From the IMG/VR virus record IMGVR_UViG_3300032285_000892, positions 1-64,000 of that record: DNA of 64,000 bases, one strand, 5' to 3'. The stretch's first letter is position 1. Every line of letters starts with the position of its first letter. Source of the DNA: a virus. Positions 1 through 64,000 of the stretch are shown in pieces. The translations under genes were made by a program, and so were the position numbers. Under the pieces are notes generated by a model that did not search any database, was not told the origin of the DNA, and saw only the letters and a list, made by a program, of their open reading frames with translations.

Positions 1-1396
1 GATTGCTAAAAGCACTATCAGTTGTCCAGTCTTTGCTCTTAGAGAACAATGTGAAAGGTTTGCTCTTTCTAATGAACTTTACACTTTGTTTTGCCCATAG
101 CTCCTTGATGTAACGACGCTTACGATCAGGAAACGATCCCTCATACACTGCTAGTTTAGTATCACGACGTAGATTAGATAATCTAATGTCTTGATCCCAG
201 TGACTTCTACACTCAGCCAATCTGCTTCTGTATGCACTCAATTCATACTTACCTTCATACTCATTAAGTAAATAATCTCTAAGCTTATACACTTGCTCTG
301 CTGTGAAGAACTTGCAGTTAAGTAGTGTTGGTGTACGCTTTGCCACTGTTGCAAACTTCAACATGTCAGATACTTCCCACTGGTCACCATTGTGATTTTT
401 GATGTGTTTACTATGATTACTATAATAATCAATTACAGCACGTACGTCATCAGTATCTACAATAGTCTCGTTATACTTAACCATCATCTCATTAGCAATC
501 ACCTCAACTTTATTTCTAATGAGTTCTTTAGCTTCCTGTGTATATCGTAATGACTCACGATTAGGTGTAGGAAACAAACCATCTGTCAAGCTGAAGCGTA
601 AACCTATACCAACAGATAGACGCTTGTATGTGTTACCTGACTTATCAGTGAGGTCAAGCTTATCTAGATCTAATGGATAATACACGTTGTCTAAACAAAC
701 ATGCATATAACTATCACGACACAATTCTGAAACTTGATAATGCTCAGCACGATGTATCTTGAAATTGTTATCAATTCCATCTACATTGAAATACACACTT
801 TCAAAGTATGCTAGCTGCTCTTTGATTTTATTCTTAAAATCATAAACATCAACATATTTAACAGGGATGATAATCTTAACACCATTGCGCTCAGCTGTTG
901 GCTTCTCATACAACAAATCTATGGAGTTAGTTTCTTCTCCCTCATACATCATATACTTACGCTCTACACCATTCTTACGACATGTGAAATAGAAACTAGA
1001 AGCATACGCTAATGGAGCTTTGAAACCTAAGCCCATCATACCAAGCTCTGTAGTACTGTTACGCTTGGTTGACTTACCATACTTACTGATGATGTTTTCA
1101 ACATCATGTGCATCTAGTCCTATACCGAAATCCTCCACTGTGAATTCCCATGAACTAGATCCTCCACTTTGTTGTAAACCTACAACAATTGGATCTGTTA
1201 CTCCTGCTCTACGGTGACTGTCAAGTGCATTACTTGCACATTCTCTAACGGTGGAACCGATAGAATCTGAATATAAACTCTTACTCAACATTTGCATCAA
1301 CACCTGTGCGCTGTCCAAGTCTAAGGACATCTCCACAGTATCATGAGACACTCCGTCTTGATAAATTAATGATTGTGTTTGTTTTTCTAATATCAT
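1..1396 (-). CDS. RIIA-like GHKL ATPase, partial (C-terminus outside window)
   Basis: An open minus-strand frame starts at ATG 1396 and runs off the left edge with no stop, giving at least 465 residues. The N-terminal part carries the GHKL (Hsp90/histidine kinase/MutL) ATP-binding signature: N-box RECASNALD (E52, N56), G1 box VEDFGIG (D89, G91, G93) and a G2-like GMMGLGFKAP near residue 120. In T-even phages this fold occurs in rIIA, a membrane-associated protein linked to lysis inhibition and exclusion, and RIIA-like proteins are reported in many large phages including crAss-like ones. The RIIA assignment is inference from the fold and phage context; another GHKL ATPase is possible. It is the last gene seen of the leftward replication block, 5 bases behind the preceding gene. 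Confidence 0.7.
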   Translation of the reverse strand, partial: MILEKQTQSLIYQDGVSHDTVEMSLDLDSAQVLMQMLSKSLYSDSIGSTVRECASNALDSHRRAGVTDPIVVGLQQSGGSSSWEFTVEDFGIGLDAHDVENIISKYGKSTKRNSTTELGMMGLGFKAPLAYASSFYFTCRKNGVERKYMMYEGEETNSIDLLYEKPTAERNGVKIIIPVKYVDVYDFKNKIKEQLAYFESVYFNVDGIDNNFKIHRAEHYQVSELCRDSYMHVCLDNVYYPLDLDKLDLTDKSGNTYKRLSVGIGLRFSLTDGLFPTPNRESLRYTQEAKELIRNKVEVIANEMMVKYNETIVDTDDVRAVIDYYSNHSKHIKNHNGDQWEVSDMLKFATVAKRTPTLLNCKFFTAEQVYKLRDYLLNEYEGKYELSAYRSRLAECRSHWDQDIRLSNLRRDTKLAVYEGSFPDRKRRYIKELWAKQSVKFIRKSKPFTLFSKSKDWTTDSAFSN

Positions 1397-1401
1397 AATT
1401 T

Positions 1402-1713
1402 CTAATATTTAACTGGTAAAATCTTTGTTTCTCTGATAATTTCTAGTGCTTGTTCTAACTTTTCTCTATTCTTTGTTACAAAATCTGGATGACTTCTTAT
1501 AACTCTCCAGTTCTTAGATCGTCCAAAGACAACATTTATTGTAGGCTTACCACCATGTTTGTTAGCCCAGACTATACCATGAACGTCTAACACTTGAATA
1601 GTGCCATTACCCGTTCCTTTATAGAACCCATAATATAAATTGTTTTGAGTGGTGTACACTACAAAATCACCTGGTTCTAACTGGTCATTATACTCTGCTT
1701 CTTTGTAAATCAT
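1402..1713 (-). CDS. hypothetical protein, 103 aa
   Basis: I do not recognise this gene. The 103-residue product has a beta-rich first half (GDFVVYTTQNNLYYGFYKG) resembling a small barrel such as an SH3-like fold, and a charged helical C-terminus. It has no cysteines, signal peptide or membrane segment. It overlaps the upstream UDG-like gene by 4 bases (ATGA), so it is probably translationally coupled, and it ends 5 bases before the RIIA-like start. A role in replication or host takeover is inferred only from position. Confidence 0.7.
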   Translation of the reverse strand: MIYKEAEYNDQLEPGDFVVYTTQNNLYYGFYKGTGNGTIQVLDVHGIVWANKHGGKPTINVVFGRSKNWRVIRSHPDFVTKNREKLEQALEIIRETKILPVKY

Positions 1714-2426
1714 ATGTCTATCTTTTTAAGCCAATCAATTGTGTAACCATTGTTCTCCTTGATTAGCGTGTTAACTTTTGTAAATACTCCCTCTGTACTC
1801 CATTCACCATTCCTATAAGAAGCTGAAGCTGGATGACTAATTGGAAACTGCCAATCAAATCCTGTTAGATATCTTCTAACCTTCGACGCCTCCTTACCTA
1901 AGAATATTGTAGGAATTCCTGAAAATGCAAACACATTAGTAAACAGATAATCATTAAATGGCTCCCATAAATCTAGATGAGCTCCTGCTTTATTGATTTC
2001 TGTTGTTAATGCGGCATTATACATGAGCACTCCCTGGTGTGCTAGATAGCTGACATCTGGATCCTTAGCTCTATCAAGAGCAAATCCATTGTACAATTCT
2101 CTTTCTATACCACCATAGAACTGCTCCAAGCTTGGCTGTAATGCACCTGTTGTGCTACAGCCCATCAGTAGACCGTCTGCTACTGGAACTCCACTCCTTA
2201 GTACATGATATGGACACATGCCTACAATAATAACCTTCACTTCATTCAGAGGCGTTTCTTTAAAACATCTAAACACATTGTGAGAGAGAGGGACAATCAT
2301 TTTGCCCCTCTTACTCTCTGATTTCAAATGTGCATAGATTTTATCGCACTCCTCACTTTCAATGAATGGTCTCATCTTGTCATGCCAACTCTCATGAAAC
2401 ATATCTTTGAAATTGTCCCAAATCAT
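1710..2426 (-). CDS. uracil-DNA glycosylase-like protein with altered catalytic motif
   Basis: A 238-residue protein of family-1 uracil-DNA glycosylase type. Matching landmarks are VGMCPYH at residues 68-74 (family consensus GQDPYH), GVLMYNAALT at 132-141 (GVLLLN-type motif), a Trp-Phe pair near 154-157, and HPASAS starting at H198 (HPSPLS-type loop). The water-activating Asp of GQDPYH is Cys71 here and the Gln is Met70, so ordinary uracil excision is doubtful. In poxviruses a UDG-fold protein (D4) serves as a polymerase processivity subunit, and a comparable non-catalytic role beside the family-B polymerase is possible here; this is inference. It overlaps the upstream DUF932-like gene by 4 bases. 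UDG genes are a known part of crAss-like replication blocks. Confidence 0.8.
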   Translation of the reverse strand: MIWDNFKDMFHESWHDKMRPFIESEECDKIYAHLKSESKRGKMIVPLSHNVFRCFKETPLNEVKVIIVGMCPYHVLRSGVPVADGLLMGCSTTGALQPSLEQFYGGIERELYNGFALDRAKDPDVSYLAHQGVLMYNAALTTEINKAGAHLDLWEPFNDYLFTNVFAFSGIPTIFLGKEASKVRRYLTGFDWQFPISHPASASYRNGEWSTEGVFTKVNTLIKENNGYTIDWLKKIDI

Positions 2427-3205
2427 AATGATAATTCTAATTGTTGAGTTAATTGTGGTACATTAATGATTGCTGGTTTTCTTTGTGTAATAAGCTCACC
2501 TTGAGCGTTAACAAAGAAACTATGTGCACTCATGTGATCTGTCATCCAGTTAACAGGATGTGTCTCTTTCAATGAGAATGTAGTGTGCTGATATAGCTCC
2601 CACAAACTGCTCTCAGCGCCATAATTGTGTGTAGGTGTATGTAGTTCCTTACGAATGATATTCAACTCACTAGAGCTAATAAATCCTTCTTCTACAATCA
2701 TACGTCCAATCAATTCACCTTGCTGTCTCTTGGTAAGCTCTACTTGCTTCATCAACTCACGTTGAATCTGCATCTCACGGAATGAATCACCTGCACTCTT
2801 GATGTACTCAGTGATGGATTGTGGTGTGAATTCTTGAATATCACCAACATGCTTACGCTTGAACGTACCCATATCACCATTCACCATACCATTAGAGCAA
2901 ATGAATACATGAATACCAATAGCAAACTTCAAGCTCACTTGCTTGTTGTAGCTATTTTGCCATGCAATCTGTATCTGCATCTCACTGTCTGCAATGTTAC
3001 TGATGGTGTATTTACCATTAGCTACTTGTCCATCACCTGCCCAAGTATAAGATTGTCTGTCAAGCTTAAAGCCTGAATTCTCTATACTGTTCAATGTGGT
3101 GTCAATTAATTGTGCGTGACTAACTGGCTTGTAGCGATTAGTCTGTGCTGGTAGCTTCACTGCTACCAAGTCTTGCAATGTTGTTTTATACTCTGGTCTT
3201 TTCAT
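2423..3205 (-). CDS. DUF932-like phage/plasmid protein
   Basis: A 260-residue protein whose layout resembles the DUF932 phage/plasmid-like family: an N-terminal region, then a beta-rich stretch with FAIGIHVFICSNGMV (the family's conserved 'CSNG/CTNG' turn) near residues 93-107, followed by a basic FKRKHVGDI and a helical C-terminal half. DUF932 proteins are common in plasmids and phages; their biochemical role is unknown and a link to recombination or replication has been suggested. Start ATG 3205 overlaps the stop of the small upstream gene (ATGA). The family call comes from motif memory, not a search. Confidence 0.5.
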   Translation of the reverse strand: MKRPEYKTTLQDLVAVKLPAQTNRYKPVSHAQLIDTTLNSIENSGFKLDRQSYTWAGDGQVANGKYTISNIADSEMQIQIAWQNSYNKQVSLKFAIGIHVFICSNGMVNGDMGTFKRKHVGDIQEFTPQSITEYIKSAGDSFREMQIQRELMKQVELTKRQQGELIGRMIVEEGFISSSELNIIRKELHTPTHNYGAESSLWELYQHTTFSLKETHPVNWMTDHMSAHSFFVNAQGELITQRKPAIINVPQLTQQLELSL

Positions 3206-3375
3206 GATTGTGATATTCTGATTTTAAATCCAAAAAACTTACTTAATATTCCTTCTAGGTTTTCTATACCTATACATTCTACAGAATCTCCTTCTGTAGT
3301 CTCTAAGTATTCTGTCTCTTGTTGTATCTCATACACAAGATCTTCTACAGCTGCTGCTAATTCTTCTACGTTCAT
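3202..3375 (-). CDS. small acidic protein, 57 aa
   Basis: A short minus-strand gene of 57 residues beginning MNVEELAAAVEDLVYEIQQ. The first 25 residues form an acidic amphipathic helix; the C-terminus (LSKFFGFKIRIS) is hydrophobic and basic. Both ends show 4-base ATGA overlaps, with the upstream gene's stop at 3372-3374 and the downstream start at 3205. That supports a real coupled gene despite its size. I do not recognise a family. Confidence 0.6.
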   Translation of the reverse strand: MNVEELAAAVEDLVYEIQQETEYLETTEGDSVECIGIENLEGILSKFFGFKIRISQS

Positions 3376-3617
3376 AAGTCTATTAATGTCTGTTTTAACT
3401 TATTAAAATTGTATTTATTTATTTGTAAATGTATATCTAAACGTGGTGGAGAAATTTTAACATTTAAAGTATCTAGTACTAAATTTATTGCAACCCTTGC
3501 ACAATCTCTAGATGTATACTTTCTTGCAAATTCATCACTAATTTCATTCATTAAGATTGAATCAAATTGATCAACTAATTGATTTAGTAATTCTTTTGCT
3601 CTTTCTTCGTCTGTCAT
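3372..3617 (-). CDS. hypothetical protein, 81 aa
   Basis: An 81-residue mostly helical protein (MTDEERAKELLNQLVDQFDS...) with no cysteines or membrane segments. It overlaps the primase gene upstream and the 57-aa gene downstream by 4 bases each (ATGA), so it belongs to the same operon. No family recognised; it could be an accessory factor of the primase, judged only from coupling. Confidence 0.65.
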   Translation of the reverse strand: MTDEERAKELLNQLVDQFDSILMNEISDEFARKYTSRDCARVAINLVLDTLNVKISPPRLDIHLQINKYNFNKLKQTLIDL

Positions 3618-4627
3618 AGTAGTTCTTTTTCTTTTAAATAGTCTTCTATTGCTTGCATACCATGGGCTCTTGCTAAATCAGCCCAATCCTTAATACCCTC
3701 AGCTAAATACTTCCTGGGTACATTACAATAATCAAATCCAAACATCTGTGTGATCTGTTGTGAATTCTCTACGCCTGTTACGTCTGAATCAAATGATAAT
3801 ATCTGACTAGCAGAATTACTCTTGATATACTCAACGTTCTCGACAGAGAAACAACCTAGACCCTCGTTCTGTACAGCACAGCTGCATGGAAAGAGTTTCT
3901 TCATCACCATATAATCCTTCTTTGATTTGTTGATAAATGCTACATCACATAGTTTGATGTCATCTTTACCATCCATTGCAGTAATGGGTACATTGTTAGG
4001 CACCCACTTGTTCTTCTTATCCTTAGCATGTGGACGATATATCTTCCACTTGTCACCATATAGATAACCAAATCTAAGCTCATCTATACCTGCTGAAAAC
4101 AGCTGTTTGTTTAGATACACCTTAGACACACTATAGACATTGTTAGCCTTTAGATCTTCTATGTCTAGATGATACTGAGCCCAATATGCCAATTCCTCTT
4201 TAGTAAACTTCTTTACTACCACCTGAATATTAGAATAAGTCTTAGCCATCTTTACAGGTTGTTTATATTCTGTAATGATACGTTTATACTCTTCTGTATT
4301 GGTAGTTTTAGAAAACCCTAGTCCAAGATCTCTATCGATGACTTCTAGTGTCTGTCTCAAATCCCTGAGATTAAATAACATTCTGACGAAATCAAAACAT
4401 GATCCTCGTTTACTAGTGTCTGCAAAATCAATAAAGGTCAATCTTCCTTGTTTGTTACCAATCATGAAAGATGGATTGTTCTCGTTTCGAAATGGAGAAA
4501 AGGTTATAACATTTGGTACCCAATCAGTATTAGGCATATAATATCTAAAAACATCATACTCACTCACTTTGTCAAGTACCTTCTCTGGAGTGATAATAGA
4601 AGGACGCTTCATTCCGTTAATTGCCAT
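3614..4627 (-). CDS. DnaG-like primase without zinc-binding residues
   Basis: A 337-residue DnaG-family primase. The N-terminal region follows the CHC2 zinc-finger layout (FSPFRNENNPSF at residues 43-54, then GSCFDFV), but the canonical CPFH Cys and His are Ser44 and Arg47, so the zinc site is apparently lost. The C-terminal part has a TOPRIM-like acidic motif SFDSDVTG near residue 275 with an upstream QNEG that could supply the TOPRIM Glu. It would make RNA primers together with the DnaB-type helicase encoded nearby. The product is shorter than bacterial DnaG (about 600 residues), as is usual for phage versions. A hairpin lies between it and the upstream SSB-like gene. Confidence 0.8.
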   Translation of the reverse strand: MAINGMKRPSIITPEKVLDKVSEYDVFRYYMPNTDWVPNVITFSPFRNENNPSFMIGNKQGRLTFIDFADTSKRGSCFDFVRMLFNLRDLRQTLEVIDRDLGLGFSKTTNTEEYKRIITEYKQPVKMAKTYSNIQVVVKKFTKEELAYWAQYHLDIEDLKANNVYSVSKVYLNKQLFSAGIDELRFGYLYGDKWKIYRPHAKDKKNKWVPNNVPITAMDGKDDIKLCDVAFINKSKKDYMVMKKLFPCSCAVQNEGLGCFSVENVEYIKSNSASQILSFDSDVTGVENSQQITQMFGFDYCNVPRKYLAEGIKDWADLARAHGMQAIEDYLKEKELL

Positions 4628-4650
4628 GTTTCTAGTTTTTAGATAATAAG

Positions 4651-4680
4651 AAAGCCCAATCTAATATAGACTGGGCTTTT
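4651..4680 (-). terminator. hairpin terminator or attenuator behind the SSB-like gene
   Basis: A 13-bp near-perfect stem (4651-4663 with 4667-4679, one G-T pair) closes on a 3-base loop. Read on the minus strand it is followed by a short interrupted T-tract (CTTTCTTATT). It sits between the SSB-like gene and the primase gene, so it probably reduces readthrough and leaves the SSB-like mRNA in excess. The weak T-tract suggests a partial terminator. Confidence 0.7.
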
Positions 4681-4715
4681 CTGGTTTCATTTAAACTCAA
4701 AAATAAAGTACAATC

Positions 4716-5576
4716 TTAAAAATCAGCTCCTTCCTCAGAAATTACTTTATCTGATTCTACAAGATTAGAATCAGAATCATAATCATGAAGCTCTTTGAAT
4801 GTATAATAATCTTTACATCCATACTCTCCTGTTACATTAAGTACAAATCGCTCATGCTGTTGTAATTCTTTAGACTTCTTGAATGATACGCCTCTGATTA
4901 CAGCAGGATCATTATAGTTAATTAAACGCATCTTCTTGATAGAATAACCTGGAAAGAATGCTTTGTTGTAAATGTTCTGATAAGACACAGGTCCATCTTC
5001 TTTCTCTAATGTTTTAACTGTTGCTAATACACCAACACTTGCACACCACTCACCACCAATCTCATCTCTCCACTCTTTCAAGTTACCAGCAATAACCTTC
5101 TTCCAATCCAAAGTTACTTCGCAGTCATCTTTAGAGAAATCTAGATTACCTAACCAAGTACGGAAGAATGTGATTAACTCCTCCTCACCTGTATATGCTA
5201 CACGATAGTCACGCTTGCTGAACCAGCTAGGAAGAGTGTCTTCACTACTAGCCCAACTACACATACCAATGCTATTAACATATTGCTTCTTAGTGCCATC
5301 TTTATTAACACGCTTTGTATCTTCTAAGAAGAACGTTGCTTTCTCAATAAAATCACTTTTAACATCTTTTAACCAGATGTCAACTCTCACCTTTGCTACA
5401 CCATCTTTCTCATAAAGATATTCTGTAGCCTTACTATCTTCCTTCAATTCACGCCCAAGTATATCTTTATACTCTTGCATTGTAGGATTAATTGCAATTA
5501 CATCTCCCTCAAAGATTCCTACTTTCTTTGCAAATTCTTTTGCTGTTACTTCTCTTTTTTGTCCTGATACGGCCAT
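4716..5576 (-). CDS. single-stranded DNA-binding-like protein
   Basis: A 286-residue protein with a strongly acidic C-terminal tail ending in aromatic Phe (SEEGADF), the hallmark of phage and bacterial SSBs such as T7 gp2.5, where the tail recruits replication partners. The body is rich in aromatic and charged residues and beta-type segments, consistent with an OB fold; I see no classical SSB motif. The neighbours (P-loop ATPase, primase, helicases) are replication genes, and a hairpin terminator directly downstream fits a product needed in quantity. The call is inferred from tail and context; another replication or recombination factor is possible. Confidence 0.55.
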   Translation of the reverse strand: MAVSGQKREVTAKEFAKKVGIFEGDVIAINPTMQEYKDILGRELKEDSKATEYLYEKDGVAKVRVDIWLKDVKSDFIEKATFFLEDTKRVNKDGTKKQYVNSIGMCSWASSEDTLPSWFSKRDYRVAYTGEEELITFFRTWLGNLDFSKDDCEVTLDWKKVIAGNLKEWRDEIGGEWCASVGVLATVKTLEKEDGPVSYQNIYNKAFFPGYSIKKMRLINYNDPAVIRGVSFKKSKELQQHERFVLNVTGEYGCKDYYTFKELHDYDSDSNLVESDKVISEEGADF

Positions 5577-5601
5577 GGTTTCTAGTGTTTATTGTTAAAA
5601 A

Positions 5602-6273
5602 TTATTTGTAATACTCGTCAATTGTGTCTACTACAGTTTGTAAGTTATTAGGAATCTTGATGCTAGTAAACATTCCATCAGGACTCTTAGCAGGAAACTT
5701 TTTAAACCTATTGGTTACAAAGTTATACGTAGATGTGCCATCTTTATTCTCCTCTACATAAGTGTAAAGACAGATTGTCAATAAGCCCTCTAATACAATC
5801 TGATTGTCGATCAACTTACCTGCTGTCTTGATCTTGTATCCTGTAACTTCACCACCTTCCTCAATAGTCTCTGGATGTGTGAAATAGAACACTTTCAAAT
5901 TGTCACGCAATTTACGAGCCTCTTGAAATAAAGCCACCATATCTCTAGCCATGATGCTAAATTTAGTGAAGCCAACTTCTGTTGCTCGTGACACAATGTT
6001 AAAACCCATGATGTAGTTTGAATCCTCAATCACAATGTTCTTGATGTGTGGTGCTTTCTCAGAGATTACATGTAACAATCGAGTGATCTCAACTGCATCA
6101 TCTAACTCTTTGTAGTTCTTCTTCTCTGTGTTGTACAGAGCTTCAGCTCCTTTGAACGGTAGCTCTTTCTTAGCTACATTAATAATGTAAGTTTCTGCTG
6201 GATTCAGGTGTTTAACTGATGTTGATTTACCTGTACCAGTGGATCCAACGATCCCAATTAGCTTGCTTGCCAT
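5602..6273 (-). CDS. AAA/RecA-like P-loop ATPase (Sak4-type candidate)
   Basis: A 223-residue ATPase with a perfect Walker A near the N-terminus (GSTGTGKST, residues 10-18) and a hydrophobic Walker B-like strand NIVIEDSNY near residue 80, followed by a FYFTHPE strand that could be a sensor. Size and layout match phage AAA-24/Sak4-like RecA-core proteins, which promote single-strand annealing or recombination with phage SSB. Its location directly upstream of the SSB-like gene supports this. The start is the first ATG; there is no upstream overlap. The Sak4 label is inference. Confidence 0.7.
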   Translation of the reverse strand: MASKLIGIVGSTGTGKSTSVKHLNPAETYIINVAKKELPFKGAEALYNTEKKNYKELDDAVEITRLLHVISEKAPHIKNIVIEDSNYIMGFNIVSRATEVGFTKFSIMARDMVALFQEARKLRDNLKVFYFTHPETIEEGGEVTGYKIKTAGKLIDNQIVLEGLLTICLYTYVEENKDGTSTYNFVTNRFKKFPAKSPDGMFTSIKIPNNLQTVVDTIDEYYK

Positions 6274-6316
6274 GTTATAATATTTAGTTGTTATTTAATA
6301 CTCTAATTTACGGATT

Positions 6317-7402
6317 TTATGTGAAATTTACAACATTGATTTTGTCTTTATCAAAGAATTCCAACGCTTTATTTAACCATTTTTCCTCTACAGATTCATC
6401 AGTGGACAGTATGTATATAACAGCTTTCTTGTCTGGATTATTATACTCCATAGCCATACATCTATTTATCTTTTGTGCCAAGTTTTCTGCATTACTATCA
6501 AAATAGTTAATAATCACTTTGTTTAATGGTTTGTATGTAACACCTGTATTACCAATCTTTACAACAGCCATGTGATTACCCTCTCCTTCTGCAAACCTTT
6601 TGAAGCCTTCTTTGTCAGGCGATTTGCTATGGTGTGACGGAATCCCTAAACTGTCTGCACTATTAGTAGTACCACAAAATACAAGAACACGTTCGTCCTT
6701 ATACTTCTCTAAAATAACCTTGGTTAATCTAACCTTGGCTATAGATGATTGAATAATCCTCATACGTTTCAAGCGTAAGTGCATTGTGTTCTTACCTTGT
6801 CTCTCTAGTTGATCAATCACCCATGTACATGCATCAAAATGTTTCTTCTCAGTTCTATCTTTACCCTTTAATGTTTGAACTATCTTGTTATCTAGAGGAG
6901 TCTTAATCACTGTGATCTTGTAATCAACAATAACTCCTTCTTGAATAGCTTGTTCAATAGGATAATGAGCTAGCACTGGAAGATTTAGTCTCTGCTCGAT
7001 CTCTGATTCTGTCCAGCTTGATAGAGTACCTGTAAGTCCTAATACTTGTTTGTTATTTCCAAGTAGTTCTTCACAAGCATCTAGCTGCGCATCACTCAAC
7101 AAATGTATCTCATCTATAATTACAATATCATATTTGTTTGCAATATGCTTGTGCAAAGATAAGTGTGTTGTATACGTGATGTTTGAATTATTGTATCCTC
7201 TTGCTTTGAAATCCTGTTCCCAACTATCCTTGATTTTAACGTCAGGATAGGCGATTATGATAGATATATTTGAATTCATCTTTTCCAAAATGTTAATTGT
7301 TGTATATATCTTACCAAAGCGTGGACAGAGATTTAGGATACCCCATTTCTTGTCTAGCCATACCTGCGCAAACTCTCTTTGTCTCTGGTCTCTTAAACTC
7401 AT
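6317..7402 (-). CDS. superfamily 2 helicase
   Basis: A 361-residue SF2 helicase with motif I LCPRFGKIYT (residues 25-34), motif II IIDEIH (DEIH at 97-100), motif III-like LTGTLS, and C-terminal motifs including ERVLVFCGTT and a final region with QKINR as motif VI. Motif I reads G-K-I where G-K-T/S is usual, so the Mg2+-coordinating hydroxyl is missing. Members of this group in phages (UvsW-like, SNF2-like) act in branch migration or replication restart. It overlaps the DnaB-type gene upstream by 4 bases. crAss-like phages commonly carry an SNF2/SF2 helicase at this place. Confidence 0.8.
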   Translation of the reverse strand: MSLRDQRQREFAQVWLDKKWGILNLCPRFGKIYTTINILEKMNSNISIIIAYPDVKIKDSWEQDFKARGYNNSNITYTTHLSLHKHIANKYDIVIIDEIHLLSDAQLDACEELLGNNKQVLGLTGTLSSWTESEIEQRLNLPVLAHYPIEQAIQEGVIVDYKITVIKTPLDNKIVQTLKGKDRTEKKHFDACTWVIDQLERQGKNTMHLRLKRMRIIQSSIAKVRLTKVILEKYKDERVLVFCGTTNSADSLGIPSHHSKSPDKEGFKRFAEGEGNHMAVVKIGNTGVTYKPLNKVIINYFDSNAENLAQKINRCMAMEYNNPDKKAVIYILSTDESVEEKWLNKALEFFDKDKINVVNFT

Positions 7403-8463
7403 GATAGAAAAAATGATTTATTAACTACAGATTGATAGTCAGACTCTGTCATCTCTTTAAGTCGTGGTAGTTCCTTGAACATACCAATCTGACCTAAGAA
7501 ACCTAGACCTATTCTAACATCGTCCTCACCATAGCTATTCTTGATTAATCTTAAACTTCTAAAATACTTAGCACCATATTCATCTTTAAGCTTATCTAGT
7601 TGATAACCACTAGGGTCTTCCACTTTATAACGCATAGGATCAAATAATGCCACTACAACATCAGCATCGTTCTGTGTGCTTGAACTATCAGCAAAGTCTT
7701 CTAGCTGTGGTTCTACATCACCATTCTTAATCCTCATAGGACTAGAGATGTCACGATTAAACTGACTGACAACAACAGGTGTATATCCAAAGAAGTCACG
7801 AGCATATCTCAGCTCATCAGACATCTTATCAATCGCTGCTTTCTTTGTGGAATAGTCTTTGGTTAGCTTTAATAGACCAATATGATCGATAACAACAATA
7901 GTGATAGTATTACTATCATTAGGTTCATACACTCTATTGTATTTGTCTATCTCATGTATCACACCGTTCTCTTCTGCATGCTCTTTCAACTGCTTAGCTA
8001 TACCTACTGGGTTCTCTGGTCCATCAATGATTGTAATGACATCTTTCATCCTATCAACATATGATTCATATGTCAAGAATAGATCATGCTCATCATGTGT
8101 CATCTTCTCCTTTTGCCAACCCAATAGTTTAGGTACAGATATAATCATACCATGATCCATAAAGATCTTTCTACTCACCCACTTTGCATATTTATATGTT
8201 CTACTACGCTCCATGGATCTATATATAATCTTTAGCTTAATGTCTGTATTATTAGCCTTAGAGATATACCAATCAAATGGATTGAGAACATACGCATCAT
8301 CGATGAAACTAGTCTTACCTGAACCAGTTAAGCCACCCACCAATGTGTACATAGACTTACGGATACCAATGTATCTATTGAGTCTATCAAATCCCATAGG
8401 AATACCGTTATTCCTACCATCAAGTCCGTTCTGAACTTCTTTTGCCAAATCTTGAAAACTCAT
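7399..8463 (-). CDS. DnaB-type replicative helicase
   Basis: A 354-residue RecA-fold helicase of the DnaB/gp4 C-terminal type: Walker A GLTGSGKTS (residues 44-52), a Walker B strand VVIDHIGLL near residue 190, then VVVSQFNRD (sensor Q) and a D-A-D-V-V-V-type strand. The DnaB N-terminal collar domain is absent, as in many phage helicases. It should unwind DNA ahead of the family-B polymerase and work with the primase encoded downstream. Its stop overlaps the SF2 helicase start, and its start abuts the putative loader gene. Confidence 0.85.
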   Translation of the reverse strand: MSFQDLAKEVQNGLDGRNNGIPMGFDRLNRYIGIRKSMYTLVGGLTGSGKTSFIDDAYVLNPFDWYISKANNTDIKLKIIYRSMERSRTYKYAKWVSRKIFMDHGMIISVPKLLGWQKEKMTHDEHDLFLTYESYVDRMKDVITIIDGPENPVGIAKQLKEHAEENGVIHEIDKYNRVYEPNDSNTITIVVIDHIGLLKLTKDYSTKKAAIDKMSDELRYARDFFGYTPVVVSQFNRDISSPMRIKNGDVEPQLEDFADSSSTQNDADVVVALFDPMRYKVEDPSGYQLDKLKDEYGAKYFRSLRLIKNSYGEDDVRIGLGFLGQIGMFKELPRLKEMTESDYQSVVNKSFFLS

Positions 8464-9092
8464 TATATATCCGTGCCTCCCACTGGTTTAGTTGATTCTT
8501 TAATTGTAATACCTTCTCTAACCAGTTCAATGAATGGTTCAAAGCTACGTTGTGTGAGATATGTCAAACTGTTCTGCATGTATTTAAGCTTGTTATCATT
8601 GTTCTTTACAGAGTTCTCTTTCTTCTGCAATACATCAAACTCTAGCGCAGCGATTAGATCATCAGCTGTATATTCTCCTTCAGATAGAATAGCATTGAAC
8701 TTAAGTTTACAGTTCTCTATATCTCTACGTAGAGCTCTGGTACCTGAGAATGTTTTACCTGCATGCTTGAATGTATCAGTACCTGGAAAAGCTTTCCACC
8801 ATCTCTCAAAGTCTTCGGTAGCTGGTTTCTTCTTGATGATTTTCTTATCATCAGGCGCATCCTCTTTGAGAAACTTCAATACATTCTTACCTGTAAGGGT
8901 TAGTTTATTCTCTCCTGATACCAATCCTTTACGATACACGCCTTGACATATAATCTCCATCTTAGCATCGCCTTGGCATACATCCTTGATATCATGGCCT
9001 TCCTCCACCAATTTGAGGAGAAAGACCATGTCAAGAGTGAATCCAGATTTAAGAAGTTCTTTGAAATGATAGAGCGTTAATTTTATGTTCAT
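8463..9092 (-). CDS. putative replication protein (helicase loader or initiator-like)
   Basis: A 209-residue protein. The first 85 residues look like a winged-helix unit ending in LTLTGKNVLKFL. The middle carries FERWWKAFPGTD, reminiscent of the 'F..fW..yP' motif of phage replisome-organiser and DnaT-like proteins, followed by helical segments. It directly precedes the DnaB-type helicase gene (1-base junction), the common place for a loader. The first ATG lies inside the end of the preceding gene (44-base overlap); a later Met could also start it. Function is inferred from layout and position. Confidence 0.55.
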   Translation of the reverse strand: MNIKLTLYHFKELLKSGFTLDMVFLLKLVEEGHDIKDVCQGDAKMEIICQGVYRKGLVSGENKLTLTGKNVLKFLKEDAPDDKKIIKKKPATEDFERWWKAFPGTDTFKHAGKTFSGTRALRRDIENCKLKFNAILSEGEYTADDLIAALEFDVLQKKENSVKNNDNKLKYMQNSLTYLTQRSFEPFIELVREGITIKESTKPVGGTDI

Positions 9093-9327
9093 AATTTCTA
9101 ATTATTCTTCTATCTATTTTATCAATTAAACTTTCAGGAATACAAACGTTAATCTTAGCTTTTTCTTGTAGAGATTCTAACACTCTTAAATCAAGTTTAT
9201 CACTCATAAAAGCTTCAATTTGAGCGATACCTGGGTCATTTAGTGAGCGATAAAATAGCTCCTTCTCCTCTTGCAAATATACTAAATCTTTGTGAGCCTC
9301 GAGCTCATAGTCTTCGATATGTATCAT
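9049..9327 (-). CDS. hypothetical protein, 92 aa
   Basis: A 92-residue acidic, mostly helical protein (MIHIEDYELEAHKDLVYLQEEKELFY...) with no recognisable motif. It overlaps the 3' gene by 44 bases and shares a single base with the 5' gene. An internal CAAATATA on the plus strand, which reads TATATTTG on the minus strand, resembles the phage's promoter box but lacks a partner at the right distance. Unknown function. Confidence 0.6.
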   Translation of the reverse strand: MIHIEDYELEAHKDLVYLQEEKELFYRSLNDPGIAQIEAFMSDKLDLRVLESLQEKAKINVCIPESLIDKIDRRIIRNYEHKINALSFQRTS

Positions 9328-9533
9328 TATTCTTTATCATTATAATGTTCGTATTCTCTAAACTTTGGGTCCAAGGTGCGTCCTTCAGTATCCCAATACT
9401 TTTCACATTTATCCCCCTCACGAGGTGATTCAGCAAAGACAGATTGTCTAAACTGATTCCACGGTGCTGTGTGTCTGTAGCACCTAAACTTCACAGGACA
9501 TTGCATGTCCATACACATTGTTATATCAGCCAT
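9327..9533 (-). CDS. small four-Cys protein
   Basis: I place the start at the Met giving MADITMCMDMQCPVKFRCYR, because the longer start lies inside the preceding gene. The product has about 68 residues and four cysteines: C-x4-C-x5-C near the N-terminus and one more in GDKCEKYW. The pattern C-CP-CYR-TA, followed by an aromatic-containing FRQSVF segment, is familiar from small phage proteins of unknown function and could bind a metal. It belongs to the run of small early genes. Confidence 0.6.
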   Translation of the reverse strand: MADITMCMDMQCPVKFRCYRHTAPWNQFRQSVFAESPREGDKCEKYWDTEGRTLDPKFREYEHYNDKE

Positions 9534-9544
9534 TGTTTTGTTGT

Positions 9545-9778
9545 TTAGTAATTCCAATCTTCAGCATGATTATCTGGACTATTAATACTTTTTTCCCAAG
9601 CTTTGGCAAACCATTTAGAAAAACCTTTTTTTCTTTTCTCTTCCTTTTTTGCCTTTTTATCTTGTTCTTTAACTACCAACATAATCTCTCTTGTTAGTTC
9701 ACCTGCTGTTTTAGTTCCATCAAGATTCCAACGTATAATAGCTGCTTCTATAGCACTATATAATTCATCTTCAGTCAT
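9545..9778 (-). CDS. hypothetical small protein, about 77 aa
   Basis: The likely start is the internal Met giving MTEDELYSAIEAAI, which produces an 8-base overlap (ATGACTGA) with the stop of the preceding gene. The product has an N-terminal helical part, a Lys-rich stretch (KKAKKEEKRKK) and an aromatic end (WAEDWNY-like). The basic segment suggests nucleic-acid or membrane-surface contact. No family recognised. The longer start at 9844 is possible but less likely. Confidence 0.55.
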   Translation of the reverse strand: MTEDELYSAIEAAIIRWNLDGTKTAGELTREIMLVVKEQDKKAKKEEKRKKGFSKWFAKAWEKSINSPDNHAEDWNY

Positions 9779-10001
9779 TTTCTTTTTGTTTAAATAGTTC
9801 ACACATTCCGTGTTCTTTGTCAAAAAAAGTAGCAATTCTTTCATTTACAGAAAAAAATCCGATGCAAGCGTATCCCATTGTTTCACTCATCCTTCCCTTC
9901 CCTATATCTAAATTCATTGGGTGTTTCATTAAAGGTATATTGTATTCACATTTACAACAACATCCTTTAAATTTATCTATAACACAATCTTTATTGCTCA
10001 T
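9771..10001 (-). CDS. Cys-rich small protein, 76 aa
   Basis: A 76-residue protein with a CCCKC cluster (residues about 14-18), another Cys early and two more near YACIG and GMCELF, suggesting a zinc-binding knuckle. The middle contains several Met residues. It overlaps both neighbours in the small-gene operon. Function unknown. Confidence 0.6.
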   Translation of the reverse strand: MSNKDCVIDKFKGCCCKCEYNIPLMKHPMNLDIGKGRMSETMGYACIGFFSVNERIATFFDKEHGMCELFKQKEND

Positions 10002-10392
10002 TATCTTGTTGTTTAGCTATTTCTATTAATTTATCTATACAAGCATTCTCTGCTTCTTCGTAGGTTTTAAATGGAGTCCAACCATGAGCAGAATCAGGAG
10101 TTCCATATATCTCATACTCGTGATATGTACCTAACTCTGGTTCATGAATCCAACTTGATATATTAGCATACCATGCATACTTCTCCCTAAACCATCTAAA
10201 TACTTGGCTTTTAAATGGAGCTGTCACTTCTAAATCAGTACCATTAATATCAAAATAATTATCATCATTTTGCCAATAATAAATTCTTATCGTCAGGTTG
10301 TCTACTTTATACCAATGACAAAGACAATGTTCATCAAAACCTAATTCCTTCAAAGCTAATGCTTGTTCGTATGTTACAAATTCTTTAGTCAT
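9991..10392 (-). CDS. conserved phage hypothetical protein
   Basis: The start is placed at MTKEFVTYEQALALKELGF, giving about 133 residues and an 8-base overlap with the stop of the preceding gene. The sequence TYEQALALKELGFDE, then APFKSQVFRWFREKY and a C-terminal YEEAENACIDKLIEIA helix, matches a small family I remember from many Bacteroidota phages and prophages, with no known function. It is soluble, with conserved Trp and Phe residues. Confidence 0.65.
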   Translation of the reverse strand: MTKEFVTYEQALALKELGFDEHCLCHWYKVDNLTIRIYYWQNDDNYFDINGTDLEVTAPFKSQVFRWFREKYAWYANISSWIHEPELGTYHEYEIYGTPDSAHGWTPFKTYEEAENACIDKLIEIAKQQDNEQ

Positions 10393-10576
10393 TGTCTTTT
10401 TGTTTATACTTTGGTATTTTAATCCAACCAAAAACCTGTCTTATTGTATTGTTATCAAATAACCAATTACTACCATCCCAATGACCTAATTGCACTCCCA
10501 TCATATAAGGACCTAGATAACAAATGTATAATCCCTCATTTTCAGGATCTTCAGTATTCCATGTTAGTTCTTCCAT
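10385..10576 (-). CDS. small Trp-rich protein, DUF551-like
   Basis: A 63-residue protein with the pattern LYICYLGPYMMGVQLGHWDG, W at intervals, and a GWIKIP end. This resembles the small DUF551-like phage proteins ('P.eg.Yvv.y ... W.g..W ... W..iP'). Function unknown. It lies 1 base from the preceding gene in the operon. Confidence 0.5.
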   Translation of the reverse strand: MEELTWNTEDPENEGLYICYLGPYMMGVQLGHWDGSNWLFDNNTIRQVFGWIKIPKYKQKDND

Positions 10577-10577
10577 G

Positions 10578-11129
10578 TTATTCAGCAGCTATACCAAACA
10601 ATATGTACACACCTTCTCTCTCTTGTGTAGACTTCTTGTATTTGATACAAGCTACATTAGGATCTTGATTGAGAAGAAACTTCTCCATGCGTACAAATGT
10701 GGTGTTCTGTGTCTTCTCTGTGTGCTCACGAGCAAACTTAACAGCATCAGTCTTGGTCTTGAATGACTTCAATTGTCTATCCTCCCATCCTGTGTACACA
10801 TTGTATCTAAGCTCCCATTTACTGGTACCTTTAACAACTGTGTGCTCAACAACAGACTTGATCTTGTTGTTGTTCTTGATAGGCGCTACATCTTCAATAG
10901 CATAACAATCACGCTTACGTGCGTTCTCTATCACGTCATCAAGAAACTGACGTCTCTCTTTCTTACTATCACGAAACTTCTTAGTTACATCAATACAACT
11001 AACTGTTGTACTGATTGTACCATTGTAGGCATCATTGCCATGTTCTGCAATTGCTTCTTCTACAGCACTTGTGTATGCCTCATTGACATTTGATCCTCTT
11101 GATCTAATAATAAAAACTTGTCCTCCCAT
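10578..11129 (-). CDS. hypothetical protein, about 183 aa
   Basis: The start is placed at the Met of MGGQVFIIRSRG. An upstream in-frame Met at 11156 lies inside the T-tract of the terminator at 11155-11181 and is unlikely. The product has an N-terminal region with alternating charged residues, a basic cluster (KKFRDSKKERRQFLDD), and a C-terminal repeat-like part with KWELRYNVYTGWEDRQLKSF, resembling small DUF-type phage domains. No membrane segment. Function unknown. As the gene follows a terminator, it needs its own promoter or depends on readthrough. Confidence 0.65.
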   Translation of the reverse strand: MGGQVFIIRSRGSNVNEAYTSAVEEAIAEHGNDAYNGTISTTVSCIDVTKKFRDSKKERRQFLDDVIENARKRDCYAIEDVAPIKNNNKIKSVVEHTVVKGTSKWELRYNVYTGWEDRQLKSFKTKTDAVKFAREHTEKTQNTTFVRMEKFLLNQDPNVACIKYKKSTQEREGVYILFGIAAE

Positions 11130-11154
11130 TGTTTTATGGTTTAAATTGTGAAAC

Positions 11155-11181
11155 AAAAAAGCCCCAGATTTCTCTGAGGCT
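11155..11181 (-). terminator. rho-independent terminator
   Basis: On the minus strand a 9-bp stem (one G-T pair) closes on a GAAA tetraloop and is followed immediately by six T. It lies 22 bases behind the 64-residue gene 11204-11398 and is a textbook intrinsic terminator for that transcript. Confidence 0.9.
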
Positions 11182-11203
11182 TGTACTAAAATTTAGCTTA
11201 TAA

Positions 11204-11398
11204 TTAAGCTAATGTCTGAAGAGTTTCGTTGAAACCAACGATTGGAATGGTAGTTCCATCTTCAAACTCACAAGTTCCTTCATTTGATTCTGCTTGTGCA
11301 CCAGAAGTTTGAGATAATACCTTGATTGAATCTTGATCCAACCAACTAAATGTAAACCCACCTTCATTTACTGTTGTAATTTTTACGAAATGTGACAT
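11204..11398 (-). CDS. small protein of a single-gene transcription unit, 64 aa
   Basis: A 64-residue beta-rich protein (MSHFVKITTVNEGGFTFSW...) with one Cys and no membrane segment or known motif. It is unusual in context: a TATATTTG promoter box lies about 50 bases upstream (11447-11454) and a strong terminator directly downstream, so it appears to be transcribed alone within an otherwise polycistronic region. That suggests high or separately timed expression, as for an early host-takeover or inhibitor peptide. Function is unknown. Confidence 0.7.
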   Translation of the reverse strand: MSHFVKITTVNEGGFTFSWLDQDSIKVLSQTSGAQAESNEGTCEFEDGTTIPIVGFNETLQTLA

Positions 11399-11446
11399 AA
11401 GAGCCTTTGTTCAGATACCTGTTCCCATGTTTAGATTGATAATACA

Positions 11447-11454
11447 CAAATATA
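11447..11454 (-). promoter_or_regulatory. probable -7 box TATATTTG
   Basis: Read on the minus strand the bases give TATATTTG, identical to the -7 element (TAnnTTTG) of Bacteroidota promoters and to the boxes at 20783 and 56238. A clear TTG at the expected 19-base distance is missing (TAG is found), so the -33 element is weak. It points at the 64-residue gene. Confidence 0.5.
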
Positions 11455-11462
11455 TGCAATTA

Positions 11463-11873
11463 TCAATAATATCCTATAAAGAACTTTTTAACTTTCTGCC
11501 AAAATGTAGGCTGTTGATCCTTAAGAATATACGCATCAGGTGGTATTGTTGTATGAATGTGCGTTGTTTCTCTTGCATCAACATCCCAGAAATACTCTTC
11601 CTCAACCATATCAGGATTATACTCACGTAGTCCTAGATTAAGCTCAAACATACCCATGATTAGTTCAGCTTTTCTACGATTACATTTGAATGTCTTCTGT
11701 ATAAGTTTAAGAGCATCCTTACGCCAAGCTATTGTTTGTGCTGTAGTCAATGTATACACTCTCCAGAATTCTGGTGTGTTCACTGCGTCCTCATATGTTA
11801 ATCCTATGAGTTCCATTTGCATAGAGACCAACTTCCTGTTGATCTCTTCACGTTGTTTCTCTGTACCTGCCAT
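11463..11873 (-). CDS. hypothetical protein, 136 aa
   Basis: A 136-residue mostly helical protein: KQREEINRKLVSMQMELIGL, a TAQTIAWRKDALKLIQKTF segment, and a C-terminal WQKVKKFFIGYY that is basic and aromatic and could touch membrane. No recognised domain. It lies just behind the coiled-coil gene and near the polymerase gene. A role in replication is position-based only. Confidence 0.65.
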   Translation of the reverse strand: MAGTEKQREEINRKLVSMQMELIGLTYEDAVNTPEFWRVYTLTTAQTIAWRKDALKLIQKTFKCNRRKAELIMGMFELNLGLREYNPDMVEEEYFWDVDARETTHIHTTIPPDAYILKDQQPTFWQKVKKFFIGYY

Positions 11874-11874
11874 A

Positions 11875-12243
11875 TTATTTTAATAGTTTATGCCACCATT
11901 TAGTGACAGCTTTTATAGGTGCTTGTACTGTAGATAATAAACGTAACTGTTCTTCTAACTCTTGAATACGTTTTTTATATTCTAATTCAAGCTCTGCATT
12001 TCGTTTCTCAACTCCATCTAAATGTATTTGCATTTTACTAAGTAATTCATCTTTTTCAACTATTGAACCACTCATTTGATGTACTCCAGGGCTACGTAAA
12101 TAACCTCTAGAATCACGATCTGCTAAAGTTAAATAAACCATCTTTTCTTGTTTCAGGTCATCAAACTGATTTTTATACAACTCATTCTCTATTGACATCA
12201 TTTGATAATCTTCATATGACATCGTAATTGTTTTCTTTCCCAT
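11875..12243 (-). CDS. coiled-coil protein, 122 aa
   Basis: A 122-residue protein with a heptad-rich coiled coil over about residues 65-105 (KDELLSKMQIHLDGVEKRN then LEEQLRLL) and a C-terminal amphipathic segment VTKWWHKLLK. The N-terminus is acidic with several Met. It lies 1 base downstream of the polymerase gene and may form a dimeric scaffold for replication proteins; I do not recognise it. Confidence 0.6.
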   Translation of the reverse strand: MGKKTITMSYEDYQMMSIENELYKNQFDDLKQEKMVYLTLADRDSRGYLRSPGVHQMSGSIVEKDELLSKMQIHLDGVEKRNAELELEYKKRIQELEEQLRLLSTVQAPIKAVTKWWHKLLK

Positions 12244-12244
12244 G

Positions 12245-14194
12245 TTAGAATAAACTTAATTGATTAGGAATTACAACTGGTCGTTTCTTACCATTATAAC
12301 TAATCTTGTTAATAATACGTTCTGCTCTCTCTATATAATAAGAATGATTAATATTATCTAGAGGATGATCTTTTGTAAGATGATTACATACAGTCATTAC
12401 CCATTCACCTGCCTCTACTTGTGATACAGATGCAGCGCCAGACATAGAATCTTCCTTCTTAACCTTTAAGAGCTTCTCTCCTGTGTTTGAGACATAGTAT
12501 CTAATAAGTTTGTTATACTTTGTAACATTCCCATTAGCTCTTCCCTCGAAATGAAAGTCACGTGTAGCTCTCTGACGCATAGCAAAATCATAGATATTTC
12601 TATGATTGAATATAGTATCAGAAACAGGTACATCATTAATGAAATACTGCTCAAGAGCAATAGGGATAATCCTACCAGACTTATTCTTATGCAACTCAAA
12701 ATCAGTAAGGAAATCGCCTTTCTTCTTGACGTCTCCGTTAGTCTTAATCGCAAGGTAATCATTAACAGTCGAGAAGATAATCTTTGCGTAGTCGGTTCGT
12801 TCGAGTTCATATTCTGTTAGTGTGCTCCACCATTTATTGATTATGTCCATTTGTTCTAAATGAGTTTTCTTTATTCTAATGGTGACACCATCAGTGTTAG
12901 CAGAGATGACATGAATACCTGCTAGCTCATACGCTTCAATAAGCATAAGCAAACTAAGCTCACCAGTGATAGTAGTAAACATAGTAAGCTGTCTGTCATA
13001 GATCCAGTTCTGCATATCAGACGACTTACCGTATACGGAATTAACAGAAAGCTTAAGAGCGTCAACAATACCTGCAATGCGTTTGTCTTTCTTAGCTTGA
13101 GGCTTAAGTTCAAGACGCCTCTCAAACATACGCTTATAGCCAATAAGAAAACCCTTACTAAGATGTGCAGGATATTTACCATTATTGATAATAATAGCAG
13201 GATAATAACTAGAAACATCCCAATCAATAATCTCATACTCTCCATCAGCCTCAAATACTTCAGGTTTGTTCTCCGTGTGAAGGCCACCTTTAGCAAACGT
13301 ATAAGTGTTGCCATAAAATATTATACTCTCTTTAAAATCATCATTTAATCCTAATACCAATTTCTTCATTCTCTTGAGAAACTCTTGTAACTGTGGCGTT
13401 GTAAAACTTACATATGTGCCTATACACTGTTTCACTTTAATCTCCTTACGAAAGAATCCTTTCTTTGGTAGATTTTCATACGTTGTCTTTGTCTGCTCAC
13501 AATAATACTTCTTGATCATCTCATCACCAATCTTACTATCTGAATAGTTAAGACACGGAATGTTAAACTCTTCCTGGATGTCAAGCCTCAATTGTATTTG
13601 ATCTTTACCTTTGTATAGAGGATGACTAGTATTACCTCTAGTCACCTTATAGAATTCATATGTTGCAAAGACATCATTACGACAATATCCTCTAGTGATT
13701 TCTATTTCTTCAAGAGTCATATCAGTTTTAGTATGGTGTATGGGCATCTCTTCGATGTTTTCCAAATCCATTTCAAACTCTAGCCTCTTTAAGCTCACCA
13801 TCCTATTCTTATTGTCATAATGATTGACCTTAAACAAATCAATCTGCTTCATAGTCAAATCATTTTCTCTATACTCTGGAAACACATCAAAGTTAGCATC
13901 ATGTATAACATCTTGAGCCTTCTGTGCTATCTTAGCACATATCTCTAGTCCTGTTAAATCATGCCAATGTTCACAATTACGTAGTATCCACTCAACCACC
14001 TGACTGTCAAATCGTAGATTATTATAGCCCACCCAATAATAATCAGGATGGTCTTCTATGAATTTACTCAATGCGTCAAGATTGTTGTGCCACCCACTCA
14101 CCATGAATTCATGTTGTTCATGTAATTCAGGATCGAGTATATTAATGAGAAACAACTCTTGCATTGTTTCAATGTCATAGATTAATACTTTCAT
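12245..14194 (-). CDS. family-B DNA polymerase
   Basis: A 649-residue family-B DNA polymerase with proofreading and polymerase domains. The exonuclease carries YDIET (D7, E9), NNLRFDS and YCRNDVFATYEF as ExoI-III. The polymerase carries motif A DVSSYYP (D326), motif B KLSVNSVYG (K381 to G389) and motif C SANTDGV (D435). The short length and motif C form (NTDG in place of YGDTDS) match the compact viral PolB group found in many crAss-like phages. It should be the replicative enzyme, working with the helicases, primase and SSB-like protein downstream. Its start overlaps the stop of a 30-residue membrane peptide gene (ATGA). Confidence 0.92.
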   Translation of the reverse strand: MKVLIYDIETMQELFLINILDPELHEQHEFMVSGWHNNLDALSKFIEDHPDYYWVGYNNLRFDSQVVEWILRNCEHWHDLTGLEICAKIAQKAQDVIHDANFDVFPEYRENDLTMKQIDLFKVNHYDNKNRMVSLKRLEFEMDLENIEEMPIHHTKTDMTLEEIEITRGYCRNDVFATYEFYKVTRGNTSHPLYKGKDQIQLRLDIQEEFNIPCLNYSDSKIGDEMIKKYYCEQTKTTYENLPKKGFFRKEIKVKQCIGTYVSFTTPQLQEFLKRMKKLVLGLNDDFKESIIFYGNTYTFAKGGLHTENKPEVFEADGEYEIIDWDVSSYYPAIIINNGKYPAHLSKGFLIGYKRMFERRLELKPQAKKDKRIAGIVDALKLSVNSVYGKSSDMQNWIYDRQLTMFTTITGELSLLMLIEAYELAGIHVISANTDGVTIRIKKTHLEQMDIINKWWSTLTEYELERTDYAKIIFSTVNDYLAIKTNGDVKKKGDFLTDFELHKNKSGRIIPIALEQYFINDVPVSDTIFNHRNIYDFAMRQRATRDFHFEGRANGNVTKYNKLIRYYVSNTGEKLLKVKKEDSMSGAASVSQVEAGEWVMTVCNHLTKDHPLDNINHSYYIERAERIINKISYNGKKRPVVIPNQLSLF

Positions 14195-14283
14195 TTCTTT
14201 GTTGTTTTATCAATAAACCAACCAGCTATCTTTAATACAATAACTACAACATTAAAGACCATGTCTTCCAATTTGCCTTTCAT
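14191..14283 (-). CDS. tiny membrane peptide, 30 aa
   Basis: A 30-codon gene, MKGKLEDMVFNVVVIVLKI then AGWFIDKTTKK, with one transmembrane helix flanked by charged residues. Both ends are ATGA overlaps: with the PolB start at 14194 and with the stop of the 57-residue gene at 14280-14283. This coupling argues that it is translated. Small single-pass peptides of this kind occur in phages as lysis, exclusion or host-takeover factors, but nothing here decides which. Confidence 0.5.
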   Translation of the reverse strand: MKGKLEDMVFNVVVIVLKIAGWFIDKTTKK

Positions 14284-14453
14284 TGTTCAAGTGCTGTTCT
14301 AGGTTTATTAGTTCTAATCTCTTTCAATCCCCATTTTTCAAGGTATTGTCTTTTCTGACGCATATGCTCAATATTTAGTTCTCTATCTACTGATGCAAAT
14401 ACATTAATGATACCTCTAATGGTATCTTGCGTTTCTATTTCTGGTGCTTTCAT
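14280..14453 (-). CDS. small protein, 57 aa
   Basis: A 57-residue basic, helical protein (MKAPEIETQDTIRGIINVF then HMRQKRQYLEKWGLKEI). It overlaps its upstream and downstream neighbours by ATGA, part of a chain of four coupled starts leading into PolB. No family recognised. Confidence 0.55.
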   Translation of the reverse strand: MKAPEIETQDTIRGIINVFASVDRELNIEHMRQKRQYLEKWGLKEIRTNKPRTALEQ

Positions 14454-14527
14454 AGTTTATTTATTAAAGCAGCCATCATTACGATGACTGCTGTTATTAA
14501 AATATACAATATTGGATGCTTACTCAT
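14450..14527 (-). CDS. tiny membrane peptide, 25 aa
   Basis: A 25-codon gene, MSKHPILYILITAVIVMMAA then LINKL, almost entirely one transmembrane helix. It starts directly behind the 91-residue gene (stop at 14529) and its stop overlaps the next start (ATGA at 14450-14453). Coding is supported by the coupling pattern only. Confidence 0.45.
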   Translation of the reverse strand: MSKHPILYILITAVIVMMAALINKL

Positions 14528-14528
14528 T

Positions 14529-14804
14529 TTAATTATCGTCTCCATCATAACCATCAGCCATTATGTCAATACCTTCCATTAATTCATCATTAGTTACCCA
14601 ATCAGGGATAGGTGTACCCTTAGCTACAGGTTTATCATTAAGTGCTATTAATGTAGCATTATCGATATCTAGTTCTTCGTAAGGTGGATTATGATAATCA
14701 CCATGGTCATATGAAAAGATCCAATCAACTTTAACTTCACACCATTCATCCTCATCTGTAGGATGATAACATGTGATGTATGAACGTCCTGATATCTGTG
14801 TCAT
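14529..14804 (-). CDS. acidic hypothetical protein, 91 aa
   Basis: A 91-residue acidic protein (pI clearly low; many Asp and Glu) with an N-terminal beta part, ISGRSYITCYHPTDEDEW and CEVKVDWIFSYDHGDYHNP, resembling small phage proteins described only as hypothetical. The C-terminus is IDIMADGYDGDDN. High negative charge could mimic DNA or bind basic host proteins, but that is speculation. Confidence 0.65.
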   Translation of the reverse strand: MTQISGRSYITCYHPTDEDEWCEVKVDWIFSYDHGDYHNPPYEELDIDNATLIALNDKPVAKGTPIPDWVTNDELMEGIDIMADGYDGDDN

Positions 14805-14805
14805 A

Positions 14806-15000
14806 TTAGAATATATTAATGTTAAACAATTTACCTGCTCTGGTTTGATGATAATGATAATTCACTCGTAAGTTACGCCTTGTTCTTGCTAATGTCTTAG
14901 TGTGCTTTTGTTTAGCATTAAGACTTGTAGGACAATTTGTTTTACGTGCACATGATGACAACACTCCCGTTATCATCATTACTAAAATTAATTGCTTCAT
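14806..15000 (-). CDS. small lipoprotein, 64 aa
   Basis: The N-terminus is a lipoprotein signal: KQ, a hydrophobic stretch, then lipobox LSSC with the acylated Cys at residue 17. The mature part is short and very basic (KTNCPTSLNAKQKHTKTLARTRR). It overlaps the neighbouring lipoprotein gene by 4 bases. With the next two genes it forms a membrane/lipoprotein cassette that could be spanin-like or a superinfection exclusion unit; no motif decides. Confidence 0.6.
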   Translation of the reverse strand: MKQLILVMMITGVLSSCARKTNCPTSLNAKQKHTKTLARTRRNLRVNYHYHQTRAGKLFNINIF

Positions 15001-15206
15001 TTGCTGTATATGTATGATAATATTCCTCCTTTATTCCAACATGGATTACCTGTAGTAGAACCAGTTTGTTTAATTAGATTTTCATCCCAAACTATTTTTG
15101 TTCCATCTTTACATGTACATCCAATCTTGATTTTTAATGGAACAATATTTTGTTCCACTTCGCAACTCATCAGTCCACATGCAAGTATAAAGATTAACTT
15201 TTTCAT
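14997..15206 (-). CDS. small Cys-containing lipoprotein, 69 aa
   Basis: Begins MKKLIFILACGLMSCEVEQ: a clear lipoprotein signal with lipobox LMSC and mature Cys15. The mature domain has two further cysteines (CTCKDGTK) and a third in NPCWNKGG. It is the middle gene of a TM protein/lipoprotein/lipoprotein trio with 4-base overlaps on both sides. An o-spanin-like or exclusion role is possible; unproven. Confidence 0.6.
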   Translation of the reverse strand: MKKLIFILACGLMSCEVEQNIVPLKIKIGCTCKDGTKIVWDENLIKQTGSTTGNPCWNKGGILSYIYSK

Positions 15207-15490
15207 TTTACACGTTCTTTATCAACATAATGAATACCCCAATCATCTGTGCGCTCACTGACAGTCTGCTCATCATAGTCTTCTGTACCTGTTGTATCAC
15301 CAAGAGGCATAGAGAAGCGTTGAAACTTCTCATATGCCACAAGGTTAACCGATTTATCTTTCATAGGACGAAGGATATATCCATATACACAACACGCAAC
15401 AATGATTATGATGCAGAATACAATGATAGCAGCTTCAATCTTACGCTTCAAGCGTTCGATGAGCTTATCCATCTTCTGATCAGGATACAT
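15203..15490 (-). CDS. single-pass membrane protein, 95 aa
   Basis: A 95-residue protein with a basic N-terminus (DKLIERLKRKIEAA), one strong transmembrane helix around residues 22-42 (IIVFCIIIIVACCVYGYIL) and an acidic exposed C-terminal domain (TEDYDEQTVSERTDD). The basic-in, acidic-out arrangement suggests an N-in/C-out topology. It is followed by two lipoprotein genes with overlapping starts. The order resembles i-spanin/o-spanin pairs, but the exposed part has no coiled coil, so the analogy is weak. Confidence 0.65.
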   Translation of the reverse strand: MYPDQKMDKLIERLKRKIEAAIIVFCIIIIVACCVYGYILRPMKDKSVNLVAYEKFQRFSMPLGDTTGTEDYDEQTVSERTDDWGIHYVDKERVK

Positions 15491-15708
15491 TAGTCTAATA
15501 AATTAGAGATAAATGTACGCCCTACTACATCTTCAGGATTCTTACGAGCACGTTCAAATGCTACTGCAATCTCCACCTCTGTAAATAGATATGAAGCATA
15601 GTTAGTGCTGTTCTTTAATACTACAGCATAATATTCATTATTAGCTGTTTTCTTCTTGTTCTGGTTCTTAATATGAACAAGATTACCTACACGAGTTTTT
15701 ACTGACAT
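15490..15708 (-). CDS. hypothetical protein, 72 aa
   Basis: A 72-residue basic protein beginning MSVKTRVGNLVHIKNQNKKK, with a YYAVVLKNSTNYASYLFTEVE middle typical of a small beta-barrel. I do not recognise it. It shares one base with the next gene and begins the small membrane cassette. Confidence 0.6.
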   Translation of the reverse strand: MSVKTRVGNLVHIKNQNKKKTANNEYYAVVLKNSTNYASYLFTEVEIAVAFERARKNPEDVVGRTFISNLLD

Positions 15709-15720
15709 ATAATTATTGGT

Positions 15721-16050
15721 TTAAAAATAAATGGTTAATGATTTCTTTTGTAATACTACACGCTTAACATTTGTAAAGTCAAAGCTTGTGCCTTCAGGTA
15801 CATCAATACCAATAGTTTTTGGTACTGTCACCTTCTCCACTTTGATCTTTGCAGGCTTTTGAAGCTTCTCTTTCTTTGGTCTAGATATACCTTTAGCAAG
15901 GGTATGTAATTTCATCAGTACACCTATTTGTCCACGACCAAACTTTTTAGCAAAGTCTTTGGACAATGATACAACTGAATTATGTGATGTTGAAAGAGCA
16001 TGAATCATATCTTCAAGCTCAGTTTGTGAGTAAAAATAATTCTTTTCCAT
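15721..16050 (-). CDS. hypothetical protein, about 109 aa
   Basis: The start is placed at the Met of MEKNYFYSQTELEDMIHALS, 4 bases after the stop of the upstream gene; a start at 16095 would create a 41-base overlap. The N-terminal 60 residues are helical; the C-terminus is Lys-rich, then KRVVLQKKSLTIYF. There is a KPAKIKVEKVTVPK linker. No family recognised; the basic linker could bind nucleic acid. Confidence 0.6.
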   Translation of the reverse strand: MEKNYFYSQTELEDMIHALSTSHNSVVSLSKDFAKKFGRGQIGVLMKLHTLAKGISRPKKEKLQKPAKIKVEKVTVPKTIGIDVPEGTSFDFTNVKRVVLQKKSLTIYF

Positions 16051-16054
16051 TTCA

Positions 16055-16597
16055 TTAATTGATTTTTGCAATAGTACACATAGGTGATGTGTCATAATAT
16101 TGCGTGAATAAATATTTTCCTTTGGTTGTGATGAATTCAGTATGATTTATAGGTGATGTAAATTCTCTACGTGATACTATTAGTTCATCTCTTGAACCAA
16201 AAAATATCTTTGTAGTAGCATCTGATCCTCCCTTTATTCTTATACTGAATGTCATCATGAAGTTGTTTTGAAACTTCCTGACATGTGGTGTTAAATGTGT
16301 AACAGACCTACAGAAATCAAGATCATACAATGTATCCTTTCTGTTTGGGTCTGCAGTTAATATATCACCATATATCATATGAACAGGCTTCTTGAGATTA
16401 AACACCTGAGACATAAATGTTTGAGAATCATTTTCATATATCTCAAATTCTTTACATCCCTCTGATGCTAATCTATCAATGTATTGATTAATGTCTGGAC
16501 CTGCTAGTCCAACAACATTCTCAAACTTAAACTTAGCTAGAAAGAAATCTCTCACTCTTTGCTTTTGTGTGGCACTTAAATACGTATACTTTAACAT
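16055..16597 (-). CDS. protein with a methyltransferase-like fold signature, 180 aa
   Basis: A 180-residue protein. The first half has an order resembling a Rossmann-type methyltransferase: VVGLAGPDINQYIDRL (a possible motif I, lacking the full GxGxG), then EFEIYENDSQTF (an acidic strand end as in motif II), then IYGDIL and LYDLDFCRSV (as in motif IV). The second half is beta-rich with FSIRIKGGSDATTKIFFG. A degenerate or non-catalytic methyltransferase-like protein is the best guess; confidence in function is low. Its start overlaps the upstream gene by 7 bases. Confidence 0.4.
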   Translation of the reverse strand: MLKYTYLSATQKQRVRDFFLAKFKFENVVGLAGPDINQYIDRLASEGCKEFEIYENDSQTFMSQVFNLKKPVHMIYGDILTADPNRKDTLYDLDFCRSVTHLTPHVRKFQNNFMMTFSIRIKGGSDATTKIFFGSRDELIVSRREFTSPINHTEFITTKGKYLFTQYYDTSPMCTIAKIN

Positions 16598-17070
16598 TTA
16601 GTTTCCCATTGTGAAGTTTCGTCATTCCAATCAAGGTCTTCATTATCCTCGTCGTAATACAATAGATAATCTACATCACATAGAATTACCTTTCCATCCT
16701 CATCCAATACAGCTTGGTCATTCTCCATATATATTGCCACATACCCATGATCGTTTAATGATACATAATTCATCATATCAACGTCCATTTGGTATTCATC
16801 ACCATTGTATTCTATCCAATCAATCTGATCAGGATATGCTACAACAACTTCGGGTACATCTGGATTTGTACTAACCGCTTGTACTAAATAAGGTTTAACA
16901 GGAAAGCCATTCTCACGTATATATTTCTCAATATCACGTGGAATGGCTTCAAGTGCATGCAAATGTAAATACTCATAATCATTTACATTTGCTATAACAG
17001 CAAACAACATACCTTTCTCTAATGGTCCAGGCTCATAATGTCTGTATACTAACTTAACTGCTTTGTACAT
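16591..17070 (-). CDS. acidic hypothetical protein, about 159 aa
   Basis: Start placed at the Met of MYKAVKLVYRHYEPGPLEKG, which overlaps the upstream gene by 17 bases. The product has an N-terminal beta-rich part with ANVNDYEYLHLHALEAIP and a strongly acidic C-terminus (DYLLYYDEDNEDLDW...). No known domain. Its acidity resembles DNA mimics or chaperone-bound factors, which is only speculation. Confidence 0.6.
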   Translation of the reverse strand: MYKAVKLVYRHYEPGPLEKGMLFAVIANVNDYEYLHLHALEAIPRDIEKYIRENGFPVKPYLVQAVSTNPDVPEVVVAYPDQIDWIEYNGDEYQMDVDMMNYVSLNDHGYVAIYMENDQAVLDEDGKVILCDVDYLLYYDEDNEDLDWNDETSQWETKC

Positions 17071-17416
17071 CTTTTGGTAAATTAGAAGCCTTAAATATAG
17101 CAATATCTTCTTTAGTACGCAAAACTATGGCATCTAAATCCTCATCAGTCAATTCTTCTGCATTCATAGTGATAGTATTATTTACAAATGCATCACGCTG
17201 AAATAATCTCATTTCTAATGGTTTAGGCCATGGATTACAATCCATAGAAAAATAATTATGATGTGCATTCCATGTCAAATGACTATTGTCTGAAATAACC
17301 AATGCTATTCCAGTAGGCTCACCTTGTGCATTAAATTCTAATGGAAGATTTAATGATTTGACATATTCACGTAATTCTTTAGCTATGTTCAATAGCTCAA
17401 TTGATTGTGTTCTCAT
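17054..17416 (-). CDS. hypothetical protein, 120 aa
   Basis: A 120-residue soluble protein beginning MRTQSIELLNIAKELREYV, with an alpha/beta alternation and TMNAEELTDEDLDAIVLRT near the C-terminus. No motif recognised. Its end overlaps the start of the acidic gene downstream. Confidence 0.6.
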   Translation of the reverse strand: MRTQSIELLNIAKELREYVKSLNLPLEFNAQGEPTGIALVISDNSHLTWNAHHNYFSMDCNPWPKPLEMRLFQRDAFVNNTITMNAEELTDEDLDAIVLRTKEDIAIFKASNLPKDVQSS

Positions 17417-17446
17417 GTATATACATGTTTAAATGGTGAATAATAA

Positions 17447-17710
17447 TTACTCTGTCTCAAAGAACTCTATTCTAGAAGGACTACTAGTCATCTTCTTATA
17501 GATGAGTTGTGCTTTAACAGCATTAATAGCTGTAGCATAAGCACTAACAGCAGCTTGTGCAGCTTTAATATCAGCTGTTTTATTATATGTCTTGGTTAAC
17601 TTATCACCAATCTTTTGACACATAATACGTACATCATCTACAGTTATTGTTTGTTCAGAGTTAATTACTACTAACTCTGCTACTTCTTGTTTTTTTACTT
17701 GCTTTTTCAT
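17447..17710 (-). CDS. hypothetical protein, 87 aa
   Basis: An 87-residue mainly helical protein (MKKQVKKQEVAELVVINSEQ, then Ala-rich KAAQAAVSAYATAINAVKAQ). The Ala-rich helix and basic start suggest a small helical bundle that may oligomerise. It overlaps the zinc-finger gene by 4 bases. Unknown function. Confidence 0.6.
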   Translation of the reverse strand: MKKQVKKQEVAELVVINSEQTITVDDVRIMCQKIGDKLTKTYNKTADIKAAQAAVSAYATAINAVKAQLIYKKMTSSPSRIEFFETE

Positions 17711-18276
17711 AATTGTTTTAATTGTTTTATTTGACGTGATAATGATAATTGTTTTCTTTTAATTTCAATTAACTCTGCTGGTACATCTTTAGACTTAAGA
17801 TCATTTTGTCGAGTAATTATAGATCTAATATAATAGTCAGTTAAATTATCTCTTTGAAAATTAGTATATGCTTTAATTTTATCTGGATTTCTATTATTCT
17901 TATGAAAATTCTTTGCATATTCTATTCTTTCACGCTTAAGATTATGCTTACGTACATATTCTTTTTGACAAGGTTTACACTTAGCAACTATTTTCCCATT
18001 TTTTTTAACATCATACTCAGATACATGCTTATGTTCATTACAAGCTGTACATCTCTTATGATCATTAATGATAGGATATCTTTTGGTAGGTTTAAACCCA
18101 TTTAGTCTATTATATTTTATAGCAGCTGCTCTATCACACTCTTTGCAATTAGTTTGTGATGCAAATGAACCATCCTTATTAGATTTACTTCTTAATGAGA
18201 ATTCAGATACTGGTTTTATAATATGACATCTACCACATTCTTTGTGGTTATCAATAACTGGATAAAGTAGTTTCAT
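17707..18276 (-). CDS. double Cys4 zinc-finger protein
   Basis: Start placed at MKLLYPVIDNHKECGRCH, because the longer form lies in the hairpin/T-tract zone; product about 189 residues. Two similar modules follow each other: C-x2-C-x16-20-C-x2-C in ECGRCHIIKP..NCKECD and RCTACNEHKH..KCKPCQ. This pattern is known from zinc-ribbon domains next to HNH and homing endonucleases. No HNH triad is present; the C-terminus is a basic helical region with PAELIEIKRKQLSLSRQIK, also typical of such phage proteins. It may bind nucleic acid as an orphan relic of a homing enzyme; function is inferred. Confidence 0.6.
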   Translation of the reverse strand: MKLLYPVIDNHKECGRCHIIKPVSEFSLRSKSNKDGSFASQTNCKECDRAAAIKYNRLNGFKPTKRYPIINDHKRCTACNEHKHVSEYDVKKNGKIVAKCKPCQKEYVRKHNLKRERIEYAKNFHKNNRNPDKIKAYTNFQRDNLTDYYIRSIITRQNDLKSKDVPAELIEIKRKQLSLSRQIKQLKQL

Positions 18277-18296
18277 AAGATTGTTATTTAATAAAT

Positions 18297-18335
18297 GAAT
18301 AAAATAAGAGCTCAAGGACAATGTCCAAGAGCTCT
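18297..18335 (-). terminator. probable terminator upstream of the zinc-finger gene
   Basis: A long stem is formed by AGAGCTC (18307-18313) with GAGCTCT (18329-18335) and an inner GGAC/GTCC, with two A-A (plus) mismatches. On the minus strand it is followed by TTATTTTATT. It would end transcripts from the two small genes at 18354-18692 and from the membrane gene further upstream. Confidence 0.75.
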
Positions 18336-18353
18336 ACACTAATCTCTAAACCC

Positions 18354-18494
18354 TCAAAAACCTAATGCTTGCAACAATTCACTGTTTGCCTCGACTATAA
18401 CAAAGCCACCCAATACACGATATGAGTATTGAAACTTTGCTAGCTGTACAAACAATGAACAGAACACCACTGGTGTTAACTTTACAGTTGTCAT
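18354..18494 (-). CDS. small protein, 46 aa
   Basis: A 46-codon gene, MTTVKLTPVVFCSLFVQLAK, then FQYSYRVLGGFVIVEANSE. It has one Cys and alternates hydrophobic and polar residues in a way that suits a small beta sheet. It ends 19 bases before the terminator at 18335, with 36 bases to the membrane peptide gene upstream. No family recognised; its placement directly before a terminator supports it. Confidence 0.5.
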   Translation of the reverse strand: MTTVKLTPVVFCSLFVQLAKFQYSYRVLGGFVIVEANSELLQALGF

Positions 18495-18530
18495 CTTGTG
18501 CTAATTTAAAGTGTGAATAATTTATTTTTA

Positions 18531-18692
18531 CTACCTACGCGACTCCATATATAATATTGCACCAAATACTGATGCAACTAATGCACAGCCAATAGCTGTA
18601 GCATAATGACCATGTACACACATCTGTATGAACATTAAAATCATAAGGACACCTAGTGTCCCTATGAATATTTTATTAATGAGCTTATCCAT
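18531..18692 (-). CDS. small membrane protein, 53 aa
   Basis: A 53-codon gene with two potential transmembrane helices: residues 8-25 (IFIGTLGVLMILMFIQMC) and 31-49 (ATAIGCALVASVFGAILYM), with basic ends. The start ATG overlaps the stop of the upstream membrane gene by one base (TAATG), a typical translational coupling. Tandem with the 124-residue gene, it could be a membrane module for exclusion or lysis; function unknown. Confidence 0.6.
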   Translation of the reverse strand: MDKLINKIFIGTLGVLMILMFIQMCVHGHYATAIGCALVASVFGAILYMESRR

Positions 18693-19066
18693 TATACATC
18701 TCCTCTTTCAGAGCGTGATAACAAATAGACAAAGAAGCATGCAATGATACCAAAGAACATGAATGCTATATGTACATCCATATCAAATGGTTCTGTCATT
18801 ATTTTATACACCAATGTGTATAATACAATGATGCAGCAACAAAGAGCATAAATACAACTACGCATTAATATGCGTCTGTGATGATTAGCTGCTTTCTTAG
18901 CTAGATTATAATGAACAATATTGTCCGTATTAGCAATATGCTTATCAGATACAACAATACGTCCATTATATTGTCTTTTAGCAAATTCAGCCCAATCTTT
19001 GTCTTGATGTGAGCCCATGTGTAAACCTTTCTCATTGTACACAGTGTAATAGTTTGAATCTTTCAT
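18692..19066 (-). CDS. membrane protein, 124 aa
   Basis: A 124-residue protein with a soluble N-terminal part (SNYYTVYNEKGLHMGSHQD...), a Cys-rich transmembrane helix around residues 68-90 (CIYALCCCIIVLYTLVYKI) and a second helix around 100-116 (IAFMFFGIIACFFVYLL), ending in SRSERGDV. It begins about 40 bases behind the terminator at 19106, so its transcription is separate. No family recognised. The following 53-residue membrane gene is coupled to it. Confidence 0.65.
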   Translation of the reverse strand: MKDSNYYTVYNEKGLHMGSHQDKDWAEFAKRQYNGRIVVSDKHIANTDNIVHYNLAKKAANHHRRILMRSCIYALCCCIIVLYTLVYKIMTEPFDMDVHIAFMFFGIIACFFVYLLSRSERGDV

Positions 19067-19090
19067 TTGAATAATATATTAAAGGGTTGA

Positions 19091-19124
19091 AAATACAATA
19101 AAATAAGAGGACTGATTACCCTCT
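19091..19124 (-). terminator. terminator at the 3' end of the structured RNA
   Basis: On the minus strand a 5-bp stem AGAGG/CCTCT (19124-19120 with 19110-19106, extendable by neighbouring bases) encloses a 9-base loop and is followed by TATTTTATTGTATTTT. It is weaker than the other terminators but its T-rich tail is clear. It marks the 3' end of the candidate RNA. Confidence 0.6.
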
Positions 19125-19520
19125 CTGTACCGTTTAGCAGGTTGAAGCCATCTATCTCCACACCAGGACGTATCCTTACAGTGGCTGGTTGTTACCAATG
19201 AATGACTGTGATAGAACATGTTCATCATTCATTAGGCTCGAGACTTATCCCCTCTGCATTCAATTGTAATACTAACCTGATATTTTTGCACTCCACATGG
19301 CATGGACTAATTCTCATTACTGAGACTGCATATTTCCTAGTTTACAATTGCTATCCCTTGGGAGATGATTAGTTAAGCTTTTTCAATAAATGATAACATA
19401 CGTTACACATCAATTGATTGCTACACAATCCTACTAATCATGTGGTTTCACATCTTATGAGTACTAACAGAATAGCCTTTAGCATAAGAAGTCTTTATAT
19501 CCACGATAGAATGATGCATT
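19106..19520 (-). ncRNA. candidate structured non-coding RNA, about 400 nt
   Basis: This stretch has no credible reading frame but lies between two leftward intrinsic terminators (19521-19549 and 19091-19124). Read on the minus strand it contains several helices. One is TCTTATG/CATAAGA (19485-19453 area). Another is ATGTG/CACAT closed by AAAC. A 13-14 bp helix of CAATTGTAA-ACTA with TAGT-A-TTACAATTG (19342-19350 region with 19260-19274) encloses an arm TCTCA-GTAA-TGAGA with a GNRA loop. An 11-bp hairpin AATGAATGA/TCATTCATT (about 19198-19235) has a palindromic GAACATGTTC in its loop. An AGGA-TACG-TCCT hairpin has a UNCG-type loop. I do not recognise the family; large phage RNAs such as GOLLD and ROOL are comparable in size only. 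The promoter is not visible. Confidence 0.5.
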
Positions 19521-19549
19521 AAATAAAAGGGAGAAACATTATTCTCCCT
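19521..19549 (-). terminator. rho-independent terminator behind the 48-residue gene
   Basis: An 8-bp perfect stem AGGGAGAA/TTCTCCCT (19528-19535 with 19542-19549) has a 6-base loop and is followed on the minus strand by TTTTATTT. It lies 10 bases behind the stop codon of the 48-residue gene. Confidence 0.8.
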
Positions 19550-19558
19550 ATGTAATAA

Positions 19559-19705
19559 CTAATTAGAAGAAACAAGCTTACATGCAAATAAACCATAAGG
19601 TTCATTATTAAGTAATGACTCAACTTTTTCTTTTGAATTTACAGTGAGTATGTGATGATAAATTATAGAACATCTACTATACTCAATAGAATATATATGA
19701 TACAT
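19559..19705 (-). CDS. small protein, 48 aa
   Basis: A 48-codon frame starting MYHIYSIEYSRCSIIYHHIL and ending ACKLVSSN, with two Cys and a polar middle (TVNSKEKVESLLNNEPYG). A terminator directly follows the stop, and an upstream region with inverted repeats precedes it, so it looks like a complete small transcription unit. The sequence has no known family. An early regulatory or anti-host peptide is possible but nothing in the sequence proves it. Confidence 0.5.
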   Translation of the reverse strand: MYHIYSIEYSRCSIIYHHILTVNSKEKVESLLNNEPYGLFACKLVSSN

Positions 19706-19950
19706 ATCTTTATTATTTAAAAGGGTTATTAATGCTATATATTTTTATGTAGCATGTTATTTTACACTATTGATTTACACTTATTATCACCCACAAGTGG
19801 ACACGTCGCTTCTTTTACATCCACTTAATCAATCAAACTAATGCTATTTTACCATAAAAGTTTATTTTCTCCTAAGAGACAATGTTAAGATAGCATTAGT
19901 TTGTCAATTACCCACCCAACTGAGTACTTACTCCCACCTTGTATATAAAA
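19706..19950. promoter_or_regulatory. intergenic control region with inverted repeats
   Basis: About 245 bases without a gene. A perfect 14-bp inverted repeat CAAACTAATGCTAT/ATAGCATTAGTTTG (19834-19847 and 19890-19903) is separated by 42 bases, inside which TCTC-CTAA-GAGA can form another small stem. A further copy of the core, AATGCTAT (19731-19738), faces TAGCAT at 19751-19756. The repeated AATGCTAT word also appears upstream of the scaffold gene near 27300. These are candidates for a regulator-binding site or origin element. I see no clear TAnnTTTG box here. Confidence 0.5.
19834..19903. repeat. perfect 14-bp inverted repeat, 42-bp spacer
   Basis: The left arm 19834-19847 and right arm 19890-19903 are exactly complementary over 14 bases. 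The spacer is AT-rich and contains a small nested palindrome. The arms have no T-tract behind them, which argues against a terminator; they lie between a terminator and a small leftward gene. Confidence 0.8.
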
Positions 19951-19976
19951 GAATGAGAGCCCGAAGGCTCTCGTTC
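19951..19976 (-). terminator. rho-independent terminator with TTCG loop
   Basis: An 11-bp stem (19951-19961 with 19966-19976, one T-G pair) closes on a TTCG tetraloop in the minus-strand reading and is followed by TTTTATATA. It starts 2 bases behind the stop codon of the gene at 19979. This is a strong intrinsic terminator. Confidence 0.9.
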
Positions 19977-19978
19977 TA

Positions 19979-20362
19979 TTATGATGGAATTTCATCAGTT
20001 GATTCAACCTTAACAGTTGGCTTGAAACCACGAGATTTGATGGCTTCGATCTTGGAAGCTGTTTCTACCATTCGCTCTACCTTATCGGCACTAGCTGCGG
20101 ACTGAACCTGCCAAGAGTATTGGCCTTTCTTATCCTCACGCTCCACTAAACCAAGCTTGGCACGATACAACGTATCGTTGTTATAAAGCTTGACAAACTC
20201 GTCATCTTCATTGGCAGTAAAAGCTTTGCCTTCGAAGGAGAAGGTAAGATAGTTCTTGCCGTGGTTCTTGCTACCTTCTTTAGTGTTCTTGTAAGGACGA
20301 GCACCTGCAATTAAAGAGATGTCAAAGATTTCAACACCCTCAATGATTTTTGGATTTTCCAT
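19979..20362 (-). CDS. hypothetical protein of the divergent region, 127 aa
   Basis: A 127-residue protein (MENPKIIEGVEIFDISLIAG...) with a beta-rich first half (KNYLTFSFEGKAFTANEDDEF, YNNDTLYRAKLGLVE) and a helical C-terminal part (ADKVERMVETASKIEAIKS). The fold could be a small OB- or SH3-type barrel, so nucleic-acid binding is possible. It is the first leftward gene from the strand switch and has its own strong terminator, so it is a monocistronic unit, possibly an abundant early protein. Its base composition is more GC-rich than its neighbours and several codons look optimised, consistent with high expression. Not recognised. Confidence 0.7.
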   Translation of the reverse strand: MENPKIIEGVEIFDISLIAGARPYKNTKEGSKNHGKNYLTFSFEGKAFTANEDDEFVKLYNNDTLYRAKLGLVEREDKKGQYSWQVQSAASADKVERMVETASKIEAIKSRGFKPTVKVESTDEIPS

Positions 20363-20760
20363 TTGTATTATAAATTAAATTGTTATTGGCTACAAGCACG
20401 GGGACCACCCGAACCCAGCCAATCATAGGTGGGGTCGCTGTTGGAAGTGGTCAACACAGTCACACCCACGATCGGTATGGGGGGTGCATAAAATTTTGGG
20501 AAAAGTTTTTTTTGGAATTTGGAAAAACATTTCTCACCTTTGGGGGGGATAAAGGGGGGGCTACATCAATCTCCGTGCACACCATGATACATATATCTTT
20601 AAACGATTCTAGAAATTTTGGAATAGGATTTGAATATAGGGGTAAGTCTCTTTCAAATTACAGTATTAAAAGGTTTGATTTTCATTTGTTATTGATTACA
20701 GTTTCATTTGTATTTACAAGATTTAATACATAATATAGCAATGGAATTATCTAGTCATCA
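20363..20760. other. divergent intergenic region with GC-rich block and G-tracts
   Basis: About 400 bases between diverging genes. The left part (20385-20560) is far richer in G and C than the rest of the genome and holds ATTGGCT/AGCCAAT (20385-20391 with 20417-20423) and CTGTTG/CAACA stems. It also holds G6 at 20479-20484, GGG at 20498-20500, and G7-ATAAA-G7 at 20542-20560. The last tract fits the rule for an intramolecular G-quadruplex. The right part is AT-rich and leads into the late promoter. A TTG-started frame over 20380-20733 exists but looks spurious. An origin, packaging site or regulatory region is plausible. Confidence 0.55.
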
Positions 20761-20790
20761 TTGGAATTCCAAACATTATACATATATTTG
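20761..20790 (+). promoter_or_regulatory. Bacteroidota-type promoter for the rightward genes
   Basis: TTG at 20761-20763, exactly 19 bases, then TATATTTG at 20783-20790. This matches the Bacteroidota -33/-7 consensus (TTTG, N19-21, TAnnTTTG) and is repeated with identical spacing at 56216-56245. It lies 15 bases before the start codon of the first rightward gene. Confidence 0.75.
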
Positions 20791-20804
20791 CCAGCAAACT
20801 AAAT

Positions 20805-21167
20805 ATGGAAAAGACTGACAAGAAGATAATCATCCAGAAGTTTCTACGTAAAGTGGAAGATGATTATGCTATGGCAGAGAAATATTACAGTGTTCTGTCT
20901 ACGATTAATGATCTCCATTTGACAACAAGGGAGATACAGCTTGTAGCATTCACAGCTATACATGGTAACATCTCATATTCCACTATCAGAGAGGATTTTT
21001 GTAAGAAATACAATAGCACCAGTCCTACGATTAATAACATCATTAGCAAACTAAAGAGGATAGGAGTGTTTGTAAAGGATGGAAGTAAGATAAAGGTTAA
21101 TCCTGTCATCATTCTCAATTTCAGTAATAATATTACGCTAGAGATAAAGGTGGAACACAATGAATAA
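20805..21167 (+). CDS. winged-helix-type DNA-binding protein, 120 aa
   Basis: A 120-residue protein with a helix-turn-helix core: LHLTTREIQLVAFTAIHGNIS (residues 32-52), IREDFCKKYN, then STSPTINNIISKLKRIGVFV, the shape of a helix followed by a recognition helix, ending in a beta hairpin (KDGSKIKVNP). It resembles crAss-like proteins I remember at the head of the packaging gene block. A late regulator or the small terminase subunit are both possible. It is the first gene after the rightward promoter and overlaps the HU-like gene by 8 bases. Confidence 0.65.
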   Translation: MEKTDKKIIIQKFLRKVEDDYAMAEKYYSVLSTINDLHLTTREIQLVAFTAIHGNISYSTIREDFCKKYNSTSPTINNIISKLKRIGVFVKDGSKIKVNPVIILNFSNNITLEIKVEHNE

Positions 21168-21513
21168 GCCTCAATCATTATCGGTTAAAGATTTTCTTAT
21201 AAGGACGCTAGCTGTTAAGCTTGCAATTAATGAGAAGGTAATTGAGGCTGTAGTTAATCATCAGTTCCAAGCTGCTAATGAGGCATTAGATACAAATGGT
21301 AGTGTAGAAATAAGTGGATTTGGTAAGTTTGTGTTTAATGAAAAGAAGGCTGAAAGAAAGACATTGATTCTTCTAGCAAAGATAGAAAAGGCAGAGAAGG
21401 ATATGGTTGATGAGAATGCAACAGAAGCATATAGGAAGAGAGCAAGTGTTATATATACAAAAACTAAAGATCAATTAAGATTGCTAAAACCAACAAAAAG
21501 CGATAATGATTAA
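21160..21513 (+). CDS. HU/IHF-like DNA-bending protein
   Basis: A 117-residue HU/IHF-family protein: N-terminal helix pair (VKDFLIRTLAVKLAINEKVIEAVVNHQF), then the diagnostic VEISGFGKFVFN (near residues 45-56), followed by a shortened and altered arm and a helical C-terminus. crAss-like phages are known to encode an IHF-subunit-like protein next to the terminase genes. It probably bends or compacts phage DNA for packaging, transcription or replication. It overlaps its two neighbours by 8 bases. Confidence 0.8.
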   Translation: MNKPQSLSVKDFLIRTLAVKLAINEKVIEAVVNHQFQAANEALDTNGSVEISGFGKFVFNEKKAERKTLILLAKIEKAEKDMVDENATEAYRKRASVIYTKTKDQLRLLKPTKSDND

Positions 21514-21811
21514 TTTTAAACAAGTGTACGAAGGGTGGAAGAACAAGTTAGTTCCAGCCCAAGAAATGAAAGTGTTAATACATGATGTTAGTTCAGAGCG
21601 TTTAGCATTATGTGGAAAGTGTCCATTTCATTCAAAGTTTCATAAGACGCCTTTAAGGCCAGATGATCATTGTGTAGAATGTGGATGCACCTTGTCAGCA
21701 AAGACAGCATGTTTGTCATGTGAATGTCCGCTACCAGGAGAGAGAAAAGTATGGGATGCTGTATTGCATTCTAACGAAGAAGAAGAAGAATTGAAAAAAC
21801 AAACCGTCTAA
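21506..21811 (+). CDS. zinc-ribbon-like protein, 101 aa
   Basis: A 101-residue protein with Cys pairs spaced as in zinc ribbons: ALCGKCPFH, then DHCVECGCT, then TACLSCECP. The N-terminus (INFKQVYEGWKNKLVP) is helical and the C-terminus acidic (HSNEEEEELKK). It is a conserved small protein of the crAss-like packaging block from memory, with unknown function; it probably binds metal and perhaps nucleic acid. It overlaps the next gene by one base. Confidence 0.65.
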   Translation: MINFKQVYEGWKNKLVPAQEMKVLIHDVSSERLALCGKCPFHSKFHKTPLRPDDHCVECGCTLSAKTACLSCECPLPGERKVWDAVLHSNEEEEELKKQTV

Positions 21812-22050
21812 TGGCTATTATAAAGAAGGTTCCCCTCGATGAGATTATAGATGTCTTTATGGACTTATATAATAAAGGTGTTGATTTCATTGATCTCATT
21901 GCCTCAGAAAATGATAACAGAATTTCTGTTATATTCTCTGAAGATTACCTCAATGAAGATGCTAAAGATAACTTCGAAAATATTGAAGTGGACATAGAAG
22001 AGGAAGAGCAAAAAGCTTTAACAGACGAAGATCTAAATCAGTTGATATGA
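21811..22050 (+). CDS. acidic small protein, 79 aa
   Basis: A 79-residue acidic protein, MAIIKKVPLDEIIDVFMDLY, with a hydrophobic first half (VDFIDLIASENDNRISVIFS) and an acidic tail (IEVDIEEEEQKALTDEDLN). No motif recognised. Its stop overlaps the start of the next gene (ATGA). Confidence 0.6.
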   Translation: MAIIKKVPLDEIIDVFMDLYNKGVDFIDLIASENDNRISVIFSEDYLNEDAKDNFENIEVDIEEEEQKALTDEDLNQLI

Positions 22051-22316
22051 ATTATTACGCACAGATCATTAATGTGCTCAACGAGCTAAAAGAATTGTTT
22101 CCTAGATACAATTTAGGAAGGCATTTAGAAACAGCTCTTGATGGACATAAAGATATGTGGGGACTGTCAGACAAAGACATGCTCAATGCCATCAATGCAT
22201 ATAAACAAAAGCTCACAATTGACACTCAACATAGAGATGACTCAGAGCTTGCAAAGATTATAAATGATGGAATGCATTTAGATAACATTTTACACGAGGA
22301 TGAAGAAGACGACTAA
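22047..22316 (+). CDS. helical acidic small protein, 89 aa
   Basis: An 89-residue protein, MNYYAQIINVLNELKELFPR, with helices and an acidic C-terminus (DGMHLDNILHEDEEDD). GRHLETALDGHKDMWGLSDKDML recalls small helical packaging-region proteins. It is coupled to both neighbours; no family recognised. Confidence 0.6.
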   Translation: MNYYAQIINVLNELKELFPRYNLGRHLETALDGHKDMWGLSDKDMLNAINAYKQKLTIDTQHRDDSELAKIINDGMHLDNILHEDEEDD

Positions 22317-22319
22317 ATC

Positions 22320-22652
22320 ATGGCAGCAATAAAGAAAACTACATACATTAATACAGAGCTTGAATGGGCTGAAGAACAACTATCCTCATGGAGAACCTAT
22401 GTTGATGCTCATCCAATGCATGAATTAAAAGATAGAATTGAATGGAAGCCCACAGGAAAGGGCGGACTTTTACCTATGGTGATTGCGTCTATAGAAGCTC
22501 AAGGTAAATTTATACAAGAGACAATGAAGAACTATCTAGCCCTCTTGGAAGTGGTAGATAAATTGCGTGAAAAGGAGGAAGCTAAGGTTGAAGTGAGAGG
22601 AGGAGCTGGAATGAGCTCAAAAGCGGAGAAGTTTCTTAAAAATAGAGGATGA
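22320..22652 (+). CDS. candidate small terminase subunit or packaging accessory protein
   Basis: A 110-residue helical protein directly before TerL, overlapping its start by 4 bases (ATGATAG). It has the conserved core LEWAEEQLSSWRTYVDAHPM then HELKDRIEWKPTGKGGLLP, which I remember in crAss-like genomes in this position. The position is where a TerS usually lies, but it has no clear helix-turn-helix and the TerS role is inference; the winged-helix protein at 20805 is the rival candidate. Confidence 0.6.
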   Translation: MAAIKKTTYINTELEWAEEQLSSWRTYVDAHPMHELKDRIEWKPTGKGGLLPMVIASIEAQGKFIQETMKNYLALLEVVDKLREKEEAKVEVRGGAGMSSKAEKFLKNRG

Positions 22653-24682
22653 TAGAATTACATAATGTAGATTATAAGGACTGGATGATGAACCAGAAAC
22701 GTCTGCCTACACCAGATAGTGCGGAGCATCAGGAGTTCTTTGACTTCCATGAGGAGCTATGTACAAATGGCTGCATGATGGGAGGAGTTTACATTAATCC
22801 TTTTCTATATTGGCACCTTAATGCATGGCATACAGAGGTGGACGTTATAGATGATAGAGGAAGAATCAATCAGATGTATGCTAACCCATCATTACGTGAT
22901 AATGAGTGGATAGTAACAAATGAAATTGATAGAGCACAGCTAGAAAAAAAAGGGCTCATTATTCTTGGTATTCGACGTTTTGCCAAGTCTGTTCTAGAGG
23001 CGTCATACGTGGCACATGGAGCAACATTTGATGAGAACTCACAGAACATTATATCAGGGCTAAATGCACCCGATATAAAGCTAATTACAGACAAGATAGA
23101 TAAGGGACTTAACTATCTTCCAGAAGCTTGGAGATGGCAACGTGTAGAAGATAACTGGGCCAAGCAAGTAACATTAGGAATAAAGACAAGAGGAGGAGAA
23201 CGTATCCCCTTCTCACAGATATTAATACGTAACCTTGATGAAGGTAATAATGAAGAAGCAATTGCAGGTACAAAACCTAGAAGATTAATTATAGATGAGA
23301 TTGGTAAAGGTAGTTTCCTTCGAGGTTTACAAGCGGCTATTCCAGGCTTCACTACACCCTTTGGCTGGGGTTGCTCACCGATTCTTACAGGAACTGGTGG
23401 GGATATGAAGAAGTTTATGGATGCAAAGAGCTTAATGTTCGATGTAGCCAATTATAACTTCCTAGAATACAATAATGCTAAGGATGAGTCAAGGATACAT
23501 GGGCTATTCATTTCTCATAAGTTTAGAATGGAAGCTAAGGAGGAATCAAGCCTTGGTGAATATTTAAATGAACCATTAGAATCTGAGCTTTATAATGTAA
23601 AGATGCTTGTCAGCAATGAGGAGCTAGCTACAAAGATCACTAATGATAACTTAGATAGACTTAAGAAAGCAGGAGATAGAATTGCATATTTAAAAGAGAA
23701 GATGTACTATCCACAGGAAGTGGATGACATATTCTTAAATGAAGACTCTAACATATTTGATATAGAGGGAGCGAAACGACAGAAGTCCAGACTCTTATCT
23801 CAAGAGCGTACAGGTACACCAGTCGTGCTATATGATGATGGTGATGGTATAAAGCATGAGTTTACGGACAAACTGCCCATCACCAACTTCCCTCTTAAGA
23901 ATATAGATCAGAAAGATGCTCCTATAGTAATATATGAGTTTCCTATTGAGAGTCCACCTTATGGTTTGTATGTAGCAGGGGTCGATCCATATCGTCAAGG
24001 TAAGTCGGCCTACTCTACATCACTAGGAGCTGTATACATATATAAAAGGATGCATGCCATTAATGGTGAGAAGTATCAAGATATGTTTGTAGCCTCCTAT
24101 GTAGCACGTCCTGATAAGAAAGAAGTGTGGGACGAACAAGCAAGATTATTAATAAAGTATTTCAATGCAAGGGCCTTGTGTGAGAATGATGAGATTAGCT
24201 TTATTGATTACATGATTGCAAAAGGAGATGCTCATTATTTAGAGAAACAACCAGATTGGTTGAAAGATATTGTACCTAACACCACTGTGAGACGTGACTA
24301 TGGTATTCACCGTTCATCAGATAAGATTAGAGACTTTCTCCATAACTGTCTGAAGAAGTACACAGAGGAAACGCTGTTAAAAGAAACAGATGAAGAGGGC
24401 AATGTAACAAAAGAAACAAAAGGAATGGCCAAGATATTTGACCCTGTCCTTTTAGAAGAGATGATTCAGTACAATGAGGAAGGTAACTTTGACCGTATCA
24501 TTGCAGCTGAATTAGCTGTAGCATTAGCTATGAAAATGGATCCTATCATGGGAAGGATAGGAGGACAGGGAGATGGAAGAGTACAAGCAATGTATTCTCT
24601 CAAGAAACAAAGTAGATTATTTGGTCAATCATCCCCAGGATTATTTGGTTCTGGAAAGCATAAACAAAAACTGTTTACATAA
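22649..24682 (+). CDS. terL: terminase large subunit
   Basis: A 677-residue large terminase, the packaging motor ATPase and genome-cutting nuclease. Walker A is the deviant GIRRFAKS (residues 107-114) and Walker B RRLIIDE (D216, E217). The RNase H-like nuclease carries YVAGVDPYRQGKSAY (D446), then CENDEIS and a later acidic position near the end. It acts at the portal, which is encoded directly downstream with a TAATG overlap. The gene is in frame and complete, with length usual for crAss-like TerL. Confidence 0.92.
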   Translation: MIELHNVDYKDWMMNQKRLPTPDSAEHQEFFDFHEELCTNGCMMGGVYINPFLYWHLNAWHTEVDVIDDRGRINQMYANPSLRDNEWIVTNEIDRAQLEKKGLIILGIRRFAKSVLEASYVAHGATFDENSQNIISGLNAPDIKLITDKIDKGLNYLPEAWRWQRVEDNWAKQVTLGIKTRGGERIPFSQILIRNLDEGNNEEAIAGTKPRRLIIDEIGKGSFLRGLQAAIPGFTTPFGWGCSPILTGTGGDMKKFMDAKSLMFDVANYNFLEYNNAKDESRIHGLFISHKFRMEAKEESSLGEYLNEPLESELYNVKMLVSNEELATKITNDNLDRLKKAGDRIAYLKEKMYYPQEVDDIFLNEDSNIFDIEGAKRQKSRLLSQERTGTPVVLYDDGDGIKHEFTDKLPITNFPLKNIDQKDAPIVIYEFPIESPPYGLYVAGVDPYRQGKSAYSTSLGAVYIYKRMHAINGEKYQDMFVASYVARPDKKEVWDEQARLLIKYFNARALCENDEISFIDYMIAKGDAHYLEKQPDWLKDIVPNTTVRRDYGIHRSSDKIRDFLHNCLKKYTEETLLKETDEEGNVTKETKGMAKIFDPVLLEEMIQYNEEGNFDRIIAAELAVALAMKMDPIMGRIGGQGDGRVQAMYSLKKQSRLFGQSSPGLFGSGKHKQKLFT

Positions 24683-27267
24683 TGGCAATTATTAGATATA
24701 CAAAAGATGCAACGATTAGGTATGCCTATCTAAACATCTTTCCTGATCAGTTCAAGACTGATAAAGAGAAGCAAGATGAGAGTTGGATCAAGAATACAAT
24801 GGACTATTTTGCTAATAAGTCCTATGCTGAGTATGTAAAGAACAGAGATACATTTGTTAAGAACTACGACTTAGTAAAAGGTATTCTTCGTATGGATGAC
24901 TTTTATCAAGATGTGCCTGAGGTAAAGAGCTTTACAGATATGCTCACTCAGAATCTAGAGCTTCCTGCATACGTGAAGATGTATTCCATCATCACCACTC
25001 CTTTAAATGAACTTATTGGTGAGATATCAAAGAGACCTGATGCATTCCGTGTTAAGGCATTTGATGATGATAGTAAAGCTGAAGAGCTTGAATTCAAGAC
25101 AGGTATTCTTCAGGAGTATATAATGAATGAAGCCAAACAAAAGATTCTTGAGAAAGCAGCTATAGCAGGGCAAGAATTAGAAGATGAGCAAGTTCAGCAA
25201 ATGACAATGGATGAAGTTAAGGATGAACTTGACAGCTATACATCTATTGCAGAGAAGTGGGCTAATCATGTTCTTACATGTCAAAAAGCAGACTTTGTTC
25301 TTAAAGAGAAATCAGAAGATGCGTTTCGTGACATGTTGATTTCAGCTCGTGAGTTTTATCATATCTATGAGGATAACTCTAAGGTGGGATATAATGTAGA
25401 AGTGGCCAATCCTAAAAATACTTGGTTCCTATCTACACCAGACCGTAAGTATATCTCTGATCCTACAGGACGTGCACAAGGTGCATATGCTGCAGGAACG
25501 GTTCAAGTGATGGAGCTCTCTGAGATTATCGAAGCTATTCCTGATCTTACTAAAGATGAGATTGATCACTTAAGATCATCTTTACAAGACTATGGTTTAA
25601 TTAACGTACGTGAATCTAACCTTGGTAATCCAGATGCAGGTAATGGTATTGACTCTGTACAATACGATACCTATGATCCTCTTGTTCTTCAGACACGTAT
25701 GATCATTGAATCTGAGATGAAGAATAATGATGATGGCTTACAAGACTTCTTAGGGTTAACATCGAATGTGTCTTCATTTGGATACAAGTATGTAGTGGTG
25801 AGAGCTTATTGGATCTCTAAAAAGAAGATTGGTAAACTTATCTTTCTTGATGAGATGGGCAATGAGCAATCAATGCTTGTTGATGAAAATTACAAATCAG
25901 GAACTGTTGATACACAACAGTCATTAGAATGGGGATGGATCAATCAATGGTATCAGGGTATAAAGATTGGACCAGATATCTACCATATTAAACCATTCAA
26001 GCTTCTTAACTACTGTCCAATTATTGGTGTGGTGCATGAAATTAAGAACACAGAAGCAAAGAGTTTAATTGATATGATGAAACCTTTCCAGGTTCTTTAT
26101 AACGTTTGTATGAATCAATTGTACAAGCTATTAGAGAAAGAAGTTGGTAAGGTATATTTAACATCTATTCGTCACATTCCTATTCCTAAAGATGGAGATG
26201 CACAAGATGCTCTTGATGTATGGGAAATGGAAGCACGTAACCGTGGTGTTATGTTTATTGATGACAGTCCAGAGAACTTAAAATCTCCAAGCTCATTTAA
26301 TCAATTCCGTGACATTGACCTTACACGTACGCAGGAGATTCAATCTCGTTACAACTTAGCTATCCAGTTAAAGAATGAGTGTTGGGAATTAGTTGGTATG
26401 TCTAAACAACGTTTAGGGTCTGTCTCAGCCTCTGAAACTGCCACAGGTACCAATACTGCCATCACACAATCATACTCTCAAACTGAGCCATTGTTTGTGG
26501 CACACGAGTATGTATTAGGACAATTGTATCAAGCAATTATTGATGCATCATTATACATTGAAGCTAAAAAACCTCAATCAACTATTTCATACATTACATC
26601 TGATGGAGAATCTGCATTTGTTCAAGTGAATGGAGACGATCTTAAGTTTCGTGATCTTAAGGTGTTCTTAACTAATCGTCCAGAAGATCAGAAGATGTTT
26701 AATGAAATTAGAGGATTATCTCAAGCAGTTCTTCAGAACGGTGGAAGCTTATATGATATCATTGAATTGTATTCTACAAATTCTGTACGTCAGATGAAGA
26801 AAGTATTCAAGAGTCTTAAAGAGCGTCAAGAGCAAATGCAAGATCAGCAGATGCAACAGAAGCAACAAGAGATGGAGCAGCAACAACAAATTGCCCAAGC
26901 TCAGATACAGCAGGCTCAACAGCAACATGATTCAACTATTGCTAATGAGAACTATCAGAAAGAACTAGATCGCATCAATAAAGTACAGATTGCAATGATT
27001 GCTGCTGAATCTAAAGCAGGACCATTGTCTGATGCAGATGCATCTGGAACAGCTGATGTATTAGAAATGTCTAAGTTATCTACAGAAACAAGTAAGGCCG
27101 CTAAAGAATACGAAGCTAAGATGGCTGAGATTCAAAACGAGAATAAAAAAGAAAACAATAAAATGACTATTGAGCGAGAGAAGCTACAAGTGGATCGTGA
27201 GAATCAAGCTAATGATGTTAAAGTAGCTCAGATAAATGCTAGGAATCGAGCATCTAAAAGTAAGTAA
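24682..27267 (+). CDS. portal protein
   Basis: An 861-residue portal protein, the dodecameric ring through which DNA enters and leaves. Support is its place between TerL and the scaffold/capsid genes, size, an N-terminal helical region with a KEKQDESWIKNTMDYFAN stretch, and a middle with the portal-like segment WELVGMSKQRLGSVSASETA near residues 567-586. It ends with a long Gln-rich coiled coil (QEQMQDQQMQQKQQEMEQQ) and basic tail (NARNRASKSK). crAss-like portals are known to be this long. Codon use is bacterial-like and in frame. Confidence 0.85.
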   Translation: MAIIRYTKDATIRYAYLNIFPDQFKTDKEKQDESWIKNTMDYFANKSYAEYVKNRDTFVKNYDLVKGILRMDDFYQDVPEVKSFTDMLTQNLELPAYVKMYSIITTPLNELIGEISKRPDAFRVKAFDDDSKAEELEFKTGILQEYIMNEAKQKILEKAAIAGQELEDEQVQQMTMDEVKDELDSYTSIAEKWANHVLTCQKADFVLKEKSEDAFRDMLISAREFYHIYEDNSKVGYNVEVANPKNTWFLSTPDRKYISDPTGRAQGAYAAGTVQVMELSEIIEAIPDLTKDEIDHLRSSLQDYGLINVRESNLGNPDAGNGIDSVQYDTYDPLVLQTRMIIESEMKNNDDGLQDFLGLTSNVSSFGYKYVVVRAYWISKKKIGKLIFLDEMGNEQSMLVDENYKSGTVDTQQSLEWGWINQWYQGIKIGPDIYHIKPFKLLNYCPIIGVVHEIKNTEAKSLIDMMKPFQVLYNVCMNQLYKLLEKEVGKVYLTSIRHIPIPKDGDAQDALDVWEMEARNRGVMFIDDSPENLKSPSSFNQFRDIDLTRTQEIQSRYNLAIQLKNECWELVGMSKQRLGSVSASETATGTNTAITQSYSQTEPLFVAHEYVLGQLYQAIIDASLYIEAKKPQSTISYITSDGESAFVQVNGDDLKFRDLKVFLTNRPEDQKMFNEIRGLSQAVLQNGGSLYDIIELYSTNSVRQMKKVFKSLKERQEQMQDQQMQQKQQEMEQQQQIAQAQIQQAQQQHDSTIANENYQKELDRINKVQIAMIAAESKAGPLSDADASGTADVLEMSKLSTETSKAAKEYEAKMAEIQNENKKENNKMTIEREKLQVDRENQANDVKVAQINARNRASKSK

Positions 27268-27268
27268 T

Positions 27269-27407
27269 TCTAACTTTTTTGGTTAGAGTAAACTTTTTTA
27301 ATGCTATATTATCCAGAATATTCAGTGATTTTAGACTTATTCTATTTGTTATTACTTTAATGTAACATATTTTTATATCGAAAAACCAATTCAAAAACAA
27401 ACTACGT
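27269..27407 (+). promoter_or_regulatory. short intergenic region with weak hairpin
   Basis: A 139-base AT-rich gap between the portal and scaffold genes. TCTAAC/GTTAGA (27269-27274 with 27282-27287) forms a 6-bp hairpin followed by GTAAACTTTTTTAA, a possible weak terminator; a TTAATGCTATA word follows, similar to the repeated word near 19.7-19.9 kb. No convincing TAnnTTTG promoter box is seen. Confidence 0.35.
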
Positions 27408-28643
27408 ATGGCCGAGAATAATTTAGAAACCCCATTTGGAGGAAACTTCAGCATTCAAGATACAATGGAAATGGGCATGGGCAATGCAGAACTATTAAAT
27501 GATTTAATGAGTCCTGATACAGCTTCTGCTAGTCCTGATGATATCAAAGATTTATCTGCTGAAGATACACCTGCACCAGCTGCTCCTGTGAAAGCAAAAG
27601 CTACAAAAGCTGATGATGCTCCAGAAGAAGAAAAAGAACCAGCAAAAGATATCACTAACTTCTTATATGGAGATGATGATGAGGAAGAAGAGGAAGGTGG
27701 TGAAGAAACTGCTCCAAAAGCAAAAGCTCCAGCTGCTTCAGAAGAGAATGAAGAAGAACCAGAAGTTAGTCGTTTTACAGCATTAGCTACAGATCTTTTA
27801 AAACTTGGAGTGTTTACAAATGATGAAGATAGTGAAGAAGAACCAATCACTACACCAGAACAATTCCTAGAACGTTTCCAAGAAGAGAAAAAGAAAGGAG
27901 CTATTGAAGTTGTACAAAACTTCATTGGACAATTTGGAGAAGACTATCAACAAGCATTTGATGCTATCTTTGTTAAGGGTGTTGATCCTAAAGATTATTT
28001 CGGTACATATAATGCCATTCAGTCATTCTCTGATTTAGATTTATCAGAAGAGGCAAATCAAGTGGCAATATTAAAACAAGCTTTAACAGATCAAGGTTAC
28101 GATCCTGAAGATATTACAACAGAAGTAGAAAGATTAAAAAACTATGGTGATTTAGAAAGCGTAGCTGCTAAACATCATAAAGTGCTGATTAAAAAAGAAG
28201 CTGCAAAGCTTCAACAATTAGAAGAAGTGAGGAGTAAACAATTACAACAACAAGCTGCTTATAAGCAACAGTATATACAGAATGTAAGTACTATTTTGCA
28301 AGATAAGATTAAGGCTAAAGAGTTTGATGGTATTCCTCTCAATTCAAAGTTGGCAACCGAACTACAAGATTTTTTAATAACAGATAGATACAAGACTGGG
28401 TCTGGCGAAATGCTTACTGAGTTTGATAAAACTATTCTGGAACTTAAACGTCCCGAGAATCATGAAATGAAAGTCAAGGTTGCTCTACTTCTAAAGATAT
28501 TAGAAAAAGATCCTACACTTTCAACGATTCAAAAGACAGGTGTCACCAAAAAGTCAAATGAATTATTTGGTGAAGTTGCGAGACAAGCAAGCAAAAGTTC
28601 GATTAAATCTTCTAAGTCAACTCCAACTTCTTGGTTTTCGTAA
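27408..28643 (+). CDS. probable scaffold protein
   Basis: A 411-residue protein between the portal and major capsid genes. The N-terminal third is disordered and highly acidic (residues about 55-120 with EEEKEPAKD and DDDEEEEEGGEE, plus Ala/Pro/Lys repeats). The rest is helical with a Gln-rich coiled coil (QLQQQAAYKQQYIQN) and a basic C-terminus (SSIKSSKSTPTSWFS). Position, charge, and helical core fit a scaffolding protein that guides capsid assembly and is then removed. Not identified by a motif, so the call rests on layout. Confidence 0.7.
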   Translation: MAENNLETPFGGNFSIQDTMEMGMGNAELLNDLMSPDTASASPDDIKDLSAEDTPAPAAPVKAKATKADDAPEEEKEPAKDITNFLYGDDDEEEEEGGEETAPKAKAPAASEENEEEPEVSRFTALATDLLKLGVFTNDEDSEEEPITTPEQFLERFQEEKKKGAIEVVQNFIGQFGEDYQQAFDAIFVKGVDPKDYFGTYNAIQSFSDLDLSEEANQVAILKQALTDQGYDPEDITTEVERLKNYGDLESVAAKHHKVLIKKEAAKLQQLEEVRSKQLQQQAAYKQQYIQNVSTILQDKIKAKEFDGIPLNSKLATELQDFLITDRYKTGSGEMLTEFDKTILELKRPENHEMKVKVALLLKILEKDPTLSTIQKTGVTKKSNELFGEVARQASKSSIKSSKSTPTSWFS

Positions 28644-28674
28644 TTATTAACTATTAAATTAAACATAAAAAACA

Positions 28675-30228
28675 ATGGCAATTCAAACAATCCCAGGTTT
28701 AACTGGCTTTACTTATGCTCGTGTGGCCTCGATGGACAAACGTGCTGTTGGTAAGTTGACAGACTCTAACCACTTGGAAAGCTTTCACTCGACTGAGCCA
28801 GCAGACTATGATAAGAAAATTATCAGTTTGTACACTCAGAGCTCATTGTACAGTAATGACTTCTTGGACATGATCAACAAGTCAACTCCGTACTACATTG
28901 ACAACAACAGTGATGCTTGGAAGTGGCAAGTACAAGTCCCTTACAAATTCCCTAAAATTATTGACATTCCTGATTCAACTTTGATGTTGAGCAAGCCAGG
29001 TATCGATGGTCAAGAATTCCAATTAGTGATTGACACTAATGAGTTCTCTAAGAATGCTATCGTTTCTGTAGGTACTCGTCAGTACGGTCCTCGTTTCTAT
29101 GTCATCAAGGATCCAATGCCTTGGAACATGGGATATTTGTACACATTTACTTTGGTTTCTGACAACCCTCAAGTTGATTTTGTATCTCCTGTATTCTTAC
29201 AGACTGGTATTGAATTAGAATTGGTTGATGCAGCTATCGGTGAGTTTGATCAAGACTTATTAGGATTGCCACGTTTAGGTGAGCAAATCACTATGTTTGA
29301 ATCATTAGGTTCTGCATATGGATATGAGCACAAAATCACTGAATGGGCTGATGATAAGATGATGGTTGATGCTTCTGGTAAAGCTTTAGATATCTTAGTA
29401 TATGCTCCACAACGTCGTAACCAATTACCTTTAACTCGTAATGATGTTAAGTGGGAGCCGTTTATCGAGTTCTGGATGCGTAAGTCTATGTTAGAATTGA
29501 AAGTTAAGCGTATGATCTGGTCTAAGCCAGGTACTGTTAAGACTAATGGTTCTAAGCAAGAGTTAAAACGTACGTCTGCTGGTGTTTACCATCGTATGCG
29601 TAACAACGGTAACTTAGTTCAATACAACCGTGGAGAATTCACTGCTAACTTGATTCGTTCGGTATTTGGTGATTTGTTCTATCGTCGTGTGGATGTTAAG
29701 GATCGTCGTGTTAAAATGTACACTAACGAAGCTGGTTTTGACGTATTCCAACAAGCTTTGAAAAACGATGCATTGAATTCAGGTTTGACTTTCATGGCTG
29801 ATTCAGGTAATCGTTATATGCAAGGAGAAGGACAACACATCACTTACAACTTTGCATTCGATGCAATGGTTACTCGTGAGACTGGTCGTGTTGAGTTAAT
29901 TCACTTAAAAGAATTAGACCTTCCTCAAACTAATTTAGAATTTGGACAAAACAAGAAATCAACTCCAGTATTTATGGTGTTTGACGTTTCTCCAATGTCT
30001 GATGGTTCTATGATTAACAACATCCGTGAGGTACGTATGAAGGGTGCTCCTTCTATGACTTGGGGTTATATCGATGGTACTCGTCACCACTTAGGCTTTG
30101 CTAAGTCTCAAGGTATGAGTTCTGCGAACAAATTCCCAGGATACGAAATCTGGATGAAAGACCGTTGTGATGTATTTATCGAAGATTTGTCTCGTACAGT
30201 CTTGATCGAAGAAATCCCTCAGTTCTAG
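28675..30228 (+). CDS. major capsid protein
   Basis: A 517-residue major capsid protein of the HK97 fold as in crAss-like phages. It is placed after scaffold and portal, matches the family's size, and has the codon bias of a very highly expressed gene (GGT, CGT, GCT preferred). A cleavable N-terminal propeptide of the HK97 type is not obvious. The N-terminus contains IPGLTGFTYARVA (residues 6-18), a stretch that recurs near the C-terminus of the virion protein encoded at 49687-52569. It is followed by a strongly structured intergenic region. Confidence 0.88.
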   Translation: MAIQTIPGLTGFTYARVASMDKRAVGKLTDSNHLESFHSTEPADYDKKIISLYTQSSLYSNDFLDMINKSTPYYIDNNSDAWKWQVQVPYKFPKIIDIPDSTLMLSKPGIDGQEFQLVIDTNEFSKNAIVSVGTRQYGPRFYVIKDPMPWNMGYLYTFTLVSDNPQVDFVSPVFLQTGIELELVDAAIGEFDQDLLGLPRLGEQITMFESLGSAYGYEHKITEWADDKMMVDASGKALDILVYAPQRRNQLPLTRNDVKWEPFIEFWMRKSMLELKVKRMIWSKPGTVKTNGSKQELKRTSAGVYHRMRNNGNLVQYNRGEFTANLIRSVFGDLFYRRVDVKDRRVKMYTNEAGFDVFQQALKNDALNSGLTFMADSGNRYMQGEGQHITYNFAFDAMVTRETGRVELIHLKELDLPQTNLEFGQNKKSTPVFMVFDVSPMSDGSMINNIREVRMKGAPSMTWGYIDGTRHHLGFAKSQGMSSANKFPGYEIWMKDRCDVFIEDLSRTVLIEEIPQF

Positions 30229-30242
30229 GACAGTATGTCCTT

Positions 30243-30369
30243 TGCTCATCAACCGATGGGCACAAGAAGACCTCCCTACCCCTCCCTCCTTGTAGGGAGG
30301 CTCTTCTTGATACAGAGTGCTTGGACTGGGGTGTCCCCGATCGCTATCTCTTCGATGAGAAGCACTCTG
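30243..30369 (+). ncRNA. three-hairpin array behind the capsid gene
   Basis: Three hairpins lie between the capsid stop and the next gene. The first is TGCTCATC-AACC-GATGGGCA (30243-30262). The second has a 9-bp stem CCTCCCTAC/GTAGGGAGG and an 8-bp outer stem CAAGAAGA/TCTTCTTG with one bulge and a 12-base loop (30263-30309). The third has an outer stem of 10 bp, CAGAGTGCTT/AAGCACTCTG (30313-30322 with 30360-30369), and two inner stems, GGAC/GTCC and ATCG/CGAT, in a three-way junction. No T-run follows, so simple termination is unlikely; it may stabilise or process the capsid mRNA or be a small RNA. Confidence 0.65.
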
Positions 30370-30397
30370 CCAAAAACCAAATTAAATTAAACTACAT

Positions 30398-31366
30398 ATG
30401 GGTAAGCAAGGTAAAATCTCTACTATTAAAAAAGAGTATAACAACTCTCAGTTACAAACTATGCAAGGTGGTCTTGCATCACAAGGTATGACACGTATTC
30501 CTGGAACAGGAGTGTTTAAATATCCTTATAAGGAACTTGATGGTCAGTATCGTACAGGATTAAATCCTAGTGCTGCATATATTCAACGTATATCTGATCC
30601 TACAGAAAAAGAACTTGAGATCGAACGTGTAACTAAATTACATGATAGATTAAAAGCTGCATTAGGTGATGTTGATTTGAGTCCTCGTTCTAAGTTTTGG
30701 AACTATGGTTTATCTCAAGGTAATGATGACTTCATGCACGTGCAAGCAGTTAAATTAACGGACGGTGATAACTATTTTGATTTCACTAATCCAATGCAAG
30801 AGTTAGCGTTTGCATGGTTGAGAGTTCATCCAACTATCGCTAGTTCATATCAAGCATGGGAACGTGGTGAATATCCTGCAGACATTCAGTTCTATGTTGT
30901 AGATGATGAGATTGAAAATGCTGTATTGTATAAGAAGAAACAAGTTATCAATAAAGCTATCATCAAGTTTGACTCAATGAGTCCTGAGAAGAAAAAGAAA
31001 GTAGCTCGGATGTTAGGCTTACCTGTATCAGATGAAACTAAAGAGGAAGTTGTTTATAACTTAGTGGATAATGTTTTAAAACAAACAGAATTCAAAGATG
31101 GTAAATACCAAGGATTGTCTCCAATTGAAGTATTCAATAGATTTGCAGACATGAAAGACAACTTACTCCATATTAAAGACTTGGTGAAACAAGCTATCGG
31201 TCACTCGATATATCGTGTAAAACCTAATGGTAAGGTGTATATGGGTGAATTAGAAGTTGCAATTGATGAGGAAGAATTGGTTAAATATTTAGCTGACGAA
31301 GATCACCAAGACGACTTATTACTTATAGAGCAGAAATTAAAAGGTAAAAAATTAGCATCAGTATGA
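30398..31366 (+). CDS. head-region structural protein, 322 aa
   Basis: A 322-residue protein in the slot after the capsid gene; sequence recall from crAss-like genomes suggests a conserved virion protein of this position. It has a basic Gly/Gln-rich N-terminus (KQGKISTIKKEYNNSQLQ), a central globular part (LAFAWLRVHPTIASSYQAW) and a helical acidic C-terminus (EDHQDDLLLIEQKLKGKK). A head-maturation or auxiliary role is inferred from place. It overlaps the next gene by 4 bases. Confidence 0.65.
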   Translation: MGKQGKISTIKKEYNNSQLQTMQGGLASQGMTRIPGTGVFKYPYKELDGQYRTGLNPSAAYIQRISDPTEKELEIERVTKLHDRLKAALGDVDLSPRSKFWNYGLSQGNDDFMHVQAVKLTDGDNYFDFTNPMQELAFAWLRVHPTIASSYQAWERGEYPADIQFYVVDDEIENAVLYKKKQVINKAIIKFDSMSPEKKKKVARMLGLPVSDETKEEVVYNLVDNVLKQTEFKDGKYQGLSPIEVFNRFADMKDNLLHIKDLVKQAIGHSIYRVKPNGKVYMGELEVAIDEEELVKYLADEDHQDDLLLIEQKLKGKKLASV

Positions 31367-32094
31367 TCCCAGTAGACAGTTTATTATATAAGATCGACCA
31401 AAGACTAAATAAGCTGTCTACCAATGAACATCAACAGATTGCATTAGAAGACAAGATCTTAGCTTTGAATGAGGCCCAGATCAAGTTGATTAAACAAAAA
31501 GTAGATGGTTTTAGTACAGTTTCTGGTATGGGCTTAGATGCCTTTAAGAAACGATACGAAGACTTACAAAGTCTAGTGGTAAATTACATTGATGGTGAGT
31601 TACCACTAACTTTGAAAAACACTGAGTTAAATCAGTGGACTGCTTATATCCATAATCTAGTACCAAAGTATATGTTCTATGTAGATAGTTATGTACTAGC
31701 AGATAAAGGTCGTTGTACTGATAGAAAGATTTGGATTAATAAAGATCTTGCTAAACATGGTGATTTGTCTTTGTTACTGAACAATGTTCACTACAGACCA
31801 TCATTTGAGTATCAAGAAACATTTAATTTTATCTCATCAGATGAGATAAGTATATTTACAGATGGTACTTTCACTCCAAGTAATATATACGTCTCATACC
31901 TACGATATCCTGTATACATTAATAAAACAGGATATATAATGTTAGATGGCGAACCTTCTTATGATGAAGATTGCGAACTAGAAACTTATTTAGAAGATGA
32001 GCTTTTAGATTTAACAGTACAAAACTTAGCAATGTACACCGAGAATCAGTCTGCTGTACAAAGTTCAGTATATAGAATTCAAACAAACGAGTAA
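31363..32094 (+). CDS. probable connector/neck protein, 243 aa
   Basis: A 243-residue protein, IPVDSLLYKIDQRLNKLSTN then EHQQIALEDKILALNEAQ, recognisable from crAss-like genomes as a conserved neck-region virion protein. The N-terminal half is helical; the C-terminal half has a beta domain (FTPSNIYVSYLRYPVYI) and a final acidic helix ending LTVQNLAMYTENQSAVQSS, a pattern used by head-tail connector proteins. Exact role (ring or adaptor) is inferred. Confidence 0.65.
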   Translation: MIPVDSLLYKIDQRLNKLSTNEHQQIALEDKILALNEAQIKLIKQKVDGFSTVSGMGLDAFKKRYEDLQSLVVNYIDGELPLTLKNTELNQWTAYIHNLVPKYMFYVDSYVLADKGRCTDRKIWINKDLAKHGDLSLLLNNVHYRPSFEYQETFNFISSDEISIFTDGTFTPSNIYVSYLRYPVYINKTGYIMLDGEPSYDEDCELETYLEDELLDLTVQNLAMYTENQSAVQSSVYRIQTNE

Positions 32095-32120
32095 ATTTTT
32101 AACAATAAATAAATATACAA

Positions 32121-33263
32121 ATGGCTGATTTTTCATTGACCACCCTGTTTGTAGTTCCTGTAGGTAATACATTACCTAGTTCTGGTTCTACACAAAACCT
32201 TACCGCAGGACGGTTTGGTATTTTTACAAATACTTATGCTGCTGATAACGTTGGTACTGCCATCGCTGCTGCTCCATATTTCTATTTGGCTCAAGGACGT
32301 ACTAATACGTACTTACAAGGATCTAAGCGTTCTGACAAGATTTCTGCTGCTAACGTATCTGCATGGTACAAAGTTGTAGGATCTCCAGTAGCTGCTAACC
32401 AAGTAACTGATGTAACTAACTTTACTGTTACTCCAGGTACTGATGTAACTATCACGTTACGTGCATTCTCTTCTTATTTAAGCACATTGTACTTCAATGG
32501 TTTCACTCGTTCAGTGACTGTTAAAGGTGAGTGTTTAGCTTGTGGTGGAGATCCATGTGCTGATGTTAATGTTCCTGCATTGATCGATGCATTTATTTTG
32601 AAGTTTGAAGAGCATGCTCCAGGTGATAACCCTGATAACATCTACTTCACTCAGTTTTACCAATTCCAACGTATTGGTAATGATCAAAATGCTATCTTAC
32701 GTATCTCTGGTAAGCCATTAACTAAATATGGTCAACCTTGCGACGTGGCTGCATTCCCTTGGGAGTATGACCGTATGTGGTTCCGTACTTTCGTTTATGC
32801 TGGTCCTGCTACAACTGCTGATTTTATCGTTGCAGATTCTTGTAACATGGTTGCTGATGCTTATGTAACTCAGCGTTCTTCTTATATCTCTGGTACTTCT
32901 GGTGAAATTGCTCAATTAGAGAAAAATTACTATAGCTACCAAGCTGGTTATTTGAAGCACTTATATCGTATGGTTGGATACAATGAGAACTTTGAGTCTT
33001 GGGTATCTGATGGAACTACTTATGACACTTACTATATTCGTTTTAACGAGTATGACAAGTCTGCATACAAGTGGGGTGATTTCATCATCGAAGATTCAAT
33101 GGTAATCATTGCTGCTCCTCAGTCGTTAGCTGCTGACATCGAAGATGTATTAGCTACTGCATTAGGATTGCCTGTTGATGAGACTGGTGATATTGTGTCA
33201 ACTACTAGTACAACTACTACTATTTGGCCTTCAACTAGTACAACAACTACTTTGATTCCTTAA
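32121..33263 (+). CDS. abundant virion protein with Thr-rich C-terminus, 380 aa
   Basis: A 380-residue beta-rich protein with strongly optimised codons like the capsid gene, so probably very abundant in the virion (auxiliary capsid or head decoration). Two Cys pairs occur in GECLACGGDPC (near residue 137). The C-terminus is a low-complexity Thr/Ser tail (TTSTTTTIWPSTSTTTTL). The Thr/Ser repeats recur in the fibre protein at 39602. A terminator-like hairpin follows directly, which separates this gene from the next. Function inferred from expression and position. Confidence 0.65.
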   Translation: MADFSLTTLFVVPVGNTLPSSGSTQNLTAGRFGIFTNTYAADNVGTAIAAAPYFYLAQGRTNTYLQGSKRSDKISAANVSAWYKVVGSPVAANQVTDVTNFTVTPGTDVTITLRAFSSYLSTLYFNGFTRSVTVKGECLACGGDPCADVNVPALIDAFILKFEEHAPGDNPDNIYFTQFYQFQRIGNDQNAILRISGKPLTKYGQPCDVAAFPWEYDRMWFRTFVYAGPATTADFIVADSCNMVADAYVTQRSSYISGTSGEIAQLEKNYYSYQAGYLKHLYRMVGYNENFESWVSDGTTYDTYYIRFNEYDKSAYKWGDFIIEDSMVIIAAPQSLAADIEDVLATALGLPVDETGDIVSTTSTTTTIWPSTSTTTTLIP

Positions 33264-33286
33264 TAAAAGAAGTAATCATATAACCT

Positions 33287-33325
33287 ATGCCAGAGGGTAA
33301 GAGGATAATCTCTGTCCTCTGGCAT
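33287..33325 (+). terminator. hairpin terminator or processing site
   Basis: A 10-bp stem ATGCCAGAGG/CCTCTGGCAT (33287-33296 with 33316-33325) has an inner AGAG/CTCT stem and is followed by TATTATTTAA. The U-tract is broken, so the element may be a partial terminator or an mRNA stabiliser between two structural genes. Confidence 0.65.
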
Positions 33326-33339
33326 TATTATTTAACGCT

Positions 33340-33909
33340 ATGCCAACATTAAAATTAGAATTCTTAGTAATTCCTACATACAACACTTTAACGTTAGGTG
33401 TTGCAGATGCTTCTACATATCCTACAAATCCTCCTAATGTAACAGCTCCGACAATTGAATTCACTATTCCAAAAGTATTAGCACCTGTATCTTTACCATT
33501 TGTTCCTAATGATTTTAATATCTTTAATTCATTATCATTAGGGTTAACTGATGTAGATCATGATTTAGCTCCTCTTCCTGACGGTGTGTGGATAATTAAA
33601 TACTCAGTAGCTCCAGCATTTGATAACAATGTAACGCATACAATCATGCGTACAGATGTAATTCAAGAAAAGTTTGATAATGCATTTATGAAACTTGATA
33701 TGATGGAATGTGATATGGCTATCAAGACACAATCTAAAGTACAATTGAATAGCATATACTACTTAATTCAAGGATCAATTGCTGCTGCTAATAACTCAGC
33801 AGTAGTTACTGCTAATAAGTTATACGCACAGGCAGATAGATTATTAAATAACTTTATTAGAAACAACTGTGGATGTACTGGTAACAACTACATCGTAAAC
33901 TTTACATAG
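33340..33909 (+). CDS. virion protein with Cys-containing C-terminus, 189 aa
   Basis: A 189-residue protein. The first half is beta-rich (LKLEFLVIPTYNTLTLGVAD) and begins like a fibre or decoration domain. The second half is helical, with a pattern MKLDMMECDMAIKTQSKVQLNS and a final NCGC. The layout matches a conserved crAss-like structural gene I remember upstream of the fibre cluster. The following Cys-rich genes suggest a shared module. Function unknown. Confidence 0.6.
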   Translation: MPTLKLEFLVIPTYNTLTLGVADASTYPTNPPNVTAPTIEFTIPKVLAPVSLPFVPNDFNIFNSLSLGLTDVDHDLAPLPDGVWIIKYSVAPAFDNNVTHTIMRTDVIQEKFDNAFMKLDMMECDMAIKTQSKVQLNSIYYLIQGSIAAANNSAVVTANKLYAQADRLLNNFIRNNCGCTGNNYIVNFT

Positions 33910-33910
33910 T

Positions 33911-34045
33911 ATGGCTAATTGCAAAAGATGTCAAGTAAAAGTTGGCTGTGGATGCCAATTGGTTAATGGTTATTGTTCAGCATGTAATTACGCTGTTCAA
34001 GAAGAAATAAAACAACAACAAGATGCTAACGCCCAGGCTAACTAA
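33911..34045 (+). CDS. Cys-rich small protein, 44 aa
   Basis: A 44-codon gene, MANCKRCQVKVGCGCQLVNG then YCSACNYAVQ. Six cysteines in three CxC or CxxC groups suit a compact zinc finger. It starts 1 base behind the preceding gene's stop and overlaps the next gene by 23 bases. No family recognised. Confidence 0.6.
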   Translation: MANCKRCQVKVGCGCQLVNGYCSACNYAVQEEIKQQQDANAQAN

Positions 34046-34289
34046 TTATATCGCCAATTCTACAATTCCTGTACTGCTAGCTGATATAGATGAGCGAATA
34101 GCAGAACTTGCTGGTTTAGAATACAACAATATTGTATATGCTGTAAACAATTACATCAATACAGTAGCACTACAAGATTTGTTAAACTATAAACGAATCT
34201 TGTTATTTAAGAATTGTAATGCTGATTACTGTAAATGTTTTACAGTGGAGATGATTGCAAGTAGAGTTAAAATATTGATTCATAGATAA
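34023..34289 (+). CDS. hypothetical protein, 88 aa
   Basis: An 88-residue helical protein (MLTPRLTNYIANSTIPVLLA) ending in a Cys-containing segment (NCNADYCKCFTVEM). It overlaps the Cys-rich gene and lies directly before the collagen-like fibre. Function unknown. Confidence 0.55.
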   Translation: MLTPRLTNYIANSTIPVLLADIDERIAELAGLEYNNIVYAVNNYINTVALQDLLNYKRILLFKNCNADYCKCFTVEMIASRVKILIHR

Positions 34290-34301
34290 AATTATTAATA
34301 G

Positions 34302-37229
34302 ATGGCTTGTGTACCAGGAATGCCTTGTTATGATCAGAATGCTTTTCCATTAAAGAATGCTAGTTCTGATTGTGATAGCTGTTGTCCAGTTGAATCCACA
34401 CGTGTTATATACGATGGACCAAATCTTCCAGTATCAGGTATAAATACAGAAGATTGCTTAACTCTTGCTTTAGAAAAGTTAGATGAAGCCATCTATAGAT
34501 ATAATGGATCCACTTCAGGTACAGCAGGTACATCTGGATCAAATGGCACTAGTGGATCAAATGGATTAGCTGGAACTAGTGGAACTAATGGTAGATCAGG
34601 AACTAGTGGAATTAATGGTGCTGCAGGAACTTCAGGTTCAAGTGGGTCATCTGGTAGAGAGGGTTCTAATGGCACATCAGGATCATCAGGATCATCAGGA
34701 TCTACTGGACGTAATGGTTCTAACGGAACATCAGCAACAGCAGGCACATCTGCAACAAGCGGTACAGCAAGTACTGCTGGTACTAGTGGGACTAATGGAA
34801 CATCAGGTATTGATGGAACTTCTGGAACTTCTGGAACCAGTGGAACTAGTGGAACCTCAGGTACAAACGGAACATCTGGTACTAATGGTACATCAGGTAC
34901 TACTGGTACAACAGGAACATCAGGTACAACTGGTACTAATGGTACCTCAGGTACTACTGGTACTAATGGGACCTCAGGTACTAATGGTACAACAGGCACT
35001 TCAGGAACAACTGGAACATCTGGAACTAATGGCACTTCAGGTGTTAATGGTACATTTGGAACTAGTGGTACTAATGGTACCTCAGCTACAAGTGGAACTT
35101 CTGGTACATCAGCTACAAGTGGTACTAATGGCACAAGTGCATCAAGCGGTACCAATGGTACAAGTGGCACTAATGGTACGTCAGGAACTAATGGTGATAA
35201 ATTTTTAACATCATCAACAACTACAAAAACTATTGCTACAGGTCCATGGACTTTATCAGTAGATCCAGGTTTAGCATATATACCAGGACAAGGTGTATTA
35301 ATATCATACGATTCTGCTAATAGCATGACTGGTGTTGTTGTTAACTATATATCAGGAACAGGGTCATTAAGTGTTGATATTACTACAACACTTGGTAGTG
35401 GTTCACATAGTCTTTGGCTTGTTAATTTATCAGGTGTAGCTGGAGGTGCAGGTACAAGTGGTACTAATGGAACCTCAGGTGCTAATGGTACTTTTGGTAC
35501 TTCTGGTACATCTGGTACACATGGAACATCAGGTACAAATGGAACATCAGGTACAACAGGTACTAATGGTACATCTGGTACATCTGGTACAAATGGTACA
35601 TCAGGCACTAACGGAACATCTGGCACTAACGGAACATCTGGTACTAATGGCACATCAGGTACTACTGGTACAAATGGAACATCAGGTACTACTGGTACAA
35701 ACGGAACATCTGGTACAAATGGTACTTCTGGTACAAATGGTACTTCTGGAACGACAGGAACATCTGGCACTAATGGTACAACAGGAACAACAGGTACTTC
35801 TGGTACTAATGGTACATCTGGTACCAATGGTACAACAGGAACATCAGGTACAACAGGTACCTCAGGTACAAATGGAACATCTGGTATTACTGGTACAGCT
35901 GGTACTACAGGAACTAGTGGAGCAAGAGGAGCAAGTAACTGGACTCCTAATTTAACAAACGTTACACAATCACTTACAGATTCTCAAACATATACAAAGA
36001 CTGGCGGTAGTAATACTGCTTTTGATGCCCAAGTATATTCATCACAAGGATATGTAACAGGAGCATTTGTCACAGCTAGATTCTCTACAATTACTGTTGA
36101 CACAATGTTTGGATTAAACTCTGATCCAGCAACAGATCCTAATTTTACTTCTATTGATTATGCAATTTATGCTTCAGCTGGATATATTTATACTTCTGAG
36201 GGTGGTACAGTAAGTGCAGCATATGGTCAATATTTTGCAACAGATGTATTTACAATAACTTATGATGGATATAATATAAGATATTATCAAAATAGTACGT
36301 TACTAAGAAAAGTCGTTAGACCACTTGGTAATGCATTATATCTTGATTCATCATTTGCTAACATAGGAGATGCTATTAACTCTGTAGGATTTGGTCCTAT
36401 GGGTGGAGCTGGTACAAATGGTACTTCAGGAACAAACGGTACACATGGAACATCTGGTACAAATGGTACACACGGTACATCGGGAACTAATGGTACAAGT
36501 AGTATAATAGATGCTATTCCACCGTTATCAATAAGTGGAGGAGGAACAATATCTATTCCTGCAGCTAATTCAGTTACTAATGGTTATTTGACTTCTACCT
36601 ACTTTAATATATTTAATGGTAAACAAGATCCATTAAGTATTAATAACTTATCAGTATCTCCAACAGGCGTATTAAATTTAACAGGAGGTACTGGAGCAGT
36701 GATAGGATCTGGTACAGCTATTTCACTTAGTCAAGCAACTAGTTCACAATCAGGATATTTAAGTTCTACTGACTGGAATACATTCAATAATAAACAAGGA
36801 GCATTAACTAATCCTGTAACAGGAACTGGTACCACTGGTACAATTGTTAAGTTTACAGGAAGTTCTACAGTAGGTAATAGTATAATTACTGAATCTGGGG
36901 CTGCAATTAATGTTGCTGGAACTCTTACTGCTACAGGTAACATCACATCACCTGGATTCTATCAAAGTTCTTCTAGAGAACTTAAAGATAACATTAATGT
37001 ATTTGATAGAAGTGCTGTAGATATTATTAACGAAACCACTATTGTAGAGTTTATTTATAAGAATGATCCAGACAAAAGAATTCACTATGGTTTCATTGCT
37101 GAAGATACTCCTGTAGAACTATCTACAGAAGATCAAAAAAGTATGGATACTAACTCCGTAGTAGGTATATTAATTAAAGCCATTCAAGAATTAGACGCTA
37201 GGGTAAAAGCATTAGAGAATGAAGACTGA
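34302..37229 (+). CDS. collagen-like fibre with C-terminal S74 intramolecular chaperone
   Basis: A 975-residue fibre. A Cys-containing N-terminal anchor (about 65 residues) is followed by long G-T-S/G-T-N/G-T-T collagen-like triplets in two blocks (about 68-303 and 383-545) and a short third block near residue 710. The blocks are separated by small beta domains. Two short modules with [17 protein letters not shown] and [16 protein letters not shown], typical of phage fibres, follow. The C-terminus has the peptidase S74 signature SSRELKDNI (S891, K895) and a coiled coil, [20 protein letters not shown]74 domains trimerise the fibre and self-cleave between Ser and a preceding residue, using a Ser/Lys dyad. 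It is likely a head or tail fibre for host attachment. It overlaps the next gene by 11 bases. Confidence 0.85.
34500..35200. repeat. collagen-like Gly-Thr-Xaa coding repeat, first block
   Basis: Imperfect 9-base units coding for Gly-Thr-Ser/Asn/Thr triplets repeat across the block. The codons vary (GGT, GGA, ACT, ACA, TCA, AGT), so the repetition is kept at the protein level. Long open frames on the other strands here are shadows of this repeat. Confidence 0.85.
35445..35935. repeat. collagen-like coding repeat, second block
   Basis: Second stretch of Gly-Thr-Xaa triplets in the same fibre gene, with the same codon variation. Such repeats can change length by recombination and so alter fibre length between isolates. 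Confidence 0.85.
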
Positions 37230-39573
37230 TAATTATATAGTTACAGCTACTGAGTTTAATGAGATGGCCCTTCAATTTGGTTATACTCGTAAAAATGGTA
37301 TATCTAATAGTAATAAGGGTAATACAAAAACAGAGTCAAGTGCTGCTTATTACTTAGATGAGAATGCTAATCCATGGTTTACATATACAGGTAACAGATG
37401 TCCTAGATATCAAGACTTTGTATGTGCTCCATCAGGATTAACTGTTACAGTGGATACAGTTTCAGTTTATGATGAAACTCATACTAATCCAGTATATCAT
37501 TCTTATTACAGTTATTTATTTAAGATAAAAGCAACTGTTCCTCAAGTAACGCCCACTGTTATATTTGATATTACGCTCCCTAACAATATTGTATTAGGTG
37601 ATTTTAGATATGTACATTATAATGGTAGTCCAGTACCATTACCTACATCAGACTATTACTATGTAGATATATATGACATACCTTCAGGTAGAGTGAGAAT
37701 ATTTCTATACAAACAAGTTACCACTGAGTATGAAATAGCATTCAATGCATATCCTGCTGCACAATACGGTACATTTACAGCAACTGCAAATGTATCTGGT
37801 ACATGGTGTAATACAACAGTGACAGTACCTGGAACATACTCTTATGTGTTACTTCAACCAAATGTTGTAATATCAAAAACAATTTATTATAGTGCTAATA
37901 CTAATTGTGTATCAACTAAAGGATACTCTATAGATATTACTAACACAGGAGGAAAACTAATTGGTGGTACTCTTTCAGATACACTTCCATCAGGATTAGT
38001 GCTTGGACAATTTCAAGCAGTTAAATATGATGGAAATTTTGTATCATCTACATCTGATTATTACAATTTAACTACGTATCAAGAGGGAGTAAATGGTGGA
38101 CAGATAGTTCTTGAATTACTTAAAGAGATTAGTCCTGCTCATTACTACACGTTATATTTCTATGCATCAAATGTAGCAGCTGGATATTATACAAACACTG
38201 CAGTATATCAAAATTATGCATATGCGACAAGTGGATCAAATACAACATATTGGGCAGCAGCGGCAACAACTGCTTACTATGAATTAGAAAACTGTGCTAC
38301 GTACGATTATTTATATACTACAATTGCTCCATTAGGATATGGCAATAGATATAAACTTGCATCAAATCCAGATCCTTGGTATACATATACAGGATCATCA
38401 ATTGTAGACTGTGTTCCTCCACCAGGATATGAAACAGGATTCGAACAAACATCTTATTATGGATGTTGTACTAGTGCAGCTCATTGGGTTCCGATTGGAT
38501 ATTCATGTTATGGAACATGTAATAAATATGAAACAGTTTATGATGATAATCCATGTTCTCCAACATTTGGAACAACTAAACAAGGAGATGCTGTACAATA
38601 TAACTCTTCATATTGTTATGTACCTGGAGGCGCATTTCAATGTTGTGGACAACCAACTGGTCCTGTTTGGGCAAATAATGGTGACACTAATTGTTTTGGA
38701 AGCTGTACATTATATCAACCTCAAATAAATACAAATCCGTGTTATACAGGATCTCCACAGACTCAAAATAATCCATTAGGAACTAGTGATAGTTGTGGAA
38801 CTTGGGTAGGTGCACCTTATTGTAAAGGAACTAATAATTGTGAGGAATGGTATAAAGAAACAAATTCTTGTACTGGTAATGTTCGAAACGATCATTTAGT
38901 AAACTCAAATAGCACATATTGCGGAGGATGTTGTGGTCAATCTACAACACCTAATTGGCAAAATAGTGGATGGGGTTGTTATGGAACATGTAATAAGTAT
39001 AACATTGAACAAGATTTAAACTCTTGTTCTCCTACATATGGAAACCAAAGACAAGGAAGTTTAATACAGAGTAATTCAACTGATTGTAATGGATGTTGTG
39101 GAATATCTCCAGCTGCTAACTGGGTAGACACTGCCCCTGCTGCATGTAATGCTTGTCATCTAGTACAACCACAGATAGATAATAATGTTTGTTCAGCAAC
39201 ATATGGTGACACTAGAGATGCTGACCTTGGTTTAAATTCAGATTGTGGTGGATGGCCTACAGTTTACTATTGTGTAGGATATGATAAATGGTCTAAAGAA
39301 GTTAATATTTGTACAGGAGCTATACGTAATGAGACATTAGTAGAATCAAATAGTCCTTATTGTGGATATCATCCTTGCACTACTTGGGATATAAGTGCGT
39401 ATGATGCTGATACTTATGTAAGTGGTACTTATACTAACTGCGCAGGATTCTCTGATAGCTTCTCATTCTACTCTGCATTTGGAGGATATGCAGGAAGTAT
39501 ATGTGTAAGAAATGGTACATCACCAAGTGTAAGTGGTGGTGGAGCAAGTGATACAGGAAATGTATGTTCGTAA
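37219..39573 (+). CDS. Cys-rich repeat fibre/adhesin, 784 aa
   Basis: A 784-residue protein. The first third holds two similar beta domains resembling the DUF11 type ([20 protein letters not shown] then [13 protein letters not shown], and an earlier matching [13 protein letters not shown]). The C-terminal half carries about six Cys-rich repeats with pattern C-x-TCNKY-x-DxNPCSPTxGxxxxG-x-NSxxC, and at least 30 cysteines. Such Cys-rich repeats are typical of secreted Bacteroidota surface proteins and of fibre proteins of their phages. Disulfides would form only outside the cell or in the virion. It ends with a small domain [19 protein letters not shown]. The role is inferred as host binding. 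Confidence 0.65.
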
Positions 39574-39601
39574 ACTAACAAAATAAAATAAATAAATAAC
39601 A

Positions 39602-40654
39602 ATGAATGTCTTAATCACATTAACAACAGCAGGTGCAGATACAGGACCTTTTAATCTGTATTCAAATACAGATAGCTATGTTACAGCTTTTGCAACAGGT
39701 ATTGCAAAGTCTGTATTAGTTGCTGGGTATACAAGTACAGTGGTGCCAGCAGGCACAAACACTATACGTGTAAAATCTACAGGTGCATGTACTAATTTTG
39801 TAGACTTAGCTGTTGCAGGTGCAACTACAACTACCACTACTAGTAGTACATCTACAAGTACTTCTACATCAACAAGTACATCTACTAGTACAACTAGTAC
39901 AACAACTACACACCCTCCAGCTGATCAATGGTATCAACTTACTAACTGTACTACATCAGCAATTGATTACTCAGCAATGTATCCTACATCAGGACCACAA
40001 TTTGCATTGAATGATCGTGTAATTGATCTTGGAAGTAATTATTGGAAAGTTACTCAGATATATTATTCAAGCCCAGGTGGTTCTGGATTATTAATAGGAG
40101 CAACAGGTTTGACAGGATGTCCTGGTGATACAACAACTACTACATCTACTAGTACATCTACATCTACTAGTACAAGTACGTCAACAAGTACGTCAACAAG
40201 TACATCCACTAGTACGTCTACCAGTACGTCTACCAGTACTACAACTAGTACTACTACAGCAGCTCCTGGTACAACAACTACTACCACAACTGCACCGTTA
40301 CCTACTATCTTTGTTGATTTCTTATTACAATTAGATGCTGGTAATACAGGATCAATGGATATCTATACAGCATCCCCTATTGGTGCAGGATTTATATTGA
40401 GTCATACATTAACATCAAATGGTGAGAGTTGGTCAGTTGGATTACTTGCAGGTGATGGATACAAAGTAACTGTTACACAAGATACTAGAGCAACAAGTGG
40501 TCAAAGAGGTCAAATTGCAGATACAATAAATAGTACAACTACTTACTATTCTACTGCAGCTGGTGCACTTCCTCAATCAGTAACATCTGCTGATAGAACA
40601 CTTGCTAATGGAAATACATATAGTGTCCTTGGAATTTGTGGAGACGTTGTGTAA
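39602..40654 (+). CDS. Thr/Ser-repeat fibre protein, 350 aa
   Basis: A 350-residue protein with three ordered parts joined by low-complexity linkers. An N-terminal domain (MNVLITLTTAGADTGPFNLY) is followed by a linker of T/S repeats (residues about 77-103). A central domain has WYQLTNCTTSAIDYS, and a second longer T/S linker (about 177-225) follows. The C-terminal beta domain contains IFVDFLLQLDAGNTGSMDIY. Linkers of this kind are common in carbohydrate-binding proteins. A structured terminator directly follows. The T/S linkers may be glycosylated, but the usual Bacteroidota D-S/T motif is absent. Confidence 0.65.
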   Translation: MNVLITLTTAGADTGPFNLYSNTDSYVTAFATGIAKSVLVAGYTSTVVPAGTNTIRVKSTGACTNFVDLAVAGATTTTTTSSTSTSTSTSTSTSTSTTSTTTTHPPADQWYQLTNCTTSAIDYSAMYPTSGPQFALNDRVIDLGSNYWKVTQIYYSSPGGSGLLIGATGLTGCPGDTTTTTSTSTSTSTSTSTSTSTSTSTSTSTSTSTSTSTTTSTTTAAPGTTTTTTTAPLPTIFVDFLLQLDAGNTGSMDIYTASPIGAGFILSHTLTSNGESWSVGLLAGDGYKVTVTQDTRATSGQRGQIADTINSTTTYYSTAAGALPQSVTSADRTLANGNTYSVLGICGDVV

Positions 40655-40695
40655 TTGAAGATATAAAAAATCCTGTTTGTTGGTTTACAGGGTTT

Positions 40696-40734
40696 CTCCT
40701 AGGGGCACATGGTCCCTAGGAGTTTTCATTTTTA
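40696..40734 (+). terminator. rho-independent terminator ending the head/fibre block
   Basis: A 9-bp perfect stem CTCCTAGGG/CCCTAGGAG (40696-40704 with 40714-40722) has a 9-base loop and is followed by TTTTCATTTTT. It separates the capsid/fibre genes from the tail genes, which start with their own promoter. Confidence 0.9.
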
Positions 40735-40778
40735 TAATCAACTTTGTTAAACTATATAACTAATTCAATTACAATTAT

Positions 40779-40810
40779 TTGGTAAATACAAAATTAAATT
40801 TATATATTTA
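40779..40810 (+). promoter_or_regulatory. probable promoter of the tail block
   Basis: TTG at 40779-40781 is followed by 21 bases and TATATTTA at 40803-40810, close to the Bacteroidota -33/-7 consensus (spacing 19-21). It lies between the terminator and the metallophosphoesterase gene, 27 bases before its start codon. Confidence 0.55.
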
Positions 40811-40837
40811 GGATAATTTAACTAAACTACGAATAGG

Positions 40838-42064
40838 ATGACTGAAAATCAGGACATGCTTTTTCGTCTTGAAGCACTTTTAAGACGCAAGAAAAGCAAA
40901 TCATTCTATGCCGAGAGGCTTGGAATAACTGAGATTGAAGTAGATGAATTGTTAAAAGAGCTAAAAGAGAGAGATCAAGAACCTAACGATACATTGAAAA
41001 CACCTTTATTGTGTGAGTCAATAAGAAAGACAAACAACGAACGAGGAACTATTGAGAGTACAGTAATAGCTGATTTTGAACCGAAGGACGACATAGAGCT
41101 TGCTGCTCTACACAAGATCAACTTAGACAAATACATTATAGTAAACTACTGGTCTAAACTATTACCTAATGGTAAGTTTACATCATCAATCTTCTCTAAG
41201 AAAAAAGAGGCCAAAGACTACACTGCAGAGGACTTTGCAAAGTTCTTAGAGAATTATAAATCCAACTACATACCCCAGTTACCACCAGAGCTAGAACGTG
41301 CTAAGCTAATAGATGTTGAGATATCATTATCTGACTTCCATTTAGCTAAGAGGCATATTGATGGAGATAATTCACCAGCTGTTAGATGTAAGAGATACTT
41401 CAGTACAGCTGTAAGTCTTGCATATAATGTAAAATCATTATATGATATTGATAGAATTGTATTTCCAATATCAAATGACTTCTTTCATACAGATAACTTT
41501 CAGCATCAAACAACAAACGGAACACCACAAGAAACTATTGTTGACTATGCACATGAGTATGAATTAGGATTTGCTTTACTTGTAGATACAATCAAAGCAT
41601 TAAAGACTGTATGTAAAGAGTTGCATGTTATACTAGTACAAGGTAATCATGACAGAACTAAGTCTTATTATTTAGCTCATGCTCTTGATGTTTACTTCAA
41701 TGCAGAACCTAAGATATACTTTGATAGAGATCATTCTACAGTGAAGGCTACTTTGTTAGGAGAAACATTTATTGGTTATCATCATGGTAACTGTAAGATT
41801 GAGGATCTTCCTTTATTGTTTGCAACCCATCCTGATTACAGCCAAATGTTTGGATGTTCTAAGTACAGAGAAATACATACAGGTGATAAACATCACTACA
41901 TGGCTAAAGAAGTAAAAGGGGTAAGGATACAACAAATGCCTAGCCTGTCTGGTACAGATAGATGGCATCAAGATAATAACTTTGTCCACAGTGTGAGGGC
42001 AGCACTTGCTTTAGTCTATGATAAAGAGTTAGGCAAGATTTGTGAATTTGAAGAAAGAATATAA
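40838..42064 (+). CDS. calcineurin-like metallophosphoesterase
   Basis: A 408-residue metallophosphoesterase. The N-terminal part has a helix-turn-helix-like region (KSKSFYAERLGITEIEVDEL). The catalytic core has SDFHLAK (D166, H168), SNDFFHTDN (an altered GDxxD motif), GNHDR (N270-D272), YHHGN and TGDKHH. These motifs coordinate two metals. Phages use such enzymes as SbcD-like nucleases or for host nucleic acid or NAD signalling. It is the first gene of the tail transcript, which is unexpected for a nuclease and may mean it is a late enzyme. Length and motifs agree with the family. Confidence 0.85.
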   Translation: MTENQDMLFRLEALLRRKKSKSFYAERLGITEIEVDELLKELKERDQEPNDTLKTPLLCESIRKTNNERGTIESTVIADFEPKDDIELAALHKINLDKYIIVNYWSKLLPNGKFTSSIFSKKKEAKDYTAEDFAKFLENYKSNYIPQLPPELERAKLIDVEISLSDFHLAKRHIDGDNSPAVRCKRYFSTAVSLAYNVKSLYDIDRIVFPISNDFFHTDNFQHQTTNGTPQETIVDYAHEYELGFALLVDTIKALKTVCKELHVILVQGNHDRTKSYYLAHALDVYFNAEPKIYFDRDHSTVKATLLGETFIGYHHGNCKIEDLPLLFATHPDYSQMFGCSKYREIHTGDKHHYMAKEVKGVRIQQMPSLSGTDRWHQDNNFVHSVRAALALVYDKELGKICEFEERI

Positions 42065-42066
42065 CA

Positions 42067-42813
42067 ATGGCAACATTAAGAAAACTAGTCTCGGATGTGC
42101 GTTCTATGCACAAGTTATTATCAACTGACAACTTGATAACAGATAGAGCTATATCATCTGAGGTTAGAAACTGCACTCTATTATTGGTTAAGCGTGAAAC
42201 AAATCTTCGTAAGCTTTGGGCTACAGATACTTTGTTCACTACAATACCATGTCTAGAGATGGTAGAAGTTCCTATTTCTGATTGTTGTGATTACACAGAT
42301 CCTTGCACTGTTGCTAGAAGTGTAGAAAGACTTCCTCGCATTGCAGAAGGAAACTATCAGTATCTCATCCAGGGAGTATGGTCAATCAACGCTATGGGCG
42401 GAACAGGTAAAAGATTTAAAGATATTACAATCAATAGATACTTGAACTTATTAAAGCTTCCATACATTAAGAACGAAAGTTATTTCTGGATAGTTGATGG
42501 ATACTTATACATCAGTGATCCATCATTATTAAAGGTTAGAATTGCAGCGTTATTTGAAGATGATCTTCCTCCTGAGGTTAGATACTCTGGTAAATGTGAA
42601 GAAGATATAACTGATGAAGAATGGTGCATGAATCCTTTAGATAGGCCATATGCTTGTCCTGGTTATCTTGAGAAACAAGTATTAGAATTAGCCTCTCAGA
42701 AGTTATTATCTACTTACTTTAGGATTACTGATGATAAGACTCAGAATAATAATGATGAGCAAGTTGCTGCTCCACAATACAGAACCAACCAAAGTAATTA
42801 TAATAATGGCTAG
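42067..42813 (+). CDS. tail ring/connector protein (crAss-like ring protein type)
   Basis: A 248-residue protein, MATLRKLVSDVRSMHKLLST then DRAISSEVRNCTLLLVKRE, with the recognisable crAss-like pattern LFTTIPCLEMVEVPISDCC, a beta-rich centre and a helical C-terminus. In the crAss001 virion, ring proteins of similar size stack below the portal. The next two genes are the expected partners. The assignment rests on sequence recall and position. Confidence 0.7.
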   Translation: MATLRKLVSDVRSMHKLLSTDNLITDRAISSEVRNCTLLLVKRETNLRKLWATDTLFTTIPCLEMVEVPISDCCDYTDPCTVARSVERLPRIAEGNYQYLIQGVWSINAMGGTGKRFKDITINRYLNLLKLPYIKNESYFWIVDGYLYISDPSLLKVRIAALFEDDLPPEVRYSGKCEEDITDEEWCMNPLDRPYACPGYLEKQVLELASQKLLSTYFRITDDKTQNNNDEQVAAPQYRTNQSNYNNG

Positions 42814-43285
42814 AGTAAAGGTTGATTGGAGAAGCTCCAGCAAAGATAACTACAAAAACTTCTGTAAGAAGAACTCATCAGTAAAGATAAATTTTGATGA
42901 TTGGAGAAACATCATCTACTCATTCAGTGACGCATTCAAAAACTACATCTTGGAAAGTGGAGATAAAGCAAGGCTACCTTATGGCTTTGGTGAATTCTCT
43001 ATTAACAAGAAGAAGCGTAAGAAGTTTAAAATGGTTGAGGGCAAAGAGGTAATTAACTTACCAATTGATTGGCAGAAGAGTAGAGAGAAAGGTAAAAGAA
43101 TATATAACTTTAACTATCACACAGAAGGTTATTTCTTTGGTTGGATGTGGTTCAGAGAAAGTACAAGACTAAGAAATGTAGACCTTTGGTATTTTAAACC
43201 AAGTAGAAACACATCAAGATTATTATCTCATTATATCAAAACTGACGATAAGTATCAACATCTTTATAACGAGTGGAAAAAGTAA
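42806..43285 (+). CDS. HU/IHF-like protein within the tail block, 159 aa
   Basis: The start is placed at the Met of MARVKVDWRSSSKDNYKNF, overlapping the ring protein gene by 8 bases; a longer start lies inside that gene. The middle resembles an HU fold: DDWRNIIYSFSDAFKNYILE, then ARLPYGFGEFSINKKKRKKF, with a Gly-Phe-Gly turn and basic arm. It differs from the gene at 21160 by a longer C-terminus with many aromatics. It may bind DNA at the portal or inside the neck. Its position among structural genes suggests a virion component. Confidence 0.65.
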   Translation: MARVKVDWRSSSKDNYKNFCKKNSSVKINFDDWRNIIYSFSDAFKNYILESGDKARLPYGFGEFSINKKKRKKFKMVEGKEVINLPIDWQKSREKGKRIYNFNYHTEGYFFGWMWFRESTRLRNVDLWYFKPSRNTSRLLSHYIKTDDKYQHLYNEWKK

Positions 43286-43291
43286 AATAAC

Positions 43292-44284
43292 ATGTCATAC
43301 TACTACAAATATAATTTCCTTTCTCCTGAGCCTGTATATTCTACAGTGAAAGAAGAGCTTAAGAGCTACTTTGATACAGGAGCTGTTGATGACTTAATGT
43401 TTCCCACTTATTTAGATAAATGTCTACGTAAGCTTGGTCGGAATAACTATGTTATCCGTGAAGTAATATTAGATGTATGGGACTTTGAAGCTCGTCTTCC
43501 AGATAACTTCTTTGCTGTAAGAGAAGCATGGATGTGTGCAGAGACACCATTAACTCCATATCAAACAGCTAATTCATTCTACTCTCAAGCATTCACTCAG
43601 ACCACTATTCAAGTGAGTCCTATTACAACAGACTGTGCTATTCCTAGTCCGTGCTGTGGCAATGTAGGATGTGATGGATCATGTATGCCTGAGATCATAG
43701 ATACAATATATAAGACTAATCAGCAAACGACACGTTCTATTACAAGAAACTATTTGATGCAACCTGGAAATATTAACGGTGCTGCTTATTGTAATTTAGA
43801 ATATGGATCAGGACAGGCATGTGTTTCTAATGCATGTGACTTTGATAATGGTCCTTCTCTTGCTTCTCGTAACACACCATTTTCATCTGCTGCTAATTCG
43901 TTTGACATTAGAGATAACAAGTTTGTTACTAATGTAAGATATGCAGTGATACATTTAGTATTTTATGCTACTGAGTACGATGCAGTAGGTAATCAAATGA
44001 TTCCTGACAACTTCCGTATCAGGGAATATATAGAATCATTCCTTAAATTTAAAGTTTTCGAAACCCTATCTAACCAACTAACTGATGAGACGTTTGAACA
44101 AATACAGAAGAAACTTGGCTATTATAAGCAACTTTCTGAGGAAGCATTCATTATGGCAGACATTGAGATAAAGAAGCAAGATGCTTGGACAAAACAACGT
44201 AGAATAAAGAACGATTTGAACAGATTCAATATGTACGAACTGCCAAATAGATCATATAGATATGGCCGCAGAAGAAACAACTAA
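43292..44284 (+). CDS. tail ring/connector protein
   Basis: A 330-residue protein with the well-remembered crAss-like start YYYKYNFLSPEPVYSTVKEE then LKSYFDTGAVDDLMFPTYLD. A Cys-containing loop (SPCCGNVGCDGSCMP) lies in the middle, and a helical C-terminus precedes the basic YRYGRRRNN. It probably forms one of the ring layers in the tail. It overlaps the muzzle gene by 23 bases. Confidence 0.7.
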   Translation: MSYYYKYNFLSPEPVYSTVKEELKSYFDTGAVDDLMFPTYLDKCLRKLGRNNYVIREVILDVWDFEARLPDNFFAVREAWMCAETPLTPYQTANSFYSQAFTQTTIQVSPITTDCAIPSPCCGNVGCDGSCMPEIIDTIYKTNQQTTRSITRNYLMQPGNINGAAYCNLEYGSGQACVSNACDFDNGPSLASRNTPFSSAANSFDIRDNKFVTNVRYAVIHLVFYATEYDAVGNQMIPDNFRIREYIESFLKFKVFETLSNQLTDETFEQIQKKLGYYKQLSEEAFIMADIEIKKQDAWTKQRRIKNDLNRFNMYELPNRSYRYGRRRNN

Positions 44285-47200
44285 TAAAGGAAACATTAAC
44301 GCAAATTACAATGTTGCCCAGACTGGTCTGAACATGGATAACACCATTGGTCAAATCAAGAAAGGTATGCTTACGTATGCGTTAAATGCCAATGTTGAAA
44401 ACTTTGATTCTAACTCTGTCAACTATCAGAATGAAGAGGGTAATGAAATATGCATAAATTTTCCTGAAGGGTATCAAGTTATAGGAAATCATTTCATTCC
44501 TGAAAAGAATAAGCATGTATTTTTTCTAGTTAATGCTACTACAGGTGAATCTGAGATTGGATACATGTATAACAATAACTGTGAATATGTATCTTATTTA
44601 AACTTACCATGTTTGAATTTTAATATCAATCATCCAATCCAAAAGGTAGTACATCGTATTACAAACTGTACTACAGAAATATATTGGACTGATGGATATA
44701 ATGTTAGAAGATATTTAGATATAGAGGGAGATGCTCCAACAAATTGTAATACATTAAGTATACAACCAAACTTTAGTATTCCACAATTAGATATACTTGA
44801 AGTTATAACAGGAGGAGAATTAGTTGCTGGTACATATCAGTTTGCTATTCAATACTGTGATGCATTAGGATTTGGATATACATCTTACTATTCAGTAACG
44901 AATCCTGTATCTATTGCTAATAATAAAATTGAGACTGCAGATTTTAATTATCCTGTAAATCAATCAATTAGATTACAAATCAGTAATCTAGAAATAAATG
45001 GATACTTTAAATACTATAACTTAGCAGTTATCAAATTCATTAATTCAATTGAATCAGTTGAGTTAATAGGGACATATTATATTGATACTGTAACCACTGA
45101 CATTACATATGCTGGACAAAACCAAACTCAAATCAGACTATCAATCAATGATATCTTTGAGAAGTTCCCATATTATGATATTGCTCAAGATGTAACAAGT
45201 GTTCAAGATATTCTTGTATGGGACCAACTTACATCTAATGATAGAGTTAACTATCAATCTATTGCTAGTAAAATCTCTTTAAAGTGGCAGACATACAAAC
45301 TTCCTGCTACAGAGAATTATTCTAATGAGATTAATACAGCTGAGTTGAGAGGATATCTTCGTGATGAAGTGTATGCTTTTGAAATTGTATTCTTGCTAAA
45401 GAATGGTAGACAAACAGATGGTTTTCATATCCCTGGTAGAGATCATATTCCATCTGACTTAGTTCCTATTCCAAGTACTAATCCTGACTTTATTGGTACA
45501 GGAACAACTGCTCCTACATGGCAGATATATAACACTGCATATGGAGTAACTGCTGCTACAGGATCGTCTATAAACAATGCTACGCCATATCAATATGGTG
45601 AGTTTGCGTATTGGCAGTCTGACGTAAAATATCCAAACAATCCACTTGTATGGGGAGATCTTGCTAATACATATATTCGTCATCATAAGTTTCCAGATAT
45701 TCTTGTAAGTCCTGCATTTGATAGTCCTACACCAACAATTGTTGCTGGTAAGTATGATGTTTACATGCAGACCAGTGCAGCTGTATATCCTATGGGTGTA
45801 CGGATTGATACTGCTCAAGTACAAGCAGCAATTGCTCAAGCTGTCACTGATCATAAAATCACTCAAGCAGAAGCAGATAATATTGCAGGATATAAAATTG
45901 TACGTGCTAATAGATCAACTAATAAGTCTATTATAGGTAAAGGAATTCTACGTAACGTAGGTAAATACAATCGTAATGGTACTGATTATTACTTTCCTAA
46001 CTATCCTTATAATGACTTAAGAAAAGATCCATTTCTTCTTGAGAACAATAACGCATATGGTAGCCAAACTATCAATTGGAAACTATCTGTAACTGTTGCA
46101 GGACAAGCTCAAATTACTAACCCTTACACTAATCAGTTACAAACAATTAATCTCACTGTAACAGGAATTGGTGAACTACTAACAATTTGTTCACTAACTA
46201 AACCTAAATCATTAGGTACAGCAGTATTTGTTGCAGCAGATCCATATAGTCCAGTAAATGTACAAGGTGATAGTAATTTTTTTGAGCAACAAAAAACATA
46301 CGTTATTGTTAATAACAATCCAATAGACTTAGGATTTTTATATGCAAAAACTGGAAACTTACCATATACCTTTTATTCATATACTGCTCCTGCATACAGT
46401 GTTACATACTTATCAGCATGGTCTCCTCCAACTTTACTTGCACCAGCTGGTGCTGTTAATTATATAGTTGGTGGAAGTGATACAGTTAATCCTGAGTGTT
46501 TACCTGCTAACTTAAATGCATTTGCTACAGATGAATCTAAGTACAGACAAATCTTTAATTCTCCTGAAACTTCTTTTGGACAGCCTACATTAGGATCTGT
46601 TCTTAAGATAGAGAATGTATTGTTTGGTGCAGGAAATTCTCACTTTGTAAAGGTTACAAATAATGCAAAGTATAAACTATTAACAAAAGATATTCAATAT
46701 CAAGCATTGTTAACTAGTTATACAACAGCTAATGCAGTTGCTCCATTTAATGCCACTGCAATGTTTACAATGTACCAAGCATATTTAACTGTTTGGATTA
46801 ATGGCATCAATAGACAAAACTTTGCGTATTCATACAACTCTATAGCTACATATGATTATCAAGCACCTGTTACTAATAGTGGATACAAACAACGTCCATT
46901 AGATAGATATCAATACATATCTCCTGGTGTTCAATCTGTTAGTGATATACATGATGTTAATAATTTCCAAAGAGAATCTTCTGTTTATCTTAGAACTGAT
47001 TTAACTAAATCAGCATTACCTTTTCCTGATAAAGTTCCTTCAGTGATGTCAAGATCAAACAGTTTAATTAGTGATGAATCTAGATTAACTGTAGGACAGA
47101 TGGGTAACTGTGGTACTCCAGAACATCTAGAAAAGATTAAAGTAATATCTTATTATGCATCATTAAAAAATATTATTCCTGGTCAGTATGGTCAGATATA

Positions 47201-48746
47201 TACATATCAAACTATTGACACAGGATTCCAAGTAGATTTAGATAATCTTCCTGGAGTTACTACTGTATTTGGCGGTGATACATTCATCTCTCGTTTTGCA
47301 TTCAAGACTAAACTTCCATTCTTTATTGATAACAGAGTGGGTGCTCCTGATGATAGTGATATAAACTATGATGAGATCGGTAATGTTGCTTATCCACAAT
47401 ACTGGCATTCTGCAAGGTCTGTATTATTTAATTTTAATAAACCTGTAATTAATGCAAGCATTGGTACACTAGATAACATGATATCAATCAAAGCTCATAA
47501 CTTTGATTGCGGTTGGATTGATCCTATAGTTCCTTATTCTATTACTACAACAACTACTACTATTATTGGTGGAACAAGTCCAGGTACTTTAAATTCTGGA
47601 TACAATGGTAAGTTCTATCTATTTGCATATGGTATTCCTTATTTCTATTGTGAGAGTAGTATTAATTTAGATTTACGTCAAGCATTTAATAATAGAGAAG
47701 GGGACTTTTATCCTCGTGTAAGTTCTGGTATTCCAGATAACTGGTTACAGCAGATTCACGTACCTATTGAGTTTGATAATACATACACTTATAATGTAAG
47801 CTACTCTAAACAGAATACAGATAATTACTTTTCTCATCTACCTGCAAACTGGGATGATAGTCAATGTAATACAATTTTTCCATTTAGAGCAATCTATTCA
47901 GATGCACAGAGTTCTGATCCAACAGTTAAAGTAAATAACTGGTTGATATATCGTCCTATATCATTCTTTGATTTTCCTCAGAACTATGGAGACTTAGTAT
48001 CTTTGGATGGGATTCAAAACAAAGCTGTGCTTGCTCGTTTTGAGAATAAGTCATTGTTATACAATACAATGCTTACAATCAATACAAGTAATCCTCAAGC
48101 TGCTTACTTGGGTAATGATTCATTATTTAGAAGTGCTCCTCCAATTGACTTTGCTGAAACAGATTTAGGATATGTAGGATCTCAGAACAAGATGTTATTA
48201 AAGATTCCTCAAGGTCAGATAACAATTGATGCTAAACGTGGACAGATTTTCTTAATCTCAGGAAATCAAGCTGATGATCTTACAGCATTTGGATCAGGTG
48301 TTAACCGATTCATGACGGATCACTTGGCATTTGAAATAATAAGATATTTCCCAAATGCTGATACTGATAACAATTTCAGTAAGGTGGGAATACATGGTGT
48401 ATATGATAGTAAGTATGATCGAGTGATCATCTCTAAGCTTGACTATATTCCACAGCCTGAATGGATATCAACAATGACTTATAATACTGTCACTAAAGAA
48501 TATGAAGTGAATGGTACTGTAGTACAATTGTCAGATCCTAAATACTTTTGTAATAAATCTTGGACTCTTTCATTCAATATGAATACAAAGAGTTGGATAA
48601 GTTTCCATAGCTATATTCCTAATTACTATATAGCTGAGAATAACTTCTTCTATTCAGGATTAAACGAAGGATGCAATCTTGATTTTGTAGCTGCTGAAGA
48701 GATATCATCAACTTGTGAATTAGCTGGAACTGCAATAACACCATAA
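44262..48746 (+). CDS. tail muzzle/stabilization protein
   Basis: A 1494-residue protein matching the crAss-like tail 'muzzle' (also annotated as tail stabilization protein). The N-terminus NVAQTGLNMDNTIGQIKKGM then TYALNANVENFDSN is the family signature. The rest is a repetitive, mostly beta-type structure with a Thr-rich insert (ITTTTTTIIGG) near residue 1095. In crAss001 the muzzle closes the lower tail and holds host contact elements. The length is in the family range. It starts within the ring protein gene. Confidence 0.75.
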   Translation: MAAEETTNKGNINANYNVAQTGLNMDNTIGQIKKGMLTYALNANVENFDSNSVNYQNEEGNEICINFPEGYQVIGNHFIPEKNKHVFFLVNATTGESEIGYMYNNNCEYVSYLNLPCLNFNINHPIQKVVHRITNCTTEIYWTDGYNVRRYLDIEGDAPTNCNTLSIQPNFSIPQLDILEVITGGELVAGTYQFAIQYCDALGFGYTSYYSVTNPVSIANNKIETADFNYPVNQSIRLQISNLEINGYFKYYNLAVIKFINSIESVELIGTYYIDTVTTDITYAGQNQTQIRLSINDIFEKFPYYDIAQDVTSVQDILVWDQLTSNDRVNYQSIASKISLKWQTYKLPATENYSNEINTAELRGYLRDEVYAFEIVFLLKNGRQTDGFHIPGRDHIPSDLVPIPSTNPDFIGTGTTAPTWQIYNTAYGVTAATGSSINNATPYQYGEFAYWQSDVKYPNNPLVWGDLANTYIRHHKFPDILVSPAFDSPTPTIVAGKYDVYMQTSAAVYPMGVRIDTAQVQAAIAQAVTDHKITQAEADNIAGYKIVRANRSTNKSIIGKGILRNVGKYNRNGTDYYFPNYPYNDLRKDPFLLENNNAYGSQTINWKLSVTVAGQAQITNPYTNQLQTINLTVTGIGELLTICSLTKPKSLGTAVFVAADPYSPVNVQGDSNFFEQQKTYVIVNNNPIDLGFLYAKTGNLPYTFYSYTAPAYSVTYLSAWSPPTLLAPAGAVNYIVGGSDTVNPECLPANLNAFATDESKYRQIFNSPETSFGQPTLGSVLKIENVLFGAGNSHFVKVTNNAKYKLLTKDIQYQALLTSYTTANAVAPFNATAMFTMYQAYLTVWINGINRQNFAYSYNSIATYDYQAPVTNSGYKQRPLDRYQYISPGVQSVSDIHDVNNFQRESSVYLRTDLTKSALPFPDKVPSVMSRSNSLISDESRLTVGQMGNCGTPEHLEKIKVISYYASLKNIIPGQYGQIYTYQTIDTGFQVDLDNLPGVTTVFGGDTFISRFAFKTKLPFFIDNRVGAPDDSDINYDEIGNVAYPQYWHSARSVLFNFNKPVINASIGTLDNMISIKAHNFDCGWIDPIVPYSITTTTTTIIGGTSPGTLNSGYNGKFYLFAYGIPYFYCESSINLDLRQAFNNREGDFYPRVSSGIPDNWLQQIHVPIEFDNTYTYNVSYSKQNTDNYFSHLPANWDDSQCNTIFPFRAIYSDAQSSDPTVKVNNWLIYRPISFFDFPQNYGDLVSLDGIQNKAVLARFENKSLLYNTMLTINTSNPQAAYLGNDSLFRSAPPIDFAETDLGYVGSQNKMLLKIPQGQITIDAKRGQIFLISGNQADDLTAFGSGVNRFMTDHLAFEIIRYFPNADTDNNFSKVGIHGVYDSKYDRVIISKLDYIPQPEWISTMTYNTVTKEYEVNGTVVQLSDPKYFCNKSWTLSFNMNTKSWISFHSYIPNYYIAENNFFYSGLNEGCNLDFVAAEEISSTCELAGTAITP

Positions 48747-48757
48747 ATAGAATACTA

Positions 48758-49687
48758 ATGCCTAGATGTAATTTATCGGGAACTGCTGTAGATACTTGTG
48801 CAATAATTGGCAATGCCCTTTTATTAAGAAAGGTGTTTGTTAAAATAACAGAGATGGGTTATAGAACAAGCTACTTTAATGTTACTGATGATTTAGGTAA
48901 CGTTTTAGGAACTAATGTCTATAAGAACAATTTATGCACTGGTATTTATTATTATGTTCCATATAATGCTACAGAAATTATTCTTGAATCATTAGGTAAA
49001 TGTAAGTTCTTTTTGCATAAAGATATCATTGAATTAACTGCTCAACAGATTGCTAATCTTACATGTAATGCAGTTAATACAGGAACTCTTTGGCGTCATC
49101 TCACTGATGTAAGATTAACTAATAACTTCTACGGAAATATAGAACCTTACATTATTGAGTATCCGTTTATGTATCAATATCATGATGAGATATTACAGAA
49201 TGTAAAAGACTATACACGTGCATATAAGTATCTGCCTATACCTGATGGTGTATATAATGATAATGCTAAGATCCAAACAGATAATCAATACTTCAACAAA
49301 GTAATTATTTACAATGGACAACAGTGTTCAGGTATGTTAGAATTAGTTAAGAAACCATTGAATAACTTAGCTGCTTATAATCAGTATCCAATATATAATG
49401 CGGAAAGCAAAACTATTCTTTATACTAAGAGTGATAGCTTCTATCAATACAATACATTCTGGAATGTAGTGATTGATAAAGAAGAGCCATTGTTTAATGT
49501 TAGTTGTGAGTCATTATCTATTGATAAAGTACTCAACCAAGACAATATGAACTATGGTGTAAAATCATTCAATAAAGATACAATGAGAGCTAAAGGTGTA
49601 TTGATAAGACACATCTTAGATGATACATCAAACGCTCACCTTGTTAGTCAATTCATTATAGCTCCAAGTCAAATCTCTTACAAGTAA
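48758..49687 (+). CDS. tail-region virion protein, 309 aa
   Basis: A 309-residue protein between the muzzle and the first large cargo gene. It has a beta-rich N-terminus (FVKITEMGYRTSYFNVTDD) with several Cys, a central region with YNATEIILESLGKCKFFL, and no membrane segment. No sure family; position and context point to a tail or injection apparatus part. It overlaps the next gene by one base (TAATG). Confidence 0.6.
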   Translation: MPRCNLSGTAVDTCAIIGNALLLRKVFVKITEMGYRTSYFNVTDDLGNVLGTNVYKNNLCTGIYYYVPYNATEIILESLGKCKFFLHKDIIELTAQQIANLTCNAVNTGTLWRHLTDVRLTNNFYGNIEPYIIEYPFMYQYHDEILQNVKDYTRAYKYLPIPDGVYNDNAKIQTDNQYFNKVIIYNGQQCSGMLELVKKPLNNLAAYNQYPIYNAESKTILYTKSDSFYQYNTFWNVVIDKEEPLFNVSCESLSIDKVLNQDNMNYGVKSFNKDTMRAKGVLIRHILDDTSNAHLVSQFIIAPSQISYK

Positions 49688-52569
49688 TGGCAATAGAAAA
49701 ACCTAAAGGCTGGCTAGATAAATACAGTGACAATGTTGCTGCAAGCGATGCTACACGTGTTAGTAAACAACTAACTCCTACAAATAAGAATAAAGTAACC
49801 CAAGCTCAATTAGATGAAAGAGAGGCTCAAGAACGTAGAAAAAGAATTGCTTTATCTAATTCACGTCAAGCAAATGACTTTGATAAACCTGCTGAGGATC
49901 TTGCTACATATTCATCAGCCACTGCAGATAAACTAAGATTCTCAGACTATCCTAACTTCTTTGATGATTATATTAATCCTGGGGTACAGTTTGGTCACTT
50001 AGCTTCTGGCTTAGGACAAGTTCCATTGAATATTAAAAATAAACAATGGGGAGAAGCTGCTATGAATGTATTTAATCCTGTATTAGCAGGTGCTGGAGAA
50101 GCTGTATTAGAACCTGCAATATCACAATATATAACAGATCCTGCAAAGAAGTATGTATTAAATCCTGCATTAAAGAAAGCAAAGAAGTTAGTATTAGGTG
50201 ATAAACCTAAAGTAGCTAGAGAGATCCCTACAGTTAGACCATCTCATGAGATAGATGATTTATCTGGTACAAATATAGGTAGAAGTTTTTATGATGAAGC
50301 TGGTCAATATGTTACTCCTGAAATTGCAGAAGCGTTCAAGCTTCCTTTGTACAAGCCAGGATCAGGAGCAGGAATAATAGACTTTTCAAATATTAAAACA
50401 GGAAAGCAATTAAGAAAAGCTGTAAATGATAAAAATGTAAGTCATCTATTTGAAAGAAATAAGTTAATGCATGGTTGTAAGTCAGATGCAGAATGTGCAA
50501 GACTTGCTAATGCAATAGCATCTTCTGTACATAATAAAGTTTCACCTGATGATCTTTATGATTATTCTGCTAATGCTGACAATGCATGGTATACAACTAA
50601 TCAGATGTTAAAGAATAATGGAGAAGTAGTATACAATGAAGGGGTACATGGTCCATTAACTGCAGATCATTTAGAAAATCTACAAGTGGGTGATCAGGTA
50701 ATGATTGGTCCAGACTCACCAACTCCTCATCCTTCTTACTCTAGTGCTACAGGAAACTATAAAGAACCTAAAGTTAACCATAGAGCAACTGTTACTGGTG
50801 TTGATGAGAATGGCAATTTTTTAATTTCTGAAAGCTTTAATGGTAAATTGGTAACAGTACCTATACAGAACAATCTTTATTATAATGCTAATTCTAACTT
50901 TGGAATTAGAAGTATAATAAGACCTAGTCAATTTAAAGATAAAGCAGGAAGTATTGTTCAAAAGGCTGTAGAGAATGATTTGAACCTGAATAGAGGTACG
51001 ATGAACTTTGAGGTGAGTCCTGAACTAAAACCATACAAAGAGATTTATGATAAAGTAAAACCAACACTTATTGGTAACTTAGGTATTAATGCTGATGAGG
51101 CTGATCAAATCTTTAGACATGTATTAGGTATTGGTGTTCAAGAATCTAAGATGTCTGGTAAGATGGCTAAAGGTTTAAGTAAAGCCAAGGTATTGATTCA
51201 AGATAAACTAAGAGAAGCAGGATTAACTAAACCTGTTAAAGAGGTTATGAATCTTGCCAAGAAGTATGGTAATAGAAAGTATGAAGAGAATCCAGATTTA
51301 CTTCCTTTCCCAGGAAATAGTAAGGTACAGATGGAGGCTAATAAACTATCACAAAGTACAGGTATATCAGTTGACGATGCATTAGATCAATTATACACTA
51401 ATACTTATAATAGACCTAAGCCTTTTGCTCTATCTGATACAGATCCTTCTATTGGTACATTTAGACAAAAGCATTTATCTAAAACTGCAAAGAGACTAGG
51501 ATTAAAAGAAAGTGATTTTCCAGTGGGTAAAGGTAGCAAGAATGCATTCTACAATAATCCTGAGAATGAATTGATGGCAGCCTTTGCTAACTTCTATGAT
51601 ATTAAGAAAGGACTGAAGAAAAAGAATCCTGATTGGAGTGAGCAGAAGTTACATGACATGGCTACATTATCTTGGAACTCTCCAAGTAAAGCTAATAATC
51701 CTGAGCTTGTAGATTACTTCTATGAGTTTAAAGATAACCCTACCTTTGAAGGATTTGATTACTTAAACAAGGTGAAGAAAAACATTCAGACTCACACACC
51801 TTTAAAGTCAGTTACTCCTAATAACTATTCACCTAGAGCACCATTCTTACAGTTCAATGATGGAGGCCCTGTTCAACCTAATTATAATGATTACAGTGTA
51901 TCAGCAGGACCAGACTTTGAAGGTGATGGATATAGTAACAGAGGACGTAATTATTCTCCTGCATGGGGAGGACAGTTTGAACAAGGTGGTAAAGTTCCTT
52001 TTGACCAATGGTATAAAACAGTTCCTAAAGCTAAGAATGATACAATAAACTATAACTTAAGAAGAGCTTATGACCTAGCTCCTCAGAAAGATTTAGATGC
52101 TTTTGTAAAAGATCCTAATGCTCATTTAATGACTGCATATGAAAACCCAGAAACAGGTATATATGAGTTCATGAAATCTAAACATCATTCAACCATAAAC
52201 AAAGAGTTAGATTGGTACAAGAGTAAAGGGGGTAAAGATTTTAGAAACAAATACGATCTTGATACAACTGGTGATTACTATCGGTATGTACCAAAACAAT
52301 TTGCTATGGGAGGATCTATGCCAGGAGCTGTAGGATTCACATACGCACGTGTAGCAGGAGCTGCTCCTGACAATGGTAAGTATGCTAAGAAGACAAAAGC
52401 TTCTGCAGAGAATGGAGCAGAGATGAGATACTATCAAGAAGGGCTTGACTTCAAACCTAAGACTATTTCCAGAGATGGTAGTCAGTTGGTAAAACTGGAT
52501 CAATTAACTAACTTTACAAATTACAACACTAAACAACCAGGGGGCTGGTTAGATAAATATGAAGGCTAA
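49687..52569 (+). CDS. virion protein with wall-degrading-like domains (cargo/tail lysin candidate)
   Basis: A 960-residue protein. It has an N-terminal GWLDKY motif (8-13), repeated at the C-terminus (953-958). Residues about 260-410 resemble a Cys/His peptidase (C264 or C270, H365, then DENGNFLISESFNGK). Residues about 470-690 resemble a lysozyme/transglycosylase fold with a possible catalytic Glu486 (GIGVQESKM) and SIGTFRQKHLSK later. The end has Gly-rich short repeats (NDGGPVQPNY, EQGGKVPFDQW, MGGSMPG) and PGAVGFTYARVAG (879-891), also found in the capsid protein. This pattern of large crAss-like cargo proteins suggests delivery with DNA, possibly to breach peptidoglycan. The enzymatic roles are inferred. 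Confidence 0.55.
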   Translation: MAIEKPKGWLDKYSDNVAASDATRVSKQLTPTNKNKVTQAQLDEREAQERRKRIALSNSRQANDFDKPAEDLATYSSATADKLRFSDYPNFFDDYINPGVQFGHLASGLGQVPLNIKNKQWGEAAMNVFNPVLAGAGEAVLEPAISQYITDPAKKYVLNPALKKAKKLVLGDKPKVAREIPTVRPSHEIDDLSGTNIGRSFYDEAGQYVTPEIAEAFKLPLYKPGSGAGIIDFSNIKTGKQLRKAVNDKNVSHLFERNKLMHGCKSDAECARLANAIASSVHNKVSPDDLYDYSANADNAWYTTNQMLKNNGEVVYNEGVHGPLTADHLENLQVGDQVMIGPDSPTPHPSYSSATGNYKEPKVNHRATVTGVDENGNFLISESFNGKLVTVPIQNNLYYNANSNFGIRSIIRPSQFKDKAGSIVQKAVENDLNLNRGTMNFEVSPELKPYKEIYDKVKPTLIGNLGINADEADQIFRHVLGIGVQESKMSGKMAKGLSKAKVLIQDKLREAGLTKPVKEVMNLAKKYGNRKYEENPDLLPFPGNSKVQMEANKLSQSTGISVDDALDQLYTNTYNRPKPFALSDTDPSIGTFRQKHLSKTAKRLGLKESDFPVGKGSKNAFYNNPENELMAAFANFYDIKKGLKKKNPDWSEQKLHDMATLSWNSPSKANNPELVDYFYEFKDNPTFEGFDYLNKVKKNIQTHTPLKSVTPNNYSPRAPFLQFNDGGPVQPNYNDYSVSAGPDFEGDGYSNRGRNYSPAWGGQFEQGGKVPFDQWYKTVPKAKNDTINYNLRRAYDLAPQKDLDAFVKDPNAHLMTAYENPETGIYEFMKSKHHSTINKELDWYKSKGGKDFRNKYDLDTTGDYYRYVPKQFAMGGSMPGAVGFTYARVAGAAPDNGKYAKKTKASAENGAEMRYYQEGLDFKPKTISRDGSQLVKLDQLTNFTNYNTKQPGGWLDKYEG

Positions 52570-55500
52570 AATATTAAAAATTGCTGGTGTTAAGGACGAG
52601 AAAGAGTTCTACAAGAAATATCCTACAGAGGAGGCTTTCATGAAGAAGCATGGTCATAAGCTTAAGAAAGCTGTTGGCGGTGCTGAACTTGATGCTATTG
52701 ATTATATGAATAATGGTAGCATGCCTTTTGATAATCCTATTGATATTTCACAAAGTGCATTTGGTGGAATTGATAAGTTCATCAATAGTGATTTTGGTGC
52801 AACAGTAAATAATAAAAAAACTAAAAAAGGTTTTGATTGGAATAAATTAAATCAAATAAGTCCACAGCTAGGAACTATTGTAGGATCTATACAACAGATT
52901 AATCAAGATGAAAAAGATCTTAGGAATGCAGAAATGTATTCTAAGATCAGTGACCTTACACGCTTAGCTGCTTCCTCTAGACCAGAAAGAATACAAAAGA
53001 AATATGTACGTCCTGAAGATCAATTGAGTCAAACAGTTAGTCCTCTAGGTGTTGGTACAGACTATTTACAAGCAGCAAATGGTGCAGAGATTGCAAACTA
53101 TTATAACAGCCCCGATACAATTTATACAGATGGAGGATTTGAACCATTGAATGATAGTAATGTAAAGCAATACAAGAAAGGTGGTAAACTTAAAAAAGCA
53201 GCAAATGGATTTGATTGGTCTTCACTTTCTGGACAAGTAGGAGGTATTGGTGGAGCATTAGGTTCTGCCATAGGTGGAGGGAAAGGTAGAGGTGGAGCAT
53301 ACTCTCAACTTGGTTCTACTGTTGGTAGAGTTGCTGGATCTCTTCTTCCATTCCCAGGAGGAGACGTTCTTGGAGAATTTGCACTTGGAACAGTTGGTGG
53401 TATAATTGATGCTTCTGGTCAAAATAAAATGCAAAAGGCTGAAGATGCAATTAACAATAATTTAAATGCAGGGATTCTTCAATCAGGTGGACAAAATATA
53501 CAATCACAAAATAAGTCATTCATGAAACAAGGTGGATGGGTAAGTAATGATTGGCAGCCACAAGTAATTACAAAGTTTGGTGATCTTGATGTATCTCAAG
53601 TACATTCATTTGCTCATGATGGTATGCCTGAATATCGTGCAGGTGGACATCTTAAAGAATACACTCCTCCTACTGAAAGAGCTATGTATACAGATAGGGC
53701 TGAAGATGGTACACAAATGGCATTTGGTGGAGATGTTCGAGTTGGTAAAGGTTATATGAAACCATTATCAGATGATGTTTATGAAGCAGTTGGACCTTCT
53801 CATAAGAATGGAGGAATGCCTATTGTTAATGGTGATAATGAAGTGGAGATGGAAGGAAAGGAAACTATTAGAAAAACATATGGAGATGGTGGTCCTATGG
53901 ATGATGGGTCTATAACAATCTTTGGAAATAGAGTTATTAATAAACATGCTGCTGACTTTGTAGGAATTGATCCAAACAAGAAATATAAAACACAAAGTAA
54001 AGATATGGCTCTTGATCAAACTAAGTTTGAAAATAAGTCAACAAAGAACTTTGAATTAGCAAATAATATGAAGGCACTTAATAGCATTGATAAAATTGAA
54101 CAACAAACTTTATTACTCAATGGTAAACAATTTGCAAAGAAAGCAGAAGGCATTAAAGATAAATTAACAAAGCTAGCAATATATCAAAATGAAACAGATG
54201 ATATTGCTAAATCTGCAGGATTAGATATTAATGCATTTGATAAAGGTATCATGAAGCCTATTAAGCAAAGTGATAAAGCTGCGTTTGGTGCTAAGATGGA
54301 AACTGCTGCTGATGGTGCTAAGAAGCCTAAGTATGATCCTGAGTTTGAAAACTTCATTGATAAAGCTATGCAATTAGAGCAAGCTAATAGTTCTGCTGCT
54401 GGTGATTATCGTGGAGGTGCTTATAATTATGGAACAGCTAATAGAGATAATGGAGCTTATAATACTCCTGAGAAAGCAAAAGACTTCTACTACAAGAACT
54501 ATTGGTCTAAGGTGAAAGATCTTCCTGCAGGATTAAGAACTCGTGCTTTACAGATGGCTATTAACATGGGTGATCCTTATGGAGAACTTATGGTAGCTGC
54601 TGGTAAAATGAGTCTTGATGAAAGAAGAGGTACTGTAAAAGAACGTAAGGATAAAAGTATTACAGGCAATAAAGCTTGGGAAGCTAATAAAGCTGATATC
54701 ATTAAAGCATATAATGAAGATCCTCAAGGTTTCTTAGGTAAGTTAGATACTGAGCAAAATAGATATTATGATAGCTACATTGCTAATAATCCTTCTGATA
54801 TTAATAAAGATACACGTAAAGAGTTTTTTGATGACTATACAGGACTAGCACGTTTTGCTTCTCAAGATTATATACCTTCTAAGAATATAACTCCTATTGC
54901 TCAACCAGCTGCTGTCACTCCTATTAGTAGAACAAATACTCCTCCACCTATTCAATTAGGAGATTTTGAGGATCCAGGAATGCTACAACAGTTAATCCCT
55001 GAAACAAGATCTAATTCATTTATTCCAGCACCATCAAGAGTTCCTGTATCTGATCTTCCTACTTATGATACTACAGGATTACAACAAGGTATGATTCCTG
55101 AAGGGTCACGTAATGGATATATTCCTAATCTAGCAGATCAAATTTCTAAAGCTAGGTATGACCAAAGTGCTCAGAATACTACAATGCTAGATGATGTAAA
55201 AGTTGTAGCACCAATGGGCACAAGTGCACAATTTCCATCTCCTACAGATGAGGAAGGTAACTACTATATGCCTATAAGTGAACCCAATGGTTCTGGATTA
55301 GTTGATCCTAGAAATGCTGGATGGGATGGTACTGATGAATATCAATATAAATACCCATCTAATGATTCTAATCAAAAGCCTACTGTTCCTACTTCTAAAA
55401 CTAATAATTGGGGAAATGTATTAAATTCTGCATTATCTTCAGTGGCACCGTTCTTCCGTCCAGGTGTAGGTAAACCTTTGGATCCTTCACAATTAATGGG

Positions 55501-56173
55501 AGAAATGTATGCATTAGGTAATAATCAAATTGAGCCAGTACAAGCTCAATTATATAGCCCAATGTTACAAGCTCAACCATATAGAGTTAGCTTGCAAGAT
55601 CAATTAAATGAGGTGACAGCACAAACACGTGCTGCTGAGAGAATGGCACAAGGCAATCCTTCAGCATTAGCAATGATTGCTGCTCAAGGAGAACAAGCTA
55701 AGAGTAAGATATTAGGTGAGCAGTTCAGAATGAACCAAGCAGAATCATCTCGTGCTGCTGAAACTAATCGTGCACAATGGAATGATGCTCAACAAAAAAA
55801 CTTAGGAATCTTAGATCAACAATACGCAAGACAAGAAGAGTCTAAGAGTAAAACTAAAGCTCAAACAATTGAAGCATTGAAATCTATTTCTACTAAACAA
55901 GCTCAGAATAAGTATGAGAACTTGCAAGGAAACATTGCTGCAAACATGTACAACTATAGATTTACTCCTGAAGGTGTAGCATATAACTTAAATCCTCCTG
56001 CACAATTTAATCCGTATGGTGGTGTTGGTAAAACTGGAAAAGGTCAAATTCCTGAAGGCATGTCTCCGACTTGGGAATCAGATGATTCTGGAAATCCAGT
56101 ATTAAGTGGATACAAGAAAAAGAAAGAAACTGCTAGAAATGGTTCTCTTGTTAAAGCATTTAAAAATCTATAA
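52559..56173 (+). CDS. cargo protein with muramidase-like domain
   Basis: A 1204-residue protein with the crAss-like start KIAGVKDEKEFYKKYPTEEA (13-32 approximately; a known cargo family feature). It then has Gly-rich repeats (AVGGAELDAI, KKGGKLKKAANG, QGGWVSNDW, AGGHLKE). Residues about 590-763 resemble a GH108-type muramidase: a possible catalytic Glu607 (QLEQANSS), NYGTANRDNG and YYKNYWSKVKDLPAGLRTRA, then FLGKLDTEQNRYYDSYI. The C-terminal half is low-complexity, Gln-rich and ends basic (GSLVKAFKNL). It overlaps the previous gene by 11 bases. With the gene before it, it would form a virion wall-degrading pair. Enzyme call is inference. Confidence 0.6.
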   Translation: MKAKILKIAGVKDEKEFYKKYPTEEAFMKKHGHKLKKAVGGAELDAIDYMNNGSMPFDNPIDISQSAFGGIDKFINSDFGATVNNKKTKKGFDWNKLNQISPQLGTIVGSIQQINQDEKDLRNAEMYSKISDLTRLAASSRPERIQKKYVRPEDQLSQTVSPLGVGTDYLQAANGAEIANYYNSPDTIYTDGGFEPLNDSNVKQYKKGGKLKKAANGFDWSSLSGQVGGIGGALGSAIGGGKGRGGAYSQLGSTVGRVAGSLLPFPGGDVLGEFALGTVGGIIDASGQNKMQKAEDAINNNLNAGILQSGGQNIQSQNKSFMKQGGWVSNDWQPQVITKFGDLDVSQVHSFAHDGMPEYRAGGHLKEYTPPTERAMYTDRAEDGTQMAFGGDVRVGKGYMKPLSDDVYEAVGPSHKNGGMPIVNGDNEVEMEGKETIRKTYGDGGPMDDGSITIFGNRVINKHAADFVGIDPNKKYKTQSKDMALDQTKFENKSTKNFELANNMKALNSIDKIEQQTLLLNGKQFAKKAEGIKDKLTKLAIYQNETDDIAKSAGLDINAFDKGIMKPIKQSDKAAFGAKMETAADGAKKPKYDPEFENFIDKAMQLEQANSSAAGDYRGGAYNYGTANRDNGAYNTPEKAKDFYYKNYWSKVKDLPAGLRTRALQMAINMGDPYGELMVAAGKMSLDERRGTVKERKDKSITGNKAWEANKADIIKAYNEDPQGFLGKLDTEQNRYYDSYIANNPSDINKDTRKEFFDDYTGLARFASQDYIPSKNITPIAQPAAVTPISRTNTPPPIQLGDFEDPGMLQQLIPETRSNSFIPAPSRVPVSDLPTYDTTGLQQGMIPEGSRNGYIPNLADQISKARYDQSAQNTTMLDDVKVVAPMGTSAQFPSPTDEEGNYYMPISEPNGSGLVDPRNAGWDGTDEYQYKYPSNDSNQKPTVPTSKTNNWGNVLNSALSSVAPFFRPGVGKPLDPSQLMGEMYALGNNQIEPVQAQLYSPMLQAQPYRVSLQDQLNEVTAQTRAAERMAQGNPSALAMIAAQGEQAKSKILGEQFRMNQAESSRAAETNRAQWNDAQQKNLGILDQQYARQEESKSKTKAQTIEALKSISTKQAQNKYENLQGNIAANMYNYRFTPEGVAYNLNPPAQFNPYGGVGKTGKGQIPEGMSPTWESDDSGNPVLSGYKKKKETARNGSLVKAFKNL

Positions 56174-56215
56174 CTGAATTGATTATACAAGATTACTAAG
56201 TTTTGTTAGTCTTCA

Positions 56216-56245
56216 TTGTATATGTAATATTTTAAATTATATTTG
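56216..56245 (+). promoter_or_regulatory. Bacteroidota-type promoter
   Basis: TTG at 56216-56218, 19 bases, then TATATTTG at 56238-56245, the same sequence and spacing as at 20761-20790. It is 17 bases before the start of the cargo gene at 56262 and stands in the only gap (88 bases) of this late block, suggesting a separate transcription unit for the last cargo genes. Confidence 0.7.
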
Positions 56246-56261
56246 TTAATTATACTAACTC

Positions 56262-59063
56262 ATGGCTTCATTTACAGATTCCATATCGCAATTCAACCCC
56301 TACATACAACAGCTTCCTGTTGATATGATGACAAAGGTGGGCATGTATAAACAAGCTCAGTACGATCAGGGTGTGCAAAAAATTCAAGGATATATTGATA
56401 ACATCTCAGGATTAGATATTTCTAGACCTATTGATTCTCAATACTTAAATTCTAAGCTTAATGAATTAGGCGGTAAATTAAGAACAGTTGCTGCTGGAGA
56501 TTTTTCAAATCAGCAATTAGTCAACTCTGTTGGTGGTATGGCCGCACAGGTTATTAAAGATCCTCATATTCAATCTGCTGTATATTCAACTTCTAATATT
56601 AAAAAACAAGAAGAGGTAATGGATAAAGCTAGACAGAAAGGTGAACTAGCTCCAGAGAATGAAGACTTATATAATACAGAAAGAAACAAGTATTTAAATT
56701 CTACAGATTTAGGTGCAAAGTTTGATGGTAAATATATTCCTTATGTAGATGTATATAAGATCTTAAAAGAAGTTGCTGCAGATACAGGCATTGATGAGAG
56801 CATTATTCCACAGTTATTTGAAACAGATCGTAAAGGTGAGCTTGTAATGCAAAAGGTTAAGCAAGCTGATGGTAGTATTAAAGAACAACCCATCATGAAT
56901 CCTTTAATGGCAGAGAAACATCTTAAAGGTAAGTCTCCTGAGAAGATCTATCAAGCATTTGAGAACGCATTAACTCCTGCTGCAAGAAGACAATTAGCTA
57001 TTACAGGTATATATAAAAACAAAAGTTTAACTCCTGAACAACTTGTTCCTAGAGCTGCTGTTAAATACAATAAACATATTCAAGAAGTTTCATCTGAGAT
57101 TGATCAAATCAAACTAGCATTATATAATGAGGATAATGGTGATGATAAAAACTTAACAAAAGTACAAGATCTTGCTGAAGCATATCAGAATAGTAATAAG
57201 GTATTAGATAAACTTATTAGTGAAAGAGATAAAAATACTAACATTGATTATGTTACTAAAAATGCTGATGCTGTAAGAGCTGATCTTTATAGCACTGATT
57301 ATCTACAAGGCATTGCTAATCAAATGAAGAGTGTTGCTTCATGGACTGAATACAAAGTTAGTCCATTGCATACTATTCAAAACGATAATGATAACTTAGC
57401 TTTAAGAATTGAAGAAAAAGAAATAAGTATTAATCAATTCAATTACAAAAAACGTAGAGATATAATTGCTGATGAAAAATGGGCAGCAGAATATTATGCT
57501 AAGACTGGAATGACTCCTGATCAAGCAGCAAGACAAGCTGCAGGATTAGGTGCGCCAGGTACTATTTCAAAACCTTTAGTTATTGAAGGAAATGAAATTG
57601 GTATCAAACATGATTTTGAAAATGATTTTACAAATGATGTAGTTGCAACAAATCAACTTGGTTTACAATTAACAAAAGAATTTTATAAACAAGCTTTTCC
57701 TAATTTAAGTGATTCAGAAGTAGATAAAAAGATGTATAAAGATGCTGCTGCATCTGGTCAATCACTTGATCCAAATTCTGGAAAACAAAATTCCATGACT
57801 ACTTTTTATGCTAATAAAATGTTAGCTAAGTGGCAAAATCAAAAAGGAGGTATTCCTAAGAACATGCTTGAGTCAGTAAATGACTATAGTCAATTAGTTA
57901 AATCAGTTGCTGACAAAGGTAATTATATTCGAACTGTAGAAAAAAGAGCTCTTGAAGAAGCCAAGGCGTCAGGTATTGATGTTGAAAGTTATAAAAATGC
58001 AATAGCTACTGTAAAGCCTGCTATTATGAAAATAATTGATCCTAGTATTCCTCAAACAGGTATTGCAAAACGTAATAAATCTGTTGCATTGAGTAAAGAA
58101 GATGTAATAGATTTTACTAGAATAATTCCAGAACGCTTTAATGAGCTTGGTTCATTTACAATAGATGATGATCAAGAATCTGCTAAGAGACAAGCAATAA
58201 ATAGATTAAAGTTAAAGTTTGGAGATTTAGTTTTTTATCAATTAGCAGAAGATTTAACTGGTAAAAACTTTGATCCTAATTTTAAAGAACGTCTTAAATT
58301 TAATAAAGTTGCACTACAGTCAGGAGCCAATCCTGAAATAGATAGAGTAGGAGAGATATTACATGGTTCAAAAAATCTAGCTATATCAAAAATAATAGGA
58401 TCTACTTATGCTAAAGATGGTTACGTACCAGTCCCTGTATCTCATCCTATATTATCAGGTAAAGATAATGAAGGTGTTGTAACTGCTAAGCAAGCTGCTA
58501 TTATTGGTAAGTATCCAGAAGCTAATGAAATAGAAGGATATGATCAAGCAAAATATAATGAAGTGTTAGGTGGAAAAATAACAGGACGTTATGTAGATAT
58601 TAATATGGTGGGGGGAGTTCCTCAATATGATATGGTAACTGTTTCTGATAAAGGAACTGCTAAAGTTAGAATCAGTGCTGACGACTATGCATCATTAGGA
58701 TATAAGCCTTATAATAAAAATGAGACTCCTACAATGTTCCTTAATCTAAATGCTACTGGAACAACTAATAAGAAACCTTCATCAGATGCTCGTACAGATC
58801 GTACTACTGCAGAGTGGGGAGTTAGTCAATTTAAAAGAACAAAGAAATGGGATGTTGCTGGAGATATAGTTTCAGAACCAAGAAATCCTAATCTTGCTTA
58901 TGTAAAGTTATATGTATCAAAAAAAGGAAGTAATGAGGTCACTCCATATTTTATTCCAGTACAAAAGATTATAGATGGTAAATTAAATGTTGATTTGGTT
59001 AATACACCATTAACAATCACAGATGATTTTATTGATAACTTAGTAAAACAAAATAACAAGTAA
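56262..59063 (+). CDS. large cargo protein, crAss-like
   Basis: A 933-residue protein beginning MASFTDSISQFNPYIQQLPV, which I recognise as a typical start of a crAss-like cargo protein. The first 300 residues are helical with the conserved GMYKQAQYDQGVQKIQGYID and LNSKLNELGGKLRTVAAGDF. The rest is mixed with many Lys/Glu and a beta C-terminal part. Cargo proteins of this kind are packed in the tail/capsid interior and are thought to be ejected. It is preceded by its own promoter and its stop overlaps the next gene (TAATG). Confidence 0.7.
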   Translation: MASFTDSISQFNPYIQQLPVDMMTKVGMYKQAQYDQGVQKIQGYIDNISGLDISRPIDSQYLNSKLNELGGKLRTVAAGDFSNQQLVNSVGGMAAQVIKDPHIQSAVYSTSNIKKQEEVMDKARQKGELAPENEDLYNTERNKYLNSTDLGAKFDGKYIPYVDVYKILKEVAADTGIDESIIPQLFETDRKGELVMQKVKQADGSIKEQPIMNPLMAEKHLKGKSPEKIYQAFENALTPAARRQLAITGIYKNKSLTPEQLVPRAAVKYNKHIQEVSSEIDQIKLALYNEDNGDDKNLTKVQDLAEAYQNSNKVLDKLISERDKNTNIDYVTKNADAVRADLYSTDYLQGIANQMKSVASWTEYKVSPLHTIQNDNDNLALRIEEKEISINQFNYKKRRDIIADEKWAAEYYAKTGMTPDQAARQAAGLGAPGTISKPLVIEGNEIGIKHDFENDFTNDVVATNQLGLQLTKEFYKQAFPNLSDSEVDKKMYKDAAASGQSLDPNSGKQNSMTTFYANKMLAKWQNQKGGIPKNMLESVNDYSQLVKSVADKGNYIRTVEKRALEEAKASGIDVESYKNAIATVKPAIMKIIDPSIPQTGIAKRNKSVALSKEDVIDFTRIIPERFNELGSFTIDDDQESAKRQAINRLKLKFGDLVFYQLAEDLTGKNFDPNFKERLKFNKVALQSGANPEIDRVGEILHGSKNLAISKIIGSTYAKDGYVPVPVSHPILSGKDNEGVVTAKQAAIIGKYPEANEIEGYDQAKYNEVLGGKITGRYVDINMVGGVPQYDMVTVSDKGTAKVRISADDYASLGYKPYNKNETPTMFLNLNATGTTNKKPSSDARTDRTTAEWGVSQFKRTKKWDVAGDIVSEPRNPNLAYVKLYVSKKGSNEVTPYFIPVQKIIDGKLNVDLVNTPLTITDDFIDNLVKQNNK

Positions 59064-62000
59064 TGGCAGATCAATTACCAGAGCAATTAAAACCTGTAAA
59101 CTTAGCGGCATACATGCCTAGTAGAGTACCAGATCTTTCTGCACTAGTACAGAGTGGTAATGTTGGTGGAGGTGAGCCAGATTTAGATATTGCAAGTCAG
59201 TTTCAATCTCTTATATCTCAAAACTCTAGCAAAGGTAATCCTCTGCCTGTGGTCTCTGGTGGTGATGTAGATTTTTCTGGTCGTTACCCATTGTTCTATA
59301 CAGATAGAGACAATGAAGAAATGTATGCTCAAGCTCAAAGCTTTGGTGAAAAAGCATACAATGGTATTGCTAAGTTTACTGGTGTCACTACAGCAGCATT
59401 TCTTAATGGTACTGTTGGAGTAGTTGATGGTATATATAGTGCTATACATGATTGGGATGCTTCTAAGTTTTGGAAGAATGATACATCTATAGCTCTAAAT
59501 GATTGGACTAAGAATATGGAAGATTCTTACGCACATTATAAAACATTGCGTGAGAGAAACGGTAACTGGTGGGAGCCTGAGAATTTATTCACAGGTAATA
59601 TGTTCTTTGATAATATTGTAAAGAATTTAGGATACACTGTAGGTTCTATGGGAGCTGGAGTTGTCTGGGGAGGAGCATTGGGTCTTATTGGTAAAGCTGC
59701 AAAGTTATCTGCATATGGTACTGAAGCTGCTTCTATAGCAGATAGTATTATTGCTGAAGGTGCTATGACAGGAGATGCAGCATCTATTGCTTCTAGTTCA
59801 GCCAAACTTGATGGAGCATTATCTAGTTTCCAAGCTAAGCTTGGTAAAGCTATGTTAGGATCAAATAGAGCAATAGTTGCTGCTACAGGTACTGCTGGTG
59901 AAGCAGGCTTTGAAGCATTGAATAACTCTCAAGAATTCAGACAAAGAATGATTGATCAATTTAAAGCTACTCATGGTTATTCTCCTACAGAAGAAGATTT
60001 AAAAACAATTGATCAGTATGCTACTAGTGTTGGTAACTATAGCTGGTTAGCTAATTCAGCTTTGTTAACTGCTACTAACTATATCCAACTTCCTAAGATA
60101 TTCTCATCTACATTCAAAGGTGAAAGATCTATTGCCAACACAATGCTCAGTGAAGGTAAGTGGGTATCTTCTTTAGCTGATAAAGGTATTGGAAAGTTTG
60201 CAACTAAGGCAAAGAACGTTGCTGGTTTATTCTTTGCTAAATCAGAAGCATTTGAAGAAGGTGCACAGTTTGCTATTCAAACTGGTACACAAAATTACTT
60301 TGATAAAAAATACAAAGGTGAAGGTGCATCTATTCTTAATGATGCAATTGGACATGGTATTAAAGAAGCAGTAAGCACAGATGAAGGTTTATTAAATATC
60401 TTTCTTGGTGGTTTCTCTGGAGGTATGTCCATGGCTTATGGTAATATCAAACAAAGAGGAGTAACAGGATATGGTGGTCAAGAAGCTAAACTTAGAAACG
60501 AAGCTCTTGGTGCTTGGAAAGATTCAATGCTTACTGATAAACTTAAAGCATCTGTCAATGATATCAGGATTGCTGAAGCTGTACAAGAAGAAAGGAAGCA
60601 GGCTATTATTGATAACGACATTCAATTAGCTAAAGATAAAGAGTTTGATTACGCACATACATTTATCAGATCTCGTTTGAGATATGGTGCTAAAGAAGCT
60701 ATCGATGCAGAAATTGCTGACTTAAAGCAACGTGCTATAACTGATTTCATCAAGTTACAGACAGAAGGTATAGCTGCTAATACAGATACAAAAGAAGCAT
60801 TCTTAAATCGTTTAGAAACAGTTCAGCAACAAGCTAATGATGCTGCTAAGTTAAAAGAAGCTCTTGATGTTAAATACAAAGGCATTGTTGATCCTACTAC
60901 AGGCAAACGTGCATACTCAGATGCTACTCTTGAGAAGTTATTATATGCTGGATCTAAGATCTCAGATTACAATAGACGTATCCCTCAACTAGATCAATCA
61001 TTAGCTTCTTATGGAATCAGTACAACTGATGCATTAACTGAAGTGGTAGATACAGGAACTCTTTCTAAGGAAACTCAGGATGAGGTAATGAATGCTATTC
61101 AATCATTAACTAAATCTGGTATAGATTCTGATATTCAAGATACACTTACTACAGACTTCAACGACATGATGAAGCTTGGTGTATTAAGAAAGAAGTTCTT
61201 AGAAGAATACAACAACCTTAAAACTACTCCTGAGAAGTTTGATAAACTAGATGAGAAGGCTGAAGAAGATAATAAGCCAGTAGATGAGAATGCTCCTAAA
61301 GAAGTTGTAACATACAAGAACGAAGAAGGAGAAGATGCTACACTTGATACTAATGAAGAGTATTACATTGGTACAGAAGCTAAGAACCGTAAAGATAAAA
61401 CTGTTTATAGCTTCAAGAAGTTTACAGTATTGGGTGAGAATGAAGACGGTACCATTAAGGTTAAGACTGACGAAGGCGAAATAAAAAGTATTGACAAATC
61501 TTGGTTTACTGATAATGGTAAATACTTAGGTAAGACTAGTGATGTTAAAGCTGATCCAAAGAAAAGATTCTTTTTAAATAATAGAAACACTGTTTACACT
61601 TTTAACTTTGGTAAAGATAAAGGTGGAGAAGTAAATGGACGATTGAGATATTCTGAGAAAGAAGGAGTATTAGAATTTGTTTATCTAGATAAGAAAGGAA
61701 AAGAAAGATCTCTTGAAGTTACAGGTGATCAGTTTACACCTAAGCCAGGATATAAGCAAGCAATCATTCGTGCAACAGCAGTAATGTCCCCATTACAAAA
61801 AGCTTCAGAAGAAGAGTTCATTGCAGATTCTAAAAACGATCCTCGTGTATTAGAAAAAATTGCAAAACGTGCTGCCTTGTTAGAGACATTCTTTGATGAG
61901 ATGGCTGAGAATCTTGCTAAGACTAAACGTATGGTTGAGTCTAAGAAAAGAGAACTCAACAAAACAGTAGAGAAGATCAAAGGTTTAAGAAAAACAGTGG

Positions 62001-64000
62001 AGGGCCCTGAGGCAATCACTGCTAAAACTAAACGGATTAAAGCTACTGTTCACACTGCTATTCAAAACATTGCATCCTTAACAAAGATGCAAGATCAGTT
62101 AAATGACGAGATCAAAAGTCTTGAAGCAGAACAAGAGCAATTAGAAATCAATCTTGAGTATGTAACTGACTTAGCTTCTAGGTTAGATGAAATGCCAGCA
62201 GATCTTACTAAGTTCTATGCTGTTGTTAGACAAGAACGCAATGCATTAAAAGAAACCATATTAGAAAAAGGTAAGTTGATGAACGCTCTCCATAGAGTTA
62301 TGGAGAACTTAGAATCTGCTCTTCAAAGCTTGATTAATCAAGTGATGGATTTGATTGGTGGTTTTGAAACTAAGTATCCTGGCTTACCAATGAGTGCAAG
62401 TCAGATCAGTGAGTTCTTAACATACTTTAAAGGTAAGCCTTGGGAAAGACCTTCCTTCATGAGCGTACATCCTGAGCTTATTCCTGACTTACAAGAACTA
62501 GATGCAGAGGTTGCACAAATTGATGAGATACAGATTACTCCTAAACAAGCTGCTATTGATAAAACATTAGAAGACATTATTACTTTAGAAGAGGAACTCA
62601 CTCAATTAGATAAACAATTAAAAGCTGTTAGTGAAGTAGATACAAGACTTAGAAAGATCTATGATGAGTATGTAGCTGGAATAAAGGAGACTGAAGACAT
62701 CAAGAAAAACAAGGAGTTAAAAGAACAGGCTTTAGGAACTATTGATAATAGTTTAGCTAATGTTCAATATGATAGAGCGTATAACCCTAGTAGTAAAAAA
62801 GCTACTGCAGTTATTCCTAATGCTACAATTGCTCCTTCTGAAGAATCTGAAGGTAAGCCATTAGCTGAACATCATTTACGTGCTAACTTGTTTGGTGCTA
62901 AGCTAGAAAATCTTCCTAATAGAGGAAACATTCAAGCTGTATATGTAACTAAAGGTAATGAAGCTGAGTTAGGATTACCTGGCTTAATGGATGATCTTAA
63001 AGGAGACGCTGAAGGATTCTCTTCTAGTGATACTATTGCAATTGTAATGGTACAGATGGTAGATGGTAAACCACGTCCTGTAGGAATTGATGGTGAAGTA
63101 TTAGAAACTCCTAGCTTTGAGAATGCTATCTTCCAAGTAAAACCCACTGCTGAAAAGCTTGGTGATTTGTTTAGAGATGAGAAAGAAGGTGGCCCAACTA
63201 AAGATCAAAAGGATTTTATTGTTAATGAATACAGAGCTTGGAGAAAAGAAACTTTAGCAAATCCTTCATTAACTGCTTATCCTGTTGATGCATCGTTTGG
63301 TATTCCTGTACGTGAATCTTCATTAGATAGTGAACAAAACAAAGTGATTGATTACACTGCTTCTACAGACGTAGTGTCTGCAGGACTTGTTGCTTCTAAT
63401 GATAAGAAGAATGATCTTTCTACTAAGCAATTAGTCACTGTACCTACAACAGAAGGCACGTTAAACCAAGGAACAACTAGCTATGCTAATCCAGTTGGTA
63501 GACCATTCTTGACTCTACCTAATGGTAATGTACCATTGAAAAATAGAAACCTTACTAAGGCTGAAGCTGAGACAATCTATCAAGCTCTATTAAGACTTGC
63601 TATGCTTAAAAACTTCAAGTCTGATGAGGCTGTTAGATTAATGGACTGGTTGAGAACTATTGTATATTGGGGAGTTCCTAAAAACAATCCAGGATACAGC
63701 AGCTTATTCTTTAATGTTAAAGAAGATGGTACGTTAGCATTGTTTATCTCTGGTAAGGGAACAAACATTCCTTTCACTACATCTTCTATCAAATCTAATA
63801 AAGATAATCTATTAACTCTTCTAGGAGGTATGTATAACAATACCAATTCTAGATTAGTAGATAATGAAGAAGACTATAGAAAACCTTATGAGGAGATTGT
63901 ATCTGTCTCTGAGGATGGCACTGTTCAATCTGTAACATGGAAGAACTACCAAACCTATCTATTGTCTCCTAAGAATCCTGATGGATCAATTCGTAAGAAT
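59063..64000 (+). CDS. giant cargo protein, partial (C-terminus outside window)
   Basis: An open plus-strand frame from ATG 59063 (overlapping the previous stop) to the right edge, at least 1646 codons and with no internal stop noted. The N-terminal part contains SGGDVDFSGRYPLFYTDRD, then a hydrophobic, Gly/Ala-rich zone (about residues 190-240: GYTVGSMGAGVVWGGALGL) that may insert in membranes. Long helical and coiled-coil parts follow (about 950-1130 with ELNKTVEKIKGLRKT and DLASRLDEMP). Such giant proteins in crAss-like phages lie just before the virion RNA polymerase genes. The Gly-rich zone could form a DNA-delivery channel; that is inference. Confidence 0.6.
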   Translation, partial: MADQLPEQLKPVNLAAYMPSRVPDLSALVQSGNVGGGEPDLDIASQFQSLISQNSSKGNPLPVVSGGDVDFSGRYPLFYTDRDNEEMYAQAQSFGEKAYNGIAKFTGVTTAAFLNGTVGVVDGIYSAIHDWDASKFWKNDTSIALNDWTKNMEDSYAHYKTLRERNGNWWEPENLFTGNMFFDNIVKNLGYTVGSMGAGVVWGGALGLIGKAAKLSAYGTEAASIADSIIAEGAMTGDAASIASSSAKLDGALSSFQAKLGKAMLGSNRAIVAATGTAGEAGFEALNNSQEFRQRMIDQFKATHGYSPTEEDLKTIDQYATSVGNYSWLANSALLTATNYIQLPKIFSSTFKGERSIANTMLSEGKWVSSLADKGIGKFATKAKNVAGLFFAKSEAFEEGAQFAIQTGTQNYFDKKYKGEGASILNDAIGHGIKEAVSTDEGLLNIFLGGFSGGMSMAYGNIKQRGVTGYGGQEAKLRNEALGAWKDSMLTDKLKASVNDIRIAEAVQEERKQAIIDNDIQLAKDKEFDYAHTFIRSRLRYGAKEAIDAEIADLKQRAITDFIKLQTEGIAANTDTKEAFLNRLETVQQQANDAAKLKEALDVKYKGIVDPTTGKRAYSDATLEKLLYAGSKISDYNRRIPQLDQSLASYGISTTDALTEVVDTGTLSKETQDEVMNAIQSLTKSGIDSDIQDTLTTDFNDMMKLGVLRKKFLEEYNNLKTTPEKFDKLDEKAEEDNKPVDENAPKEVVTYKNEEGEDATLDTNEEYYIGTEAKNRKDKTVYSFKKFTVLGENEDGTIKVKTDEGEIKSIDKSWFTDNGKYLGKTSDVKADPKKRFFLNNRNTVYTFNFGKDKGGEVNGRLRYSEKEGVLEFVYLDKKGKERSLEVTGDQFTPKPGYKQAIIRATAVMSPLQKASEEEFIADSKNDPRVLEKIAKRAALLETFFDEMAENLAKTKRMVESKKRELNKTVEKIKGLRKTVEGPEAITAKTKRIKATVHTAIQNIASLTKMQDQLNDEIKSLEAEQEQLEINLEYVTDLASRLDEMPADLTKFYAVVRQERNALKETILEKGKLMNALHRVMENLESALQSLINQVMDLIGGFETKYPGLPMSASQISEFLTYFKGKPWERPSFMSVHPELIPDLQELDAEVAQIDEIQITPKQAAIDKTLEDIITLEEELTQLDKQLKAVSEVDTRLRKIYDEYVAGIKETEDIKKNKELKEQALGTIDNSLANVQYDRAYNPSSKKATAVIPNATIAPSEESEGKPLAEHHLRANLFGAKLENLPNRGNIQAVYVTKGNEAELGLPGLMDDLKGDAEGFSSSDTIAIVMVQMVDGKPRPVGIDGEVLETPSFENAIFQVKPTAEKLGDLFRDEKEGGPTKDQKDFIVNEYRAWRKETLANPSLTAYPVDASFGIPVRESSLDSEQNKVIDYTASTDVVSAGLVASNDKKNDLSTKQLVTVPTTEGTLNQGTTSYANPVGRPFLTLPNGNVPLKNRNLTKAEAETIYQALLRLAMLKNFKSDEAVRLMDWLRTIVYWGVPKNNPGYSSLFFNVKEDGTLALFISGKGTNIPFTTSSIKSNKDNLLTLLGGMYNNTNSRLVDNEEDYRKPYEEIVSVSEDGTVQSVTWKNYQTYLLSPKNPDGSIRKN

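Follow-up and report, generated by a model that had tools for sequence, protein, structure and literature searches.

Locus and features

The window analysed here is a stretch of 64,000 nucleotides from a virus record of IMG/VR (IMGVR_UViG_3300032285_000892), which is 119,148 bases long. Its terminase and major head protein have distant kin in crAss-like phages, Cellulophaga phi17:2 and phi4:1, and the same two proteins are also distantly akin to those of Flavobacterium Fpv phages and Leptolyngbya phage Lbo-JY46. The interval of interest sits in a gap of about 900 bases in a block of leftward genes, with the terminase gene about 3 kb away on the opposite strand. Its main features, in the direction of reading, are the following.

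19705-19559, minus strand: ORF of 48 codons, 5' of the terminator hairpin
19549-19528, minus strand: terminator-like hairpin from the terminator scan, immediately 5' of the ribozyme
19527-19244, minus strand: putative divergent twister ribozyme, P1 to P1' (covariation, P1 register, comparison with canonical twisters)
19243-19106, minus strand: second conserved RNA, ending in a terminator
19125-19105, minus strand: downstream terminator from the terminator scan, with hairpin GAGAGGGUAAUCAGUCCUCU at 19125-19106
19066-18692, minus strand: gene of 124 codons, 3' of the downstream terminator

Further downstream in the same block lies a gene resembling Endonuclease VII / HNH proteins (17707-18321, minus strand; PHROG matches). 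A long hairpin, ACTAATGCTAT..ATAGCATTAGT, which is not in Rfam, is found 5' of the ribozyme at 19903-19834 on the minus strand and is kept at 80-89% in at least 10 relatives (L245, L270, L005, L002, L004, L021, L013 and others).

The sequence-only reading of this interval had proposed a structured RNA without a plausible gene between two leftward terminators. Both terminators were recovered in the scan, in a region (17000-22000) that holds 13 terminator-like sites against 2.0 in shuffled sequences. The ORFs touching the interval are all at most 56 amino acids long, and among 42 compact relatives no frame is kept open and lengths vary modulo 3, leaving no plausible gene. The pairing elements described earlier also exist: the ribozyme stem P5 corresponds to the 13-bp helix with its single bulge (CAAUUGUAA-ACUA / UAGU-A-UUACAAUUG), the GNRA-capped arm (UCUCA-GUAA-UGAGA) lies within it, the UNCG-capped hairpin reads GGA-UACG-UCC, and the hairpin with the palindromic loop GAACAUGUUC supplies the second RNA with its first stem. 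Dimerisation through the palindrome GAACATGTTC, which had been suggested, found no comparative support, as the palindrome is not conserved in relatives.

Folding stability of the interval did not exceed chance on the minus strand (z -1.56, with 7 of 100 shuffles equally stable) or on the plus strand (z -1.15). Rfam gave zero matches in the window at gathering scores and, up to E 10, only chance matches to unrelated families; Rfam does not know the structured region. It is the comparison with relatives, and not folding energy, that confirms the structured interval as real at the level of sequence: the compensatory changes that the sequence-only reading had proposed to look for are strong. Columns of the paired regions contained 21 G-U cells and 3 A-C cells, a bias which identifies the minus strand as that of the RNA.

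Relatives and size of the family

Relatives were found neither through the neighbouring 127-aa protein nor by a DNA search of annotated phages. By terminase similarity 80 loci were collected, and about 12 of these contained short invariant blocks between freely varying stretches, which is a signature of structured RNA. Two gapped patterns built from the invariant blocks hit over 200 stretches in viral contigs, a lower bound, and fold filtering of both pattern scans together with the terminase-relative loci left at least 167 distinct ribozyme copies. The copies listed comprise 123 compact ones, 27 with an insert and 17 that are incomplete or otherwise unclassified. Judged by pattern and predicted fold, the ribozyme variant is common to well over a hundred uncultured phages.

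A covariance model (R1) was built solely from the new RNAs. Carrier genomes have usually one and sometimes two R1 copies, and the model found no copy in 5 of the 26 genomes searched. A search of named crAss-like phages and one cyanophage with R1 gave no relative; weak hits in Leptolyngbya phage Lbo-JY46 and Cellulophaga phage phi17:2 were rejected as false, since P4 is unpaired or the core letters are missing. The only contig of a GTDB genome with the exact core is L291 (RFNS01000086.1), a 4.6-kb contig in an alphaproteobacterial MAG, which is probably a stray phage fragment.

Core of the probable ribozyme

The element at 19527-19244 on the minus strand is very probably a twister-type self-cleaving ribozyme, belonging to a divergent subfamily of uncultured phages. 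Its parts are assigned as follows, all on the minus strand.

19522-19527: P1 5' strand UUUAUU, partner 19249-19244 (register test)
19520-19521: predicted cleavage site U19521^A19520, followed by A19519 (U^AA)
19514-19518: P2 5' strand UGCAU, partner 19259-19255 (3' strand AUGCA); C19513 (T2) is next
19505-19509: P4 5' strand CUAUC, partner 19355-19351
19365-19504: insert domain in L4, flush with P4, with stems H1, an inner stem and H3
19504-19501 / 19445-19442: H1; inner stem at 19488-19483 / 19459-19454
19441-19433 / 19373-19365: H3
19356-19363: L4 UCCCAAGG, in which CCC (19362-19360) and GGG (19252-19250) form the predicted pseudoknot T1
19351-19355: P4 3' strand GAUAG
19261-19350: P5 hairpin (19350-19342 / 19269-19261) with hypervariable interior
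19250-19254: invariant GAGGG, with A19253 and with GGG as the T1 strand
19244-19249: P1 3' strand GAUAAG

The core of the new RNAs reads U^AA-UGCAY-C-..-P4-UUCCCAAGG-P4'-C-P5-GA-RUGCA-GAGGG. In an alignment of 42 compact copies 98.4% of cells are paired and both sides change in 17 of 23 pairs; the covariation score is 0.419 against 0.139, every measure beats 500 of 500 shuffles, and the signal collapses when partners are slid by one column. Both-side changes were seen in 4 of the 5 pairs of P4 and in all ten pairs of P5. All four pairs of P2 covary (UGCA/UGCA, UGUA/UACA, UGCG/CGCA, CACA/UGUG), as does a fifth pair, while the AA and G that flank the stem are invariant; the P2 pairs had seemed invariant because of the search pattern, and variation appears when other sequences are admitted in P2.

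The register of P1 was predicted beforehand from the twister fold, in which the base just 5' of the U is paired with the one just 3' of GGG. Among 141 copies this register has 2.65 of 4 positions paired compared to 2.07 in shuffles (z 8.0), and the sole other register with a signal (z 7.6) lies on this diagonal too, shifted outwards by one base. The U at position -1 is present in 133 of 141 distinct copies and the AA after it is invariant in the 42-sequence alignment. UCCCAAG and GAGGG are likewise invariant in the 42 sequences, and Rfam-confirmed twisters have identical letters; T1 never varies and so is itself without covariation. By analogy G19254 is presumed to be the catalytic guanine, equivalent to G45 of the O. 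sativa twister (PMC5408937). Through comparison of relatives, the alignments show the fold, the strand, the core residues, the P1 register, the placement of the hairpin and the inserted stems.

The interiors of P5 are hypervariable, 124 of 156 clusters being singletons, and are sometimes common to ribozymes with unlike P4 stems, for example those of the window and L085 (91%, 65 nt). The compact twister is absent from the single minimum-energy fold of the window. An assignment to flavivirus-type exonuclease-resistant RNAs, which the topology had suggested, was dropped upon recognition of the twister letters.

Comparison with canonical twisters

The core of twisters contains a U-A step, between the two nucleotides of which cleavage takes place, and a P2 of four pairs bounded by A and G; in the P4 loop a conserved U stands with two A and with three nucleotides of T1, and the remaining three T1 nucleotides are in L1 together with GA (PMC5408937). 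For comparison, an independent pattern was used to collect 56 stretches with canonical twisters from viral contigs. These read U^AA-UGCA-GCC..GUCCCAAGC..UGCA-GAGGG and share UAAUGCA, UCCCAAG and GCAGAGGG with the new RNAs. Rfam RF03160 confirmed L310 (E 5e-15) and L301, and Twister-P5 confirmed two further stretches. In the reverse test R1 matched the canonical twisters L345 (E 0.002) and L303 (E 0.03). Canonical twisters are common in viral contigs of IMG/VR (L297-L352); L318, L337 and L345 each hold several, and only some of L297-L352 pass the Rfam gathering score.

Rfam's three twister models (RF03160, RF03154 and RF02684, for P1, P3 and P5) gave no match to the new RNAs at E 10, and the RNAs are therefore ranked as a divergent subfamily rather than as ordinary members. 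With twister type P1 (RF03160; O. sativa and env22 structures, PMC5408937) they share U^AA, the P1 register, the 4-bp P2, the U-CCC-A-A of the P4 loop, T1 with the GGG of GAGGG, and the presumed catalytic G and A. Unlike that type, they have no P3, have P5 in all copies (P5 occurs in 1% of annotated twisters, PMC6154101), and may carry an optional two-stem insert in L4. Furthermore, their L4 is UUCCCAAGG instead of GUCCCAAGCC, a change that removes the essentially invariant G-C pair and alters T2. In the 42 sequences the pair closing L4 is C-G in 27, U-A in 7, A-U in 6 and G-C in 1, with one added nucleotide. One half of T2 is C-G in 42 of 42; in the other half C or U faces G or A, with C facing A in L364 and L385.

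Twister-P5 (RF02684) also has the P5 stem. It is, however, a circular permutation that starts and ends in P5, whereas the new RNAs have a closed P5 hairpin and end in P1. Missing twister permutations have been sought without promising candidates (PMC10085705); the new variant is not a permutation and differs in this from what was sought there. In the literature, subscription papers and preprints aside, we found no twister in crAss-like phages, and an earlier description is possible. As the family is missed by current twister models, such ribozymes are presumably undercounted in phages.

The domain inserted in L4

The inserted domain is carried by a minority of copies, the window included, and its position is exactly between P4 and the nucleotide preceding UCCCAAGG. 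In 36 copies H1 covaries (GUGG/CCAC, GUAG/CUAC, GCAG/CUGC) and H3 has 6.75 of 7 pairs formed against 4.45 in shuffles; the two stems directly abut P4 and one another. The internal loop is conserved in sequence (GURGAUAURAAGACUU / GAUGUGAAAC), and the domain may bear a loop-B-like resemblance to the hairpin ribozyme. A scan for the insert by itself found 65 distinct places, and among the 60 with enough sequence 53 have the standard P2 strand upstream; the remainder are mostly twisters whose P2 sequence differs or whose loops are altered.

The inserted domain may have a regulatory role. In its strongest form this would make the RNA a natural allosteric twister, in which a sensor in L4, and perhaps the P5 domain, switches cleavage at the boundary in response to a ligand, RNA or protein. 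The conserved internal loop, the covariation, the location at the P4/L4 junction beside the active site and the twister context of the insert-only scan all fit such a switch. We nevertheless regard it as rather unlikely, since no known aptamer was matched, most copies lack the domain, and the genes behind the ribozyme are unrelated, in contrast to what is seen with metabolite riboswitches. Next to the catalytic loop, 140 nt of inserted sequence such as the window has could slow or block folding, a point against the ribozyme reading as a whole. In any case, the covarying insert indicates that the core of a very probable twister tolerates, and perhaps uses, large insertions in the loop of its active site.

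Genomic setting and proposed role

The 45 nucleotides before the predicted cut fold more stably than random 45-mers (minimum free energy -8.4 vs -5.4 kcal/mol, 133 copies). The 66 strong upstream hairpins end mostly 0-7 nt before the cleavage site, where U makes up 55% compared to 31%, and in the window the U-tract of the upstream terminator (19527-19520) also serves as the 5' strand of P1. The nearest downstream ORF is on the ribozyme strand in 133 of 151 cases, and downstream start codons peak 30-60 nt past GAGGG. The downstream genes are unrelated, forming 105 clusters among 143. In L104 (838-2301, plus strand), and also in L151 and L182, the gene behind the twister encodes a DUF2828/DUF7788 protein according to Pfam on L104. 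These proteins presumably resemble TROVE/vWA (Ro-like RNA-binding) proteins.

According to the mechanism that we propose, the RNA would form P1, P2, P4 and P5, and the UCCCAAG loop of P4 would fold back, so that its CCC forms T1 with GGG in GAGGG. If the RNA behaves like solved twisters, G19254 and A19520 would then lie at the bond between U19521 and A19520. The 2'-OH of U19521 would attack this bond, and the upstream product would end in a 2',3'-cyclic phosphate while the downstream one would begin with a 5'-OH. RNA read through the terminator would thus be cut so that the 3' end of the upstream transcript is protected by a hairpin, much as after termination; as the U-tract of the terminator is the 5' strand of P1, the 3' end made by cleavage would resemble that made by termination. 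The downstream transcript would begin with a compact fold, and in the window its predicted length is about 410-420 nt, comprising the ribozyme, the second conserved RNA and the terminator.

It is probable that the ribozyme cuts phage transcripts just past the terminator, and from the setting we infer that cleavage takes place in the cell and has a role in setting transcript ends. To our knowledge, the biological role of twisters is largely unestablished. The present set is large and its setting consistent, with the predicted cut past a terminator-like hairpin and often shortly before the next start codon, so that one definite role, that of fixing where transcripts end at the boundaries of units, becomes testable.

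It could also be thought that the twister fold has been kept and the cutting lost, so that the RNA would act as a compact 5' cap or binding element stabilising the downstream transcript. A protective structure at the 5' end would be in keeping with the position before genes and with the pseudoknot that joins the loop to the 3' tail; L4 has also lost its canonical G-C pair, and the insert adjoins the catalytic loop. This is improbable, however, given that the catalytic letters are all kept (U at -1 as well as the invariant AA and GAGGG) and that P1, including the sequence lost on cleavage, is still under pairing constraint. Even less can be said for a cis-regulatory riboswitch in place of a ribozyme, which the compact, pseudoknotted three-way fold in 5' UTRs might bring to mind: the core matches twister letter for letter and the downstream genes fall into too many unrelated clusters, and a gene-specific riboswitch was rejected on account of this diversity.

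The nearest report is that of HDV-like theta ribozymes in gut phages, which often cut at tRNA 3' ends (PMC10879173). They too are small self-cleaving RNAs in non-coding phage DNA, mostly sense to their neighbours; their fold and core differ, and no called tRNA stands beside the ribozyme of the window. The new ribozyme has neither a match to the HDV-like models of Rfam nor a tRNA 3' end at its cleavage site. As a rule the relatives have no adjoining called tRNA either, and tRNA processing was rejected on this ground.

In L002 (about 6460-6330) and L008 (about 6620-6500), both on the minus strand, a tRNA-like element ending in ACGA lies directly behind the twister. Like a Leu-type tRNA it has an acceptor, a D arm and a T arm, but it has no normal anticodon arm and is not called by ARAGORN. 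A phage contig that carries two of the twisters has a tmRNA gene (L205:8424-8818, plus strand; tag AKTQSERVAEGEAILASIFADEAVAA). Tandem twister pairs, 150-600 nt apart, occur in L270 (2930-3227) and also in L125, L135, L094 and L174; cuts at both would free a monomer, and its circularisation would be possible.

The second RNA

Between the ribozyme and the downstream terminator the following parts are assigned.

Module A, minus strand: a covarying hairpin and the invariant letters AACAACCAGCCACUG-hairpin-GGUGUGGAG (19193-19156)
Module B, minus strand: a candidate pseudoknot GGCUUCAACCUGCUAAACGGU (19149-19129) together with the terminator hairpin

The invariant core of this RNA is ACCAGCCACUG-hairpin-GUGGAG, and in 11 sequences both sides change in 14 of the 21 predicted pairs. 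An Rfam search with it gave no match. It is located 3' of the ribozyme in L002, L122 and L088, 5' of it in L089 and L226, and apart from it elsewhere, which argues for two independent modules. On these comparative grounds 19243-19106 is a second, independent conserved RNA that ends in the downstream terminator.

Of the original proposal, the terminator-bounded, conserved and structured non-coding RNA thus stands, and the single new large RNA gives way to two modules. One large ornate RNA of the GOLLD or ROOL type, which the stretch of about 400 nt bounded by terminators had brought to mind, is hardly credible, as the modules are distributed separately, are far smaller and include a predicted ribozyme with its core in the 5' half, and the Rfam models are unmatched; the likeness is that of a structured phage RNA bounded by terminators.

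A further motif, AGCATAAGTGCTGATGAAACAATGCTGG, recurs 3' of the ribozyme in L007, L013, L020, L021 and L257, and is probably another structured RNA module.
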